Source: Dokdonella immobilis
GTDB taxonomy: Bacteria; Pseudomonadota; Gammaproteobacteria; Xanthomonadales; Rhodanobacteraceae
Direction: 5' to 3'
NCBI RefSeq assembly: GCF_900115085.1
Contig: NZ_FOVF01000032.1
Location: 1 to 52,040 of the forward strand
DNA: 52,040 nucleotides
A program made the translations under genes and the position numbers. The notes under the pieces are model-generated. The model was not told the origin of the DNA, did no database searches, and saw only the letters and a program-made list of their open reading frames with translations. The first letter of the stretch is position 1. Each line of letters begins with the position of its first letter. Below, one piece after another: positions 1 through 52,040 of the stretch.

Positions 1-1465
1 GCTGATTGGCACTTACACGGTCACGGCGGCGGATGTCACGACCGGTACGATTACGAATACCGGTACCGGCGACTCGGACGAAACGCCACCCGATGGCGAC
101 ACGCTGATCACGCCGGTCGTCGGCAGCCCGGCGCTGGACACCGCCAAGGCGCTGACGTCGAACGCCGATGGCGATGCCTCCGGAACGGTGACCCAGGGCG
201 ACGTGCTCACGTACACCGTGACGGTGACCAACACCGGCAATATCCCGCTGACGAATGTCGTGGTGACCGACAGCCTGATCACACCAACCGGCGGCACGAC
301 GCCATGCGCCAGCGTTCCGGTGGGCGGCACCTGCACGCTGATCGGCACTTACACGGTCACGGCGGCGGATGTCACGACCGGTACGATTACGAATACCGGT
401 ACCGGCGACTCGGACGAAACGCCACCCGATGGCGATACGGTCATCACGCCGGTCGTCGGCAGCCCGGCGCTCAACACCGCCAAGGCGCTCACGTCGAACG
501 CCGACGGCGATGCTTCCGGAACGGTGACCCAGGGTGATGTGCTCACGTACACCGTGACCGTCACCAATACGGGCAATATCCCGCTGACCAACGTCGTTGT
601 CACGGACAGCCTGATCACTCCGACGGGTGGCACGACGCCCTGCGCCAGTATCCCGGTCGGCGGCACCTGCACCTTGATCGGCACCTACACCGTCACGGCG
701 GCTGATGTGACGACTGGTACGATCACCAATACCGGCACGGGCGACTCCGATGAAACCGGCCCTGACAATGATGTTCTAGTCACGCCTATTGTCGGCAGCC
801 CGGCACTCAATACTGCCAAGGCCTTGACCAGCAACGCCGACGGCGATGCAAGCGGCACGGTGACGGAGGGGGATGTACTGACCTACACCGTCACGGTCAC
901 CAATGCGGGCAATATTCCGCTGACCAACGTGATCGTGACCGACAGCCTGATCACGCCGACGGGTGGTACCACTCCGTGCGCGAGTGTTCCTGTCGGCGGC
1001 ACCTGTACGCTGATCGGTACCTATACCGTGACAGCAGCCGATGTCACAGCCGGCAATGTCACCAACACTGGCACGGGCGACTCCGATGAAACGCCGCCGG
1101 ATGCGGACACGGTTGTAACGCCAGTCGTCGGCAGTCCTGCACTGAGTACGTCCAAGGCGTTGACCAGCAACGCGGATGGCGATGCTTCCGGTACGGTCAC
1201 CCAGGGCGATGTGCTCACCTACACGGTGACCGTCACGAATACGGGCAATATCCCGCTGAGCAATGTCGTGGTGGCGGATAGCCTCATCACAGCGACGGGC
1301 GGCACGACGCCATGCGCGAGTGTTCCGGTCGGCGGCACCTGCACGCTGATCGGTACCTACTCGGTCACGGCGGCTGATGTGGCGACTGGTACGATCACCA
1401 ATACCGGCACGGGCGACTCGGACGAGACGCCGCCGGACGAGGACACGCTGATTACCCCGGTAGGC
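1..1465 (+). repeat. 336-bp in-frame tandem repeats
   Basis: The end of one unit (1-187) is followed by full units at about 188-523, 524-859, 860-1195 and a last, diverging one from 1196 to about 1465. The period is exactly 336 bp (112 codons). Units 1 and 2 are almost identical at the DNA level including silent positions; units 3 and 4 differ more, mostly at third positions. Confidence 0.9.
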
Positions 1466-2326
1466 GCGAGTCCTGCGCTGACCGTCGTCAAATCGGCGAT
1501 TCCGGGGTCGTTTACGGTCGGCCAGCCGGGCAGCTATACGATAACGGTGACGAATACCGGCAGCGTCAGCACGTTCAGCGACATCGTGGTCAGCGACAAT
1601 TTGCCGGTTGGCATCACGCTGACCAGCGCAGCGGGTGGCAACTGGAGTTGCGTGGGGACTTCAGCCTTGACCTGCACGTTCAGCGGAACGCTGACGGCAG
1701 GAGCAAGCACGGTCCTCACCCTGAACGTCGCCGTCGATTCCAGTGCGGTAGATGGTGACAACTCGGCAAGCGCAAGCGGCGGCGGTGATCCCAATTGCCC
1801 CGCGCTTCCGCGTTGCGGCGATGACGTCGAGGTACCTGTCGTCCAGCTGCCCGACCTCACCGTGGTCAAGACGCATGTCGGCAGTTTCACGCAGGGACAG
1901 GTCGGCGCGACCTATACACTGGTCGTCAGCAACATCGGCGCCGGGCCAACGAGCGGTGTGGTCACGCTGATCGACACGCTGCCGATGGACCTTACTGCCG
2001 AGGCGATCAGCGGTCCCGGCTGGACCTGCGTACTGGCGACGCTGACCTGCACGCGTTCCGACATACTGAATCCTGGGGCGAGCTTCCCGCCGGTCACATT
2101 GACTGTCAGTGTCGCGCTGAATGCGGCCTCGCCTCTGGTCAACCTGGCGACGGTCACCGGTGGCGGCGATGACACGCCATTCAACAACCAGGATGACGAT
2201 ACGGTGACGATTGGCGCGGGTACGGAAGTGGTCGAGGTCGATGTTGACGCCAATTGGGCCCTGTTGTTGCTCATCGGATTGCTTGCGCTGTTCTCGAATC
2301 GGGCGCTTGCCTTGCGTCGCAACTGA
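2..2326 (+). CDS. Surface protein of tandem DUF11/DUF7507-like repeats, C-terminal anchor (5' end missing)
   Basis: The reading frame is already open at the window edge, so only the C-terminal 774 or so codons are present. What is visible is a run of nearly identical 112-residue beta-rich units. Each carries TYTVTVTN, a Cys pair (PCAS...GTC), TYTVTAADV and a GDSDET acidic turn. Two more divergent DUF11-type domains follow, beginning near bases 1480 and 1855 (LTVVKS and LTVVKT). The C-terminus has a short acidic stretch, VDANWALLLLIGLLALFSN, and basic residues ALRRN, which is the tripartite layout of IPTL/PEP-CTERM-type sorting signals. The family consists of secreted, often adhesive, cell-surface proteins. 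The ligand is not deducible. The anchor assignment is inference; the repeats and the membrane segment are seen directly. The true start and signal peptide lie upstream of the window. Confidence 0.85.
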   Translation: MIGTYTVTAADVTTGTITNTGTGDSDETPPDGDTLITPVVGSPALDTAKALTSNADGDASGTVTQGDVLTYTVTVTNTGNIPLTNVVVTDSLITPTGGTTPCASVPVGGTCTLIGTYTVTAADVTTGTITNTGTGDSDETPPDGDTVITPVVGSPALNTAKALTSNADGDASGTVTQGDVLTYTVTVTNTGNIPLTNVVVTDSLITPTGGTTPCASIPVGGTCTLIGTYTVTAADVTTGTITNTGTGDSDETGPDNDVLVTPIVGSPALNTAKALTSNADGDASGTVTEGDVLTYTVTVTNAGNIPLTNVIVTDSLITPTGGTTPCASVPVGGTCTLIGTYTVTAADVTAGNVTNTGTGDSDETPPDADTVVTPVVGSPALSTSKALTSNADGDASGTVTQGDVLTYTVTVTNTGNIPLSNVVVADSLITATGGTTPCASVPVGGTCTLIGTYSVTAADVATGTITNTGTGDSDETPPDEDTLITPVGASPALTVVKSAIPGSFTVGQPGSYTITVTNTGSVSTFSDIVVSDNLPVGITLTSAAGGNWSCVGTSALTCTFSGTLTAGASTVLTLNVAVDSSAVDGDNSASASGGGDPNCPALPRCGDDVEVPVVQLPDLTVVKTHVGSFTQGQVGATYTLVVSNIGAGPTSGVVTLIDTLPMDLTAEAISGPGWTCVLATLTCTRSDILNPGASFPPVTLTVSVALNAASPLVNLATVTGGGDDTPFNNQDDDTVTIGAGTEVVEVDVDANWALLLLIGLLALFSNRALALRRN

Positions 2327-2334
2327 CGATCAGG

Positions 2335-2362
2335 GGGTCGGCAAGTCAGGACTTGCCGGCCC
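2335..2362 (+). terminator. Hairpin after the repeat protein, no U-tract
   Basis: The arms GGGTCGGCAAGTC and GACTTGCCGGCCC pair over 13 positions (one G-U) about nine bases after the stop codon. No T-run follows, so it may act as a mRNA 3' end or a Rho-assisted terminator and not as a classic intrinsic one. Confidence 0.45.
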
Positions 2363-2580
2363 CGGCTCCGTGCTGGAAGGGGCATGGTTCGGGCACCCGG
2401 ATGTGCCGTCGGCACTGGGCCGTCCCCGGGAAGTGCCCGACGGTCCGGCGTCCCGTTGCCGCCACGGCGAAGCGGATCCCGCACCGGAACGGGGCCGGGT
2501 GCCTCGGCACATGGACGAACACCGCGAAGGTCCATATGATCTGCCGACTCCGCCTGTCGGCGGACGCCTGGGGGACCATC

Positions 2581-5298
2581 ATGCGATTCAAATTTTTCGC
2601 GGCGATCGGGCTGGTCGCTGTTGCGGCCGGCGCAACCGCCTACTTCTCGGATTCGAAAGTCGAGTCATTCGACGAGGACGCCGCAGGCCCCTGGTCGAAA
2701 CCGGTCGCCGGCGATTACTGGGCGCACCGCGTTTCCTATCCGACCATGAATTTCAGCCCCGGCTGGTATGGAGAGGCCAAGCCGGCGGATCGCGCAATCG
2801 CCAACGGCGTGCCTGCCGGCGAGAAATCGTATCTGCGTTCTGCGGAGTCTCCCCTGACCCTGGCCCCGAACGGCTGGACCTTCCTCGGGCCATCGCCCTT
2901 GCTCAATGGTGGTGTCGTCGTCGCCGGAAGAACCAATGTGATCGTCGCCGATCCGACCGGTCCGGATATCAATGGCAAACACACTGTATTCGCCGCGTCG
3001 GACGGCGGTGGCGTCTGGAAAACAACGAACTGCTGCGACGCCAACACGACCTGGCGCAACGTTACCGATGATCGTGACATCGCCAGCATCGCCATTGGCG
3101 ACCTGTATATCGAGCCGAGCAATCCAAACGTGATCTACGCCGGCACCGGCGATCTTCGCTACGGCTCGTTCACCTTTGGCTCCTCCGGCGTATTGAAAAG
3201 CACCGACAAGGGTGAGACCTGGACGGTCCTCGGTGAAGACGTGTTCAATCCGCTCTATGCTCCGTCAGTCAGTCTCGGATTTCCGCAGTACCAGGCTGTC
3301 GGCAAGGTACGGACCAGCCCGATCGATCCGGATACGATCATTGTCGGTACCAAGACCGGACTGTTCGTATCCAACAATGCAGGCGTCGACTGGACGGGTC
3401 CCTGCTATACCAATTCGTTCAGTTCCCAGCGTCAGGACATCACCGGCCTGATCGTGCAGAACGCCGGCGCGGGTGCCGTTCGCGTATTCGCCGCGGTCGG
3501 CACGCGCGGCCTGCCGACCACGGTTCAGCCGGACCTCGCCAACTTTGGCGCAAACGGCGTCTATCGCGCGACATGGCCGGCCACCGGTTGCCCGGCGACC
3601 GGAGACTGGACCCTGCTCGACAACGGGTGGCCGGCAGGTACCGGCAATGGTGATCCGACAGGAAAACTGCTCGGTCGCCTCGAGATCGCCGATGCCCCGA
3701 GCAATCCCGATACCATCTACGCGCTCGGATCCGATGCGGTATCCAGCGGTGTTCTTGGCGTGTGGCGAACGGACGATGGCGGCAACAGCTGGGTCCAGCG
3801 GGCGACTGCATCGGGCGTGCAGGCGGGTGGCTGCTCGAACGCGACCAATGGCGGCAGCCAGATGTGGTATGACTCGGGCCTCCTGGTCGATCCGGGCAAT
3901 CCGGAAATCGTGCTGCTCAGTGGCGTCGACATGTGGCGTTCGACCAACGGCGGCACGACGTTCCAGGACATCACCTGCGGCTACGGCAGCGGCAACGTCC
4001 ACGTAGATCATCACGCGCGCGCCTTCCTGCCGAACGGCTTTGGCGGCTACGACAACAACAAGGTGCTGAGCGGCAGCGACGGCGGCGTGTTCTATACAGC
4101 CAATGCGCAGTTCGGGACGGGCGGCTCGTCGTCGGCGAATCGACCGACCTTCATCTCGCTCAACCAGACGATCGGTTCGATCGAGTTGTATTCGGGCGAC
4201 ATCACGGCCAATTTCGCCACTGCGGCAACCCCGGGGGCGAGTGCCGGCGCGCAGGACAACGGCAGCGAATGGGTACGCTGGACCAATACGGATCCGGCGC
4301 CGGCCCAGTGGACCGTGAGGAACGGTGGCGACGGTATCTACACGCGAATCGAGCCGGTCAACGAATTGCGCTGGTACTACTCAAGCCAGAACGGCGCGCT
4401 CGTGGTGAGCCAGACTGGCCCGAGTGGCGGCACGACCAATGCAACGCCGTCCGCCGCAGGCTGGGGTGGTGACACGCTGAGCTTCGTGATGCCCGTCGAA
4501 ATCTACCGATATGGTGAGCTCGATGTGGCGGGCAGCGGCTGCAGCACGGCAATCGGCTGCTCCTACATGCTGGGCGGCACCAATCGCGTCTGGGAAACCC
4601 TGCAGGGCGGAATTCCGCGCACCAGCTGGTATCCGAACAGCCCTAACCTGACCAAGAACACCCTTGGCAATCGCTCGTTCATCAACCAGCTGGCGCATGC
4701 GACGAAGACGCCGAGCGTAGTCATCGTCGGCACCAACGACGGCAATGTGCAACTGGGCTACGGCATGAACCAGGGCGTCGCCGACAGCGCGACCTGGGTC
4801 AACCTGACGGACAACAACAGCGTGCTGCCGAACCGTCCGGTCATGGACGTGACGGTCGACGTCGGCGATGCCGGTAACCCGGCGACGAGTGCGATCGGAT
4901 ACGCCGCGCTCGGTGGTTTTGACCAGAACACGCCGGGCAACCCAGGCCACATCTACGAGGTGACCTGCCAGAACAACTGCACGACCTTCACCTGGCGCAA
5001 CGTCAGTGGCAATCTGCCGAACATTCCGGCCAACTCCGTGGCGGTGAATCCGAACATTCCGAACCAGGTGTTCGCAGGCACGGACTGGGGTCTCTACTAC
5101 ACCGACGACGTGTCCGCGCCGAATCCGGTCTGGTACCGCTTCGAGAACGGACTGCCGCGCGTCATGATCTGGGACATGGCCATCGACCGCGGTTTCACCA
5201 CGTTGGCCGTGTTCACGCGCAGCCGCGGCGTCTGGGCCTGGCCGCTGCCGACCGGTCCGATCGACATCATCTTCCAGGATGGTTTCGAGTCGCCCTGA
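2581..5298 (+). CDS. Secreted BNR/Asp-box beta-propeller protein with IFxDGFE C-terminal tail
   Basis: The protein has 905 residues. I chose the ATG at 2581 because a G-rich Shine-Dalgarno (GGGGGA) lies six bases upstream and the protein then begins with a typical signal peptide (MRFKFFAAIGLVAVAAGATA). The frame stays open upstream without a better start. The body has Asp-box-like motifs: STDKGETW (near residue 207), SNNAGVDW (264), RTDDGGNSW (396) and STNGGTTF (454), plus many G-D-G turns. This is as in sialidase/Xgh74/VPS10-type propellers, which are extracellular and bind or cut glycans, although many have no known activity. No catalytic residues can be assigned. The last residues, IIFQDGFESP, match the tail of the protein at 31608-32891. 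It is probably exported; substrate unknown. Confidence 0.85.
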   Translation: MRFKFFAAIGLVAVAAGATAYFSDSKVESFDEDAAGPWSKPVAGDYWAHRVSYPTMNFSPGWYGEAKPADRAIANGVPAGEKSYLRSAESPLTLAPNGWTFLGPSPLLNGGVVVAGRTNVIVADPTGPDINGKHTVFAASDGGGVWKTTNCCDANTTWRNVTDDRDIASIAIGDLYIEPSNPNVIYAGTGDLRYGSFTFGSSGVLKSTDKGETWTVLGEDVFNPLYAPSVSLGFPQYQAVGKVRTSPIDPDTIIVGTKTGLFVSNNAGVDWTGPCYTNSFSSQRQDITGLIVQNAGAGAVRVFAAVGTRGLPTTVQPDLANFGANGVYRATWPATGCPATGDWTLLDNGWPAGTGNGDPTGKLLGRLEIADAPSNPDTIYALGSDAVSSGVLGVWRTDDGGNSWVQRATASGVQAGGCSNATNGGSQMWYDSGLLVDPGNPEIVLLSGVDMWRSTNGGTTFQDITCGYGSGNVHVDHHARAFLPNGFGGYDNNKVLSGSDGGVFYTANAQFGTGGSSSANRPTFISLNQTIGSIELYSGDITANFATAATPGASAGAQDNGSEWVRWTNTDPAPAQWTVRNGGDGIYTRIEPVNELRWYYSSQNGALVVSQTGPSGGTTNATPSAAGWGGDTLSFVMPVEIYRYGELDVAGSGCSTAIGCSYMLGGTNRVWETLQGGIPRTSWYPNSPNLTKNTLGNRSFINQLAHATKTPSVVIVGTNDGNVQLGYGMNQGVADSATWVNLTDNNSVLPNRPVMDVTVDVGDAGNPATSAIGYAALGGFDQNTPGNPGHIYEVTCQNNCTTFTWRNVSGNLPNIPANSVAVNPNIPNQVFAGTDWGLYYTDDVSAPNPVWYRFENGLPRVMIWDMAIDRGFTTLAVFTRSRGVWAWPLPTGPIDIIFQDGFESP

Positions 5299-5321
5299 CT
5301 TGCGGGTTTGGCCTGGCGATC

Positions 5322-5344
5322 CCCGACGCGCGCTGCGCGTCGGG
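5322..5344 (+). terminator. GC-rich hairpin after the propeller gene
   Basis: A perfect 10-bp stem (CCCGACGCGC / GCGCGTCGGG) with a GCT loop lies 24 bases after the stop. There is no T-run, so it is a terminator-like hairpin of uncertain efficiency. Confidence 0.45.
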
Positions 5345-5406
5345 AGCTCCTGATTGTCTGAACAGGAAAAAGCGCGGGCCAGGGAGCTGGCATCAGTGCC
5401 ACAAAG

Positions 5407-5427
5407 GGGCCGCCTCGACGGCGGCCC
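5407..5427 (-). terminator. Possible terminator of the min operon
   Basis: An 8-bp stem (GGGCCGCC / GGCGGCCC) with a 5-base loop lies about 29 bases beyond the last minus-strand stop codon. On the minus strand it is followed by CCTTTG, a weak T-run. Confidence 0.4.
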
Positions 5428-5455
5428 GGCCCATCAGGAATCGTCCGCTTCGGGG

Positions 5456-5902
5456 CTATGCCAGACCGCGCTCATTCAGCCAGGCCAGCGCCTCTGCCGC
5501 ATCGTTTTCGAACCAGGCCCTCGTGGCGCCCAGTCGAAATGTATACCCCCAGGCATCCATGTCGGCCATGAGGCGCACGGCGCCGACATCGGGCAGGGAA
5601 TCGGCAAGCACTATCTGCAGGTAGCAGGTGGCGTCTTCCTCGGCGATGGAATCCGTGGCATTGGTGTGGACGCCGTCCCGGCGTTCCGCGGGCATCACGA
5701 TCAGATGACAGGCTTCATGCAATAGCGAATGCACTGGCGTGTCATTGCGCGCGAATACGGTAGCGCCAATCAGCCCGGCTTCGGGTTCACCCCAGTAGCT
5801 GCCCGGGATGGGACAGTCTTCGCCGACGACTTCCAGGCACAAGCCGTGGCCGTGCAGCAGCTCCCGCACCCCGTCGATGTCGATGTCGCCGAGCAGCAGC
5901 AA
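5456..5902 (-). CDS. Small HExxH (HEACH) metalloprotease-like protein
   Basis: The 148-residue protein has HEACH at residues 62-66, which fits the HExxH zinc-binding motif. Downstream, AEEDATCYLQ (87-96) resembles the glutamate-containing helix that supplies the third ligand in gluzincin/IrrE-ImmA-like folds. No signal peptide or membrane segment is present, so it is probably cytoplasmic. The only in-frame start near the beginning is TTG at 5902, six bases after the minE stop, with no clear Shine-Dalgarno; translation is probably coupled to minE. It is the last gene of the GNAT-minC-minD-minE run. I recall similar unnamed proteins in related genomes, but no function is known to me. Zinc binding is inferred from motif spacing alone. 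It could equally be an inactive protease-fold protein. Confidence 0.7.
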   Translation of the reverse strand: MLLLGDIDIDGVRELLHGHGLCLEVVGEDCPIPGSYWGEPEAGLIGATVFARNDTPVHSLLHEACHLIVMPAERRDGVHTNATDSIAEEDATCYLQIVLADSLPDVGAVRLMADMDAWGYTFRLGATRAWFENDAAEALAWLNERGLA

Positions 5903-5908
5903 GGGCGA

Positions 5909-6184
5909 TCAGTTTTCGCCGACGACGGCGGCGCCCTTCTCGGGTAGGGCGACCGACAGTTCGAGAACCTCGTGATCGCCGTCGCGTTCGACATTGATCA
6001 AGACCGCGTCGGGATCGACGTTGACGTACTTCTTGATCACTTCGAGGATCTCGCGGCGCAGGGTCGGCAGGTAGTCCGGGCTGCCGCGCTGGGCGCGTTC
6101 CTGGGCGACGATGATGCGCAGGCGCTCCTTGGCGACATTGGCGGTGTTCTTCGGTCGCGCACGCAGAAAGTCGAAGATTCCCAT
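5909..6184 (-). CDS. minE: Cell division topological specificity factor MinE
   Basis: The 91-residue protein begins [11 protein letters not shown], the amphipathic membrane-targeting start of MinE, followed by the MinD-contacting helix ([13 protein letters not shown], 18-30). The beta-rich topological specificity domain follows ([14 protein letters not shown] and the [10 protein letters not shown] strand). MinE stimulates MinD ATPase and drives its pole-to-pole oscillation, confining MinC to the poles so that FtsZ assembles at mid-cell. The length matches the family (about 88 residues in E. coli). The ATG at 6184 lies two bases after the minD stop, so it is translated as part of the operon. 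Confidence 0.96.
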
Positions 6185-6186
6185 GC

Positions 6187-6999
6187 TCAACTCCTGAAGA
6201 TTCGCGAGAACAGGCCCTTCTTCTGCGCATCGATGAAACGCAGCGGGCGAGATTCGCCAAGCAGGCGGGCCACGGCATCGTCGTAGGCGTGTCCGGCATT
6301 CGACTCCTCGTCGAGAATGACCGGGATGCCGGCATTCGAGGCCGCCAGAACGCCTTCGGATTCCGGGATGACGCCGACCACCTCGATGCCGAGGATTTCC
6401 TTGACGTCGGCGATGCTCATCATGTCGCCGGATTCGACGCGGTTCGGGTTGTAGCGGGTCAGCAGCAGATGCTGCTCGACCGGCCCATTGCCCAGTTCGG
6501 CGCGGCGCGTCTTGCTGGCGAGCAGGCCGAGGATCCGGTCCGAGTCGCGAACACTGGAGACCTCCGGATTGACCACGACCACGGCACGGTCGGCGAAATA
6601 CATGGCGAGTGCCGCACCCTTCTCGATGCCTGCGGGCGAATCGCAGATGACGTAGTCGAATCCTTCCTCCCGCAAACCGTTGAGTACCGACTCGACGCCT
6701 TCCCTGGTCAGCGCATCCTTGTCGCGCGTCTGCGAGGCTGCGAGCACGAACAGGTTGTCGTAGCGCTTGTCCTTGATCAGTGCCTGCTTGAGGGTGCATT
6801 CGGCATTGATGACGTTGACGAAGTCGTAAACGACGCGGCGCTCGCAGCCCATGATCAGGTCCAGGTTGCGCAAGCCGACATCGAAGTCGATGACGGCAAC
6901 CTTCTTGTCGCGCTTTGCCAGACCGACGGCCAGCGACGCACTGGTGGTGGTCTTTCCCACACCGCCCTTGCCGGACGTGACGACGATGATATCTGTCAA
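6187..6999 (-). CDS. minD: Septum site-determining ATPase MinD
   Basis: The 270-residue protein is the same length as E. coli MinD. It has the deviant Walker A motif KGGVGKTTT (11-19), a switch region with [13 protein letters not shown], and the C-terminal amphipathic membrane-targeting helix (ending [11 protein letters not shown]). MinD dimerises on the inner membrane with ATP, recruits MinC and is released by MinE. The start is TTG at 6999, chosen because GGAG lies eight bases upstream and the protein then aligns from its first residue. An extended frame upstream exists but gives an unrelated leader. It sits between minC and minE in the usual order. Confidence 0.97.
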
Positions 7000-7040
7000 G
7001 GTCGATTCTCCATTTGTTGGCTCTTGTGATGGTTCCGCAG

Positions 7041-7811
7041 TCAGCCGAGCCTGGCCAGCAGCAGTTTTTCCCCCTCCAGCCACGCCTGCACGGGCTTGCC
7101 GCGCAGGTCGGGTGGAAGATCTTCGAACACACGGTATTGGCCGGCTATTGAAACCAGCTCGGCGTGGAACTCCTGGCAATAGATGCGCGCACCGACGTCG
7201 CCCTGCGCGCCCGCCAGGGCGCGTCCGCGCAACGCGCCATACACATGGATCGAACCGTCGGCGATCACTTCGGCGCCGTTGGCGACCAGCTTGGTGACGA
7301 CCAGGTCGCCGCCGCGCGCATAGACCTGCTGGCCGGAGCGGACCGGAGCGTCCTGGTGCAGGGTGCGCGCAGGTTCGCGACTCGCCGGCGCCGGCGTAGG
7401 CACGCCTGGCGGCGGTTCGGCGGTGTTGGCAGACGGCGAAGGCGGGGCAACCGCAGGCTCGCCGCCGCGTTCGAACGCGGCCCGGAACTTGGCAAACAGC
7501 GGCAAGTCGAGCGTGCGTGCGAGGGCCTCGTTCTCACTGGTGCCGTAGGAGAGGCCAACCGGCAACATGCCGGCAGTGCGTATGCGGTCGAATAGATCGC
7601 GAACCACTTCGGCGGCCGGAAGCGCGGGCAGGTGGCTCAGGTCGAGTACCACGGGTGTGCGCAGGAACAGCTGCGGTGCACTCTTGAGCCTGGCTGCAAG
7701 TTCTGCCGACATGGATTCGGCATCGAGGCGTTTCAGGCGCAGGTTGGCGATGCCGACCTGGCCAAACTTGAGTTCGGCTGCCGGCTCGAAATTCTTCGCG
7801 GCGTCGATCAT
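7041..7811 (-). CDS. minC: Septum site-determining protein MinC
   Basis: The 256-residue protein is the FtsZ-polymerisation inhibitor of the Min system. The N-terminal domain (about 1-105) has the family's alternating strands ([14 protein letters not shown]). A Pro/Ala-rich linker (about 118-150) follows, then the C-terminal beta-helix domain with [16 protein letters not shown] and [20 protein letters not shown], which dimerises and binds MinD. The ATG at 7811 starts nine bases after the acetyltransferase stop, so the two are probably co-transcribed; about 40 bases separate minC from minD. No odd features. Confidence 0.96.
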
Positions 7812-7820
7812 CGGCGCGGG

Positions 7821-8435
7821 TCAGCCACGGCTGGCGCGGGCCAGCCCTTGCGCCGGGTTGGCGTGGAGGCGCTCGGCCAGCCACGGTAGGTCCGGAAGCT
7901 CGCCGCTGCCGGCCTGCAGATAGGTATCGCGGACAAATTCAAAGCTGCACAGGGTCTTGGCAAGCAGGCTGACAGGCCGGCCAACGCCATCCATCAACTG
8001 CTGGCCGACCTCGTTGAAGCCGTAGGTGCCGTGGAACAGCACGGCGGCATCGTCACGGGGCTCGAGAAAGACCTCGCAAGCGAGCAGTGGCACGCGCACC
8101 TCGGCGTAGCTGGTGACATCGCAGTAGAAGATCCGGCCAAGGCCAAGGCCGCGGTAGGGTTCGGCGATGACGATCCGGTCGATGTAGACGAACTCCGGAT
8201 AGCGCTCTCGAAACCAGCGAAAATTGGGGCTGGAGTAATTCGAGGATTCGCGCAGGGCAATCAGGAAACCGGCGATGACGCCGTCCACTTCGGCGACCCT
8301 GAAGTAGGAGGCATAGGTGAAGAACCACTGGAGCCTTGTTGCATCGAGAGCCAGGATGCGCGGTCCGACGGCGTTGTTGAGGGCGAGCACGGAATCGAGC
8401 TCGTGCTCACGCACGTCGCGAATAACGAGGGTCAT
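7821..8435 (-). CDS. GNAT-family N-acetyltransferase
   Basis: The 204-residue protein shows the GNAT core: a beta4 strand (VYIDRIVIAEPYR) leading to the acetyl-CoA pyrophosphate loop YRGLGLGR (R-x-x-G-x-G/A), then a helix and a late strand with F-x-E. It transfers an acetyl group from acetyl-CoA to an amine; the substrate is unknown. The start is ATG at 8435, with GGAG about 11 bases upstream. It is the first gene of the minus-strand run into minCDE, with only nine bases before minC. The promoter should lie in the 207-bp divergent spacer shared with the histidine kinase gene at 8643. A role in division is not implied by context alone. Confidence 0.85.
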   Translation of the reverse strand: MTLVIRDVREHELDSVLALNNAVGPRILALDATRLQWFFTYASYFRVAEVDGVIAGFLIALRESSNYSSPNFRWFRERYPEFVYIDRIVIAEPYRGLGLGRIFYCDVTSYAEVRVPLLACEVFLEPRDDAAVLFHGTYGFNEVGQQLMDGVGRPVSLLAKTLCSFEFVRDTYLQAGSGELPDLPWLAERLHANPAQGLARASRG

Positions 8436-8642
8436 GCGTTCAGGCGCTCCAACAGGGTATTGCGACTGCCGAATCATTCGGCACGGAGCCCCGATTATCG
8501 CATGCGCGACCCCCACGGGCCATCTCGACCGGGACGCGATTCCAGCACGGGACAGCTGGAATTGGCAGGAGCGCCGCCAATCGGGCGCGGGCAATGACTT
8601 CGGACAGGTTGCGGGACCTCCCGACCCGCCTATGATGTCGGC

Positions 8643-9824
8643 ATGCCGATGCCGCATTTCAATCATATCCGCCTGCTGCGCTACGCCAGTCTGTTCACCT
8701 ACGCCTGCGTGGGTATTCCGCTGCTGCAGTACGAGACGGTCGTCGCCGAAATGCTCGAGCGGGCCCGACCGGCCTATTTCTATGACCTCTGGCTGGGTTG
8801 TTATCTGGCCTTTGGTCTGGTCTTCTGGTTCCTGACCCACGACATGGGCGCGCGCAATCCGTCCGGCTTGCGCAGGCTGGTCCAGATCGCACTGCTGGTC
8901 CTGCTCAACCTGCTTGCGATCGCGGTCGGCTGGCTCAGCCAGAGTGGCCTTTGCGCCTTGCTGCTCGTGGTGGTTTCGGTCGCCTTGCCCTGGATCCTCA
9001 ATCTCCACGTCGGCGTCACCTGGATGGTGCTGCAGAATTTCTCCCTGCTGCCACTGTTTGCCAGCTGGCCCACCTACTCGCTGAGCCTGGCTGCATGGCA
9101 GGCCACCATGTACCTGGGCATTTCGACGACCACGTTCGTCACGTCCCTGATCGCCAAGCAGCAGGCCGAGGCGCGCGAGGACCAGCGCAGGTTGAATGCC
9201 GAATTGCGTGCAACGCGAGCCCTGCTTGCCGAATCGAGTCGGCTGGGCGAGCGCATGCGCATTTCGCGCGAACTGCACGATCTGGTCGGACACCACCTGA
9301 CCGCGCTCAGCCTCAACCTCGAGGTTGCCAGCCATCTGGTCAGCGGCCAGGCCCACGAACATGTCCGCCAGGCCCAGTCGGTGGCGCGCTTGCTGCTGTC
9401 CGATGTGCGCGAGGTGGTCAGCCAGTTGCGCGAGGATGACAGCATCGACCTGACCGATGCGCTGAACACGCTCATCGAGGGCGTTCCGGGCCTGCGCATC
9501 CACCTGGAACTGCCTCCGCGTTTCACGATCGACGATCCACGCCGGGCCCAGCTGCTGTTGCGTTGCGCCCAGGAGATCATCACCAATGCGGTCCGCCACG
9601 CCAATGCCAGCAACCTGTGGTTGTCGTTCGAGCGGACGCCGGATCGCAGGCTGGCCATTCACGCACGCGACGACGGCCGCGGCGCCATCCAGCTGCGTCA
9701 CGGCAACGGCCTGACCGGCATGCGCGAGCGTCTTTCGCAGTTTGGCGGCCAACTCGATATCGTTACTGCCAAGGATCAGGGCTTTTCGCTCGATGCCTGG
9801 CTGCCAATGGAGGCAACCCGATGA
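8643..9824 (+). CDS. Membrane sensor histidine kinase, DesK/NarL type
   Basis: The 393-residue protein begins with about four to six hydrophobic segments (roughly residues 12-165) and no large periplasmic loop, suggesting membrane-embedded sensing. A HisKA_3 dimerisation domain follows with RMRISRELHDLVGHH; the phospho-accepting histidine is H212. The ATPase domain has EIITNAVRHANA (N box, N315), DDGRG and GNGLTGMRER. It phosphorylates the response regulator encoded immediately downstream, whose ATG overlaps this gene's stop codon (ATGA). The signal is unknown. The DesK similarity (membrane fluidity sensing) is only one possibility. Confidence 0.93.
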   Translation: MPMPHFNHIRLLRYASLFTYACVGIPLLQYETVVAEMLERARPAYFYDLWLGCYLAFGLVFWFLTHDMGARNPSGLRRLVQIALLVLLNLLAIAVGWLSQSGLCALLLVVVSVALPWILNLHVGVTWMVLQNFSLLPLFASWPTYSLSLAAWQATMYLGISTTTFVTSLIAKQQAEAREDQRRLNAELRATRALLAESSRLGERMRISRELHDLVGHHLTALSLNLEVASHLVSGQAHEHVRQAQSVARLLLSDVREVVSQLREDDSIDLTDALNTLIEGVPGLRIHLELPPRFTIDDPRRAQLLLRCAQEIITNAVRHANASNLWLSFERTPDRRLAIHARDDGRGAIQLRHGNGLTGMRERLSQFGGQLDIVTAKDQGFSLDAWLPMEATR

Positions 9825-10462
9825 TTTCCGTATGCCTTGTCGATGATCAGACCCTGGTGCGCCAGGGCATACGATCATTGCTGGAGTTGTCCGATTCGAT
9901 CCGGGTCGTCGCCGAAGCGATAGACGGAGCGCAGGCCGTGCAGATGATCCCCGAGGTAGCGCCCGACGTGGTGCTGCTGGACATGCGCATGCCGGGGATG
10001 TCGGGGCTCGATGTGCTGAATGCGCTCAATGCCGCTGGAAAATTGCCACCGACCATCATCCTGACCACCTTTGACGACGAGCAACTCGTCCTGGCCGGGC
10101 TCAAGGCCGGGGCCAGGGGCTATCTGCTCAAGGATGTTTCCCTGGACCAGCTCGTCGATGCGGTCAAGGTGGTTGCGGACGGGGGTTCCCTGGTCGCGCC
10201 AATGGTCACCCAGCGGCTTCTGTCCGGCCTCGAGCGCATGCAGAATGATTTCACCAGTCTCGATCGACCGGATCCCCTGACCGAGCGGGAAACCGAGATC
10301 CTGCGCCTCATGGCCGGCGGCTACAGCAACAAGGAAATCGCCAACTCGCTCGGAGTGGCGGAGGGGACGGTCAAGAACCACGTGTCCAATATTCTCTCGA
10401 AATTGGGTGTCCGTGACCGTACACGCGCCGTTTTGAAGGCATTTGAGCTCGGAATCGTCTGA
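9821..10462 (+). CDS. LuxR/NarL-family response regulator
   Basis: The 213-residue protein has a receiver domain (1-120) with the acidic pair D8/D9, phospho-acceptor D54 (VVLLDMRMPG) and the conserved lysine in GYLLKDV. A C-terminal LuxR-type helix-turn-helix follows (LTERETEILRLMAGGYSNKEIA, then EGTVKNHVSNIL). It is translationally coupled to the kinase gene (ATGA overlap), so the two form a cognate pair. Longer upstream starts in this frame would run through the kinase gene and are not credible. The target genes cannot be read from the window. Confidence 0.95.
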   Translation: MISVCLVDDQTLVRQGIRSLLELSDSIRVVAEAIDGAQAVQMIPEVAPDVVLLDMRMPGMSGLDVLNALNAAGKLPPTIILTTFDDEQLVLAGLKAGARGYLLKDVSLDQLVDAVKVVADGGSLVAPMVTQRLLSGLERMQNDFTSLDRPDPLTERETEILRLMAGGYSNKEIANSLGVAEGTVKNHVSNILSKLGVRDRTRAVLKAFELGIV

Positions 10463-10672
10463 TTGGCGCCGATTTCAGGCCCTTGGCCGGGCCCGCTCCG
10501 GTCGTAGCCATTGCGGCCCGGAGTCAAGTAACATGCCGGTTCTGAGCCACACGGGTCCGGGAGGATCCTCCTGTGGGTATCAACACGTCGGGCCAAGCGA
10601 TCCTTCGCCAGCGGGCAGGGTTCGGCTGGGGAAGATGCGCCGGCGATCAATCAAGTCCTGGAGAGGTCCGGA

Positions 10673-11821
10673 ATGACGCGTGTTCTTGAATTGCTGGTTT
10701 CCCTGCTGATCGTCGCCGTACTGATCGTCGTGGTTGGCGTGTTGCTGCCGAGTCACGGCCACGTCGAGCGATCGGTCGAAGTATCCAGCCCGCTTCGCCA
10801 GATATACGATTCGGTGAATACGCTGCGCCGGTTCCCGGAATGGTCGCCCGAGCGCCGCCTCGACCCACAGCTGCACATGGAATATTCCGGCCCGCGCACG
10901 GGCGTCGGCGCCTCCGTGAACTACTCCGGTAACGAGACCGTGGGCAAGGGCAGTCTGACCATCGCCGCCAGCGATGAGGACAGCCAGGTCAAGATGGACA
11001 TCACCAACGACTTCGCCGGCGAGAACAAGACCTACACGATCACGCTGAAACCGTCGGAAAGCGGAAAGACCACGCGAATCAACTGGGCCTACGACGTCGA
11101 CTACGGCTGGAACCTGATGTGGCGCTATGCCGGGCTCTACATCCACGGCAAACCCGATGCGACCATCCAGACTGCCGTCGCGAACATGGCCAACATGCTC
11201 GCTTCGTTTCCGAACGTGGATTACAAGGATCAGGACATCCAGGTCGCCGAAGTGACCGGTGTGCCGGTTCTCGTCCTGTCGACCAAGGCGCCGCGCACGC
11301 TCGACGAAGTTGCGGAGGCGACCTCCCAGGCCGTTGCCAGGATCGAAGCGGTCATGAAGAAGGCTGGCCTGAACCAGGCGGGGCCGGTGCGCACGGTCAC
11401 CACCAACTGGGGGGACGACAACTACGTCTTCGACGTATCGATCCCGGTTGATTCGACGACCTTCACGCTGGACGGGAACACCTACGAGATCACCGTTCCT
11501 GCGGTTTCCGACCTGGTCGATGACGTTACCACCGAGGATGCCCCGCGTGAGCTGAAGACCGGCGATCATGACGAGGATGGATACCTGATCATCGAAGACG
11601 GCGTGCGCGCAAAGATCAGCTACAGCGGTCTGGCCCTGGTCACCGAGTACACCGGCAGCCCTGCCGCGCTGCCTCTGCTGCGATTGCAGGAAAAGGCCTT
11701 CGCGGAAACCCACGGCTACCTGTACAGCGAGATGAATGGCGGACGATTCTGGGACGAGGCGACCGCCACCGACGAGGATGGAACCCAGACCTTCAAGGTT
11801 ACCCTCCCGGTCGAGCCCTGA
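10673..11821 (+). CDS. Membrane-anchored SRPBCC domain fused to a GyrI-like effector-binding domain
   Basis: The 382-residue protein starts with a single membrane helix (residues 6-27) and no cleavable-site pattern. An SRPBCC (START-like) region follows (about 33-175: HVERSVEVSSPLRQIYDSV, FPEWSP). The second half (about 190-382) has a GyrI-like/AraC effector-binding character, with VTGVPVLVLSTKAPR and the C-terminal LPLLRLQEKAFAETHGY. Both folds bind small hydrophobic ligands. A GGAGAGG Shine-Dalgarno six bases upstream fixes the ATG at 10673. No enzyme activity can be assigned. It stands alone, with a strong terminator after it and 210 bases of non-coding sequence before it. Confidence 0.8.
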   Translation: MTRVLELLVSLLIVAVLIVVVGVLLPSHGHVERSVEVSSPLRQIYDSVNTLRRFPEWSPERRLDPQLHMEYSGPRTGVGASVNYSGNETVGKGSLTIAASDEDSQVKMDITNDFAGENKTYTITLKPSESGKTTRINWAYDVDYGWNLMWRYAGLYIHGKPDATIQTAVANMANMLASFPNVDYKDQDIQVAEVTGVPVLVLSTKAPRTLDEVAEATSQAVARIEAVMKKAGLNQAGPVRTVTTNWGDDNYVFDVSIPVDSTTFTLDGNTYEITVPAVSDLVDDVTTEDAPRELKTGDHDEDGYLIIEDGVRAKISYSGLALVTEYTGSPAALPLLRLQEKAFAETHGYLYSEMNGGRFWDEATATDEDGTQTFKVTLPVEP

Positions 11822-11847
11822 TTGCCAGACCGCTCCGAGCCGAAATG

Positions 11848-11877
11848 AAAAGCGGGCCGAATGGCCCGCTTTTTTTT
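11848..11877 (+). terminator. Rho-independent terminator
   Basis: The stem AAAAGCGGGCC / GGCCCGCTTTT with a GAAT loop and a run of eight T forms a textbook intrinsic terminator 26 bases after the stop codon of the SRPBCC-GyrI gene. Confidence 0.92.
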
Positions 11878-11962
11878 CGAGCGCAGGCTGGCGAATCCAT
11901 GGTCGGCGTTGCAGTCGGACTCCCTCCTGCCTGGTTGGCCTATCCGCCTGCGGTCAGGGCCT

Positions 11963-12469
11963 TCAATTGGAGTCTTCGTAGTCGACTCGCGTGATCACGC
12001 ATGAGCGGATTCCGTTCGGCGTCTGGACTTCGAACTCGTCATCGGCGCGTTTGCCGAGCGCGGCCCGCGCAAACGGCGAATCGATGCTTATCCAGCCATG
12101 GTCCGCGTGCGTTTCATCGGCGCCCACGATTCGGTAACGATGTTCGCTGCCGTCGGCATCCTCGACGGCGAACCACGCGCCGAAATAGATTGCGGAGCCG
12201 TCCCCGGGCCGCCCCTCGGCAACCCGCAGGGAAGGGATGCGCTTGCTCAGGTAGCGTACCCTGCGGTCGATTTCGGCCAGTTGCTTCTTGCGGTAGATGT
12301 ACTCTGCATTTTCCGAGCGATCGCCTTCAGCGGCCGCGGCGGTAATGGCCGCCACGACTTCGGGACGCCGCACCGTCCAGAGCTCGTTGAGTTCTTCCTG
12401 AAGTGTGCGCAGGCCCGCGGCGGTAACCAGATTGGTCGATGCCGCGACCGGCGCACGCCAGCGGCTCAT
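11963..12469 (-). CDS. greB: Transcription elongation factor GreB
   Basis: The 168-residue protein has the N-terminal coiled coil ([12 protein letters not shown]...RPEVVAAI) with the acidic tip [14 protein letters not shown] that reaches into the RNA polymerase secondary channel. The C-terminal FKBP-like domain contains [21 protein letters not shown]. GreB stimulates cleavage of backtracked RNA. The YIYRKKQL signature favours GreB over GreA. The start ATG at 12469 has GGAG nine bases upstream. The 178-bp spacer before the next minus-strand gene probably holds its promoter. Confidence 0.93.
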
Positions 12470-12647
12470 CCGGTTCGAGCTCCATTCTGGCGAGACGTGC
12501 AGGAACCCCCGGCCAATGCTTCCCGGGTCTTCCGTGGCGATGCCGGGTTGTTCGTCATCGTCATGGCATCGCTACGCCTCTTCCCGACGCCTTGCCTTGC
12601 GCGGAAATCCATCTACGAAGTATTCGCGCCATCTGCGGGCCACCCCA

Positions 12648-14147
12648 TTAGCGTCCCTTGAAGATTCCCCCGAGGACGCCGCGCATGATCGACCGGCTGA
12701 TCTGGCTGCCGGCATTCCGGGCTGCGGACTTCGCCAGCGCCTCGATCATGCCCTGTCGGCGACCGGTGCCGAACAGCATGCCGCTGACCTTGTCCATGAG
12801 TCCACCGCCATTCGGCTTCGCGGCGGGCTGAACCGGCGCTCCGCCGGCCGGCGCCACGGGGGCTTGCGCGGCAGTCTCCTCGGTACGCGCAGCGAGCTTC
12901 TCGAAGGCCGATTCGCGATCGACGATCGTGTCGTACTTGCTGCCAAAGGGCGAGCGCGAACGGATCGCAGCCCGTTCCTCATCGGTAATCGTGCCGATCC
13001 GGCAGCCGGGCGATGCGATCAGGCTGCGTTGAACAGGCAACGGGACGCCGCCATCCTGAAGCGTCGTCACGAGCGCTTCGCCGACCCCGAGCTGGGTAAT
13101 CGTGGCGACGACATCGACCTTGGGGTTGGGCGGAAAGGTCTCCGCGGCCGCGCGCACGGCCTTCTGGTCGCGGGGGGTGAAGGCCCGCAGGGCATGTTGG
13201 ATGCGATTGCCCATCTGCCCGAGCACGACCTGGGGAACATCGTCGGGATTCTGCGAACAAAAATAGACGCCGACACCCTTCGAGCGGATCAAGCGGACCA
13301 CCTGCTCGATGCGCTGCACCAGGGCGGGCGGGGCGTCGTCGAACAGCAGATGGGCCTCGTCGAAGAAAAATACCAGCTTCGGCTTGTCGAGATCGCCCGC
13401 TTCGGGCAGGTTCTCGAACAACTCGGAAAGCATCCAGAGCAGGAAGGTCGAATAGAGCTTGGGCTTGAGGATCAACTGGTCGGCGGCGAGGACGCTGATG
13501 ATGCCGCGTCCGGACATGTCCTGACGCATGAAATCGGCCAGATCGAGCGCGGGCTCGCCGAAGAAATGATCGGCACCCGACTCTTCCAGTGAGAGCAGCG
13601 CGCGCTGGATCGCGGCCAGCGAAGCGGTACTCATCAGTCCGTACTGCTTCGAAATGACCTTGGCATTTTCCGCAGCGAAGTTCAGCATCGACCGCAGATC
13701 CTTCAGATCCAGCAGCAGCAAGCCTTCCTCGTCGGCGCAGCGGAAGACGACCTCCAGCACGCCTTGCTGGGTATCGTTGAGTTCGAGCAGGCGGCCAAGC
13801 AGGTGTGGCCCCATCTCGGAAATCGTGGCCCGGATCGGATGCCCCAGCTTTCCGTAGATATCCCAGAAAACGACCGGATTGGCGTTCGGACTCCAGTCGA
13901 CACCGAGCTTGTCGATGCGGGCCTTGAGCCGGTCGCTCATCACTCCTGCCTGGCACAGGCCGGCCAGGTCGCCCTTGACGTCGGCCAGGAAGACCGGCAC
14001 GCCGAGTTTCGAAAATCCCTCCGCCAGCAACATCAGGCTGACCGATTTTCCGGTGCCGGTGGCGCCAGCAATCATGCCGTGGCGGTTTGCGTAGCGGGCG
14101 TGCAGCCAGACCGCCTCGTCGCTCTTGCCGATCAGGATATCGTTCAC
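12648..14147 (-). CDS. DUF853 (YjgR/HerA-like) ATPase
   Basis: The 499-residue protein has Walker A GATGTGKS (about residues 28-35), Walker B in LVFFFDEAHLLF, and the long C-terminal region typical of the DUF853 family of HerA/FtsK-like P-loop ATPases. A low-complexity Ala/Pro insert precedes the last helix. The cellular role of YjgR is not established; members are predicted cytosolic DNA-translocase-like ATPases. The start codon is GTG at 14147, supported by AGGAG seven bases upstream. It diverges from the lytic transglycosylase gene across a 123-bp spacer that should contain both promoters. Confidence 0.9.
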   Translation of the reverse strand: MNDILIGKSDEAVWLHARYANRHGMIAGATGTGKSVSLMLLAEGFSKLGVPVFLADVKGDLAGLCQAGVMSDRLKARIDKLGVDWSPNANPVVFWDIYGKLGHPIRATISEMGPHLLGRLLELNDTQQGVLEVVFRCADEEGLLLLDLKDLRSMLNFAAENAKVISKQYGLMSTASLAAIQRALLSLEESGADHFFGEPALDLADFMRQDMSGRGIISVLAADQLILKPKLYSTFLLWMLSELFENLPEAGDLDKPKLVFFFDEAHLLFDDAPPALVQRIEQVVRLIRSKGVGVYFCSQNPDDVPQVVLGQMGNRIQHALRAFTPRDQKAVRAAAETFPPNPKVDVVATITQLGVGEALVTTLQDGGVPLPVQRSLIASPGCRIGTITDEERAAIRSRSPFGSKYDTIVDRESAFEKLAARTEETAAQAPVAPAGGAPVQPAAKPNGGGLMDKVSGMLFGTGRRQGMIEALAKSAARNAGSQISRSIMRGVLGGIFKGR

Positions 14148-14270
14148 CGGTGGACTCCTAGGGTTTCAAGGCCGGAATGCGGATCCGATTGTAGTCGACG
14201 CATGGGCCTTCGTTGCCGCGGACGCATCGGGTCGGTTACCGTGCGCGCACTGCCAGGCGGAAATCTACTG

Positions 14271-15770
14271 ATGTCCAGGACTCGTCGCATTCCCTTCGTT
14301 GTCGTGCTGCTGGCGCTCGGTGCCTGTGCCGGCGTGGCTCCGTCGGGCCGGTCTCCTGCATCCACCAAGGTCGACGAAGAAGCCGTCAATGCGCTGTACG
14401 CGGAACTGGACCGGGGTAGCCAGCGGTTCGAGGCCGGCCTCGAGCTCGCGCGCGGCGGCGATTCCGGACGGGCGCAGTCCGAAACCCAGGCTGCGCTCGA
14501 TGCCATTCAGTCGAATGCAGTTCGTTGCACGACGATTCCCGGATGCGATGCAAGCCGCTTCGTCTCGGCCTACGACCGGCTGCTACGCCTGGGCTTGCAG
14601 GTGCCGGTCGTTGATGGCGACAGCGAGCAGGATGCTGCCATCGAGGACGTCCCGGAAGTGGGCAGCGAAGATTCGCCGGTCGTGGCCAGCCTGCCGGCGA
14701 TGGAGCGCACGATTACCCTGCTCAACGGACGCGAACTGGCGGATATCCTGACCATCAACGATCCGGTCAAGGCCGCACTCGAACAATGGCTGACCCAGTA
14801 CCGCCCCAATCTGATGACGGCGTACGTGAATTACGAATACATGCGCTACCGGATGTGGCCGGAATACCATCAGGCAGGCCTGCCCGAGGCCCTGCTGTTC
14901 GGCATGCTGGCCAAGGAATCCGGGGGGCGCGTTCATGCCGTCTCGCGAGCCGGAGCCTCTGGCCCTCTGCAGTTCATGTACGCGACCGGGCTGCGCTTTG
15001 GCCTCAGTGCCAGGGACGGATTCGACCAGCGATTCGACCCCGCCCTTTCCGCGCGCGCCAATGCCGCCTACATCAATGAGCAACTCGCGATCTTTAATGG
15101 CAATCTCGAGCTGGTCATCGCCGCCTACAATGGCGGCGAGGGCCGCATTCGCCGTCTCGCCGCGCGCGGGGGCAGCACCAGCTTCTGGGATCCGGCTGTG
15201 TATTCCATCCTGCCGGATGAGACCCGCGACTACGTGCCGATGGTTCTCGCTGCGGCCTGGCTGTTTCTCCACCCGGAACGCTACAACCTCGAATTCCCGA
15301 AGATCGACGGTAAACCCGGCAGCATCCAATTGGCGAATTCGGCATCGCTGGCCGAACTTTCGGTTTGCTTCGGCAGCGAAGGCGGCATGTATGACGGCTG
15401 GTTCCGGACCCTGAGAAATCTCAATCCAGCTCTTGACCCACAGTTGAAGTTGACGCCAGGCACGCGTCTCGAGGTGCCGGTGGTGCTGGAGGCCGCTTAT
15501 GAAGGTTTATGCGCGGGTGGTCAATGGGCCCAGCTGGCCGGGGAATTGAATGCGGCGACGCAGGCGACCCGGCCGAGCCGGCCGGCGCCGTCGAACAGAA
15601 GCACGGCGTCCTCCTATACGGTCAGGCGGGGCGACAATCTCGCGGCGATCGCGCGCCGCAGCGGCTGCAAGCACCTGCGCGAAATCGCCGAATTGAATGG
15701 TATCCACGGCCCCCAGTACCGGATCCGGGCTGGGCAGCGGCTGCGCATGCCGGCCTGTTCGCGGCGCTGA
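14271..15770 (+). CDS. Lytic transglycosylase lipoprotein with C-terminal LysM (MltD-like)
   Basis: The 499-residue protein has a lipoprotein signal (MSRTRRIPFVVVLLALGACA; lipobox LGAC, Cys near residue 19). The SLT domain carries the catalytic Glu in LAKESGG (E216), then SGPLQFMYATG and VIAAYNGGEGRI, as in family-1 transglycosylases. A single LysM follows near the C-terminus (SYTVRRGDNLAAIARRSG). It cleaves peptidoglycan glycan strands to 1,6-anhydromuramyl ends at the outer-membrane inner face. The frame is open far upstream, but 14271 is chosen because it gives the lipobox and has AGGCGGA upstream. MltD usually has more LysM repeats; only one is seen here. Confidence 0.9.
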   Translation: MSRTRRIPFVVVLLALGACAGVAPSGRSPASTKVDEEAVNALYAELDRGSQRFEAGLELARGGDSGRAQSETQAALDAIQSNAVRCTTIPGCDASRFVSAYDRLLRLGLQVPVVDGDSEQDAAIEDVPEVGSEDSPVVASLPAMERTITLLNGRELADILTINDPVKAALEQWLTQYRPNLMTAYVNYEYMRYRMWPEYHQAGLPEALLFGMLAKESGGRVHAVSRAGASGPLQFMYATGLRFGLSARDGFDQRFDPALSARANAAYINEQLAIFNGNLELVIAAYNGGEGRIRRLAARGGSTSFWDPAVYSILPDETRDYVPMVLAAAWLFLHPERYNLEFPKIDGKPGSIQLANSASLAELSVCFGSEGGMYDGWFRTLRNLNPALDPQLKLTPGTRLEVPVVLEAAYEGLCAGGQWAQLAGELNAATQATRPSRPAPSNRSTASSYTVRRGDNLAAIARRSGCKHLREIAELNGIHGPQYRIRAGQRLRMPACSRR

Positions 15771-15784
15771 AGACGTGCAGGTCG

Positions 15785-15825
15785 GACACAAAAAAAGCGC
15801 AGACCCGCTGCGCTTTTCTTGTGTC
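15785..15825. terminator. Bidirectional terminator between convergent genes
   Basis: The arms GACACAAAAAAAGCGCAG and CTGCGCTTTTCTTGTGTC pair over 17 of 18 positions around an ACCCG loop. A-rich and T-rich flanks on both sides let it terminate the transglycosylase gene (plus) and the hypothetical gene at 15860 (minus). Confidence 0.88.
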
Positions 15826-15859
15826 CTGAAGCATCAGCCTCAGGTGGAGTTTCGACGAT

Positions 15860-16297
15860 TCAGGCGGCTTGCGGGTGGTTGGCCAGCAACTGCGACATTT
15901 CCTTGGCCGGCACCGATTCCTTCAGGGTGCGCAGGGTGCGCATGACCAGGCGGTGCAGCTCACGCTGATCGGCATACGGCGAATCCTTGGTCTCGTGAAA
16001 GGTCACTGTGAGCCACAGCGCCACGCCGCGCATGCGCACCTGCAGGCTGTCCGATTTCATCCGCTCGAAACCGATCGAGGTGCCGCTGCCCCAAGGCGAG
16101 TACTTCTCATCGGGTGGCGTCGCGTAAAGGTGCGGGAATTCGCTCTTGGCGGCATTCGAGAACTCGCGCATCGCAAGTGCAGCCAGTTGCCTCCGCGCGC
16201 TCGGATTGAGCTGCTCCAGAGCCTTTTCGATTTCCTTGAACTGGCGTCGGAGCTGCATTCCGCGAGTAAGAGCGATCAAGCGGGTTATCAATTGCAT
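15860..16297 (-). CDS. Hypothetical conserved protein, 145 aa
   Basis: I do not recognise this protein. It is 145 residues, without signal peptide or membrane helix. The N-terminal half is helical and basic (LRRQFKEIEKALEQL, SARRQLAALAMREF). The middle has SEFPHLYATPPDEKYSPWGSG, and the C-terminal half reads like beta strands then helix (VALWLTVTFHETKDS, ELHRLVMRTLRTLKESVP). The start ATG at 16297 has a strong GGGGGAG ribosome site about seven bases upstream, so it is very likely expressed. It lies downstream of psd on the same strand with an 87-bp gap, and faces the lytic transglycosylase gene across a bidirectional terminator. Confidence 0.75.
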   Translation of the reverse strand: MQLITRLIALTRGMQLRRQFKEIEKALEQLNPSARRQLAALAMREFSNAAKSEFPHLYATPPDEKYSPWGSGTSIGFERMKSDSLQVRMRGVALWLTVTFHETKDSPYADQRELHRLVMRTLRTLKESVPAKEMSQLLANHPQAA

Positions 16298-16384
16298 CGG
16301 AGCTCCCCCTGAAAAATCGTACGCCGCGGTTTTGACGCGGAATGTAATGATGTGACAATTCTAGTCCGATTTCCCGGGATAAAG

Positions 16385-17278
16385 CTATCCCGCAGTCACG
16401 CTTTTTTGACCGGTTTCACGAAAAGTTGCCGATTCGCGACGGTGACCGATGCGTTGCCCGACCCGCACCGGCTGCTCCGGAAGCAGTCCAGCGTCCAGCA
16501 CGGGTCCGCCAGCCGGCAACAACAGGATGACCGTGGAACCCATGTTGAAGCGCCCCATCTCGGCGCCCCGGTCCAGGGCGATGGACGGCTCGCGCCATTC
16601 GGTCGTGCTGATCCGGCCGGCATACGGGGGTATCTCTAGTCCGCCCCAGACCGTGGAGACGCTCGACACGAGCAAGGCGCCAACCAGGACCATTGAAAAG
16701 GGCCCGTCTTCGCCCTCGAAGTGGCAAACCAGGCGTTCATTGCGTGCAAACAGACGTGGAATGGACTGCACGGCGAGCGGCGCCACACTGAAAATCCGTC
16801 CCGGGACATGGCGGGTCGCCACCAGGGTGCCGGCCAGCGGCATGTGCACGCGATGGTAGTCGCGCGGCGACAGGTACACGGTGACGAAGCGTCCGTCCCG
16901 GTACGGCTCGGCGGCCGCGCTGTCGGCAAGCAGTTCCGCTGCACTGAAGGACTGCCCCTTGGCCTGGAAGATGCGTCCGTCGCTGACCGGGCCGGCCTGG
17001 CTGATGCGCCCGTCCGCGGGACACACCAGGGATTCCGGATCGGGGTCCAGCGGACGGGCGCCGGGCTTCAACTGCCGCGTGAAGAACGCATTGAAATGCG
17101 GAAAGGCCGCTATATCGGGCTCCAGCGCCTCGCCCAGGTCGACACCGAAGCGCCGGGTCACCTGGCGGATCAGGAAATTCTTCCACGGTACCCAGGTCCA
17201 GCGCGTGGCATGAAAAACGATGCGCGAGAGGAACCGGTGCGGCAACAGGTACTGGATGAGAATCGAGGGTGGCATCAT
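16385..17278 (-). CDS. psd: Phosphatidylserine decarboxylase proenzyme
   Basis: The 297-residue protein decarboxylates phosphatidylserine to phosphatidylethanolamine at the inner membrane. The self-cleavage triad is visible: Asp in CPADGRIS (D89), His in RDYHRVHMP (H142/H145) and Ser in FNMGSTVILLLP (S248). Cleavage between G247 and S248 gives a large beta chain and a small alpha chain with the pyruvoyl group. The site is MGST where E. coli has LGST; that variant is tolerated in relatives. The length matches the family. The ATG at 17278 overlaps the upstream SCO1 gene's stop codon (ATGA), so the two are translationally coupled. Confidence 0.95.
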   Translation of the reverse strand: MMPPSILIQYLLPHRFLSRIVFHATRWTWVPWKNFLIRQVTRRFGVDLGEALEPDIAAFPHFNAFFTRQLKPGARPLDPDPESLVCPADGRISQAGPVSDGRIFQAKGQSFSAAELLADSAAAEPYRDGRFVTVYLSPRDYHRVHMPLAGTLVATRHVPGRIFSVAPLAVQSIPRLFARNERLVCHFEGEDGPFSMVLVGALLVSSVSTVWGGLEIPPYAGRISTTEWREPSIALDRGAEMGRFNMGSTVILLLPAGGPVLDAGLLPEQPVRVGQRIGHRRESATFRETGQKSVTAG

Positions 17279-17916
17279 CGTGACCCGGTCAGGGCGAGGA
17301 TGTCGGCACTGACGGGGCCGGGCTCGAAGGGTGGGCGAAACAGGCCGGCGCGACGCCCCTGGGGGTCGATGATCACGGCGGAGGCACTGTGATCCACACT
17401 GTAGCCGCCGGATTCATCGGGAATGCGCGCATAGACCAGGCCCAGCGAGCGCGTCAGTCGGGTGAGCTGGTCGTCCGTTCCGGTGGCGGCGAGGAAGTCC
17501 TCGTTGAAGAAGCCGACGTAGCGTGACAACTGCTCGGGTGTGTCGCGCTGCGGGTCGACAGAGACGAACAGGAATTGCACCTGGTCGGTCTTGCCTTGCG
17601 AAGCCAACCGAGTCCAGACCTGCTTGAACGCGGCCAGCGTGGTCGGACAGATGTCCGGGCAATGGGTGAAGCCGAAGAACGCAATGGTCCAGTGGCCGCG
17701 CAGGTCCGATTCGGTCAGCGCCTGACCATCCGCCCGGCGAAGCGTGAATGGGCCGATCGGCTGCGGCGCGGGGTACATGATCGCAGTCGCCACGACCGGC
17801 GGCGCAGGCGGACCGATCCGGCGTGACCCCGCCCACAAGCCGAGGGCGAGGGCGACTGCTGCAATGATGATGAGGGGGGTGGCGCCGATTCGGCCGCGCG
17901 AACGAGTGAGCTTCAT
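17275..17916 (-). CDS. SCO1/SenC/PrrC copper chaperone
   Basis: The 213-residue protein has an N-terminal membrane anchor (residues 13-30) and a periplasmic thioredoxin-like domain. It carries the copper-binding motif FTHCPDICPTT (C86, C90) and the later histidine in YSVDHSASAV (H176). SCO proteins deliver copper to the CuA site of cytochrome c oxidase or reduce its cysteines. No oxidase genes are nearby. The start at 17916 has GGAGG only one base upstream, which is unusually close; an alternative start at 17973 adds 19 basic residues. It is coupled to psd by a 4-base overlap. Confidence 0.93.
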   Translation of the reverse strand: MKLTRSRGRIGATPLIIIAAVALALGLWAGSRRIGPPAPPVVATAIMYPAPQPIGPFTLRRADGQALTESDLRGHWTIAFFGFTHCPDICPTTLAAFKQVWTRLASQGKTDQVQFLFVSVDPQRDTPEQLSRYVGFFNEDFLAATGTDDQLTRLTRSLGLVYARIPDESGGYSVDHSASAVIIDPQGRRAGLFRPPFEPGPVSADILALTGSR

Positions 17917-18114
17917 GCCTCCAGTATAGCGTCGGGCGGACCTTTCACGAGCCAGGCTGCGACGTTGCATCAAGCATTCGCGCGTGGCTGCGCCATGGTC
18001 TGTACCGCTGCCGGGGACGACAGAACGGCCGGGAGAAGCCCGATCGTTGCGGCTGGCTGGCTGGATATCGGGTATCCCGGCTTATACTTCGCGGCCGCGC
18101 CAAGAATACGAGCC

Positions 18115-19029
18115 ATGACCGCCGAACTCGCCACCATCATCGATTTCATCCGCTACGGCGCCAGTCGATTCTCGGCGGCGGGGCTGACCTTTGGTCACAG
18201 TTACGACAATGCCATCGATGAAGCGACCCACCTGGTACTGCAGAGCCTGCACCTGCCGCACGACCTCTCGCCGGCCTATGGCCAGGCCAGGCTGACTGCG
18301 GAGGAACGCAAGAGCGTGCTGGCCCTGTTCGAGCGCCGGGTCAACGAGCGGACGCCGGTGGCCTACCTGACCGGCAAGGCCTGGTTTGCCGGACTCGAGT
18401 TCCTCTCCGACCGGCGCGCGCTGGTGCCGCGTTCACCGATCGCCGAGCTGATCCAGGCCGGCTTTCAGCCATGGCTGGACGACCACGAGGTAGCGAGGGC
18501 GCTCGACCTCTGTACCGGCTCGGGCTGCATCGGAATCGCCATGGCCGCGCACAACCCGGACTGGCAGGTCGACCTGATCGACATCAGCGAGCCGGCGTTG
18601 GCCCTTGCCAGGGAAAACATCACCTACCAGGACCTCGGCGATCGGGTTCGTGCCATCGCTTCGGATCTGTTTGCGGCGGTCGAGGGAGAACGCTACGACC
18701 TGATCGTGAGCAACCCGCCGTATGTGACGGAGGCGGAATTCGATGCCCTGCCGGCAGAGTACGGACACGAGCCGAAGCTCGGGCTGACCGCGGGCAGCGA
18801 TGGCCTGGATTTCGCCCTGCGCATCCTGCGCGAAGCGCCCGACCATCTGACCGAGGACGGCGTCCTGATCGTGGAGGTCGGTGAAAGCGAGCGGGCCCTG
18901 GTCGAACTGCTGCCCGAAGTGCCTTTCAACTGGGTCGAATTCAATGTCGGGCAGATGGGCGTATTCGTCATCGATCGCGCCGATCTGGTTGAATACGGGG
19001 ACCTGATTCGATCCGTCGCGAAGCGTTGA
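18115..19029 (+). CDS. prmB: 50S ribosomal protein L3 glutamine methyltransferase PrmB
   Basis: The 304-residue protein has the SAM-binding motif [14 protein letters not shown] (131-144), an acidic ribose-binding region DLIDIS and the glutamine-methylation signature SNPPYVT (199-205). PrmB methylates a glutamine of ribosomal protein uL3. The adjacent aroC, as in enterobacteria, and the N-terminal region ([20 protein letters not shown]) favour PrmB over the release-factor enzyme PrmC. I took the ATG at 18115, where the family alignment begins; longer in-frame starts exist upstream. A TATACT box at 18083-18088 could be a -10 element, but no convincing -35 is seen. Confidence 0.94.
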
Positions 19030-19055
19030 GTCGAGAACGGGATCGCGATCGGAAC

Positions 19056-20159
19056 ATGTCCAGCAACGCCTTTGGCCAGCTTTTCACGGTAACGACCTTC
19101 GGCGAGAGCCACGGCCCGGCGATCGGCTGCGTCATCGACGGCTGTCCGCCCGGTCTGCCGATTTCGGAGGCGGATTTCCGTGTCGATCTGGACCGCCGCG
19201 CGTCCGGTCGCTCGCGGTTCACCTCGCAACGCCGCGAAGCCGACGAGGTCGAGATACTCTCAGGCACGTATGAAGGGCGCACCACGGGGACGCCGATCGC
19301 GCTGCTGATCCGCAACACCGACCAGCGCTCGAAGGACTACGGCGAAATCCTCGATACCTTCCGGCCCGGCCACGCGGACTACACCTACTGGCAAAAATAC
19401 GGCATCCGCGATCCGCGCGGTGGCGGGCGTTCGTCCGCACGCGAGACCACCATGCGCGTGGCCGCGGCCGTGATCGCGCGCAAGTGGCTGGCCGAACGCT
19501 TCGGCATCCGCATCCGCGGTCACCTCGCGCAGATCGGCGAACTGGTGCCGCGTTCGTTCGACTGGGATGCGGTCGAGAAGAATCCGTTTTTCTGGCCCGA
19601 TGCCGGCATGGTCGCCGAACTCGAGGCCGCCATGAATGCGCTGCGCAAGTCCGGAGATTCGGTCGGTGCGCGGGTCAATGTGGTTGCCGACGGCGTCCCT
19701 CCCGGCTGGGGCGAGCCGGTCTACGGGAAGCTCGATGGCGACATCGCTGCGGCCCTGATGTCGATCAATGCGGTCAAGGGCGTCGAGATCGGCGATGGCT
19801 TCGCGGCGGTCTCGCAGCGCGGAAGTGAACATCGCGACGAGATGACGCCTGGCGGGTTTCTCAGCAATCATGCCGGCGGCATCCTCGGCGGCATCAGCAG
19901 CGGCCAGTCCATCGTCGCCACTGCGGCCTTCAAGCCGACATCGAGCATCCTGATCCCGGGACGCAGCGTCAACCTGGCTGGCGAGGAAATCGAAGTACGC
20001 ACGAAGGGCCGCCACGATCCCTGCGTGGGCATCCGGGCGACCCCGATCGTGGAGGCGATGCTGGCACTGGTACTGATGGACCACGCCTTGCGCCATCGCG
20101 CCCAGTGCGGCGATGTCGCGGCGGTCGCACCCCGGATTCCCGGGGCGGTTGGGGATTGA
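19056..20159 (+). CDS. aroC: Chorismate synthase
   Basis: The 367-residue protein converts 5-enolpyruvylshikimate-3-phosphate to chorismate with reduced FMN, the last common aromatic step. The family signatures are present: [16 protein letters not shown] (14-29), RPGHADYTY, the [10 protein letters not shown] loop and [17 protein letters not shown] near the C-terminus. It starts 26 bases after prmB. The product feeds the tryptophan branch encoded downstream (trpF, trpB, trpA), although trpE, trpG, trpD and trpC are not in the window. Another start at 19026 would add ten residues that are mostly Arg and Asp. Confidence 0.97.
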
Positions 20160-20292
20160 ACGGATCGTCGGCCTCACCCGCATGGAGCGGGCACAGGCGA
20201 TCAATGCGTCCCGTCGACGGCGCCGGCAGCAGCAGCGCAGGGCAAGATGGCATCGGTCGACAACAGGCAATGAACACCGAAAAGGATTACAG

Positions 20293-21321
20293 ATGAGCGC
20301 CAAGAGCGGCTACAAGGTGGCAATGGTCGGTGCGACAGGCGCCGTCGGCGAGGCGTTGATCAGCATTCTCCTAGAGCGGAAATTTCCGGTCTCGGAGTTC
20401 GTTCCACTGGCCAGCGCCCGCAGTGCCGGGGAAAAACTCGGGTTCGGCGCGCGTGAATTCACCGTGCGCGATCTTGCCGAATACGACTTCAACGGTGTCG
20501 ATATCGCCTTCTTCTCGGCGGGCGGCAGCGTCAGTCGCGAACACGCACCGCGCGCGGTCGCCGCGGGCGCGGTGGTCATCGACAATACCTCCGAATTCCG
20601 CAACGCGCCGGATGTGCCGCTGGTCGTCAGCGAAGTCAATCCGGAGGCCATCGCGGCCTATACGCAGCGCGGCATCATCGCCAATCCGAATTGTTCGACC
20701 ATGCAGATGCTGGTTGCCCTGGCGCCGATCCATCGCGCGGTCGGCATCGAGCGCATCAATGTGGCGACCTACCAGTCGGTCTCGGGAGCGGGTCGTTCCG
20801 GGATCGAGGAACTCGGTCGGCAGACCGCGGCGCTGCTCAACTTCCAGGAAGCCAGGCCGGCCAAGTTCAGCAAGCAGATCGCCTTCAACGTGATCCCCCA
20901 CATCGACGACTTCCAGGACAACGGCTACACGCGCGAAGAGATGAAGATGGTCTGGGAAACGCGCAAGATCCTGGGTGACGCGTCGATCCAGGTCAATCCG
21001 ACCGCGGTCCGCGTGCCGGTCTTCCTCGGCCATGCCGAGGCCGTGCATGTCGAAACCCGCGACAAGATCACGGCAGAACAGGTCCGCGAGTTGCTACAAG
21101 GTGCCCCCGGTGTCGAGGTCATCGACGAGCGCAAGGCGGGCGGTTATCCGACGCCGGCCAGCGATGCGGCAGGCCAGGATGCGGTATTTGTGGGTCGAAT
21201 CCGCGATGACATATCGCATCCGCGCGGGATCGATCTCTGGGTCGTCTCCGACAACATTCGCAAGGGGGCCGCCCTGAATGCCGTTCAGGTTGCGGAACTC
21301 TTGGTGAAAACGTATCTGTGA
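20293..21321 (+). CDS. asd: Aspartate-semialdehyde dehydrogenase
   Basis: The 342-residue protein reduces aspartyl phosphate to aspartate semialdehyde, the branch point to lysine/diaminopimelate, threonine and methionine. It has the NADP-binding start VAMVGATGAVGEALI (9-23), the catalytic cysteine in NPNCSTMQM (C134) and the substrate-binding region with SVSGAGRSGIEEL. The ATG at 20293 follows AAAGGA with about eight bases of spacing. It lies 133 bases after aroC and immediately before fimV, the Pseudomonas/Xanthomonas arrangement. Promoter-like hexamers for fimV overlap its last codons. Confidence 0.97.
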   Translation: MSAKSGYKVAMVGATGAVGEALISILLERKFPVSEFVPLASARSAGEKLGFGAREFTVRDLAEYDFNGVDIAFFSAGGSVSREHAPRAVAAGAVVIDNTSEFRNAPDVPLVVSEVNPEAIAAYTQRGIIANPNCSTMQMLVALAPIHRAVGIERINVATYQSVSGAGRSGIEELGRQTAALLNFQEARPAKFSKQIAFNVIPHIDDFQDNGYTREEMKMVWETRKILGDASIQVNPTAVRVPVFLGHAEAVHVETRDKITAEQVRELLQGAPGVEVIDERKAGGYPTPASDAAGQDAVFVGRIRDDISHPRGIDLWVVSDNIRKGAALNAVQVAELLVKTYL

Positions 21322-21329
21322 TCTATAGT
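21301..21329 (+). promoter_or_regulatory. Putative sigma-70 promoter for fimV
   Basis: TTGGTG (21301-21306) and TATAGT (21324-21329) are separated by exactly 17 bases, and an A/T-rich stretch follows. This would start a transcript about 90 bases before the fimV ATG, inside the end of asd. The match is 4/6 and 5/6 to consensus. Confidence 0.4.
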
Positions 21330-21424
21330 TACGATTGTGTTATAAGGCATTTTCGAGCTTTGGAAGGCGCCCAGGAGGCTGTCAGCCAAATGTTCCTAGT
21401 CATCGCATTCGGGGAGCCCTGTTC

Positions 21425-23950
21425 ATGAAACGACCGTTGCAATTGTCGCTGGCCATCGCGCTCGCGTTGGGGGTGACCAATGCGTTCGCACTCGGATTGG
21501 GAGCGATCCAGGTCCAGTCAGGTCTGAATCAGCCGCTCAAGGCCGAGATTCCGATCATCCAGAGCGCGCCGGGCGAGGCCGAGGGCCTGATCATCACGCT
21601 CGCGTCCGACGAGGATTTCGAACGGGTCGGCATGAGCCGGGCCGGTATTGGCGTGCCGATCGAGTTCAATCTCGAAAAGAACGCCAGGGGCGAGCCGGTG
21701 ATCCGCATCACCAGCAAGGAAATCGTCCGCGAGCCCTTTGTCGGCCTGCTTCTCGAAGCCAACTGGCCCAAGGGCAGGCTGCTCCGCGAATACACCCTGC
21801 TGCTCGATCCACCGGTCATGGCGCCTGCCGTGAAAGGATCGAGCGCGGTAGCCGTGGCGGCAAAGGAGCCGGAACGTACGGCGACCCAGCCATTGCCGCC
21901 AGCCAAGCCGGCCAGCAAGCCTGCGCCCGCCGCAGCGGCGGCACCGGCTGCTGCGCGAGCGGAACCCGCGGCCAAGCCGACCGCCGCCCCGCCGGCCGCC
22001 GCTGGTAACGAATACGGTCCGGTTGCTGCCGGCGAGACACTCGGGGAAATCGCCCGCGCGACTCGGCCCGGCGAATCCGTCAGCGTCAACCAGATGATGC
22101 TGGCCCTGCTCAAGAACAACCCGAACGCGTTCTTCAAGGACAACATCAACGCCCTCAAGCGCGGTGCGGTACTGCGCATTCCGAATGCCGAGGAGATTGC
22201 CGCCAACGGCTCCGCGCGCGAAGCCGCCGCGGCCGTTCGTGCCCAGATCGACGAATGGCGCGGGCGCGCCGCCGACGCGCCAACCCTGGTTGCCGATACG
22301 GCCCCTGTCGCGACCACCACGACCAAGCCGTCCAGCCCGGGTTCGGCGAGCACAACGCAGTCGTCCGGGGAGCGCCTGGCCCTGGTGCCGCCGATGGAAG
22401 GAAAGTCTGGCCAGCAGTCGGCCGATCGTCCCGGCGGTGGCCGTGCCGGTGGCGCCGGCGATGCCGCGTCCAAGGCCGAACTGGCGCGGGTCAAGGAGGC
22501 CTTGACCAGCAAGGAGCAGGAGTCCAGCGAACTCAAGTCCCGGGTCAAGGACCTCGAAGATATTCGAGGCAAGAACGAAAAGCTGATCAGCCTGCAGAAC
22601 ACCGAACTCGCCGAGTTGCGCGAAAAGCTCAAGAAACTGCAGGAAGAAGCCAGCAAGGAGGCAGCTACCGCTGCTACCGCTGCCGCCACGCCTGCGACCG
22701 CGAGCAAGAACGAGCCACCGGTCAAGGCCGGCGCTGCGCCGGAACCGACCAAGCCGGAAACGGCCAGCGCTGATGCGAAGATCACCAAGGACGACATCTG
22801 GGGCAGCGCCGACGGTGCGATCAAGGCAGCGCCGCCGTCGCCCGGCGACAGCACGGCCACCGCCTCGCCTGAAGCGACGCCGGCCGATGCGACCAAGGCG
22901 CCGACTCCTGCAACAACACCGACGGCCGCGGTGACACCGGAAAAAACCACTACGCCCGAACCGAAGAAGGTCGCGCCGAAGCCGCCAGCAAAGAAGCCTG
23001 CGGCGGCGGTGCCTGCGCCGCGACCGGCAGCATCCGGACCCTGGTACCTCGAACCCTGGGCGCTCGGTGCCGCCGGCGTCGGTGGTCTGCTTCTGGTCGG
23101 GCTTGGCATATTCGGACTGCGCAAGCGCAAGCCCGCGCCGACCGCGACGCGTACCTCGATCGCGAGTTCGTTCGGCGATTCGCCGATTGGTGCAGCGGCC
23201 GTCGCTGGCGACGATGCCGAGGAACGCGAGCTCATTGCCCAGGTCCAGAGCGACCCGACCAACGCCGGGGCGCATCTGGAGTTGCTGAGCCTCTACTACG
23301 CCCAGGGCGACAGCCACAAGTTCGAGGCCGCGGCCGAAGAGATGTATGCCTACGTCGCCGATCCGAACCAGCCCGCCTGGCGCGAGGTGCGCACCATGGG
23401 CGAGGAACTGGTGCCGAACAACCCGCTGTTCAGCCAGCGTGACTCCATTGTCGACAAGTATCCGGAAGATGAATCCGCGGGCGAGTATCGGTTCGAGGAA
23501 CCGCCGGTCGACGAGTCGGACGACTTCCCGGATTTTGGCGAGGAGCCGCCACGGCCGGTCGCTGCCGAGAGCAGCTTGGCAACGGCCAGCATGCCGGCCC
23601 TTGAGGTCCCCGATTTCGATCTCGGCGAAACCAGGCCGCCGCAGCCGGCTCCGAGCGCCGACACCTCGTTCAGTTTCGATTTGCCACCGATCGAGGAGGC
23701 ACCGAAGATGGCCGCACCGAGGGCCGACGAGCCCGAAGAGTCGTTCGAAGCGCCCGAAATGCCGGCCGATGCCAGCGACGACGAGTTTTTCGCCGGCGAG
23801 GATGCGATCGGCACCAAGCTCGATCTGGCCAAGGCCTATCTCGACATGGGCGACCCTGACGGGGCGCGCTCGATGCTCGAGGAGGTCCTTGCCGAGGGTG
23901 CGCCGGCGCAGCAGGAAGAAGCGCGCAAACTGATCAGCGAAATCGGCTGA
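21425..23950 (+). CDS. fimV: FimV-like motility hub / peptidoglycan-binding protein
   Basis: The 841-residue protein has a signal peptide (MKRPLQLSLAIALALGVTNAFA) and the conserved FimV N-terminal domain (LGAIQVQSGLNQPLKAEIPI). A LysM-like domain spans about 196-252 (GETLGEIARA...NPNAFFKDNINAL). Next come a coiled coil (about 349-412), Ala/Pro/Thr-rich linkers, one membrane helix (about 542-565) and a cytoplasmic TPR-like part (about 600-650). The C-terminal FimV domain ends in LDLAKAYLDMGDPDGARSML. FimV organises the cell pole and type IV pilus function. A GGGGAG ribosome site eight bases upstream fixes the start. Location between asd and truA is the conserved one. The linker length differs from Pseudomonas, as is usual. 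Confidence 0.92.
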   Translation: MKRPLQLSLAIALALGVTNAFALGLGAIQVQSGLNQPLKAEIPIIQSAPGEAEGLIITLASDEDFERVGMSRAGIGVPIEFNLEKNARGEPVIRITSKEIVREPFVGLLLEANWPKGRLLREYTLLLDPPVMAPAVKGSSAVAVAAKEPERTATQPLPPAKPASKPAPAAAAAPAAARAEPAAKPTAAPPAAAGNEYGPVAAGETLGEIARATRPGESVSVNQMMLALLKNNPNAFFKDNINALKRGAVLRIPNAEEIAANGSAREAAAAVRAQIDEWRGRAADAPTLVADTAPVATTTTKPSSPGSASTTQSSGERLALVPPMEGKSGQQSADRPGGGRAGGAGDAASKAELARVKEALTSKEQESSELKSRVKDLEDIRGKNEKLISLQNTELAELREKLKKLQEEASKEAATAATAAATPATASKNEPPVKAGAAPEPTKPETASADAKITKDDIWGSADGAIKAAPPSPGDSTATASPEATPADATKAPTPATTPTAAVTPEKTTTPEPKKVAPKPPAKKPAAAVPAPRPAASGPWYLEPWALGAAGVGGLLLVGLGIFGLRKRKPAPTATRTSIASSFGDSPIGAAAVAGDDAEERELIAQVQSDPTNAGAHLELLSLYYAQGDSHKFEAAAEEMYAYVADPNQPAWREVRTMGEELVPNNPLFSQRDSIVDKYPEDESAGEYRFEEPPVDESDDFPDFGEEPPRPVAAESSLATASMPALEVPDFDLGETRPPQPAPSADTSFSFDLPPIEEAPKMAAPRADEPEESFEAPEMPADASDDEFFAGEDAIGTKLDLAKAYLDMGDPDGARSMLEEVLAEGAPAQQEEARKLISEIG

Positions 23951-23974
23951 TTTGTCCGCGCGAGGTCACGTCCG

Positions 23975-23994
23975 GGCCGGGAGGAATCCCGGCC
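23975..23994 (+). terminator. Hairpin between fimV and truA
   Basis: An 8-bp perfect stem (GGCCGGGA / TCCCGGCC) closes a GNRA-type GGAA loop 24 bases after the fimV stop. The following sequence is only weakly T-rich (TTGTCGTTTG), so it may attenuate and not end transcription into truA. Confidence 0.45.
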
Positions 23995-24026
23995 TTGTCG
24001 TTTGTGGGCGATAGAATCCCTCGGGG

Positions 24027-24815
24027 ATGGCCCAGGAGATCGATTTGCGCATTGCGCTCGGCATTGAGTACGACGGCACCGACTTTTTCGGCTGGCAGCG
24101 GCTTTCGCACGGCCCGACCGTGCAGGGGGCGCTCGAGGAGGCCCTCTCGTTTGTTGCTGATCATCCGGTCACGGTGACCTGCGCAGGACGGACCGACGCC
24201 GGTGTTCACGCGCGCTGCCAGGTCGTGCACTTCGACAGCGCCGCCGCCCGCAACGAGCGCAGCTGGATGCTCGGGACCAATTCGCGCCTGCCCACGGCAG
24301 TCGGGGTGCGCTGGGCGGTGCGCGTGGCGGATGACTTCCACGCCCGTTACGGGGCGCTCGGACGCCGCTATCGCTACACCATCCTCAACCGACCGGCGCG
24401 ACCGGCGCTCGATGCCCGCTACGTCGCCTGGGAGCGCCAACCGCTCGACGCGGACGCGATGCACAGGGCCAGCCAGGCGCTGCTCGGCGAACGGGATTTC
24501 AGCGCATTCCGGACCATTGCCTGCCAGGCCCGCACGCCGTTCCGGAACGTTCGCTCGGTCCAGGTGCGGCGCAGCGGGGACCAGGTCCTGATCGACATCG
24601 AAGCCAATGCCTTCCTCCACCACATGGTGCGCAACATCGTCGGTTCGCTGCTGCCGATCGGTCGTGGCGAGCAAGCCGAAGACTGGATGGCCGAACTCCT
24701 CGCCGGACGGGATCGCAGTGTCGCCGGACCCACCGCCGCTGCCGCCGGGCTTTGCTTCATCGCGCCGGTCTTCCCGTCCGGATTCGGTTTGCCAGCCGAG
24801 GCAAGCCGGCCATGA
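24027..24815 (+). CDS. truA: tRNA pseudouridine synthase A
   Basis: The 262-residue protein makes pseudouridine at tRNA positions 38-40. The catalytic aspartate is D57 in [11 protein letters not shown], and the family start ([14 protein letters not shown]) and the later [13 protein letters not shown] motif are present. The ATG at 24027 is preceded immediately by GGGG with poor spacing, but alignment from residue 1 supports it. Its last codons overlap the trpF start (ATGA), giving the truA-trpF coupling also known in Pseudomonas. Confidence 0.96.
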
Positions 24816-25438
24816 ACCGGGTCCGGATCAAGTTTTGCGGCATGACGCGCAGCGAGGACGCCATGCTGGCAGCGCGACTCGGCGTCGACGCCCTGGGGTT
24901 CGTGTTCACCCGCAAGAGCCGACGCTTCGTTGATCCCGCCGCCGCAACCGGCATGATCCGCCGGCTGCCGCCACTGATCAGCTCGGTGGCCCTGTTCATG
25001 GATGACGAGCCGGCCTGGATACGGCAGGTGATTTCGATGGTCCGGCCGAGCCTGTTGCAGTTCCATGGCGAGGAATCGGCAACGGATTGCGAGGGCTACG
25101 GATTACCCTTTCTGAAGGGCGTTCCGATGGCGTCGGTCACGGATGTGGCAAGCTATGCGGCCGGCTTCGCCGGAGCGGCCGGATTCCTGCTCGATGCCCA
25201 CGCCCGAGGCGAGGCCGGCGGGCAGGGCGTCCGCTTCGACTGGACGCGGGACCCCGGCCTGGATCGGCCATGGCTGCTCGCCGGTGGTATCGATGCCGGC
25301 AATGTCGGCGAGGCGATCCGGTTGCTTCGACCCCATGCCGTGGATGTGTCCAGCGGCATCGAGTCGAGCCCGGGGATCAAGGACGCCGGACGCATGCGTG
25401 CCTTCGTGTCCGCCGTGCAAGCCACCAACACCCAATGA
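24812..25438 (+). CDS. trpF: Phosphoribosylanthranilate isomerase
   Basis: The 208-residue TIM-barrel enzyme carries out the third tryptophan-specific step, an Amadori rearrangement of phosphoribosylanthranilate. The catalytic cysteine is in KFCGMTR (C9) and the catalytic aspartate in FLLDAHA (D128). Phosphate-binding loops are seen in [10 protein letters not shown] and [15 protein letters not shown]. The ATG overlaps the truA stop codon. trpB begins 13 bases after its stop, so truA-trpF-trpB-trpA form one translation unit. Confidence 0.97.
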
Positions 25439-25451
25439 GCAAGTCGTGAGC

Positions 25452-26672
25452 ATGAACAAACCCATTCCCGTCAGCGATTTCCACGCCTATCCCGATGCGC
25501 ATGGGCGATTTGCCGATTACGGCGGCATCTACATGCCGGAAACCCTGATGCCGCCGCTGGAAGAACTGACCGCGGCCTATCTGGCCCTGCGCGACGATCC
25601 CGAATTCATCGCCGAATTCGAGCGTGATCTCAAGCACTACGTCGGTCGGCCCTCGCCGATCTACCACGCCGAGCGCCTGTCGAAGAAGATCGGCGGCGCC
25701 CAGATCCTGCTCAAGCGCGAGGACCTGAACCATACTGGCGCGCACAAGATCAACAACACGATCGGCCAGGCCCTGGTCGCCCGACGCATGGGCAAGCGGC
25801 GCATCATTGCCGAAACCGGCGCCGGCCAGCACGGCGTTGCCACCGCCACCGTTTGCGCGCGCTTTGGTCTCGACTGCATCGTCTACATGGGTGCGGTCGA
25901 CATCGAGCGACAGAAGATCAACGTCTTCCGCATGAAGCTGCTCGGCGCGGAAGTCGTGCCGGTCGTCTCCGGTTCGAAGACGCTCAAGGATGCGCTCAAC
26001 GAGGCGATGCGCGACTGGGTGACCAACGTCGCCGATACCTTCTACATCATCGGCACGGTGGCCGGCCCGCATCCCTATCCGATGATGGTGCGCGACTTCA
26101 ACGCGGTGGTCGGCCGCGAGGCGCGCGCGCAGATGCTAGAACAGTACGGGCGCCTGCCCGACGTGCTGACCGCATGCGTGGGCGGTGGCTCGAACGCGAT
26201 CGGCCTGTTCCATGCCTTCCTCAACGATCGCGAAGTCGCCATGGTCGGTGCCGAAGCCGCTGGCGAGGGCATCGAGACGGGTCGTCACGCGGCGTCCCTG
26301 GCGGCCGGCCGGCGCGGTGTCCTGCACGGCAACCGCACCTATGTGATCTGCGACGACCAGGGTCAGATCACCGAAACGCACTCCATATCGGCCGGTCTCG
26401 ATTATCCGGGCGTCGGTCCCGAGCATGCCTTCCTCAAGGATTCCGGGCGCGCCAGCTATGTCGGCATCACCGACGACGAAGCGATGGCCGCCTTCCACGA
26501 GCTGGCGCGTACCGAGGGTATCCTGGCCGCGCTCGAATCGAGCCACGCCATTGCCCAGGCCATCAAGCTCGCACGTGCCATGCCGAAGGATAAGCTGATC
26601 CTGTGCAATCTTTCCGGTCGTGGCGACAAGGACGTGCAGACGATCGCGGCGCACGAGGGCATCACCCTGTGA
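25452..26672 (+). CDS. trpB: Tryptophan synthase beta chain
   Basis: The 406-residue PLP enzyme condenses indole with serine. The PLP lysine is K99 in [10 protein letters not shown], and the phosphate-binding loop is GGGSNAIG. The family start [15 protein letters not shown] and the [13 protein letters not shown] motif are present. A GTG two codons earlier (25446) is a possible alternative start. The stop codon overlaps the GTG start of trpA, ensuring balanced synthesis of the alpha2-beta2 complex, in which indole passes through an internal tunnel. Confidence 0.98.
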
Positions 26673-27481
26673 GCGAGCGCATCGAGCAACGCTTCGCCGA
26701 TCTGCGCAAGCGTGGGCGCAAGGGCCTGGTTCCGTTCATGACCGCGGGCGACCCGCTGCCCGAGGCGACCGTTGCGATCATGCGCGCGTTGGCCGATGCC
26801 GGTGCCGACCTGATTGAACTCGGCATGCCGTATTCGGACCCGGTCGCGGACGGGCCGACCATTCAGCACTCGAGCGAACGCGCGATCGCGCGCGGTGTCG
26901 GCATCGAACGGATCCTCGGTTGGGTCGCGGAATTTCGCGAGACCGATGCAACGACGCCGATCGTGCTGATGGGCTATCTGAATCCGATCGAGATCTACGG
27001 CTATGCGCGCTTTGCCGAACAGGCCCGCGCGGCGGGTGTCGACGGCGTCCTGATCGTCGACGTTCCGGTGGAGGAGTCCGCCTCGATCGAGCCGCTGCGT
27101 GAGGCCGGAATCCGCCAGATCTTCCTGGTCGCGCCGACCACCACCGAAGTGCGTCTGGCCGCGATACGAAGGCAGGCCCGGGGTTTCGTCTACTATGTAT
27201 CCTTCGCCGGCATTACCGGCGCCAGCCAGCTCGATCCCGCCGACGTGCGTCGTCGCGTCGATCACATAAAGCAGGGCGGCGACATCCCGGTTGCGGTAGG
27301 GTTCGGCGTTCGCGACGCGGCCACGGCAGTGACGATTTCCGAAAGTGCCGATGCGGTAGTCATCGGCAGCGCGCTGGTTGCGAGCCTCGCCGAGGCCAGC
27401 GACGCCGAATCGGCGGTATCCGCCGCCCGCGATTTCCTCGTCCCGATCCGCAAGGCGCTGGACGCAGCGGCTGCCGCCTGA
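26669..27481 (+). CDS. trpA: Tryptophan synthase alpha chain
   Basis: The 270-residue TIM-barrel protein cleaves indole-3-glycerol phosphate to indole and glyceraldehyde-3-phosphate. The catalytic acids are E50 ([11 protein letters not shown]) and D61 (VADGPTIQ), one residue later than in Salmonella. The start is GTG at 26669, overlapping the trpB stop (GTGA); no ATG fits. The flavour-loop region [10 protein letters not shown] is intact. Downstream, accD begins 77 bases later with its own ribosome site. Confidence 0.97.
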
Positions 27482-27558
27482 CCGCGACGACGAACTGCGA
27501 TGCGAAAATCAAATCAACGGTACCGGAGCTGCCTTCCGTACCCGGAGAAGAATTCACC

Positions 27559-28422
27559 ATGAACTGGTTGCAGAAACTGATGGCGCCGCGGATCCGCACG
27601 ATTGGAGCCGGCAAGGGCAAGGTCCCAGAGGGCCTTTGGGAAAAGTGCGAAGGTTGCGGCGCCGTGCTCTACGGTCCCGAGCTCGAAAACAACCTGCAGG
27701 TTTGCCCTCAGTGCGGCCATCACCACAAGATCCGGGCGCGCAAGCGCCTGGCCGCGCTGTTCGACAGCGGCAGCGGCGAGGAACTGTTCGCCAATCTCGA
27801 GCCGGTCGATCCACTGAAGTTCAAGGATTCGAAGAAGTACAAGGATCGCCTGACCGCATCGCAGAAGGCGGTCGGCGAACGCGACGCACTGGTTGCCATG
27901 AAGGGCTCGCTCAAGGGCCGCCCGCTGGTCGCCTGCGCCTTCGACTTCGCTTTCATGGGCGGTTCCATGGGTTCGGTCGTCGGCGAAAAGTTCACCCGTT
28001 GCGCCGACCTTGCCCTGTCCGAGCGGGCGCCGATGGTGTGCTTCAGCGCCACCGGCGGCGCACGCATGCAGGAAGGCTTGTTCTCGTTGATGCAGATGGC
28101 CAAGACCTCGGCAGCGCTCGGCCGACTTCGCGCTGCCGGCTTGCCTTTCATCTCGGTGCTGACCGATCCGACCACGGGTGGTGTCTCGGCCAGCTTCGCC
28201 ATGCTCGGCGACGTCAACATCGGCGAACCCAAGGCGCAGATCGGTTTCGCCGGCGCCCGGGTTATCGAACAGACCGTGCGCGAGACCCTGCCCGAAGGCT
28301 TCCAGCGCTCGGAATTCCTGCTCGAGCACGGCGCCATCGACATGATTGTCGACCGCCGCGAGATGCGCGACAAGCTGGCCAGCCTGTTCGCCCTGCTGAT
28401 GCGGCAGGCCCGGAGCGCCTGA
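27559..28422 (+). CDS. accD: Acetyl-CoA carboxylase carboxyltransferase beta subunit
   Basis: The 287-residue protein has the N-terminal zinc ribbon (C30, C33, C49, C52: CEGCG and CPQCG) and the crotonase-fold core with [14 protein letters not shown] and [11 protein letters not shown]. It pairs with AccA to transfer the carboxyl group from biotin to acetyl-CoA, making malonyl-CoA. The ATG at 27559 has GGAGAAG upstream. It closes the plus-strand run; folC, the usual next gene, is not present. A convergent spacer of repeats and rapA follow instead. Confidence 0.97.
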
Positions 28423-28429
28423 GGGCGCT

Positions 28430-28464
28430 GGGGATTGGGGATTGGGGATTAGGGATGCGGGATG
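28430..28464 (+). repeat. GGGGATT heptamer array
   Basis: Five consecutive 7-base units: three exact GGGGATT, then AGGGATG and CGGGATG, starting eight bases after accD. It is of the type I know from Xanthomonadaceae intergenic regions. Confidence 0.75.
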
Positions 28465-28538
28465 CTGGGTGAATCTTTACGCGGCACTTGATTTTCGGAA
28501 TTCGGAAGCACGAAACACACTCGCCGTCCCATCGTCGA

Positions 28539-28569
28539 CGTAGGGGCGGGTCTCATACCCGCTCCTACG
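28539..28569. repeat. REP-like palindrome (CGTAGG...CCTACG)
   Basis: The two arms, CGTAGGGGCGGGT and ACCCGCTCCTACG, pair with one mismatch around a CTCAT loop. The GTAGGAGCGG...CTCCTAC form is a dispersed palindrome of gammaproteobacteria; a related one occurs at 51634 and 51817. Confidence 0.7.
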
Positions 28570-28579
28570 GTGGTATATC

Positions 28580-28608
28580 CGAATCCGCGAATCCCGAATC
28601 CCGAATCC
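28580..28608 (-). repeat. CGAATCC heptamer array (opposite orientation)
   Basis: Four CGAATCC units, the first followed by one extra G. Read on the minus strand they are GGATTCG, similar to the array at 28430, so the two arrays flank the central palindrome in roughly inverted orientation. Confidence 0.75.
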
Positions 28609-28615
28609 CGGCCCC

Positions 28616-31459
28616 TCAGGCCAGGTTGAGGAAATCCGCGCTGCAGATGAAGCGCACGGCGTCGAGGCGCGGAGCGGCCTGCGGAATCGCCGTGTGCAGG
28701 GCTTCCATCTGCGCCTCGATCGCTTCCACTTCCTCGCTGCGCACGGCCGGATTGACCCGGGCCAGCGCGACCAGTCGCGCGTGTTCGTCGCCGAGTTCGG
28801 TTTCGATGCTCGAGAGCGCACGTCCGATCTCGATCTGTGCGCGCTCCCGGGCCAGGGTTTCGGCGTGCGCAAGCATGGGCTTGACCAACTTGGACAGCAG
28901 GTTGCGATAGCGCGAGTACTCGATCGCGCGCTCGGTCGAGCGCTTCACGCTCTCGGCACTCGGACGATAATCGTGGCGGGGCAGCAGGCGCGTGTCGACG
29001 ACGATGCGCAGCGGCAGCGGCGGCAGGTAGCGCTCGACGTTGAGCTCTCGGTCGGCGACGCATGCCAGCACGAAGACACATTCGAGCAGGGCCGTGCGCC
29101 CCGGCAGCGCGTCGTCGACCAGGAACGAGGCATTGCCGTGTTCGCCCTCGAGCAGCAGGTCGATGGCGCCGCTGACCATGGGGTGATCGAGTCGCAGCAA
29201 CGGCAGGTCTTCGCGAGTCAGCGCGGTCACACGATCGAAGGTGACCATCTGCGGTCCGTCCTTGAGCCCCGGGAACCCGTCGGTGCTGAGGTATTCGGGA
29301 TCGAGCACGACCGTACGCGGCCCATGCTCCTCGTTCTCCACGCCGAATTGCTCGAACAGGCGCAGGACGAAATCGTCATTGGCCAGGTTCCCGTCGGCAT
29401 CAGCCAGGGCGCGGCGCAGGCGGTCGGCATGGGTCTGGCGCACGCTGGCGAGTTCCAGCAGCCGGTCGCGACCGGCATTGACGAGCGCCGACAACTCCTC
29501 GTGGGTGGCGCGGCTCTCGGCGATCAGGGCGTCGAGCTCGGCATCCGGATCCTCGCCGCCGTGGGCATGCTGCTCAGCCAGTTCGACCAGGCGCTCGCCG
29601 TAGCGCTTGAGCAGTTCGCGACCATCGGAGGGACTGCTGCGGAACGCGGCTAGCCCGAGATCGTACCAGCGCATCAAGGCGTGTTGCGCCGTGCCGGTGA
29701 AGGCGCAGGCGTGGATCATGATGTCGTGTTTCTGGCCGATCCGGTCCAGCCGGCCGATGCGTTGTTCGAGCAGGTCCGGATCGAGCGGCAGGTCCCACAG
29801 GACCAGATGGTGGGCGAACTGGAAATTGCGGCCTTCGGAGCCGATCTCCGAGCACAGCAGCAGGCGCGCGCCTTCCTTGTCGGCGAAGTAGGCGGCGTTG
29901 CGGTCACGCTGGAGCAGGCTCATGCCCTCGTGGAAGCGGGCCACCTTGACCCCGCTGCGGGTCCGCAGGATCTCCTCCAGGGCCAGCACCTTGGCCTGGC
30001 TGCGGCAGATCAGCAGCAGTTTGTCCGAGCCGAGGCGCTCGATAAGGCCGAGCAGCCAGTCCAGCCGCGGATCGCTGGCATAGGCCAGCTCGATTTCCGG
30101 CGGCGAGGCCTGCAGGTCGGCATGGAACTCGGCGAGCAGGTGCTGGCGTTGGGCATCGTCCAGCTCGCTGCCATCGAGCACCGCAAGTTGGGCGACCCGG
30201 TGCGGAAAGCCGCCGACCTGGGCGCGCCGGTTGCGAAACATCACGCGTCCGGTGCCATGGCGGTCGATCAGCGCATCGAGCAGGCGATTTCTCGCCGCGG
30301 CCTCCATCGCACCGGCCAACAACTCACCGAGTTCCGGATCTTCGCCGAGACGTGCCACGAGTTCCCCGCGATCGCCGTCCGTCAATGCTTCGCCATCGTG
30401 AAGCTTGCCGGCGATCTCGGACAGCGCGGCATAACCGTCCGACTCGGCGACATACCGTGACAGGTCGTGGTAGCGCGCCGGGTCGAGCAGGCGCAGCCGG
30501 GCGAAATGTCCGCTGCGTCCCAGTTGCTCGGGCGTGGCGGTCAGCAGGATCAGGCCCGCTGTGCGCGCGGCCAGGGTTTCGACCAGCGCATATTCGTCGC
30601 TGGCCGCCTCCGGTGACCAGGCCAGGTGGTGCGCTTCATCGACGATGAGCAGATCCCAGCCCGCTTCGATGGCCTGGGTGGCACGCTTCTCCGATCCGCT
30701 GAGGAAGCCGATGCTCGCGATCACGAGCTGTTCGTCCTGGAACGGATTGCGCCCCGGGTCGCTGGTCTCGATCGATTCGCAGCGCTCTTCGTCGAACAGC
30801 GAGAACTGCAGGTTGAAGCGGCGCAGCAGCTCGACGAACCACTGGTAGACAAGACTTTCGGGCAGCAGGACGAGGACCCGGCCAACCCGACCACCGGCCA
30901 GCAGCCGGGCCAGGATCATGCCGGCTTCGATGGTCTTGCCGAGTCCGACCTCGTCGGCCAGCAGGATGCGCAAGGGCTGCCGCGACGAGGCGATCTCGGC
31001 CACGCGCAATTGGTGAGGGATCAGGTCGATGCGCGCGGATTCGAGGCCCCAGGCCGGCGAGCGCAGGGCATCGGCTCGACGCAGCAGGGCTTCCTGGCGG
31101 AAATCGAAGCGGTCGGCGCGATCGACACGGCCGGAAACCAGGCGCTCGTCGGCGCGCGAGATGGCCTGGGTGTCGTCGAGCTCGGCTTCATTCAGTTTCT
31201 TGCCGCCGCCGTGGTATTCGAGCAGGCCGTCGGCATCGGCGATGCGCTCGATGACCAGGCTGATGCCCTTGCCCATGACCTTCTGGCCAACGCGGAATTC
31301 AGCCCGGGCGATCGGGGCGCTGTGCGCCGCGTACTGGCGCAGCACTCCGGCCGTCGCAAACAGGACCTGCACGCTGCGCCCCTCGATCCGGATCAGGGTG
31401 CCGAGACCCAGCTCGGGTTCGGCATTGGAGATATAGCGTTGACCAGGAACCAGAGCCAT
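28616..31459 (-). CDS. rapA: RNA polymerase-associated SWI2/SNF2 ATPase RapA
   Basis: The 947-residue protein (968 in E. coli) is a helicase-like ATPase that binds RNA polymerase and promotes its recycling. It begins MALVPGQRYISN, like the RapA N-terminal Tudor-like domain. Walker A is LADEVGLGKTIEAG (DEVGLGKT at 169-176) and the DEAH box is VDEAHHL (274-277). The helicase C domain contains CSEIGSEGRNFQFAHHLVLWD and RIGRLDRIGQKHDI, and the C-terminal RapA region follows. I chose 31459 over 31474 because it matches the family start; neither has a clear Shine-Dalgarno. It is convergent with accD. Confidence 0.95.
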   Translation of the reverse strand: MALVPGQRYISNAEPELGLGTLIRIEGRSVQVLFATAGVLRQYAAHSAPIARAEFRVGQKVMGKGISLVIERIADADGLLEYHGGGKKLNEAELDDTQAISRADERLVSGRVDRADRFDFRQEALLRRADALRSPAWGLESARIDLIPHQLRVAEIASSRQPLRILLADEVGLGKTIEAGMILARLLAGGRVGRVLVLLPESLVYQWFVELLRRFNLQFSLFDEERCESIETSDPGRNPFQDEQLVIASIGFLSGSEKRATQAIEAGWDLLIVDEAHHLAWSPEAASDEYALVETLAARTAGLILLTATPEQLGRSGHFARLRLLDPARYHDLSRYVAESDGYAALSEIAGKLHDGEALTDGDRGELVARLGEDPELGELLAGAMEAAARNRLLDALIDRHGTGRVMFRNRRAQVGGFPHRVAQLAVLDGSELDDAQRQHLLAEFHADLQASPPEIELAYASDPRLDWLLGLIERLGSDKLLLICRSQAKVLALEEILRTRSGVKVARFHEGMSLLQRDRNAAYFADKEGARLLLCSEIGSEGRNFQFAHHLVLWDLPLDPDLLEQRIGRLDRIGQKHDIMIHACAFTGTAQHALMRWYDLGLAAFRSSPSDGRELLKRYGERLVELAEQHAHGGEDPDAELDALIAESRATHEELSALVNAGRDRLLELASVRQTHADRLRRALADADGNLANDDFVLRLFEQFGVENEEHGPRTVVLDPEYLSTDGFPGLKDGPQMVTFDRVTALTREDLPLLRLDHPMVSGAIDLLLEGEHGNASFLVDDALPGRTALLECVFVLACVADRELNVERYLPPLPLRIVVDTRLLPRHDYRPSAESVKRSTERAIEYSRYRNLLSKLVKPMLAHAETLARERAQIEIGRALSSIETELGDEHARLVALARVNPAVRSEEVEAIEAQMEALHTAIPQAAPRLDAVRFICSADFLNLA

Positions 31460-31607
31460 CAGTGTCGGGCGCATTGCGAGAGGGTCGACAATTATCCACG
31501 CTATGGCGGCGTGCATAAACTCGAAATCCGGCAAGGCCGGGAAAAACTCGCAATGAAACGGGTGCAACAGGCCCTATCGACGTCCATCGATGGTCGCGAA
31601 GATGTGT

Positions 31608-32891
31608 TCAGGGGCCATCGAAACCGTCGCTGAAGATCGGATCGCCGCCGGCATAGGCCACGAACACGCCGCTTCCCCACTCGACCTGGGTATCGCCGTC
31701 CGGGTGCAGGGCGCCGATAAAGGCGATGTCGCCGTTGTCGTTCACGCCCGGCGCGCCGCTGAAGATCGGCCACGAGCTCGGATCGTCGATGTGCTGGCCG
31801 ATACGGGCGGGGCCAAGATCGGTCGTGACCGGATCCTCCTTGCCGATGACGCGGACGAGCGTCTTGCCATCGCCGGCATACAGGGCCTGGCCATTGGCAT
31901 CGCGGGCGCGGAACACGACCAGACCGGCCGCGTTCATGGCCGGCGCGAACGACTCTATGTCGCGGATCGTGCCGGTGGCCTCGACGCGCGCGATCTCGAC
32001 CGCGTCGACGGTGCCGCCGTTCGGCGTGAGACGGTAGATCGCGCGCACATTCCCGGCATCGAGATTGAGCACCACGGCAAGCTGTCCGGCACTGTTGTAG
32101 GCGAGTCCGTTGTCAAAGCGGCGGTAGGGTGAGGTCGGGTCCGTCGCCGCGTCGACCGCCAGCGCGGTGTAGCTGCCATCGCTGGCGAAGCTGCGGATCT
32201 CGTTGTGGCTGAAGTCGCCAATGCTCACCTTGCAGGCAATCAGGCGATTCGCGTTCATCGCCGGCGTGTAGATGAACGCATACGGTCCCGGCTGCACATT
32301 GGAATCGACGATATGCAGCAGCGAACTGCCGGCTCCGGTCGAGGCCAGGCCATAGCCCGAGCCCAGACCCGCCCGGTAACCAATGACGCCGGCATCGTTG
32401 ATCACGTGCCCACTGAATGACGTCGGTGTCAGTGGCAGGGTATTGACGATGACCGAGAGCATTGTTCCGGGATCGTAGCGCCTGAGGCGGTAGCTGCTGC
32501 CGTCCTCGTAGGTGTAGTAGGCCACTTCGCCGCCGGCATTGATACTGGTCCGGTCGGAAATGCCGTCGACGGGCGGTTCGTGCAGGGCGACGATGCCGCC
32601 CGCGCCGTGCGCGCCGACCCAGAGTCCGACCCCAGTATTCGACTGGCTGCCATTGATCGGCACGATCTGCACCGGAAACGCGACGGTTCCTTCGTTGTTG
32701 ATGCTCGCCGAAATGCTGTTGAAAGACGATCCCGGCGGCAAATTCCAGCCATTGTCGTTGACCAGCAGGTTGGTACGCGCCTGCAGTTCGACTTGGCTGT
32801 AGGCGAGTGATGCCGCAGTCGCCTCCGGCAGCGAAACTGCCAGCGCAAGACTGGCGACCAGGGAACGGATCAGGATCGGGTTCGTGGGCAT
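31608..32891 (-). CDS. Secreted N-x-x-G repeat protein with IFxDGFD C-terminal tail
   Basis: The 427-residue protein (start at 32891) has a signal peptide, MPTNPILIRSLVASLALAVS, then ATAAS. The body repeats a short motif of N, two variable residues, G, then hydrophobic strand residues: INNEGTVAFPV, INAGGEVAYY, INDAGVIGYR, MNANRLIA, YNSAGQLAVV, MNAAGLVVFRA and VNDNGDIAFIG. That is about seven blades and suggests a beta-propeller. The family is uncharacterised (I recall DUF7453-like annotations). The C-terminus DPIFSDGFDGP matches the tail of the protein at 2581-5298. A start at 32918 adds nine residues. No catalytic residues are recognisable. Confidence 0.8.
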   Translation of the reverse strand: MPTNPILIRSLVASLALAVSLPEATAASLAYSQVELQARTNLLVNDNGWNLPPGSSFNSISASINNEGTVAFPVQIVPINGSQSNTGVGLWVGAHGAGGIVALHEPPVDGISDRTSINAGGEVAYYTYEDGSSYRLRRYDPGTMLSVIVNTLPLTPTSFSGHVINDAGVIGYRAGLGSGYGLASTGAGSSLLHIVDSNVQPGPYAFIYTPAMNANRLIACKVSIGDFSHNEIRSFASDGSYTALAVDAATDPTSPYRRFDNGLAYNSAGQLAVVLNLDAGNVRAIYRLTPNGGTVDAVEIARVEATGTIRDIESFAPAMNAAGLVVFRARDANGQALYAGDGKTLVRVIGKEDPVTTDLGPARIGQHIDDPSSWPIFSGAPGVNDNGDIAFIGALHPDGDTQVEWGSGVFVAYAGGDPIFSDGFDGP

Positions 32892-33013
32892 CAGTGGTGG
32901 CTCTTCAGAAGACGACATGCGAATTGTTGCAACCCGACACGGCCAGGGCAAATCGATTCCCTCGGACCGCTCGCGCATGAAGATCGCACGTGCGTGGACG
33001 TTGTCCGATCTTC

Positions 33014-34039
33014 TCAATCGCCGCGCGCAACGTCTCCGGTACTCGATTGTGCTCCGGCGCCTGGCAAGGCCAGGTCGGCACCGATGCGCCGGTCCAGCCA
33101 TGCGGCGATTTCGCGCTGTACCGGTTCCGGTGCCATCTCGAGACTCTGCACGCAGACGAAGGCCGCATTCGGGTCGGCGTCGGCCTTGCGCATCTTGCGG
33201 CGCACGCGCATCGGCAGTTGTTCGCTCGGCTTGAGCTGGACCACGTGCAGGCGATTGTCGAGATGGGCGTTGTCGCTGGCGAGTTCGAGGTGGGAGGCGA
33301 CCACTTCGGCCTTGAACTGCTCGCTCGAACGCAGTCGGTAACCGGCATTTCCTTCAAGCATTTCGGGGTGCTCGGCGAAGAACGCCTCAAGGGTCGAGCG
33401 CCGCAGCGGGTAGGGATTGTGGTAATGGCGGTAGTAGCGGTCCTCGAATCCGGCCAGGCGCGCGCTTAACTGCTGCGATTCGAGATTGCCGACCCGGGTT
33501 TCGGCGATGCCGCGCTTGTGCTTGATCCAGCTGGCCAAGCGCGCGAATGCGCCGTGTCCGGTCTGCGGCCGCCAGTATCCACGCTGCACGACCTTGCCAT
33601 CGCGAAAGAAATCCTCCGGCGCAACCTCACGCAGCAGGAACATGTCGTCATTGAAGTAGACGAAGTGCTCGGCCAGGTCTTCGATGCGCCAGAGCATCGT
33701 GATGATCGAGCGGCTGTTGAACGTCGGCAGGGCGTGTTCGTGGCCACGGAAGATCTCGGCGTGGTCGACGACGCGGAATCGTCCGGCGTGCGGGGTGCCG
33801 GCAAGCCGCTCGAGGATGCGCGGCCTCTGGCCATCGGCGACGATGTGGATGCGCCGGAACCAGGGGGCGAAACGCAGGATCGACCGCACGCACCAGTCGA
33901 TCTCGCCGGCGTCGTTGAAGCGGGTGCGTTCGGCGCTGGCCGGGCGTGACTTGCCGATACCGGCGAGATAGGCATCGAGCCGCTGTCGGTGCGCGGGATC
34001 GGCGCCGTCGACCCAGGTGATGACGGCGTCGATGTTCAT
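33014..34039 (-). CDS. Stealth-family sugar-phosphate transferase
   Basis: The 341-residue protein has the Stealth conserved regions. CR1 is IDAVITWVDGADP at the N-terminus. CR2 includes FNDAGEIDWCVRSILRF, IHIVADGQ, NSRSIITMLWRI and the acidic YFNDDMFL. CR3 is around HNPYPLRRSTLEAFF, and a CR4-like region is AFVCVQSLEMAP. Known members are hexose-1-phosphate transferases of capsule and exopolysaccharide synthesis, related to GlcNAc-1-phosphotransferase. No other glycan genes are adjacent, so the acceptor is unknown. CR4 lacks the usual N-D pair, which may matter for activity. The start at 34039 matches CR1; longer frames upstream are unlikely. Confidence 0.85.
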   Translation of the reverse strand: MNIDAVITWVDGADPAHRQRLDAYLAGIGKSRPASAERTRFNDAGEIDWCVRSILRFAPWFRRIHIVADGQRPRILERLAGTPHAGRFRVVDHAEIFRGHEHALPTFNSRSIITMLWRIEDLAEHFVYFNDDMFLLREVAPEDFFRDGKVVQRGYWRPQTGHGAFARLASWIKHKRGIAETRVGNLESQQLSARLAGFEDRYYRHYHNPYPLRRSTLEAFFAEHPEMLEGNAGYRLRSSEQFKAEVVASHLELASDNAHLDNRLHVVQLKPSEQLPMRVRRKMRKADADPNAAFVCVQSLEMAPEPVQREIAAWLDRRIGADLALPGAGAQSSTGDVARGD

Positions 34040-34177
34040 GTCGGTAGTGTAGGGGGCATGGCACCGAAGATCGCCTGTTTGTCCGGCGAATGATACGTCG
34101 CAACGGACCTCACGGGAGCCGGTGCGCACTCCTTTGCATCATGCGCGAGCCCGACACGGAGACCCGGCGATGCTGCG

Positions 34178-34209
34178 CAATCCGCCGCCCGTTTTCGGGC
34201 GGCGGATTG
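34178..34209 (-). terminator. 14-bp perfect hairpin after the M13 peptidase gene
   Basis: CAATCCGCCGCCCG and CGGGCGGCGGATTG pair perfectly around a TTTT loop. On the minus strand it begins about nine bases beyond the peptidase stop codon. No T-run follows on that strand. Confidence 0.55.
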
Positions 34210-34218
34210 GCAGGGGTG

Positions 34219-36318
34219 TCACCAGATCTTGACCTGACTGTCGCCGTCGCGAACCATCGCATCGCCGGTCTTGCATTCGAACGCCGTGGCGAACGTCGGC
34301 ATGTTCGATGGGGCGCCAATGGCCCGGATCGGGGTTGGCGAATGCGGATCCGTGTTGAGCAGAACCTCAAGGCGCTTCTCGCGTGTGTTGCCGCGCCAGA
34401 CCCGCGCCCAGTTCAGGAAAAAGCGCTGGTCTTCGGTGTAGCCGTCGATCTTCTTCGAGGCTTCCTCAGGGTACTTCTTCAGCGCGACCTGCAGTGCGTC
34501 GTAGGCGATCGCGAGGCCACCGAGGTCGGCGATGTTCTCGCCGAGCGTGAGCTGGCCATTGACGTGCTTGCCCGGCAGGGGCTCGTAACCGTTGAACTGG
34601 TCGACCAGCTTGGCCGTGCGTGCCTCGAAGGCCTTGCGGTCCTCATCGGTCCACCAGTTCGTATTGTTGCCTTCGGCATCGAACTGGCTGCCCTGGTCGT
34701 CGAAACCGTGGCTGGCCTCATGGCCGATCACGGCACCGATGCCGCCGTAGTTGATGGCGTCGTCGGCCTTGGCGTCGAAGAACGGCGGCTGCAGGATCGC
34801 GGCCGGGAAGTTGATCGTGTTGTCGGTCGGGTTGTAATAGGCATTGACCGTCTGCGGCGTCATGCCCCATTCCTTGCGGTCGGTCGGCTTGCCGATCTTG
34901 GCGATGTCGTAGTCGTGATTGAACTGGTTGGCCGCAGCGACATCGGCGAAGTAGCTGCCGCCCGGCAAGCTCAGGCCCGACCAGTCACGCCATTTCTCCG
35001 GATAGCCGATCTTGGGCAGGAAGGTGGACCACTTCTCGAGCGCCTTGGCCTTGGTCGTGTCGCTCATCCAGTCGAGGCTCTCGATGCGCGCCTTGAGGGC
35101 CGCCTGCATGTTGTCGACCAGCTCCTGCGCGCGCTGCTTCGCCTCGGGCGGAAAGGCCTTGGCCACATAGAGCTCGCCGAGAGCCATGCCGAGCTGTTCA
35201 TTGACCGTGCCGAGCACGCGCTTCCAGCGCGGCTCATCTTCCTTCTGGCCGTTCAGGGTCTGCTTGTGGAAAGCGAAGAACTCCTGCTGGAACGGCGTCG
35301 ACAGGTAGGGCGAGGCGCCGTCGGCATACTGGTAGCGCAGGTAGGCCTTCCAGTCGTCAAGCGGAACATGCTCGAGCATCTTGTCGACTTCGGCGAAGAA
35401 CTTCGGCTGCGATAGCGAGAAACCGTCGGTGACGTCGGCCTTCTGGGCCTTGAAGAAGGCATTCCAGTCGAAGTGCGGGGTGACCTTGTTCGCTTCCTCG
35501 ATGCTGACGAAGTGGTACTGGTTCTGGGGATCGCGCAGTTCCGTCGGTGCCAGCGAAGCCTTGGCCAGACGGGTCTCGAAGGCGAGTACCGATTGGGCCT
35601 GCTTCTTCGCCGCCTCGGCATCGACGCCGGTCAGCTCGAGCACCTTGGCGACATGGGCGACGTAGGCATCGCGCAGTTCGGCATAGTCGGGCTTGCTGTA
35701 GTAGTCGGGGGTCGGCAGTCCGAGTCCGCCCTGGAAGGCATAGCCGATCTTGCGTTGCGAGTTCTTGAAATCGGTTTCCGCGCCAAACTGGAACAGGGTG
35801 CCCTGGCCGCGCGAGAAGCTGTCGTTGAGATAGCCGACGACATCGGCGCTCGAGGCGAGTCCGTCGATCTTGGCCAGTTCCGGCTTGATCGGTTCGGCGC
35901 CGAGCTGGTCGATGGCGGCCTCGTTCATGCCGGCGCGGTAGAGCTCGCCGATCTTGTGTTCGATCGAGCCGGCCGGCGCGTCGGACTTGGCCGCATCCTC
36001 GGCCAGTTCATGCTGGGTCTTGAGGCTCTCTTCGCGCAGCAGGTCGAACGTGGTCCAGCGCGTCTTGTCTGCCGGAATCGGGTTCGCCGCGATCCACTTG
36101 CCGTTGACGAAACCGTTGAAATCGGCGCAGGCATTGATGTTCGCATCGATGTCGTTGACATCGAATGCTACGTGGGGCGCCTCGGGAGCCGCTGCAGCCG
36201 GTGCCGCGGGCGTCGCCGCGGTCTCAGGGGCGGTCTCGGCGGGCTGCTTGTTGCAGGCTGCCAGGGCGACCGCAATGCCCATCGAAATGGCCAGCGGTTG
36301 AAGGATTCGGATTTTCAT
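34219..36318 (-). CDS. M13 (neprilysin/PepO-type) zinc metallopeptidase, lipoprotein
   Basis: The 699-residue protein has a lipoprotein signal (lipobox ALAAC, Cys 22) and a short Ala/Pro/Glu linker, so it is predicted to sit on a membrane facing the periplasm. The zinc site is HEASH (533-537) with the third ligand in LGENIADLGG (E594, with D598). The NAYYNPTDNTINFPAAILQPPFF segment before it contains the M13 substrate-binding N-A-Y motif. The C-terminus ends VKIW, like the conserved terminal Trp of neprilysins. The family cleaves oligopeptides on the amino side of hydrophobic residues. AGGAG five to six bases upstream fixes the ATG. Confidence 0.94.
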   Translation of the reverse strand: MKIRILQPLAISMGIAVALAACNKQPAETAPETAATPAAPAAAAPEAPHVAFDVNDIDANINACADFNGFVNGKWIAANPIPADKTRWTTFDLLREESLKTQHELAEDAAKSDAPAGSIEHKIGELYRAGMNEAAIDQLGAEPIKPELAKIDGLASSADVVGYLNDSFSRGQGTLFQFGAETDFKNSQRKIGYAFQGGLGLPTPDYYSKPDYAELRDAYVAHVAKVLELTGVDAEAAKKQAQSVLAFETRLAKASLAPTELRDPQNQYHFVSIEEANKVTPHFDWNAFFKAQKADVTDGFSLSQPKFFAEVDKMLEHVPLDDWKAYLRYQYADGASPYLSTPFQQEFFAFHKQTLNGQKEDEPRWKRVLGTVNEQLGMALGELYVAKAFPPEAKQRAQELVDNMQAALKARIESLDWMSDTTKAKALEKWSTFLPKIGYPEKWRDWSGLSLPGGSYFADVAAANQFNHDYDIAKIGKPTDRKEWGMTPQTVNAYYNPTDNTINFPAAILQPPFFDAKADDAINYGGIGAVIGHEASHGFDDQGSQFDAEGNNTNWWTDEDRKAFEARTAKLVDQFNGYEPLPGKHVNGQLTLGENIADLGGLAIAYDALQVALKKYPEEASKKIDGYTEDQRFFLNWARVWRGNTREKRLEVLLNTDPHSPTPIRAIGAPSNMPTFATAFECKTGDAMVRDGDSQVKIW

Positions 36319-36623
36319 GGGGGCTCCTTTCGGGATGGGGCGAGGTTCGCCCCGGTCGGGGATCTGGATGCGGTCAGGAGACACCGTGGGGGCGCCAGAG
36401 GCCACCTTCCGGGTTCAGCTGGGCAGTGCCAAACCGGCGATTCTAGTGCGGAATGAGTGCCGCCTGCAGTGTCGAAGGTCATTGCCCGGCGGGCGGGGCA
36501 GCCGATGTGGTCAAAGGCTCACCCCGTCTACATCGCTCAGCGCTGGCGCGCTGGATACACGCACATTTCGAAAAGCCGCCGGTGCCGCCTACACTTCTCC
36601 CTCCGCCACGCCGGGAATCAATC
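36319..36623. other. Divergent intergenic region, M13 peptidase / Sel1 protein
   Basis: These 305 bases hold no credible gene. The left side contains the M13 ribosome site and leader hairpin; the right side leads to the Sel1 gene. Both promoters should be here, but I see no convincing -35/-10 pair. Confidence 0.6.
36337..36353 (-). promoter_or_regulatory. 5'-leader hairpin upstream of the M13 gene
   Basis: A perfect 7-bp inverted repeat (GGGGCGA / TCGCCCC, three-base loop) lies just upstream of the AGGAG ribosome site. It could be an operator or a leader hairpin affecting translation; no regulator is suggested. Confidence 0.3.
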
Positions 36624-37172
36624 ATGGCTATCGGGAAACGGCTGCTGCTCGCTGCGGGAATCTTTACGTCCGCGCAGACTTTTGCCGCGGAATCGGATGC
36701 GGCATGGTTCGAACGCGTCGAACCATCTACCTACCGGGACATGGTCAGGGATGCCGCGTCCGCCTATGCGGCCGAGCACTACGACGACTCGTTCGCAAGG
36801 TTCCGTCGCACGGCCTGCGCGGGCGACAAGCAGAGCCAGTCGGCTATCGGTCGCATGTACCTGCTCGGCCAGGGCGTGCGGCGGGACGACCTGACCGGGT
36901 ACGCCTGGCTCAAGCTGGCTGCCGAGTTCATCTATCCCAGGTACCAGTCGGTGGTACGTGCGCTGGAGGAGGCCATGACGCCCGAACAGCGAAAGATTGC
37001 CGATGGCCGGGTCGCGGTGCTCACGGAGCGCTACAGCCTGGGCGCCACGGGCATGAGCTGCTCGCAGAGCGCGTCCAGGGGCGGCCACATCATCGACCAG
37101 ATCGTCTGTACGCCACGGCGCGAGGGCAGGCGTGTGCTGCTGCGGCGCTGCGATGACATCAAGTTCGACTGA
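36624..37172 (+). CDS. Secreted Sel1-like repeat protein
   Basis: The 182-residue protein has a signal peptide (MAIGKRLLLAAGIFTSAQTFA). Its one clear Sel1-like repeat is SQSAIGRMYLLGQGVRRDD, followed by LTGYAWLKLAAE. A further weak helical pair precedes it (AAEHYDDSFARFRRTACAGD), which would also fit. Two Cys-containing segments lie near the C-terminus (MSCSQ, VCTPR, RRCDD), probably disulphide-bonded in the periplasm. Such repeats mediate protein-protein contact; the partner is unknown. A longer frame upstream is open, but 36624 gives the signal peptide. Confidence 0.8.
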   Translation: MAIGKRLLLAAGIFTSAQTFAAESDAAWFERVEPSTYRDMVRDAASAYAAEHYDDSFARFRRTACAGDKQSQSAIGRMYLLGQGVRRDDLTGYAWLKLAAEFIYPRYQSVVRALEEAMTPEQRKIADGRVAVLTERYSLGATGMSCSQSASRGGHIIDQIVCTPRREGRRVLLRRCDDIKFD

Positions 37173-37182
37173 CGAAGAAGTT

Positions 37183-37884
37183 TCAGCCCGGCCTGTCGAC
37201 CGGCGCCATCGCCGACGGTGAGGCGGGGTCCGCGTCCCAGCGTGCCGCGAACGGCAGCGTATCGGCACCGACGGCGCCCGCCGAGAGCAGGAATGCCATC
37301 GCCTGGTCGACGCTCCAGTCGGTCGCGGTGAGGCGCTCGATGGGGACGATTTCGAGGTATCCCCCAGTGGGGTTCGGGGTCGTCGGGACATAGACGGCGG
37401 CGAGCTCGCGGCCACCGGCATCACGGAACGCGCGGGTAACGAAGCCGATCGACTTCAGTTGCGGCGACGGAAAGTCGATCAGGACCACGCGCTGCGTTCC
37501 GGACGGCTTGCTTTGCAGAACGGACATCAGTTTCTTGGTGCCGCCGTAGATCGAATGCACGATCGGAATCCGGCCGATCAGGTTCTCGACGCCGTCGATC
37601 AGGCGCCGGCCAAGCACGAAGTTGGCGGCAAACCCGACCAGGTAGAGGGAAACCACGGTAATCACGAACGCGATCAGCGAGATCAGCCAGGGCTGGCCGA
37701 GGAATTCGCCGGTGGCCGGCCACGTGCTGCCCAGCGCCGAGACCATTCCGGCGACCAGGGGCGCACTGATTTCGGAGAGCAGGCCGAAGACGAACTTGAA
37801 CACGACCCAGGTCAGCCAAAGCGGCACGAACGTCAACAGGCCGGTGATCATGTAGCGCTTGAAATAGAGCTGTCGCCTGGCCAT
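37183..37884 (-). CDS. DUF502 family membrane protein
   Basis: The 233-residue protein has two membrane segments (about 12-36 with GLLTFVPLWLTWVVF, and 65-92 with LISLIAFVITVVSLYLVG). The DUF502 core follows: IPIVHSIYGGTKKLM, the VVLIDFPSPQ strand and VYVPTTPNPTGGYLEIVP. The family is conserved across bacteria and plants (LCV-like proteins) without a settled biochemical role. It is convergent with the Sel1 gene (ten bases between stops) and divergent from the P-loop kinase gene. The ATG at 37884 matches the usual family start. Confidence 0.88.
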   Translation of the reverse strand: MARRQLYFKRYMITGLLTFVPLWLTWVVFKFVFGLLSEISAPLVAGMVSALGSTWPATGEFLGQPWLISLIAFVITVVSLYLVGFAANFVLGRRLIDGVENLIGRIPIVHSIYGGTKKLMSVLQSKPSGTQRVVLIDFPSPQLKSIGFVTRAFRDAGGRELAAVYVPTTPNPTGGYLEIVPIERLTATDWSVDQAMAFLLSAGAVGADTLPFAARWDADPASPSAMAPVDRPG

Positions 37885-37968
37885 GTCGTTCCCGGGGCTG
37901 CCGAACCCGATTATCGCGGCAAACGCGATTCGGGGCCAATCGGGCCGGGCTTGCCGGGCGGTCCTTGA

Positions 37969-38733
37969 ATGTCCGGGTGGTGCGCAATGGATGTCCGGCA
38001 AGGCCCTGGTGCGCACCCTGGAGCCATGGCATGGCGCCAGTGCGCTGGCCATGGCAGTCTTGACCCATCGATCGCGAAGTCGCAACAGCACGAGGCAGCG
38101 GACGTGGCGCCAACCCGGGATCCATCCCTGCCAGAACACGCCACGCCGGAAGGGGAGGCCTTTCCTCTCGGTCCGGAATTGCTGCCGGTCCCGATCGTCA
38201 TCGCGACGATGGGACTGCCGGGCGCGGGCAAGTCGGTCGTCGCGCGCGCCATCGAAGTGCAACTCGGCCTGCGCAGGATTTGCCGCGACCGGATTCGCGC
38301 GGCGATGTTTCCGAACTGCAATTACAGTTTCATCGAGAAGCGTGCTGCCTACCGGAGCGTGCTGCTGGCGCTCGAGATCAATTGCATGTTGCGTGCGGGC
38401 AGCGTCATCGACGGCATGACCTTCTCACGGCGCTCCGAACTCGATCGCGTCGCCGAGATTGCCGCCAGGCACCGGATCGCGACCATCCCGGTACTGGTCG
38501 AATGCCCGCCCGAAATCGCCCGCGAACGCGTTGCCCGCGATCTCGCGACCGGCCGGCACGTGGCCCTGGACCGCACTCCGGAAACGGTCAACGATGTGCT
38601 CGCCCGGCGCGAGCCGGCGCCGGCAGGGACGCTCGTCGTCGACGGCGCCCTGCCGGAGGCCGAGATGTGCCGTGCCGCCCTCGACGCCATACGCCGGTGC
38701 ATCGCGGAATCGCGGGATTCCCTTGGCGCCTGA
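37969..38733 (+). CDS. P-loop kinase (zeta-toxin/AAA_33-like)
   Basis: The protein has up to 254 residues. The kinase domain begins near residue 73 with VPIVIATMGLPGAGKS (Walker A at 82-89). CRDRIRAAMF follows, then GSVIDGMTFSRR as a Walker B-like/aspartate strand, and a lid region RERVARDLATGRH. This layout is that of AAA_33 small-molecule or RNA kinases and zeta toxins. The first 70 residues are low-complexity and may not be translated; starts at 37987 or a GTG at 38104 are alternatives, and no ribosome site decides. No antitoxin gene is adjacent, so a toxin role is unsupported. It is followed after 67 bases by the radical SAM gene. Confidence 0.7.
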   Translation: MSGWCAMDVRQGPGAHPGAMAWRQCAGHGSLDPSIAKSQQHEAADVAPTRDPSLPEHATPEGEAFPLGPELLPVPIVIATMGLPGAGKSVVARAIEVQLGLRRICRDRIRAAMFPNCNYSFIEKRAAYRSVLLALEINCMLRAGSVIDGMTFSRRSELDRVAEIAARHRIATIPVLVECPPEIARERVARDLATGRHVALDRTPETVNDVLARREPAPAGTLVVDGALPEAEMCRAALDAIRRCIAESRDSLGA

Positions 38734-38800
38734 GCCGGGGGCGTGCCCGGAATGTCGATCGCAGTCCGATCCGGCCGGCATTAGCGGCGATAATGCCGGC

Positions 38801-40330
38801 ATGCCCGAAATCCTGCTGGCCACCCTCAATGCCCGTTACGCGCATGCCTCGCTCGGCTTGCGCTATTTGCGCGCCAATCTCGGCGAGTGGCGCGAGTCTT
38901 CGGCGATCCGCGAGTTCGTGATCGGCCAGAAGACCGAGGAGATCGTCGAAAAGCTGCTTGCCGAGCGGCCGCGCATCATCGGTATCGGCGTGTATATCTG
39001 GAACGTCGAGGAATCCACGCGGCTCGTGGCCCAGCTCAAGGCCGTCTCGCCGGAGACGATCATCGTGCTCGGTGGTCCCGAGGTCAGTTTCGAAATCGAC
39101 GAACAGCGCATCTGCACCCTGGCCGACCATGTCATCACCGGCTGGGGCGACGTCAGCTTCGCTATCCTCGTTCGGCAGCTGATGGGCGGCGAACGCCCGG
39201 CGCAGAAAGTCGTCGTCGGCGTACAGGCGCCGCTTCCGGCAATCGTATCTCCCTACGCCGAATACACCGACGAGGACATCCGCCAGCGTCATCTCTACGT
39301 CGAGGCCTCGCGGGGTTGTCCGTTCAAGTGCGAATTCTGCCTGTCCGCGCTCGACAAGACCGCCTGGCCGTTTCCGCTCGAGGCATTTCTCGCCGATCTC
39401 GAAACCCTCTACGCGCGCGGGGCACGCCAGTTCAAGTTCGTCGATCGCACGTTCAATCTCAAGATCGACACCTCGATGGCCATCCTCGAGTTCTTTCTGG
39501 GAAAGCTCGAGTCGGCCCCCGACGACCCGCCGTTCGTGCATTTCGAACTGATCCCGGATCATTTGCCGGACCGGCTGCGCGAGATGATCATGCGTTTTCC
39601 GGACGGCACGCTGCAGTTCGAAATCGGCATCCAGAGTTTCGACCCGGCCGTGCAGGCACGCGTTTCGCGCCGCCAGAAGAATGAGGTGGCGGCTGAAAAC
39701 CTGGCCTGGTTGCGCCAGCAGACGCGTGCGCACCTGCATGTCGACCTGATCGCCGGCCTTCCCGGCGAAAGCGTGGAGAGTTTCGCCGCGGGCTTCGATC
39801 GGCTGGTCCGGCTCGGACCGCACGAGATCCAGTTCGGTATCCTCAAGCGGCTTCGCGGTGCACCGATCGCACGGCACACGGCGGATTTTGGATTGCGCTT
39901 CAATCCCGATCCTCCCTACAACATCCTTGCCACGGATGCGGTGGATTTCCAGACCATGCAGCGCCTCGTGCGGTTCTCGCGCTATTGGGACATCGTGGCC
40001 AATTCGGGGCGCTATACGCGGACCCTGCCACTGCTGCTCGGCGATGCGCCGTTCGCGAATTTCCTCGCCTTTTCCGACTGGCTGTACGCCAGGACCGGAC
40101 AGACCCATGCGCTGGCCCAGGAACGACTGGTGCACCTTGTCCATGCGTTCCTTGCCGTCGAACGCGGTCTGCCTGAAACGACCGTTGCATCGGCCCTCGT
40201 CGCCGACTATCGGGCCACCGGTGGACGCAGTCGACTGCGTTTCGAGGACGATGAGCGCCGGCGCGTCCCACCCCGCAAGCCGGAGCGAACGGCCACGCCC
40301 GCGAGGCAGGCACGGCATCTGGAGTCCTGA
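38801..40330 (+). CDS. B12-binding radical SAM protein (DUF4080 type)
   Basis: The 509-residue protein has an N-terminal cobalamin-binding-like Rossmann domain (1-140: ILLATLNARYAHASLGLRYL, VLGGPEVSFE). The radical SAM cluster motif is RGCPFKCEFC (C173, C177, C180), with FKFVDRTFN and FEIGIQSFDP in the barrel. The C-terminal region of about 150 residues is of the DUF4080 type. Such enzymes use a [4Fe-4S] cluster to make a 5'-deoxyadenosyl radical; the substrate is unknown. I start at 38801 because the conserved sequence begins there, although the frame is open upstream. The last 40 residues are Arg/Pro-rich and variable. Confidence 0.9.
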   Translation: MPEILLATLNARYAHASLGLRYLRANLGEWRESSAIREFVIGQKTEEIVEKLLAERPRIIGIGVYIWNVEESTRLVAQLKAVSPETIIVLGGPEVSFEIDEQRICTLADHVITGWGDVSFAILVRQLMGGERPAQKVVVGVQAPLPAIVSPYAEYTDEDIRQRHLYVEASRGCPFKCEFCLSALDKTAWPFPLEAFLADLETLYARGARQFKFVDRTFNLKIDTSMAILEFFLGKLESAPDDPPFVHFELIPDHLPDRLREMIMRFPDGTLQFEIGIQSFDPAVQARVSRRQKNEVAAENLAWLRQQTRAHLHVDLIAGLPGESVESFAAGFDRLVRLGPHEIQFGILKRLRGAPIARHTADFGLRFNPDPPYNILATDAVDFQTMQRLVRFSRYWDIVANSGRYTRTLPLLLGDAPFANFLAFSDWLYARTGQTHALAQERLVHLVHAFLAVERGLPETTVASALVADYRATGGRSRLRFEDDERRRVPPRKPERTATPARQARHLES

Positions 40331-40446
40331 CGGTCAGGAGCGATCCGGGGCCGAGGCGGCGCCGGAAGCGGGAACCATCGGCCCGCGACGGACTCTGTTC
40401 AACGAAGCCGCCAGATGGCCGGCATCTCCAGAAGAGATCGTTCGTG

Positions 40447-40785
40447 ATGAATCGGATCGTGCTGGCACTATCCATTGCCGGTTTTGGCGCGGCAGTCCTT
40501 CCTGCGTTTGCGGCGGGTGACGCCATGGCCAACGAGGTTCGCAAGCCCGCCGTCGAAATCGTGATGTATTCGACCAGGACCTGTGGATACTGCGCACAGG
40601 CCCGCGCCTGGTTCAGCGAGCATGACCTGAAGTGGGATGAGCGCGACATCGAAGCGTCCGCGCAGTCGCGCGACGAGTGGCGGAATTACGGAGGCGTCGG
40701 CACGCCGCTGATCCTGATCAACGGCAAGCCGTTCAATGGATTCGTCCCGGCCCGCCTCGAGCAGGAACTCGCCAGCTACCGCTGA
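40447..40785 (+). CDS. Periplasmic glutaredoxin-like protein
   Basis: The 112-residue protein has an N-terminal export signal (MNRIVLALSIAGFGAAVLPA, then FAAG). The glutaredoxin domain has the redox motif TCGYCAQA (C46, C49) and the cis-proline loop GVGTPLILINGKPFNGF. It would exchange disulphides in an exported compartment, which is unusual for a glutaredoxin because glutathione is mainly cytosolic. A GTG one codon earlier (40444) is an equal start choice; GAAGAG lies upstream of both. It is convergent with the SH3 gene. Confidence 0.87.
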   Translation: MNRIVLALSIAGFGAAVLPAFAAGDAMANEVRKPAVEIVMYSTRTCGYCAQARAWFSEHDLKWDERDIEASAQSRDEWRNYGGVGTPLILINGKPFNGFVPARLEQELASYR

Positions 40786-40788
40786 GTC

Positions 40789-40824
40789 GAGGAAGCTCTC
40801 CACAACGTCGAGGAGAACTTCCTC
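40789..40824. terminator. Possible bidirectional terminator hairpin
   Basis: GAGGAAG and CTTCCTC (7 bp) enclose a second short stem TCTCC / GGAGA. It lies right after the glutaredoxin stop in the convergent spacer. There is no T-run. Confidence 0.35.
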
Positions 40825-40915
40825 CTGGTAGGGTGACCAATTCAGACAGCGAGGCGACAGCGCGGGCTCGTATCCCTCGCGCCGGCCGCCTCGCCGTGAT
40901 GGATCTCACATCTAA

Positions 40916-41800
40916 TCAGCGTTCGCGATTGCGATCCCGGCTGCCCTTGCTGTGCGACGATTTTCGCGCATCACCGTGCTGGCGCTTGCCGACCGAAGCA
41001 CGTTGCCTTTTGCCGTGCTTGCGATCGGTGCTTGCATGCGCTGCACGCGAGCCTGAGCGTCCATGCATGCCTCCGTCGCGACGTGCGTTCGTCGTTCGCG
41101 TCATCCGCGTGTCGTGCCTGACCTGCCGATTGCCGCGATGGGCGACGCGGACGCTGGAGCGCTGGACGCTGCGGGTGGACTGGCGGTGATTGCCGTTGCG
41201 TGCCTGATGCTGGCCGCGTCCGCGATCATAGTCTCGCCGATCGTGCGCGGAGCTGCGATGAGCTCTGCGCCGCGAATCGTGGTGCCCGTCGCGACGACCA
41301 TCATGGCGGCCGTCATGCCGAACGTCGTGGCGGTTCCCACTGCGACGATCCCAGCGATTGCCATGGTGCCGCGAATGCCGCGCGTAGTGGACGCCATGGT
41401 TGTACCAGCGGTCCCGATAGTGGTGATTCCGGTAGAAGGACCGATGGCTGTAGTGCCGACCCCAGTAGTCGCCGATGACGAAGCTGATGATCGGGATGCC
41501 GAGGCGCGCGCCGTAGTCAGGCAGGAACACGCGGTGGTTGCGGTAGACGTATTCGAGATAGTCGCCAGCGACCCAGCCGCGCTCGCCATAGGCAACCACG
41601 TCGCACCAGAGCCAGCCGTCGATGCAGCCCTGCACCGACACGGCCGTCCCTGCGGGCAGGGTCCGGATCAGCGGATAGTCGACGTCGGGCGCCGCGCGCA
41701 TGTTGAGGTTGACCGTGGTGTACGCATCCTGCGCCCGGGCGGCCACGGATGCGGTGGCGAACAGTGCGGCTGCTGCCGCAAGCCATGCTAATCGTTTCAT
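40916..41800 (-). CDS. Secreted SH3-domain protein with His/Arg-rich C-terminal half
   Basis: The 294-residue protein has a signal peptide (MKRLAWLAAAAALFATASVA) and one bacterial SH3 domain (about 27-84: VNLNMRAAPDVDYPLIRTLP, GWVAGDYLEYVY). From about residue 105 the sequence is dominated by His, Arg, Asp, Asn, Gly and Ser (HYSHRSFYRNHHYRDRWY and so on to the end). The SH3 part probably binds peptidoglycan. The tail is intrinsically disordered and strongly basic, and could bind metal ions or polyanions. GGAG nine bases upstream supports the ATG at 41800. The composition gives long false open frames on the other strand. Confidence 0.8.
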   Translation of the reverse strand: MKRLAWLAAAAALFATASVAARAQDAYTTVNLNMRAAPDVDYPLIRTLPAGTAVSVQGCIDGWLWCDVVAYGERGWVAGDYLEYVYRNHRVFLPDYGARLGIPIISFVIGDYWGRHYSHRSFYRNHHYRDRWYNHGVHYARHSRHHGNRWDRRSGNRHDVRHDGRHDGRRDGHHDSRRRAHRSSAHDRRDYDRGRGQHQARNGNHRQSTRSVQRSSVRVAHRGNRQVRHDTRMTRTTNARRDGGMHGRSGSRAAHASTDRKHGKRQRASVGKRQHGDARKSSHSKGSRDRNRER

Positions 41801-42089
41801 GGTTGGGGTCTCCAGTTCGGTTGAAGAAAGCGCCTGGACCGCCACTGACGGAATACACGCAGGTTGTGCAATCCGTTCTAGACCCGCCAACGTGAACCTC
41901 TCCTGATATCGGCATGACGTAACGTGACCGACAGGTGCGCCATGGCCGCCGATACCCACGGTTCGCTGCCTTGGCAAACGGGCGTCTGAAACTTCACATC
42001 CGTTCTTCGTGAGCCAGTCGAAGGATGAGCGGACAAGCCCGAGAACGCCCAATCGAGCAGGCCGTCGATCGCGCCCCTCCCAAGCCTCC
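41801..42089. other. Non-coding leader between SH3 gene and the structured element
   Basis: No gene is credible here. It must hold the SH3 gene's promoter on the minus strand; I see no clear hexamers. CCCCTCC at 42073-42079 can pair with GGAGGGG at the start of the structured element. Confidence 0.5.
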
Positions 42090-42381
42090 TAAAGGAGGGG
42101 CTGATCAAGTAGCAAAGTCGTCATGGCGTTCAGAAGGTCTTCCACATGTGCCGCGTGGCGAAGTGAAGGCTGGTTGCCTTGGCGAGGCGCGCGGTGCCTG
42201 GGGGGAGCCTTCTGGACGCCACCTTTTCAGCATCCAATCAATCAGTCAGGCGACGCCTGCCTGCGCGCAGATCCTTGTTGCGTCGACTTGAAAGACGGCC
42301 AGTCTGTCTGCGTCGACGCGTCGCGATCTGCACACAGGCAGGCGTCGTGACGACTTTGCTACTTGATCAGACCCTCCTTAA
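42090..42381. mobile_element. MITE-like structured element: 31-bp inverted repeats with two inner hairpin arms
   Basis: The outer arms are 42093-42123 and 42348-42378. The left one starts AGGAGGGGCTGATCAAGTAG, and 30 of 31 positions are complementary. Directly inside, arm A pairs 42124-42137 with 42208-42221 (TGGCGTTCAGAAGG against TGGCGTCCAGAAGG, 13/14). Arm B pairs 42251-42273 with 42325-42347 (CGACGCCTGCCTG core, 21/23), with a further 8-bp stem GCGTCGAC / GTCGACGC inside. A 29-base linker joins the arms. TAA flanks both ends (42090-42092 and 42379-42381), a possible 3-bp target duplication. No protein is encoded. Non-autonomous transposon is the simplest reading; a structured RNA is the alternative. 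Confidence 0.7.
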
Positions 42382-42471
42382 CGCATCCTGACGCGAGTAA
42401 ACGCCATTGGGCCGCCGTTCCGAATGGGTCGGCTACGGTCCTCGTGTTCGCTGTCACGATGGAGGGGGATG

Positions 42472-43401
42472 ATGAGCACGATACGACAGACCACGATTTT
42501 CCTTGCCCTCGGCGTGCTCTGCGCCGGAAGCGCGGTAGCCGCCAACACCGTCACCGCACCGCAGGGCGGCGTCGCGCGTTGGGCCGGTCTCGCCGCCAGC
42601 GAGTGCGGCATCTATGGCAAGCGCTACCCGGCGGTCGACGCGGTCTGCTACTACCCGGTCGATATCCGCACCAAGGTCGGCACGCACGAAATCGCGCTCT
42701 GGGACCAGGACGGCAAGCGCCACCTCGGCACCTTGCGCGTCGAGACGGCCGACTTTCCGGCCGTCGACATGCCGCTGCCCGAGTCGCTGGACCGCTACGT
42801 GCATCCCTCCGCGGAGGATACCCAGCGCGCCGTCGCCGAACGCGCCGACATCACGCCGATCCTCGGTGGTCGACTCGATGAATCCGCACACTTCTCGCTA
42901 CCGCTCGGCGCCCCGGCCGCAACGCTTCCGAAAAGCGCGGACGATTTCGGCAGCGTGCGCACGTTTACCGAGGACCGCACGAGCCTGCATACCGGGCGCG
43001 ATTACCCGGTCGGCGCCGGCAATGCCGTCAAGGCGGTCGCCGACGGTAAGGTTGTGCTCGCTGCCGATCACTTTTTCACCGGCAACGCGGTCTATGTCGA
43101 TCACGGTGCCGGACTGGTCAGCATGAACTTCCATCTCTCCGAGCTCGACGTGAAGTCTGGCGATCAGGTCAAGCGCGGCCAGACCCTCGGCAAGGTCGGC
43201 GGTACCGGCCGGGCGACCGGTCCGCATCTTCATATCGGCCTGCGCTGGCTCGGCAAGCGTGTCGATCCGGCCCTGCTGTTCGCCAATCCGACATCGCTGC
43301 CCTCGGTCAGCGACACCCACGCCGAGGCCGAACAGAAGATCGACCGGGCCGAGCAGCGCGACCCGGACGAAGGCGAAATTCCAGTCGACGACGAAGGCTG
43401 A
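42472..43401 (+). CDS. M23 (LytM) metallopeptidase, secreted
   Basis: The 309-residue protein has a signal peptide (MSTIRQTTIFLALGVLCAGS, ending AVAA). A middle region with two Cys (SECGIYGK, VCYYPV) follows, then a C-terminal M23 domain. Its zinc ligands are H173 and D177 in LHTGRDYPVG, and the GPHLHIG motif (H252, H254). Family members cut peptidoglycan cross-links or activate amidases; with all ligands present it is probably active. GGAGG with six bases of spacing selects the second of two consecutive ATGs (42472). The last 30 residues are acidic. It lies 90 bases downstream of the structured inverted-repeat element. Confidence 0.92.
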   Translation: MSTIRQTTIFLALGVLCAGSAVAANTVTAPQGGVARWAGLAASECGIYGKRYPAVDAVCYYPVDIRTKVGTHEIALWDQDGKRHLGTLRVETADFPAVDMPLPESLDRYVHPSAEDTQRAVAERADITPILGGRLDESAHFSLPLGAPAATLPKSADDFGSVRTFTEDRTSLHTGRDYPVGAGNAVKAVADGKVVLAADHFFTGNAVYVDHGAGLVSMNFHLSELDVKSGDQVKRGQTLGKVGGTGRATGPHLHIGLRWLGKRVDPALLFANPTSLPSVSDTHAEAEQKIDRAEQRDPDEGEIPVDDEG

Positions 43402-43467
43402 GCCCGGGGCTTGGAGGTCCTCCTGGCGCGTCCGTCAGGCGCGCGGCGGTGCCGCCACGGCGCGCGG

Positions 43468-45771
43468 TCAGGCCTTGGCGCTGCTTTTCAGGGCTGCCAG
43501 CACATCCGCCGGACGGATCGGAATATGCCGCAGGCGCGCACCGACCGCCGCGAAAATCGCATTGCCGATGGCCGGACCGACCACGGTCGTCGCCGGCTCG
43601 CCGAGTCCCACCGCAGTCTCGGTGCTCGGCAGGAATTCGATGTCGATCTCGGGCACGTCGGCCATGCGCATCGGCGTGTAGGTGTCGAGATTGCTGTCCT
43701 TGACCTGGCCATTGAGGAAGGTGGTGCCTTCGTGCAGGGCCATGCTCGCCCCCCACAGCGCGCCACCCTCGATCTGGGCGAGCGCGCCATCCGGATGCAC
43801 GATGGTGCCGGCGTCGACGACGAGCGTGAGCTTCTGCAAGCGGACCATGCCGGTCGAGCGATCGACATGGACCTGGGCCACGCAGGCGATCCAGGTCGGC
43901 ATGCCGCGTTCCTGGCCGAAGGTCGTGGCGAACCCGACCCCGGTATCGGCCGCCAGCGCGAGCTTGCCCCAGCTGGTCTTTTCCGCCAGGCGTCTGACCA
44001 CGGCGGCCTGGCGACTCGCGCCGCCGACGGCGTTGGGCGCGCTGCCGGCGTTGCGGCCGGTCGCGTCGAGCAGGCGCAGGCGGAACGCGACCGGATCGAC
44101 GCCAAGCTTGTGTGCGGCCTCGTCGAAGAAACATTCCGAGGCCCAGTTGGTCCAACCCGGACCAACCGAGCGCAGCCAGCCGGGGCGGAACGCGCGATTG
44201 GCCATGTCGTTGGAAATCGCCCGTACGCGTTGCGCACCGACCGTGTACCAGCTGTCCGCGCCGGAGATCGAGAATGGATCGTAGGGCTGGTCGTTGAGAC
44301 CCTTCGGCATGAACGACGGCACCATGACCTGGGTCGGCCAGCCGGCGGCGGCATCATGCTGCATGGCGGTGACCTTGCCCTCCTTGTCGAAGGCCATGCG
44401 CACGCGCTGGATCGAGGGCGAGCGGATTGAATCGAAATGCACGTCGTCGGCGCGCGTGCAGACCATCTTGACCGGCTTGCCGAGGGCCTTGGCGGCCAGC
44501 GCCGCCGGCACCGCGTAGTCGCCATTGAGGCGGCGACCGAAGCCACCGCCGAGTCGATAGGTGCGCATGACGATCTTGCTCTCGTCGACGCCGAGGGCCT
44601 TGGCCAGCACCGGCAGGATCAGGGTCTGCCACTGGTTGCCGGTGTGGATTTCCCAGATGCCGTCCTTCTCGAAGGCCAGTGCGTTGATCGGCTCGAGTGC
44701 GAAATGCAGCACGCTGGCGGTGGTGTAGGTCTGTTCGAGGGTCGAGTCCGCGCTCGCAAAGGCGGCATCGACGCCCTCGTCGTTGAAGACCATGGCGCCG
44801 GTGCTCGCATCGGCAATGAGCTCGGCGCCGTGGTCGAGGATGTCCTTCTCGGAAATGCCGACGGTGTCGTCGTTGGTCCATTCGACCTTGACCCGTTCGA
44901 CCGCGCGATTGGCCGCATCGAACGAGTCGGCGAAGACCATGACCCAGCCCGGCACCGTGCCCGACGGATCGTCGAGCACGAGATGGCCCAAGTAGCCCAT
45001 GACCTGCTTGGCCGCCGAATCATCGACCGACACCACGTTCGAGCCGTTGCGTGTCGGTGGAATCACGGGCCGTGCGTGGACCATGCCTTCGACGCTGGCA
45101 TCGATGCCATACAGCGCCTTGCCATCGGTCTTGTCGGGGATATCGATGGCCTGCGTGTCGTGGCCGACCAGGCGGCGCTGGTCCGGCGGCTTGACCGGCA
45201 TGGCCTTGAGTTCGTCCGCGGAGTAGCTGCGGCTGAGCTTGCCGCGCCTGACGATGTCGGCGTAGGAGATCGATTTCGCGCCGGCACTCACCACGCTGGC
45301 GCGCGCCGTGCAGGCCGAGGCAGCGACACCGAGCAGGCGCGCCCCTTCCGCGATCAGGGCCGTGCGCGCGGCGGCGCCGGCCTGGCTCAGCGGGGTGAAA
45401 CTCTGCCAGACCGACCAGCTGCCGCCGGTCACCATGGTGCCCCATTTCGGATCGGAGTCGACGTGCTCGATGCGCACGTGGTCCCAGTCGGCCTCGAGCT
45501 CGTCGGCGAGGATGCGCGCCAGCGCGGTGCCGACGTGCTGGCCCATCTCGGCGCGGATGATGTTGACCGTGATCGTTTCGTCGGGGGCGATGCGACACCA
45601 GAGGTTCGGCTCGTAGGCACCTTCTGCGATCGTCTTGTCAGGATCGGTCGCGGCGAGTCCGTTGCGGGCGAAGGCCAGCATGAGCCCGGCGCCCGCGGCG
45701 CCGATCAGGAAGCCGCGGCGCGACATCGCGAACGTGGACGCATCGTCGGCATGTTGCCGCAGCTTACTCAT
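43468..45771 (-). CDS. Molybdenum hydroxylase large subunit (xanthine dehydrogenase family, IorB-like)
   Basis: The 767-residue protein has a Tat signal ([13 protein letters not shown]), indicating folded export with its cofactor. The molybdopterin-cytosine-dinucleotide domains follow, with [22 protein letters not shown] and the catalytic glutamate in [13 protein letters not shown] (E725). Such enzymes hydroxylate N-heterocycles or oxidise aldehydes with water as oxygen donor. Isoquinoline 1-oxidoreductase beta is the nearest architecture I recall; the substrate cannot be told from sequence. Its start overlaps the [2Fe-2S] gene by eight bases, and a cytochrome c gene precedes both, giving a complete periplasmic electron path. 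Confidence 0.93.
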
Positions 45772-46237
45772 GGCCCGCCTCCTCGCCCATGCGCGTGGCC
45801 GCCAGCTTGATCGCGGCGCGGATGCGCCGGTAGGCCATGCAGCGGCACAGGTTGCCGTTCATGACCGAGTCGATGTCCTTGTCGGTGGGTTGCGGAAAAT
45901 CCTGGAGCAAGGTCGCGGCCTGCATGATCTGGCCGGACTGGCAGTAGCCGCACTGCGGCGCCTGGGTCTCGATCCAGGCCTGTTGCAGCGGGTGCTGGCC
46001 ATTCGGGTCGAGGCCCTCGATCGTCGTGATCGCGGCGCCGTCGGCGGCTGCGGCCGGGAGGATGCAGGAACGCACGGCGCGGCCGTTCAGATGCACCGTG
46101 CAGGCGCCGCACATGCCGATGCCGCAGCCGAACTTGGTGCCGGTCAGTCCGAGCTGGTCGCGGATGACCCAGAGCAGCGGCGTTTCCGGATCGACGTCGA
46201 ACGAGACGTCGCGTCCATTGAGTTTCAATGTCGTCAT
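45764..46237 (-). CDS. [2Fe-2S] subunit of molybdenum hydroxylase (IorA/NicA-like)
   Basis: The 157-residue protein has a plant-type [2Fe-2S] domain (C38, C43, C46, C58: CGIGMCGAC) and a second, helical [2Fe-2S] domain (C96, C99, C131, C133: CGYCQSGQ and LCRC). All eight cysteines of the family are present. It relays electrons from the molybdenum site of the large subunit, encoded by the overlapping downstream gene, to the cytochrome. It has no signal peptide of its own, so it is probably exported together with the Tat-signal large subunit. Confidence 0.95.
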
Positions 46238-46294
46238 GGTGGGCTGACTCCCGTGCTGCGAACGATCAGGGCGAAGGGGAATAGGCGGCGCTGG

Positions 46295-47596
46295 TCACGA
46301 GCCGGAACCGCCCTGGCGCACCGCGGCGATGCGCGTGGACAGATCGGTCCACGCCGGCTTGTCGGTCATCGTGTCGCGCAGATAGGCCGCGATCGCCGCG
46401 ATTTCGGGATCGCTCAGGGCCCGGTCGAACGGCGGCATCATGGCGCCGGGAATGCCTTCGCCAATTCCGACGCCATGCAGCACGACGCGTATGAAATTGG
46501 TCGGGACGGCTTCGCTCAAGGCACTGTTGAGGGCCAACTCGGGGCGCAGCAGGGCAGGCGGATGGGCGCTGTTGTAATGACAGGCGGCGCAGGCCGAGCG
46601 GTACAGGTCGGCTCCTTCGTCATAGCGGGCGCGTGGATCTGGTGCCCCGGATTCGACGAGCGTGGCCAGGCGTGCGTTCGACTCGGCACTGCGTGCGTCA
46701 GATCCGTTGACCTCGGCGAAGTAGGTCGCAAGCGCATGGATGTCGCTGTCGGGAAGGGCCGAAAGACCCTCGTGCACGACCTCGGACATCGGTCCGGCGG
46801 CAACGCCGTGCAGGGCCGTGCCGCCGCGGCGCAGGAAGCCGAACAACTCGTCGGCATTCCAGGCCAGCGGCGCCGCCTGGGCGGCGTTCAGCGCCGGAGC
46901 CGTCCAGCCATCGATGAAGGCGCCGGCGTATACGTGCTCGCCGGACTTCTCCGCGCCGAGCGCATTACGCGGGGTGTGGCAGGCACCGCAGTGACCGAGA
47001 CCTTCGGCCAGGTAGGCGCCGCGGTTCCATTCCTCGCTCTTGCCGGCGACCGGTTCGAAGCGGCCCTGATCGAGAAAAAGCAGCTTCCAGCCCGCCTGCA
47101 GGGCACGGATGTTGAGCGGGAATGGCAGCTTGTTGTCCTTGGCCGGAGCACTGACCGCGGCCTGGCTCATCAGGTAGGCATACAGCGCGGCAACGTCTTC
47201 ATCACTCAAGCGGGTGAAGTGATCGAACGGGAATGCCGGATACAGTTCCGAGCCGTCGCGCGCGATGCCCTCGCGCATGGCGCGGGCGAATGCGGCCTCG
47301 GACCAGGTGCCGATGCCGGTGGCCGGATCGGGCGTGATGTTGGTCGAATGGATCGTGCCGAATCCGGTCTTCAGCGGATAGCCGCCGGCATTGCGCGCGC
47401 CGCCCTTCGCTGTATGGCAGGTGGCGCAGTAGCCCGCGCTGGCGAGCATCTCGCCGCGCTGCACCTGGCCGGCATCGAATGATGCGGCTGCCGGCGGTTC
47501 GATCGGCTCGTAGGATGGGTGCCAGGCGAGGACGAAGACCCCGGCGATGCCGACCACGATCAGGGCCAGCAGGAAGAGGATCACGCGCTTGAACAT
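46295..47596 (-). CDS. Tri-haem cytochrome c subunit (membrane-anchored)
   Basis: The 433-residue protein starts with one membrane helix (5-24) and has three CxxCH haem sites: CATCH (57-61), CGACH (202-206) and CAACH (335-339). It resembles the cytochrome subunit of alcohol, aldehyde and nicotinate dehydrogenases. It would pass electrons from the molybdenum hydroxylase to the respiratory chain. GGAGG six bases upstream fixes the ATG at 47596. It is the first gene of the three-gene minus-strand operon, whose promoter should be in the 231-bp divergent spacer shared with pgk. Confidence 0.94.
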   Translation of the reverse strand: MFKRVILFLLALIVVGIAGVFVLAWHPSYEPIEPPAAASFDAGQVQRGEMLASAGYCATCHTAKGGARNAGGYPLKTGFGTIHSTNITPDPATGIGTWSEAAFARAMREGIARDGSELYPAFPFDHFTRLSDEDVAALYAYLMSQAAVSAPAKDNKLPFPLNIRALQAGWKLLFLDQGRFEPVAGKSEEWNRGAYLAEGLGHCGACHTPRNALGAEKSGEHVYAGAFIDGWTAPALNAAQAAPLAWNADELFGFLRRGGTALHGVAAGPMSEVVHEGLSALPDSDIHALATYFAEVNGSDARSAESNARLATLVESGAPDPRARYDEGADLYRSACAACHYNSAHPPALLRPELALNSALSEAVPTNFIRVVLHGVGIGEGIPGAMMPPFDRALSDPEIAAIAAYLRDTMTDKPAWTDLSTRIAAVRQGGSGS

Positions 47597-47827
47597 GGAC
47601 GGCCTCCGCGTTGCGTGAACTGGGGCGATCCGACGGCTGTCGGATAGGGCATTGCCGCGACAGGCCCTAAAGGGTACTCCCGTTCCGACTCCAATGCCCG
47701 TCATGCTCGGTGCGCGGACAGGATCGCGTTCATCTTGTCGACATCCGCAGGGGCGACGGCATTGCAAAGTCTCCGGCGCGCCGCTGTAATGTCGGGCTGC
47801 CACTCCAGCCCACTGCAAGGACCTCCG

Positions 47828-49003
47828 ATGCCGATCATCCGCATGAGCGAACTCGACCTGCGCGGCAAGCGCGTGCTGATCCGCCAGGATCTCAACGTGC
47901 CGATCGAGGACGGCAGGATCACGTCCGAGCAGCGCATCACGGCCTCGCTGCCGACGCTGAAACTCGCCCTCGAGAAAGGTGCGACCGTGCTCGTGATGTC
48001 GCATCTCGGCCGGCCCAAGGAGGGCGCCTGGAGCGAGGCCGATTCGCTGGCCCCGGTCGCTGCGCGCCTCGCCGAACTGCTCGGTCGCGAGGTGCCGCTG
48101 GTGCGTGACTGGGTCGATGGCATCGATGTCCCCGATGGCGGCATCGTCCTGCTCGAGAACTGCCGCATGAACGTCGGCGAAGCGAAGGACGACGAAGCGC
48201 TATCGCGCAAGTACGCCGCACTCTGCGATGTCTTCGTCATGGACGCGTTCGGCACTGCGCATCGTGCCCAGGCGTCCACGCACGGCGTGATCCGCTACGC
48301 CCGGATCGCCGCCGGCGGCCCGCTGCTGATGGCCGAACTCGATGCGCTGGCCAAGGCGCTCGAGTACCCGGCGCGCCCCCTGCTCGCGATCGTCGCCGGC
48401 TCGAAGGTCTCGACCAAGCTGACCCTGCTCGAGAATCTCGTCGACAAGGTCGACCAGCTCATTGTCGGTGGCGGCATCGCCAATACGTTCCTCGCCGCCG
48501 CCGGCTTCAAGGTCGGCAAGTCGCTGTGCGAACCGGACCTGATCGAAACGGCGAACCGGATCAGCGCAGCGGCACGCGCACGCGGCGGCCAGGTGCCGAT
48601 TCCGGTCGATGTCATCGTCGCGCCGCGCTTCGCGGCCGACGCGCCGGCCACGGTGAAGGCGGTCGCCGATGTCGGCGACGAGGACATGATCCTCGACATC
48701 GGTCCGCAGACCGCGGCGCAGTACGCGGCACTCATTGAAAGGGCCGGTACCGTGGTCTGGAACGGCCCGGTCGGCGTCTTCGAGTTCGATGCATTCGGGC
48801 ATGGTACCGAGGTGTTAGCGCAGGCCATCGCCAGGTCGCCCGCGTTCTCGATTGCCGGCGGTGGCGACACCCTGGCCGCGGTCGACAAGTACGGCATCGC
48901 CGACAAGGTTTCCTACATCTCCACCGGCGGCGGCGCGTTCCTCGAATTCCTCGAAGGGCAGGAGCTGCCTGCCGTGGCCGCCTTGCGGGCACGCGCGGTT
49001 TGA
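47828..49003 (+). CDS. pgk: Phosphoglycerate kinase
   Basis: The 391-residue glycolytic enzyme forms ATP from 1,3-bisphosphoglycerate. It has the N-domain motif [18 protein letters not shown] (15-32), [10 protein letters not shown], the C-domain hinge [14 protein letters not shown] and the nucleotide loop [16 protein letters not shown], with [13 protein letters not shown] near the end. The ATG at 47828 has AAGGA seven bases upstream. The length is normal for the short bacterial form. Its stop overlaps the TTG start of the HAD phosphatase gene, and pyk follows, so glycolytic genes are grouped. Confidence 0.97.
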
Positions 49004-49647
49004 ACGGGCGCCCGCGCCTGGTCCTGTTCGACCTCGACGGCACCCTGATCGACTCGGAGATCGGCATCACCGGCTCGATGACGCACGCCCTGCGCGCGCT
49101 CGATGTCGAGCCGCCGCCGCGCGAAGTACTGCGCAGCTGGATCGGGCCGCCGCTGCATGCCTCGTTCCCGCAGGTGCTCGGCGCCGACAGCGAGCGCGTC
49201 GATCTGGCCGTGCAGCACTACCACGAACGCTTCGACGCCATCGGCTGGAGCGAGCATGTCGTCTATCCGGGCATCGTCGAGCTGCTGGACGAGCTGCACG
49301 CGCGCGGCGACCGCCTCGCCGTCGTCACGAGCAAGGTCGTGACGCAGGCCAGGCGCATCGTTGCACATCTGCCGTTCGGTCACCGCTTCGATGCCGTGTT
49401 CGGGCCGACCCCGGAGACGCGGTCGAGCACCAAGGCCATGCTCGTCGCCGAAGCCTTGCGCACGCTCGATGGCGACCCATCGAAGACCGCGATGATCGGT
49501 GACCGTCGCTACGACATCGAAGGGGCCCGCGCGAACGCTGTGCGTGCGGTCGGCGTTCTCTGGGGTTTCGGCAGTACCGACGAACTGCGCAAGGCCGGCG
49601 CCCATGCGATCGTCACGGCGCCCGGCGAGCTTCTGGCAGCGCTCTGA
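49000..49647 (+). CDS. HAD-superfamily phosphatase (phosphoglycolate phosphatase-like)
   Basis: The 215-residue protein has the HAD motifs: [11 protein letters not shown] (D11 and D13); II, VVTSK; III, the lysine of STKAM; and [14 protein letters not shown]. The helical cap (about residues 20-90) is of the Gph/AHBA type. It would hydrolyse a phosphorylated small molecule, possibly 2-phosphoglycolate or a glycolytic by-product, given its place between pgk and pyk; that link is inference. The start is TTG at 49000, overlapping the pgk stop codon (TTGA), with no visible ribosome site, so translation is probably coupled. Confidence 0.88.
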
Positions 49648-49665
49648 ATCCAGCGGGTGCTGGAT
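49648..49665 (+). terminator. Hairpin immediately after the HAD gene
   Basis: ATCCAGC and GCTGGAT pair perfectly around GGGT, starting at the base after the stop codon. No T-run follows, so termination is uncertain. The rest of the 289-base gap to pyk holds no gene. Confidence 0.45.
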
Positions 49666-49936
49666 ACGCCCCAAGCTCACTTGCGCGGCAGTCGCTGCGC
49701 TGGACGGACCGCGCCGCGGCTGTTGTGGAGTGCTCCAGTCCTGGTCCGCCATGTCGCGGTTGCCCTTCGCCCGGATGACGCTGATGGAATTCGAGGGAAT
49801 GTCGCGCAGGACATTTCCCTGCTGCGTCCTGACCGACAAGACAGGATGCAATGAATAGGTTTGCATTGATCGGCTTCGCACATCTTCCCGGCGACCAGCT
49901 GTGATAGGTTCACGCGCTGGAAACAGGAGCCGATGG

Positions 49937-51403
49937 ATGTCCGAACAACTGCGCCGTACCCGCATCATCGCCACGCTCGGCCCGGCCACCGATGCGCCAG
50001 GCATGCTCAAGAAAGTCCTGGCCGAAGGTGTCGACGTGGTCCGCCTCAATTTCTCGCACGGTCATCCCGACGATCACCGCGCACGGGCCGCGGCGGCGCG
50101 TGCTGCCGCCGCCGAACTCGGGCGTGAAGTGGCCGTGCTCGGCGACCTGCAGGGGCCGAAGATCCGCGTCGAACGGTTTGCCGATGGCGCGGTGCACCTC
50201 GAAGTCGGTGCGCGCTTCACCCTCGACTGTCGCGCCGATGCGCCGCCCGGAGACATCGAGCGGGTCGGCGTCGGTTATCTCGATCTCTGGCGGGATGTGA
50301 AGCCAGGCGACCTGCTCCTGCTCGACGACGGCCTGATTGCGCTCGAGGTCGTCGACGTCGCCGTCGAACAGGTGCATTGCCGCGTGACCATCGGCGGCCG
50401 CCTGTCCGATCGCAAGGGCATCAACCGCCAGGGCGGCGGCCTGACCGTCGCCGCGCTGTCGGACAAGGACCGCCGCGACATCCAGCTTGCCGCCGAACTG
50501 CAGGTCGAATTCCTCGCCGTCTCGTTCGTGAAGAGCGCGACCGACGTCGAGCAGGCGCGCAGGTTGCTGCATGAAGCCGGTGGCGATGCATCCATTGTCG
50601 CCAAGATCGAGCGCACCGAGGCGATCACGGCGCTCGGCGAGATCATCGACGCGAGCGACGTCGTCATGGTCGCGCGTGGCGATCTCGGCGTCGAAATCGG
50701 CGATGCCGAACTGCCGGGCCTGCAGAAGAAGATCATCCGCGAAACCCTCGAACGCAGCCGCGTCGTCATCACGGCGACTCAGATGATGCAGTCGATGGTC
50801 GAATCGCCGATCCCGACCCGGGCCGAAGTGCTCGATGTCGCCAACGCCGTCATCGACGGCACCGATGCGGTCATGCTCTCGCAGGAAACCGCCTCGGGCC
50901 GGCATCCAGACAAGGCCGTGGCCGCCATGCGTCGCGTCTGCCTCGGTGCCGAGCGCCAGTTCGAACCACCCTCGGATGTCGCGCCGGGCGCGCGCGTGCT
51001 CGATCGCACCGACCAGGCGATCGCGCTGGCGACCATGTTCCTTGCCGATCGCATCAGCGTGCGCGCGATCGTCGCCCTGACCGAATCGGGCGCGACCGCC
51101 CGCTGGCTCTCGCGACACCGCTCAAGCGTGCCGATCTACGCGCTTTCGCGCAACGGCCCGGCGCGTCGGCGCATGCTGCTGTTCCGCGACGTGCATCCGA
51201 TCGAATTCGATCCGCATGACGTCGGCCCGACCCAGGCCGGGCGTGCCGCGATCCAGCACCTGTTCACTCTCGGCCACCTCGCCGAGAACGACCGTGTGAT
51301 CCTGACCACCGGCGACCATACCGGCCAGCTCGGCGGAACGAACACGCTCAAGTTGCTACGTGTCGGGGCGAATGGGTTGGCGGAGGGGTTGGGAGACCTC
51401 TGA
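49937..51403 (+). CDS. pyk: Pyruvate kinase
   Basis: The 488-residue enzyme converts phosphoenolpyruvate and ADP to pyruvate and ATP. It begins TRIIATLGPATD and has the substrate region VRLNFSHGHPDDH, GDLQGPKIRV, the catalytic-lysine signature IVAKIERTEAI, MVARGDLGVEI and MMQSMVESPIPTRAEVLDVANA. The C-terminal domain is complete. The start at 49937 has GGAG eight to nine bases upstream; an earlier in-frame ATG at 49901 would add 12 basic residues. It is separated from the pgk-HAD pair by 289 bases, so it probably has its own promoter. Confidence 0.97.
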   Translation: MSEQLRRTRIIATLGPATDAPGMLKKVLAEGVDVVRLNFSHGHPDDHRARAAAARAAAAELGREVAVLGDLQGPKIRVERFADGAVHLEVGARFTLDCRADAPPGDIERVGVGYLDLWRDVKPGDLLLLDDGLIALEVVDVAVEQVHCRVTIGGRLSDRKGINRQGGGLTVAALSDKDRRDIQLAAELQVEFLAVSFVKSATDVEQARRLLHEAGGDASIVAKIERTEAITALGEIIDASDVVMVARGDLGVEIGDAELPGLQKKIIRETLERSRVVITATQMMQSMVESPIPTRAEVLDVANAVIDGTDAVMLSQETASGRHPDKAVAAMRRVCLGAERQFEPPSDVAPGARVLDRTDQAIALATMFLADRISVRAIVALTESGATARWLSRHRSSVPIYALSRNGPARRRMLLFRDVHPIEFDPHDVGPTQAGRAAIQHLFTLGHLAENDRVILTTGDHTGQLGGTNTLKLLRVGANGLAEGLGDL

Positions 51404-51592
51404 TGGGTCCCTGGCCGAAGGGAGAGCGTACCTGAGCATTAGATGACTCTTTGCATGGTGATCCGGCACGGCACGGTGATGCTGGCCGGGACTTTGATAT
51501 CGAAGAGCAGTTGCGTGCACGCTCCGGGGGACGTTCGTCCCAATCCGCCGAATCACGATGGTTTGCCTTGGGCCTTCTCGTGGAGGTAATGG
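51404..51592. other. Non-coding region after pyk
   Basis: No credible gene is seen between the pyk stop and the repeat cluster. A weak 5-bp hairpin (TCCCT / AGGGA, 51408-51423) is the only structure noted. Confidence 0.4.
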
Positions 51593-52040
51593 TTTTCACT
51601 CGCCGTCGGCGAGCGAGTCACTCCGATTCCACGGTAGGAGCGCCTTCAGGCGCGATGCCTTTCCGCACGATTCGAACATCCACGCCGTTGTCCCTATGCA
51701 GGCAGGGATCCAGTAACAGTGCTTGTCGCTCTGTTCGACATCGCTTCGCGGCGCATGCCTGAATCCAATGCAGAGCTTTCACTCGCCCGCGGCGAGCGAG
51801 TCACTCCGATTGCACTGTAGGAGCGCCTTCAGGCGCGATGCTTTCCTGCACGCTTCGAACTTCTACATCGTCGTCCCTGTGCAGGCAGGGACCTTATGAC
51901 TCGGCTTCTGCGCATGTTCGTGCATCGCTACGCGGCGCGAGATGTGTCGATCCAGTGCCAAGCTTTCACTCGCCTTCGGCGAGCGAGTCACTTTCTCTTG
52001 CGTGGCCAAGAGAAAGTAACCAAAGAGAAGGCCACCCCAA
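51593..52040. repeat. Cluster of about 185-bp dispersed repeat units
   Basis: Units start at about 51594, 51777 and 51964 (183- and 187-base spacing). Each opens with TTTCACTCGCC, three variable bases, GGCGAGCGAGTCAC, a small hairpin. Units 1 and 2 then carry GTAGGAGCGCCTTCAGGCGC (51634, 51817), a TCCCT...CAGGCAGGGA hairpin and a CATCGC...CGCGGCGC hairpin. Unit 3 switches after GAGTCACT to a perfect 11-bp hairpin (ACTTTCTCTTG / CAAGAGAAAGT, 51990-52017) and AACCAAAGAGAAGGCCACCCC-like sequence, a dispersed sequence I recall from Xanthomonadales. It continues beyond the window. No protein is credible inside it. Confidence 0.8.

Follow-up and report, generated by a model that had tools for sequence, protein, structure and literature searches.

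A multi-copy, IS5-related element with a conserved two-armed fold in Dokdonella and related genera

Structure of the element at 42094-42377

The window, a stretch of 52,040 nucleotides of Dokdonella immobilis DNA that was analysed as a whole, carries a 284 bp element at 42094-42377 (given on the + strand, on which arm A, described below, keeps G.U over A.C). It lies between two target-like 4-bp flanks, TAAA on the left (42090-42093) and TTAA on the right (42378-42381), which differ by one letter. Its bounds, GGAGGGG (from 42094) and CCCTCC (to 42377), were set by comparing other copies. The gene to its right (42424-43401) is one that we take, by eye, to resemble an M23-type peptidase. Two open reading frames of at least 80 aa, 42025-42291 (88 aa) and 42363-42881, merely cross the ends of the element, which is short and non-coding and has terminal inverted repeats (TIRs), as do miniature inverted-repeat transposable elements (MITEs); 42093-42123 and 42348-42378 are complementary at 30 of 31 positions.

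The core is laid out as a three-way junction, in which a closing stem, P1, formed by the left TIR (42094-42123, 5´ side) and the right TIR (42348-42377, 3´ side), encloses arm A (42124-42221), an unpaired linker of 29 bases that joins the two arms (42222-42250) and arm B (42251-42347). Both arms are long imperfect hairpins, with 13 of 14 terminal pairs formed in arm A and 21 of 23 in arm B; these values and that for the TIRs had been put forward in a sequence-only reading of this DNA and were recovered exactly at the same coordinates. No other inverted repeat in the 52 kb window reaches 30 of 31 pairs within 400 bp, barring this one's neighbouring register at 42092/42379. The predicted DNA fold of the element has an energy of -104.6 kcal/mol, compared to -54.06 (sd 4.16) for 100 shuffled sequences (z = -12.15). 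Pairing in arm A runs past its first description to 36 opposing positions, among them 25 Watson-Crick pairs, 7 G.T and 1 A.C, and is capped by a short top stem.

An apex motif of arm A (42153-42193, 41 nt) is supported by pattern matches in other genomes. The loop of arm A, UGGUU (42171-42175), is complementary, with G.U, to the loop of arm B, GGCCA (42297-42301). A loop-loop contact between the arms was an attractive candidate; it gained no support from a shuffle test, in which the two loops pair at 208 of 230 pairs against a shuffled mean of 207.6, with no covariation beyond composition. No family in Rfam 15 exceeded its gathering cut-off, and the four matches returned at E values up to 10 were all far under theirs.

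Copies, ends and insertion sites

A single copy in all genomes, which the sequence-only reading had listed among the observations that would argue against mobility, was not what was seen; the 41 nt arm A apex has 43 matches in its own genome (25 forward and 18 reverse). BLAST with the whole element gave at least 99 aligned pieces in that genome, with 40 of 116 first-look candidates scored, and the family, like those of MITEs, consists of many dispersed copies. Eight of 40 sampled genomes had an element match, six from the same genus (own genome counted) and two from other genera. The apex pattern matched 61 of 398 genomes of the order, with one genome matched by the reversed-pattern control, and two of 369 genomes of the class (own genome and G022), where the control too gave matches in two genomes. 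The apex matches in G255 and G022 were discarded as chance; L321 and L322 show no such fold.

A covariance model of the element (R1) matched 106 of the 233 family genomes, in 19 of 26 genera, at E ≤ 0.001, with up to eight candidates scored per genome. Since true elements reach up to 190 bits with R1 on the wrong strand, a safe cut-off was placed at a best E ≤ 1e-48 (~200 bits), by which 61 of the 233 genomes and 13 of the 26 genera carry the element. In the order sample, 99 of 398 genomes matched R1 at E ≤ 0.001; the 30 of these in other families (best 6.1e-36) were set aside because of the same wrong-strand scores. The sole other-family match inspected (G436, L233) belongs to a second class of elements, described below. 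Searches of plasmids with the window, L211 and L210 elements, and of phages with the L211 element, gave no match.

Most of the aligned Dokdonella copies belong to one of two sequence types, each with its own pair of ends (GATCAAGTAGCAAAG and GAACAAGTGGCGCAA); a few, such as L077 and L110, mix the two end types, and truncated copies also are present. L062:1999-2041 is a lone left end fused to other sequence, without arms. For comparison of full copies, 45 Dokdonella sequences were aligned with MAFFT (alignment A1), 31 from the own genome, window included, and 14 from G006, which appears to be the genome of a sister species. L073, which shares the flanks of L072 and lies where a contig ends, is left out of A1, as are the second of the two L113 copies, those that are truncated, odd or have a single arm (L062-L068, L090, L095, L101-L104 and L106), and any at contig ends or outside the stretches retrieved.

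G006 also carries a ~1.2 kb insertion sequence (IS), L123, with GGAGGGTCTGAACAAGT at both ends, adjoining CTAG. It encodes a 333-aa transposase that matches the IS5-family model NF033581 at 349.4 bits (cut-off 140), as well as PF01609 and PF05598. All 17 of the L123 end letters are present at both ends of the element copy L106 and at the right end of L084, while the window copy, compared by eye, agrees at 15 of 17 in its left TIR and 16 of 17 in its right TIR. The sequence-only reading had raised an IS5-like non-autonomous element family, which the many copies and the 17/17 ends of some of them support. It had also proposed to look for an IS with the same 31-bp ends; L123 shares the outer 17 letters of some copies, and beyond the end letters no sharing with this IS was seen. 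The element has the outer 17 bp of its ends and its CTAG/TTAA-like flanks in common with IS5-family ISs (NF033581) but, unlike them, carries no transposase gene; at 284 bp it is too short for a 333-aa gene, and we consider it a relative of the IS5 family in trans rather than a member.

Ends in common with an autonomous element, as for MITEs, were found for two further ISs. The IS in L127/L129 (G007 and G002) has GGCAACGCTGAATAAGT as its left end, identical at 17 of 17 letters to the element L211 of G107, and GGATATGCTGAACAAGT as its other end, so that the left end alone is shared; GGCAACGCTGANNAAGT ends, which resemble this left end, are found on the element copies of G007, G002 and G004. The IS in L323 (G107) has GGATGCTCTGA at both ends, adjoining TTAG and CTAG, and many copies in other genera carry the same ends. 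Most of the elements read in other genera end in GGCAACGCTGA-, GGATGCTCTGA- or GGTGCTCTGA-like letters. A TIR pattern scan of G002 gave 69 matches, mostly GGAAGGTCTGAACAAGT among the matches listed, and two of the pattern pairs are just ~110 bp apart, perhaps representing a related family of shorter elements.

Relatives of the L123 transposase were found in three of 16 other element-bearing genomes searched, including a near-full relative in G107 (61% identical, the match containing one reported TAG) with matching ends; no L123-like transposase was found in the remaining 13. In the own genome just a partial PF05598 match of 32 positions, at a contig edge, was seen. By these searches a partner was found for a minority of the hosts.

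The flanks resemble 4-bp CTAG/TTAA-type sites, and the TNA target considered in the sequence-only reading gained no support. On target site duplication, another trait of MITEs, the flank statistics are moderate. Among 46 family elements, 16 have the same 4 bp on both sides, compared with a mean of 5.5 and a maximum of 12 in 1000 shuffles; among 45 Dokdonella copies 17 do, compared with a mean of 12.2 and a maximum of 17. Identical flanks that are not palindromic occur (CTGG at L236, TTAG at L243 and CTTG at L074), and hybrid pairs are numerous. In the hybrids a left CCAG accompanies a right CTAG, or a left CTAG a right CTGG, with the inner AG and CT constant; the element may take two letters along when it moves, or correction may be making its ends palindromic.

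Empty sites, a further property of MITEs proposed as a check in the sequence-only reading, were found at two places in G006, where the element is missing between matching flanks. At one, GTGTAG-TCGC in G006 corresponds to GTAG-element-CTAG-TCGC in the own genome. To its left 295 bp match at 88%, and to its right 229 bp match at 94%, starting 72 bases out, after a diverged stretch of ~70 bases (67 in G006); this is the one clean case from the flanks of 41 context loci compared with all loci gathered. At the other, homology extends for 5.9 kb (89%) up to CTAG and for 1.8 kb (88%) beyond, with a gap between the flanks of 27 bases in G006 versus 522 in the own genome, the latter made up of the element and ~240 further bases that are partly another repeat. 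L280:11300-11468 is another repeat directly beside an element copy and matches several places in G006. The G006 locus orthologous to that in the window is without the element, but the DNA between the genes there has diverged too far to serve as a clean empty site.

Conservation of the fold and its strand

We examined changes on both sides of predicted pairs in three alignments. In A1, 21 of 101 predicted pairs were changed on both sides. In A2, which combines elements of Dokdonella with those of two further genera (19 in all), 54 of 115 pairs were changed on both sides versus 31.2 upon shuffling, and 92.4% of cells were paired versus 33-43% when slid, for a structure derived from A2 itself. 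In A4, which holds 46 elements from 13 genera (matches with E < 1e-50, one per locus, without L202, L203, L217, L220, L232 and L233), 82 of 109 pairs were changed on both sides versus 56.4 upon shuffling, and 94.7% of cells were paired versus 32-41% when slid, A4 having been fitted to R1, which favours the structure. These compensatory changes support the three-way junction described from the single copy in the window. Mean pairwise identity in A4 was 0.52 for the outer stem, 0.64 for the inner stem, 0.70-0.87 for the arms and 0.49 for the linker.

On a quick tree of the core columns (44 rows, 18 of 43 inner branches weakly supported), the three end types need four changes, the least possible being two, and starred branches force three changes each for the GGATGC and GGCRAC end labels. 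The four-change figure omits L248 and L249, which have other ends; adding both under their own label gives six. Nine aligned Dokdonella copies are without arm B and one is without arm A, so that copies can exist in the absence of either arm. Of one orthologous pair of copies, that in the own genome is full and that in G006 lost arm B together with some of the closing stem. The second class of elements keeps the arm A apex and has another arm B. Of 14 arm A apex matches examined, 12 (L309-L320) were picked for their CCTGGCTGG-like tips and are second-class elements, and two were suspected to be chance. Most of L309-L320 have a short, CCCTTCGGG-like linker, the ends are mostly near GGGCCTGTT, and arm B differs in its top and carries a GTGTACGGACGTACAC- or GTGTATCGACATACAC-like hairpin. 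L233, from another family of the order, and L213:2371-2632 also are of this class. In L011, L012 and L018 (G002 and G004), arm B has an extra insert of 50-100 nt that contains GGATGCAGGAGGTA.

Mismatched cells were compared as G.T versus A.C in a count that opposes positions by geometry alone; an earlier count leaned towards G.U because its structure had been chosen with RNA energies. In the family set, the G.T:A.C cells were 29:19 in the closing stem, 177:10 in lower arm A, 18:3 in the arm A top, 7:51 in lower arm B, where one column has A.C as its commonest state, 44:30 in upper arm B and 0:2 in the arm B tip. In the Dokdonella set, they were 67:20 in the closing stem, 280:14 in lower arm A, 5:3 in the arm A top, 13:71 in lower arm B, 47:6 in middle arm B and 91:6 in upper arm B. 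G.T exceeded A.C in 41 of the 46 family sequences, which are related to one another. The proposal that a single strand is selected throughout was weakened by this symmetric count.

The predicted + strand RNA was more stable than the - strand RNA for 44 of 45 Dokdonella copies (means -199.2 versus -175.2 kcal/mol). Beyond Dokdonella the strands were closer in predicted stability, with the - strand equal or more stable for some elements (L014, L015 and L249). Based on crude codon-score gene calls, none of 45 placements falls inside a called gene, the upstream gene has the same sense as the element in 20 of 43 cases, giving no strand preference, and the downstream gene has the opposite sense, reading into the element, in 29 of 43. 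These orientations make a + strand transcript possible, yet the context does not indicate one.

A mobile element with a kept core

The window element belongs to a mobile family of a known kind, a MITE with IS5-type transposases as its probable movers, whose two-armed core is unusual, conserved and modular. We consider it likely that it is a non-autonomous element moved in trans by IS5-family transposases and that the core is kept since one strand works folded. IS5-family transposases would move the element into CTAG/TTAA-like 4-bp sites, and the two-armed core would persist because one strand functions when folded, most probably as a transcript, a role that arm A fits best, with G.U kept and A.C not. 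In support stand the copy number, the ends in common with IS5-family ISs, the target-like flanks, the empty sites in G006, the paired changes over 13 genera, the end-type changes on the core tree and the greater predicted stability of the + strand RNA in Dokdonella. Weighing against this reading are lower arm B and the near-even closing stem of the family set, the - strand stabilities in other genera, the gene orientations, the one-armed copies, the flank identities of the Dokdonella set, the loop-loop result, the few hosts with an L123-like transposase and the fitting of A4 to R1. Our leading guess is that the folded core is a protein-binding or transcript-stabilising module. A structured RNA, one of the readings offered from sequence alone, is a possible reading, and the fold may act as RNA, may act as single-stranded DNA or may merely be repaired.

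The last of these corresponds to an ordinary MITE with a functionless core, in which template switching at replication (quasi-palindrome correction) would mend mismatches in the arms and mimic covariation. This is a serious contender that we nevertheless judge to be somewhat improbable. Many copies outside Dokdonella, across many genera, are nearly perfect palindromes, 10 aligned copies have lost an entire arm at its base or close to it, and the G006 orthologue lost arm B in situ along with a portion of the closing stem. The two flank letters adjoining the TIRs are mostly AG/CT or AA/TT even where the outer letters differ, the closing stem has no clear G.T preference, and lower arm B is reversed, all of which favours repair. 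Repair fits less well with arm A, where the 177:10 excess of G.T cells corresponds to 31:7 column states and U.G is held at the same columns in 28, 27 and 19 of the 46 A4 sequences, and with apex sequences that are better conserved than the ends.

The fold could instead work in single-stranded DNA, such as that of the lagging strand, where it would promote excision or replication of the element or be recognised by a DNA-binding protein. G.T is a tolerated mismatch in DNA too, the DNA fold of the window element stands far from its shuffled controls (z -12.15), and hairpins in single-stranded DNA would lead to just such removal of entire arms from the base or close to it. IS5-family transposases, however, are DDE enzymes that work on double-stranded ends, and copies without arm B or arm A occur; we regard this explanation as unlikely. 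Far less probable still is a REP/BIME-like element handled by a TnpA_REP-type (HUH) enzyme, as the sequence-only reading had also envisaged. REP/BIME are likewise palindromic repeats between genes (PMC8266576), and the present element is palindromic, multi-copy and, by the crude calls, found inside none of the called genes; but it differs from them in size, ends and transposase type, being 284 bp long with CTAG/TTAA-like flanks and long TIRs that, in some copies, have the same outer 17 letters as a DDE IS5-family element.

Returning to the element as moved in trans with a core that works folded, we tentatively suggest, while holding it to be rather less than probable, that it represents a mobile structured RNA of a new class. 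This two-armed module, found throughout the family, would have a conserved, working arm A and an exchangeable arm B, would spread with ends borrowed from any IS5-type transposon that is active, and would so outlive each transposase partner. BOX elements of Streptococcus pneumoniae, which are modular in build, belong to other organisms and resemble the present element by description. They are likewise structured and repeated (PMC10969869). The same source gives QMITE2 of Coxiella burnetii as an example of a bacterial MITE, likewise short, non-coding, bounded by TIRs and multi-copy, with a transcript predicted to fold (PMC10969869). The passages of that source covered here describe nothing like the two-armed junction, the compensatory changes over 13 genera, the switching ends and the exchangeable arms of the present element (PMC10969869). 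No description of the present element family was found in the literature covered, which comprised the starts of abstracts and part of one review, with subscription papers and preprints outside its scope.

The covariance model R1 can be used to annotate otherwise unexplained repeats in this bacterial family. MITEs are commonly regarded as the decayed remains of other elements. In this family the ends change, and it is the body, maintained pair by pair from genus to genus, that shows the higher conservation, which makes it directly testable whether selection on a folded form can hold a parasitic element together.
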